Positions 1-5,791 of a stretch of 5,791 nucleotides of DNA are shown piece after piece (the stretch's first letter is position 1; every line of letters begins with the position of its first letter). The position numbers and the translations under genes are program-made. The notes below the pieces were generated by a model. It saw only the letters and a program-made list of their open reading frames with translations. It was not told the DNA's origin and did not search any database. This DNA comes from a bacterium (lineage in GTDB: Bacteria > CG2-30-53-67 > CG2-30-70-394), in assembly GCA_024278555.1 (NCBI GenBank), contig JAJRSX010000060.1, positions 1-5,791 on the forward strand, in the 5' to 3' direction.

Positions 1-516
1 CTCCACGTCCACCCCGAGGGGGTCACAGAACTGTTCGAGGTCGCGGCGCAGCCCCCCGATCCCGGTACCCGCCGGGACCTCCACCGCCAGGCGCATGGAG
101 AAGAGGGGGGCACCGGTGACCGGCGCGGCGTGGGTACGGGTGGCGAGCTCGCCGATGTTGATGCCGCGCTGGGCGAGGAAGTGGGTGATCTCGTGGACCA
201 CCCCGGGGTGGTCGAGGGAGACGGCGCGCACCTCATAGGGGATCCGGTCACCCGCCGACCGCCCCTCGGGCGGGCCGCTGCGGCGGCTGGTGAGGAAGAG
301 GTCGAGCTCCTTGGCGACCGCGGCCACCGCCCCCTCCACCGTCTTCACCGCCGCCTCGTCGCCGGCGAGCAGGAGGATGAAGGCGAACTGGGTACCGAGG
401 ACCGACATGCGTGAGTCCTCCACGTTGCAGCCGGCATCCGCGATCAGGCCGGTAATCCGCGACACCAGCCCGGGCCGGTCCTCACCCACCGCCGTCAGCA
501 CCAGGTAGCTCTCCAT
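1..516 (-). CDS. gcvR: GcvR-like tandem ACT-domain regulator (C-terminus cut by window edge)
   Basis: I translated the minus strand from the ATG at 516-514; it stays open for 172 codons to base 1, so only the last few residues and the stop are missing. The protein opens MESYLVLTAVGEDRPGLV and continues GCNVEDSRMSVLGTQFAF, matching the GcvR pattern. Two ACT domains are visible: about residues 4-80 (DRPGLV at 13-18) and 94-170 (DHPGVV at 102-107, then GINIGELATRT). In E. coli GcvR binds GcvA and represses the glycine cleavage operon in response to glycine; that role here is by homology only, and no gcvA or gcv genes are in view. I see no clear Shine-Dalgarno before the ATG. An in-frame ATG at 570-568 would add 18 residues lying partly in repeat DNA, so 516 is preferred on family alignment. 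The gene is divergent from the suf operon and probably functionally separate from it. ACT-domain proteins of unknown ligand are the alternative. Confidence 0.85.
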   Translation of the reverse strand, partial: MESYLVLTAVGEDRPGLVSRITGLIADAGCNVEDSRMSVLGTQFAFILLLAGDEAAVKTVEGAVAAVAKELDLFLTSRRSGPPEGRSAGDRIPYEVRAVSLDHPGVVHEITHFLAQRGINIGELATRTHAAPVTGAPLFSMRLAVEVPAGTGIGGLRRDLEQFCDPLGVDVE

Positions 517-564
517 GGCCGCGGAGGGTACCCGAAAGGGGGGGAGCGGGGAGAGGGGGGGGCT

Positions 565-724
565 CACCATAGAGACCCAGAGGGCGCAGAGAACCGCATC
601 AGAAAACAACACGATTTTGCACCGTCCTCGTGCACGGCAACCCCGTGGCGCTCCGTTGCAGGGCCCAAGAGGAGCGACGCACCCCTCCTTTGCAGTTCTC
701 TGTGTCCGCTGTGTCTCTGTGGTG
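565..724. repeat. Imperfect inverted repeat, CACAGAG type
   Basis: The left arm is 565-598 and the right arm 691-724. The reverse complement of the right arm matches the left at 28 of 34 positions by hand count. The arms are made of degenerate 9-mers of the form CCACAGAGA / CACAGCGGA / CACAGAGAA. The 92-nt loop has no open gene. Just beyond the right arm, 730-740 is GCCTTCCAGCC, one mismatch from a motif that borders the repeat modules in the sufB-sufC gap. There is no transposase; it looks like a non-autonomous intergenic repeat. Confidence 0.8.
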
Positions 725-875
725 GAATCGCCTTCCAGCCTCATACCGTGATCACCTGGTGACTCCCTCGACCCGGTTGGCGGTCTCCCCTCCCCCTGAA
801 ATCTTGCCCTCTTTCCGATTGCCCATTGTCGGTCATGAGCTGGGAGCAATAGCCATCTCTTGCGATGACGGCATC

Positions 876-893
876 GGTCGGCTGAAGCCGACC
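876..893. repeat. Short palindrome, 8-bp arms
   Basis: GGTCGGCTGAAGCCGACC has perfect 8-bp arms around a GA centre and is followed by CTAC. No T-run follows and the loop is only 2 nt, so it is not an intrinsic terminator. It resembles short dispersed palindromes of REP type, but the window holds only one copy, so its dispersal is untested. Confidence 0.6.
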
Positions 894-928
894 CTACGGT
901 CTGGTAACCCCATCTTGTTTCCGCTGAT

Positions 929-951
929 CCCCTTCGTGGCCTTTGTGGCTT
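929..951. repeat. Solo repeat arm, CACGAAGG type
   Basis: This segment is close to the right outer arm of the sufB-sufC repeat complex (3389-3411) and lies in the same orientation. Read on the minus strand it is period-9 units CCACAAAGG and CCACGAAGG. No matching left arm is visible upstream. It ends 63 nt before the regulator start, much as the 3390-3408 arm ends shortly before sufC. It is probably a remnant or half-copy of the same repeat family. Confidence 0.6.
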
Positions 952-975
952 GCCCCCCTTGCCCACTCCCGATTA

Positions 976-992
976 AGGACCATATTGGTCCT
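976..992. promoter_or_regulatory. Candidate operator of the Rrf2 regulator, overlapping a weak promoter
   Basis: AGGACCATATTGGTCCT has perfect 7-bp arms around a 3-nt centre and ends 22 nt before the regulator ATG. A weak sigma70-like pair overlaps it: TTGCCC at 959-964 and CATATT at 981-986, 16 nt apart, each matching consensus at about 4 of 6 positions. A dimer bound here would cover the -10, as expected for autorepression by an Rrf2 protein. The palindrome is seen directly; its assignment as operator and the promoter are inference. Confidence 0.5.
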
Positions 993-1014
993 ACATCAAC
1001 CGAGGAGTGACCCG

Positions 1015-1491
1015 ATGCTCAAGATCAGCAAGCTGGCGGACTACGGCACGGTGGTGATGGTACGGATCGCCGCCGCCCCCTTTCGCCTGCACACGGCGGC
1101 GGAGGTGGCCGACGAGATCGGTATTCCCCTGCCGACGGTCTCCAAGCTCCTCAAGGGGCTCACCCGCCAGGGGCTGGTGGCGTCGAAGCGCGGGGCGCTG
1201 GGCGGCTACCGCCTGGCCAGGCCGCCGGAGGAGATCTCCATCGGCCACGTGATCACCGCCCTCGAAGGGCCGGTGGCGGTCACCGCGTGCAGCGACGGGG
1301 AGGGGTGTTGCGACCATGAGGCGGACTGCGCCACCCGCGCCCCGTGGATTCGGGTGAACCAGATCGTCCAGGAGGCCCTGGAGGAGGTGACCCTGGCGGA
1401 TATGGTCGCCGCCAGCCCCCTGCACGGCTCCACCCAGTCCGTCGAGCTCCACGGTCTGCCGGCGGGTGCCGCTTCCGGGAGTCGGCCATGA
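1015..1491 (+). CDS. Rrf2-family SUF system Fe-S assembly transcriptional regulator
   Basis: This 158-residue protein begins [20 protein letters not shown], the hallmark N-terminus of gammaproteobacterial SUF-operon regulators of the Rrf2 family (relatives of IscR). A winged helix-turn-helix spans about 27-68, with [20 protein letters not shown] as the HTH and [11 protein letters not shown] as the wing. Cysteines at 92, 98, 99 and 105, with His101, sit where IscR carries its [2Fe-2S] ligands (Cys92, Cys98, Cys104, His107), so an Fe-S cofactor is likely. The start at 1015 is chosen because GAGGAG lies at 1002-1007 with a 7-nt spacer and it matches the family; an upstream ATG at 943 would add 24 residues of translated intergenic DNA. 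The TGA overlaps the sufB ATG, implying coupled translation. It probably senses cluster status and represses its own operon. No established symbol is assigned; iscR would be misleading because the partner genes are suf. Confidence 0.9.
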
Positions 1492-2933
1492 GCAGCAAGC
1501 AGTCGGTGGAGGCCCTCATCTCCCGCGAGTATCGCGACGGCTTCGTGACCGCGATCGAGGAGGATCGCGTGCCCCCCGGCCTGAACGAGGCGGTGGTCCG
1601 CTCGATCTCGGAGAAGAAGGACGAGCCCGACTGGCTCCTGGCGTGGCGCCTGGACGCCTTCCGCCACTGGCAGGAGATGGTCGAGCCGACCTGGGCCCTG
1701 GTCCGCTACCCGGCCATCGATTACCAGGCGATCACCTATTATGCGGCGCCGAAGGGGCGTGGCGCGGGGCCGACATCCCTCGACGAGGTGGACCCGGAGC
1801 TCCTGCGCACCTATGAGAAGCTCGGCATCCCGCTCTCCGAGCGCGCGGCCCTGGCCGGGGTGGCGGTGGACGCGGTCTTCGACTCGGTGTCGGTGGCGAC
1901 CACCTTCAAGGACAGGCTCGCCGAGAAGGGGATCATCTTCTGCTCCTTCTCCGAGGCGGTGCGCAGCCACCCGGAGCTGGTGCGCCGCTACCTCGGCTCG
2001 GTGGTGGGGCCGGCGGACAACTTCTTCGCGGCGCTGAACGCGGCGGTCTTCTCCGACGGCTCCTTCTGCTACATCCCGCCCGGGGTGCGCTGCCCCATGG
2101 AGCTCTCCACCTACTTCCGGATCAACGCCGCCGCCACCGGCCAGTTCGAGCGCACCCTGATCGTCGCCGACGCCGGCAGCCGGGTGAGCTACCTGGAGGG
2201 GTGCACCGCGCCGATGCGCGACGAGAACCAGCTCCACGCGGCGGTGGTGGAGCTGATCGCCGAGGAGGATGCGCGGATCAAGTACTCGACGGTGCAGAAC
2301 TGGTACCCGGGCGACGCCGAGGGTAAGGGCGGCATCTACAACTTCGTAACCAAACGCGGCGAGTGCCGCGGCGCCCGGTCGCGGATCTCCTGGACCCAGG
2401 TGGAGACCGGCTCGGCGATCACCTGGAAGTACCCGAGCTGCATCCTGCGCGGCGACGACTCGGTGGGGGAGTTCCACTCGGTCGCCCTCACCCACCACCA
2501 CCAGCAGGCGGACACCGGCACGAAGATGGTCCACCTGGGCCGCAACACCCGCTCCACCATCCTCTCCAAGGGGATCTCCGCGGGGCTGGGCCAGAACAGC
2601 TACCGCGGCCTGGTGAAGGTGGCCAAGGGGGCGACCGGGGCGCGCAACTACAGCCAGTGCGACTCGCTGCTCATCGGCGACACCTGCGGCGCCCACACCT
2701 TCCCGTACATCGAGGTGAAGGAGCCGGGCGCGAAGGTGGAGCACGAGGCATCCACCTCGAAGATCGGCGAGGAGCAGCTCTTCTACTGCCAGGCGCGCGG
2801 CATCGCCCCGGAGGAGGCGGTGTCGATGCTGGTGAACGGTTTCTGCAAGGAGGTCTTCAAGGAGCTCCCCATGGAGTTCGCGGTGGAGGCGAAGAAGCTC
2901 CTCGGGGTGAGCCTGGAAGACGCGGTGGGGTGA
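1488..2933 (+). CDS. sufB: SufB, Fe-S cluster scaffold subunit of SufBC2D
   Basis: The 481-residue protein starts [20 protein letters not shown] and ends [11 protein letters not shown], close to the usual SufB length and colinear with E. coli SufB (495). SufB is the cytoplasmic beta-helix scaffold that takes sulfur from the desulfurase and assembles a cluster at the SufB-SufD interface. Key residues are present: Cys239 in YLEGCT (sulfur entry, the E. coli Cys254 region), Cys391 in NYSQCDS (E. coli Cys405) and Glu420 in VEHEAST (E. coli Glu434). There is no cysteine before residue 152, so no N-terminal CxxCxxxC motif exists. The ATG at 1488 overlaps the regulator stop (ATGA) and has GGGAG at 1477-1481, 6 nt upstream; an in-frame ATG at 1344 lies inside the regulator gene and is rejected. 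The reading frame is intact. Downstream, sufC is displaced by 503 nt of repeat DNA. Confidence 0.97.
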
Positions 2934-3033
2934 GCGATGTTTCTTGGAAGCCAAACCACGAAGAACACGAAGGGTACGAAGGGGGTGGTGCGCGGGTACG
3001 GCGTCATCGTCGCTGACCCGAGGCTCCGTCCGG

Positions 3034-3339
3034 GCCTGGAAGGCATTTTCAACGCAAAGGCGCAAAGGCGCGAAGGCGCAAAGATGCAGAGGGGTGCAGT
3101 GCTCGGGCATGGTGTCTCAGGCGAAACGCCACCATACGGCGCGGCCTGGAAGGCAGTTATTGGCCACGGAATCCACGGAAGGGCACGGAAGGTGGACCTG
3201 CGACTTCCGTGCCCTTCCGTGGATTCCGTGGCGATTTCTCTGCCGGACGGCACTTGGTTCCGGCCAGGCGACTTCGCCGCAAGATCCCCTTTTCCCCCCC
3301 TTGCGTCTTTGCGCCTTTGCGTTGAAACGCCTTCCAGGC
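3034..3339. repeat. Middle inverted repeat of the complex, GCAAAGGC type
   Basis: The arms 3034-3070 and 3304-3339 pair over about 37 bp with two substitutions and one 1-nt indel by hand alignment. Each outer end is the exact 11-mer GCCTGGAAGGC, then TTTCAACGC, then period-8/9 GCGCAAAG units. The left arm continues with extra units (GCGCGAAG, GCGCAAAG, ATGCAGAG) to about 3094 that have no partner on the right. Confidence 0.85.
3163..3232. repeat. Perfect 29-bp stem, 12-nt loop, CACGGAA type
   Basis: The left arm 3163-3191 and the right arm 3204-3232 are exact reverse complements over all 29 bases, around a 12-nt loop (3192-3203). Each arm contains three period-9 units: CCACGGAAT, CCACGGAAG, GGCACGGAAG. 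In the suf transcript this would be a very stable hairpin between sufB and sufC. No U-run follows (GATTTCTCTG), so it is not a standard intrinsic terminator; partial attenuation or protection of the upstream mRNA end are possible roles. Confidence 0.9.
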
Positions 3340-3436
3340 AGCGCGCCCTCCCCTCGCGCCGCCGCGACGCCCTTCTTCCGAGCAACGGCCCCTTCGTGCC
3401 CTTCGTGGTCTTGAAATCTAAGAAAAGGACCAACCC

Positions 3437-4201
<765 letters not shown>

Positions 4202-4211
4202 TGCGAACGGA

Positions 4212-4381
4212 TTTCAACACGAAGGCGCGAAGGCGCAACGAGGGGTGGCCCCCGGGGGTGGCGTCTCGGGCGACGCACCACGACCCGGTGCGGCCTGGGA
4301 GGCAGGTTTTTGCCACGGAATCCGCGGAAGGGCACGGAAGGTTTGTCTCCGACTTCTCTCTCTTTCCGTGGATCCCGTGGC
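4212..4381. repeat. Second copy of the repeat complex between sufC and sufD (right arms missing)
   Basis: The 200-nt sufC-sufD gap (4202-4401) holds modules in the same order as the left and centre of the sufB-sufC complex: a TTTCAACACGAAGGCGCGAA segment (4212-4244), a GGCGTCTCGGGCGA segment, GCCTGGGAGGC (4293-4303) and the CACGGAA hairpin (4312-4331 pairing 4362-4381, 17 of 20). 4260-4381 aligns without gaps to 3111-3232, 97 of 122 identical by hand count. The outer closing arms are absent. The copy ends 8 nt before the sufD ribosome site. Confidence 0.85.
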
Positions 4382-4401
4382 GATCTCCATGAGGCTCTGA
4401 G

Positions 4402-5745
4402 ATGACCACCCAACAGCTCGACACCCCCACGGCGATCGACCACTACGGACGACTCTTCGACCAGTTGGCGGATCGCCTGCCCGGCGCGGCGCTGCCGTGG
4501 CTCACCGAGCTGCGCGCCACGGCCATGGCGCGCTTCGCCGCCACCGGCTTCCCCACGACCCGCGACGAGGCGTGGCACTACACCTCCCTGGCGCCGGTGG
4601 AGCGGGTCGCCTTCGCGCCCCCTGGCGCCCAGTGCATCGGCCTCGACGGGGACGACCTCGCCCCCTACCTCCTCGCCCCCGAGGCCGACGCCCGCCTCGT
4701 GTTCGTGAACGGCCGCCTCGCCCCCTCCCTCTGCCATCTCTCCTCCCTCTCGGCGGGAGTGAGGGCGGCGGGGTTGGCCGAGGCGGTGGAGCAGTGGCCC
4801 GAGGCGGTCGCCCGCCACCTCGGCCGCCTGCTCCCCGCCGACGACCCGATCGCGGCGCTGAACACCGCGTTTGCCGGCGACGGCGCCCTCCTCTTCGTGG
4901 AGGCGGGGGCGGACGGGGGCACCATCGAGCTCCTCTTCCTCACCACCGCCGCCACCACCACGCCGCCGCTGTTCGCCGCGCCGCGCAACCTCCTCGTCCT
5001 CGGCGCGAACAGCCGGGCCACGGTGGTGGAGAGCCACCTCGCCCTTGGGACCACCACCGCCTTCTCCGACCCGGCCACGGAGATCGACCTGGGCGACGGC
5101 GCCCGCCTCGACTACCTCCGGCTCGTCCACGAGCCGGGGGCCTTTCACACCGGCACGGTGGCGGCGACCCAGACGCGCGACAGTCGGCTCCACGCCCACC
5201 TCCTCGCCCTCGGCGGGCGCATCTGCCGCACCGACCTCGCCACCCGCCTCGCCGGCCCCGGCGCCGAGGCGCGGCTCGCCGGCCTCGCCCTGGCCGGCGG
5301 CCGTGACCACCTCGACCTCACCACCCGCATCGACCACGCGGCCGTGGCGACCCGGTCGCGGGAGCAGGTGCGGCAGATCGTCGCCGGCCGCGGCCGCGGC
5401 TGCTTCTCCGGCCTGGTCCACGTCCACCCCGGCGCCCAGCAGACCGACGCGCGGCTGGCGAACGCCAACCTGCTCCTCTCCGACCGCGCCGAGGCGGACA
5501 CGAGGCCGCAGCTCCTCATCTACGCCGACGACGTGAAGTGCAGCCACGGCGCCACCGTCGGCCGGCTCGACGACGAGGCCCTCTTCTACCTGCGCGCCCG
5601 CGGCGTCGACGAGCAGGAGGCGCGGCAGCTCCTCACCACCGCCTTCGCCGCCGAGGCCACTACCACCATCGCCGATCCGGCCCTGCGCCGGGCGGTCGGT
5701 GAGCGCACTACCGCCCGTCTGGTGGAGCTCCTCGCCGAGGGATGA
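4402..5745 (+). CDS. sufD: SufD, SufBC2D scaffold subunit
   Basis: The 447-residue protein is a SufB paralogue, slightly longer than E. coli SufD (423). An N-terminal helical part (about 1-95) contains DEAWHYTSLAPVERVAF, the usual SufD tryptophan-tyrosine motif. The beta-helix core follows (about 155-350), then the conserved C-terminal segment IYADDVKCSHGATVGRLDDEALFYLRARG. Cys380 and His382 lie in KCSHGATVG; His382 corresponds to E. coli SufD His360, implicated in cluster assembly at the SufB interface. SufD partners SufB and one SufC and is needed for iron acquisition by the complex. The ATG at 4402 follows TGAGG (4390-4394) with a 7-nt spacer. The stop overlaps an ATG at 5742, so the next gene is tightly coupled. 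The reading frame is intact. Confidence 0.95.
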   Translation: MTTQQLDTPTAIDHYGRLFDQLADRLPGAALPWLTELRATAMARFAATGFPTTRDEAWHYTSLAPVERVAFAPPGAQCIGLDGDDLAPYLLAPEADARLVFVNGRLAPSLCHLSSLSAGVRAAGLAEAVEQWPEAVARHLGRLLPADDPIAALNTAFAGDGALLFVEAGADGGTIELLFLTTAATTTPPLFAAPRNLLVLGANSRATVVESHLALGTTTAFSDPATEIDLGDGARLDYLRLVHEPGAFHTGTVAATQTRDSRLHAHLLALGGRICRTDLATRLAGPGAEARLAGLALAGGRDHLDLTTRIDHAAVATRSREQVRQIVAGRGRGCFSGLVHVHPGAQQTDARLANANLLLSDRAEADTRPQLLIYADDVKCSHGATVGRLDDEALFYLRARGVDEQEARQLLTTAFAAEATTTIADPALRRAVGERTTARLVELLAEG

Positions 5746-5747
5746 AG

Positions 5748-5791
5748 ATGAGCCTCGCGACCCACCGCCCCCCCCCCCCCCCCCCCCCCCC
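5748..5791 (+). CDS. Start of next operon gene, probably sufS (cut off)
   Basis: An ATG at 5748, with GAGGG at 5737-5741 six nt upstream, begins MSLATHR before the sequence becomes all C. An in-frame ATG at 5742 overlapping the sufD stop is the alternative start (MKMSLATHR). In suf operons of this type the gene after sufD is usually sufS, the cysteine desulfurase that supplies sulfur to SufB. The identity rests on position only; no catalytic motif is in view and residues from 5768 on are unreliable. Confidence 0.45.
   Translation, partial: MSLATHRPPPPPPP
5768..5791. other. Terminal poly-C run, probable sequencing or assembly artefact
   Basis: The last 24 bases are all C and interrupt what should be the start of a conserved gene. 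Such a run at a contig end is what the reverse complement of no-signal poly-G reads from two-colour sequencing chemistry would give. A real homopolymer in a coding start is unlikely. Confidence 0.75.

Follow-up and report, generated by a model that had tools for sequence, protein, structure and literature searches.

The suf operon studied here raises two questions: what fills its 503-bp sufB–sufC gap, and how did it come to lie there? The window, a stretch of 5,791 nt that forms one whole contig (C29) of a 3.06-Mb genome in 211 contigs (G000), carries genes for an Rrf2-type regulator, sufB (ending at 2933), sufC (starting at 3437) and sufD, and the sufB–sufC gap is filled by three pairs of arms, A, B and C, set around one centre. 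Bacterial genomes commonly carry short palindromic repeats, and a mobiliser has been proposed for only some of them, chiefly those of the GTAG type. We put the chances at somewhat better than even that the shells were built up one after another, each new non-autonomous hairpin element inserting into the middle of an older one. Nested shells whose families can be told apart would permit the relative dating of insertions, and insertions inside operons like suf would show how repeats are tolerated.

Three nested arm pairs form one palindrome

Pairing and folding confirm the three concentric arm pairs of different families that a preliminary description had reported between sufB and sufC. Arms of this kind fit one template, tandem CRCRRARR, with 2–5 units of 8–10 nt each and, in the copies read by eye, edges of TTCAC, TTCAA, TTRGC or TTTGC; the units in the insert are CACGAAGG (A), CGCAAAGG (B) and CACGGAA (C). 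The centres of the pairs, at about 3187 (A), 3187 (B) and 3198 (C), lie within about 11 bp of one another (Table 1). The A pair (2961–2995/3378–3412) matches at 83% over 35 nt, with a 20-nt core (2955–2974/3390–3409) at 90%; the B pair (3047–3076/3298–3327) matches at 90% over 30 nt, and the C pair (3163–3191/3204–3232) at 100% over 29 nt. Pairing per shell (A 90%, B 80–90%, C 100%) is perfect only in the innermost pair and does not fall smoothly from the inside outwards, and an age gradient based on arm identity was rejected.

The insert folds far better than shuffled sequence (z of −11.1 as RNA and −12.8 as DNA, with no shuffle as good). The linkers between the arms pair in part too (76–79% over the alignable parts), so the whole insert is a single long, imperfect palindrome, best preserved in its arms. 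An assembly artefact is unlikely, because other contigs and other genomes have the same architecture. Two open reading frames of 168 and 156 amino acids that run through the insert are probably spurious, and Pfam searches of both frames gave nothing above the cut-off; Rfam returned for the window weak miRNA-hairpin matches alone, far below the gathering score, as a generic long hairpin would. A fourth family, D, occurs upstream of the Rrf2 gene at about 566–741 as an inverted pair (CCCAGAGGGCGCAGAGAAC ... GTTCTCTGTGTCCGCTGTGTCTCTGTGG). A run of C closes the contig (5760–5791) and is probably an assembly or sequencing artefact.

Table 1 Features of the sufB–sufC insert and of the second stack (window coordinates)
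Feature	Position	Strand	Evidence
Shell A left arm, CACGAAGG tandem units	2955–2982	+	Arm pairing, family scan; independent genome copies
Outer linker, left half, with GGCGTCATCGT and tag	2983–3046	+	Linker length of 69–78 nt recurs in other stacks
Tag GCCTGGAAGGC (4-bp mini-palindrome), outside arm B left	3034–3044	+	Arm inspection, tag count
Shell B left arm, CGCAAAGG tandem units, outer edge TTTCAA	3047–3092	+	Arm pairing, family scan
Inner linker, left half	3093–3162	+	Family scan
Tag GCCTGGAAGGC, outside arm C left	3144–3154	+	Arm inspection, tag count
Shell C left arm, CACGGAA units	3163–3191	+	Arm pairing; C outnumbers the other families in the scanned stretches
12-nt loop, common centre	3192–3203	.	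Arm pairing and folding
Shell C right arm	3204–3232	-	29/29 complementary
Inner linker, right half, with variant tag GCCGTCCGGCAG	3233–3287	-	Family scan
Shell B right arm	3288–3327	-	Arm pairing, family scan
Tag GCCTTCCAGGC (same tag, reverse strand), outside arm B right	3329–3339	-	Arm inspection, tag count
Outer linker, right half	3340–3385	-	Family scan, linker pairing
Shell A right arm	3386–3412	-	Arm pairing, family scan
Second, one-sided A+C stack, sufC–sufD gap	4214–4390	+	77% identical to 3065–3238; A+(69)C+

The junction in relatives

The statement that this gap is normally a few bases proved slightly too strong: including the stop codon it measures 506 bases here, 76 in a congeneric genome (G001, SufB 91–92% identical) and 2–148 in nine other relatives. 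The congener has no shells at the orthologous junction, which the preliminary description had counted as a sign of stepwise insertion, and its sufC–sufD gap, where the window carries the one-sided A+C stack, is short too. The spacers of the two genomes are too diverged to give exact insertion points, as are those of two A elements elsewhere (L092 and L090) compared with the corresponding sites in their families. Neither the congener nor any of six sampled class relatives has the strict two-unit A pattern, though units related to it under the degenerate template do occur there. In L252 (G315), the site homologous to that of an A element in a related genome is occupied by another tandem-arm palindrome, (GGGGCTA)n ... 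(TAGCCCC)n.

The shell-free junctions of the congener and the other relatives bear on whether the insert is a selected regulatory structure, either paired sites for a chromosome-binding regulator or a hairpin that attenuates or stabilizes the suf transcript. The very stable fold inside an operon would suit such a role, as would the terminator-like cores with some compensatory changes in another genome (G231, below) and the paired tandem-octamer sites of Geobacter metallireducens, which were interpreted as global regulator sites (PMC2700814); but a structure missing from close relatives, patchy over 290 genomes and present at many unrelated loci with no conserved site is unlikely to have been selected for regulation. 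The insert may have a secondary effect on suf expression.

Arm families and stacks across the genome

Our figures for G000 rest on 80 stretches covering 1.07 Mb of the 3.06 Mb. Many stretches were selected for holding matches and some stacks are mutual copies, so the counts are not of independent events; arm families were assigned by simple unit matching, without a tree or formal clustering. By BLAST, the insert matches its own genome at 118 places, mostly with one arm or one pair, and A, B and C arms all occur separately, as the independent units expected of stepwise insertion. In 601 kb the four families account for 135 arms, and the reversed sequence, as a control, gave 6; a broader scan, over 1.07 Mb, used looser units and had more background (297 arms against 75 in the control). 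In the broader scan, arms that converge belong to the same family in 32 of 37 pairs, and arms stacked on the same strand are mostly spaced 69–78 nt apart.

Across the 80 stretches, stacked same-strand neighbours 55–85 nt apart are of different families in every case (29/29), and the families stack in reciprocal orders (BC/CB, DC/CD, BD/DB and AC/CA). The shells are therefore not one fixed unit, as differing stacking orders show. The lack of same-family stacks at this distance (0/29) could mean self-exclusion, or recombinational loss of such stacks.

Many stacks are one-sided or unequal on left and right (for example, L049 with A+ C+ C- E- and L048 with E+ C+ B- A-), composites of B, linker and C are repeated with similar linkers at three loci (L027, L035 and L037), modules have a constant length of about 100 nt with linkers that are alike between different arm families, and a search for a clean empty linker without arms found none. 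Each of these features, and the outer tag that the families have in common, is what a BIME-like mosaic would give, in which arm-plus-linker modules were recombined and amplified ready-made and the sufB–sufC copy arrived as one multi-shell unit. This is the main rival to stepwise nesting, a possible account but a clearly less probable one: by BLAST the genome holds no second copy of the six-arm A–B–C stack (the second-best match spans 174 of 531 bases), each family also occurs as single-shell elements, and stacking order varies.

A tag shared between families

The tag GCCTGGAAGGC lies, with at most two mismatches, 7–11 nt outside 69 of 222 arms of families A–D in G000 (A 7/56, B 13/42, C 30/66 and D 19/58), compared with 2 of 222 on the inner side and 129 of 16,000 random 32-mers (0.8%). 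The common outer tag makes it likely that A–D are parts of one system with exchangeable arms, although most A arms have no recognizable tag. In the window the tag flanks B on both sides and C on the left. The D pair near the Rrf2 gene is followed by a reverse tag-like GCCTTCCAG.

Families that share a tag are also relevant to growth of a single palindrome from its tip, which the preliminary description had offered as a second origin. Template switching or slippage, without mobile elements, might produce the perfect central stem, and arms made of tandem units are prone to slippage; however, slippage cannot yield unrelated arm families that are dispersed over a genome and have a common tag, nor one 31-nt pattern across many phyla, and we regard this origin as very improbable.

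Distribution across bacteria

That exact 31-nt A pattern, TTCACCACGAAGGNCACGAAGGNCACGAAGG, was found in 37 stretches that are all metagenome-assembled and, by their record titles, alpha-, beta-, gamma- and deltaproteobacterial or from Chloroflexota, Planctomycetota, Hydrogenedentota, Actinomycetota and Gemmatimonadota, although some bins may be contaminated. Three units of the degenerate template occur with period 9 in 49 and with period 8 in 50 of 290 diverse genomes; the reversed-pattern control mostly gave 0 matches, and the few genomes with equal control counts were taken as no evidence. Judged by sequence, the arms would form a superfamily with a patchy distribution over many phyla.

A deltaproteobacterial bin (G041) has 111 copies of the A end; its simple element is a hairpin of 65–91 bp (TTCACCACGAAGG...CCTTCGTGGTGAA), and longer copies enclose other repeats, among them GTAG-type REPs or, at the apex, a B hairpin. 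The anatomy thus recurs in another phylum, where B is nested at the apex of A in L173 (7777–7945) and A lies beside or inside B in L193. G231 (3.4 Mb, 7 contigs, 100% complete) has 111 copies of a D-like arm, forming about 55 arm pairs (L310–L339 and L290–L309) of mainly two sizes, about 74 and about 190 bp; in 400 kb of this genome nearly all arms are paired, and triple CACGGAGA units are present. The long form often contains a GC-rich, terminator-like hairpin with a few compensatory changes. Arms are nearly invariant and cores vary in G231, as expected if the arms are the recognized part.

Proposed stepwise nesting and the mobiliser

We hypothesize that short, non-coding mobile repeats able to form hairpins are stacked in the insert, each an inverted arm pair on the CRCRRARR template and, in many G000 copies, preceded by the outer tag. 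An A element would have entered the sufB–sufC gap first, a B element would then have entered the middle of A, and a C element the middle of B, leaving concentric shells in an outer-first order. The elements may have moved as single-stranded hairpins with an enzyme acting in trans, and would insert preferentially at or near the apex. Stepwise nesting is supported by the independent families, their fixed spacing and stacking in either order, the common tag, the empty sister junction and the absence of a target site duplication in the A family (below), and also by B at the apex of A elsewhere, A inside unrelated palindromes, the perfection of the C pair alone and the invariant arms of G231. Against it stand the lack of an empty linker, the one-sided and unequal stacks, the repeated B–linker–C composites, the rarity of strong flank pairing among A elements and the uneven decay of the arms from inside to outside.

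The repeated insertion first proposed for this locus is supported in part, by the independent units and the empty sister junction. Each step may have entered the exact tip, but no clean empty linker was found, one-sided mosaics are many, and when 39 non-redundant A elements of other phyla were tested for pre-existing palindromes, the pairing of their flanks ranked among the best 5% in only 4 (p = 0.13). A permutation of mean energy gave p = 0.0008 for flank pairing but is confounded by GC differences between genomes. Five A elements do lie within unrelated palindromes (L090, L092, L099, L100 and L116); apex insertion as a strict rule is unsupported by the 4 of 39.

The reported absence of a transposase from the window is borne out, and mobility supplied in trans is plausible, with a mobiliser that is not obviously a Y1/RAYT transposase. 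None of the 39 non-redundant A elements has a target site duplication of at least 4 nt, which argues against a DDE transposase for this family. G000 has four Y1_Tnp genes (L024, L031, L043 and L046, on contigs C27, C70, C170 and C185), and their ends, GGGGTCAG in three and GGGGACAG in one, differ from the arms; in G231, with its 111 arm copies, Y1_Tnp had no match. We rejected Y1/RAYT as the mobiliser on these grounds: a Y1 transposase is not a sufficient answer and would not be required, although the enzyme may have been lost after amplification. The Y1_Tnp genes of G000 resemble the published TIRYT group and not REP-flanked RAYTs (PMC3733652).

Candidate autonomous copies with a gene between the arms (L173 564–1854, L103 and G231 272–275 kb) were rejected, as their proteins, read by eye, include no recognizable transposase; these gene-containing stretches adjoin separate complete hairpins.

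Relation to known repeats

Among the closest published units are the paired tandem-repeat sites of G. metallireducens, of class 1 and class 2 (consensus TCTCCGTS[Y]), whose 21 pairs were interpreted as regulator sites (PMC2700814). They consist of three tandem units, paired on opposite strands at variable distance, and the reverse complement of class 2, CACGGAGA, fits CRCRRARR, its unit and pairing recurring in G231, a likeness at the level of units and not of the published alignments. In contrast to our arms, they concern one genome, and the accessible part of that report mentions neither stacking of families nor a cross-phylum superfamily.

REPINs and REP doublets moved by RAYT are likewise inverted doublets that are non-autonomous, hairpin-forming and of high copy number (PMC3116915, PMC2817692). 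The inverted doublet is the repeated unit here too, given the 32 of 37 same-family converging pairs, and the long form of G231 resembles a REPIN in having a hairpin at each end. However, our arms are tandem units rather than palindromes and carry no GTAG tag, the Y1 genes have other ends, the arm-rich G231 has no Y1 match, and no cognate RAYT gene bordered by these repeats occurs in G000 or G231. DDE-type MITEs are also short, non-coding and of high copy number, with inverted ends; terminal inverted repeats and the lack of coding sequence are found here, whereas the target site duplication is absent from the A family. Enterobacterial BIMEs are similarly mosaics of inverted units and linkers, but in them REPs alternate along the DNA rather than forming concentric shells of different families (PMC2817692), and our units are not REPs.

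GTAG and CGTC REP dimers occur within palindromes in several phyla; the CGTC superfamily has no dedicated transposase, and empty target palindromes were not found (PMC3733652). Our repeats resemble them in lying inside unrelated palindromes and in spanning phyla, but those dimers have two layers and one REP family, whereas several arm families with one template and tag are stacked here. There is thus precedent both for nested palindromic repeats and for repeat superfamilies that span phyla. A search of the open-access literature for the arm sequences found no relevant paper, and within that literature the combination of a common arm template and a palindrome built of several stacked families appears to be new. 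A superfamily with one simple arm syntax, spread over many phyla, patchy among relatives and abundant in a genome with no Y1 match, would point to an unknown mobiliser. It is a speculative possibility, which we rate as doubtful, that these repeats are a third multi-phylum superfamily of bacterial mobile palindromes, with tandem CRCRRARR arms, non-Y1 machinery and insertion into the middles of older members, so that the shells would record insertion order.

Members of several repeat superfamilies are found together within one mosaic in G041: at two of its loci (L174 and L176), GTAG-type REPs (GTAGGGTGCGC...GCGCACC) and a TGTCCTGAGCRAMGTCGAAGG-like repeat lie inside A shells.
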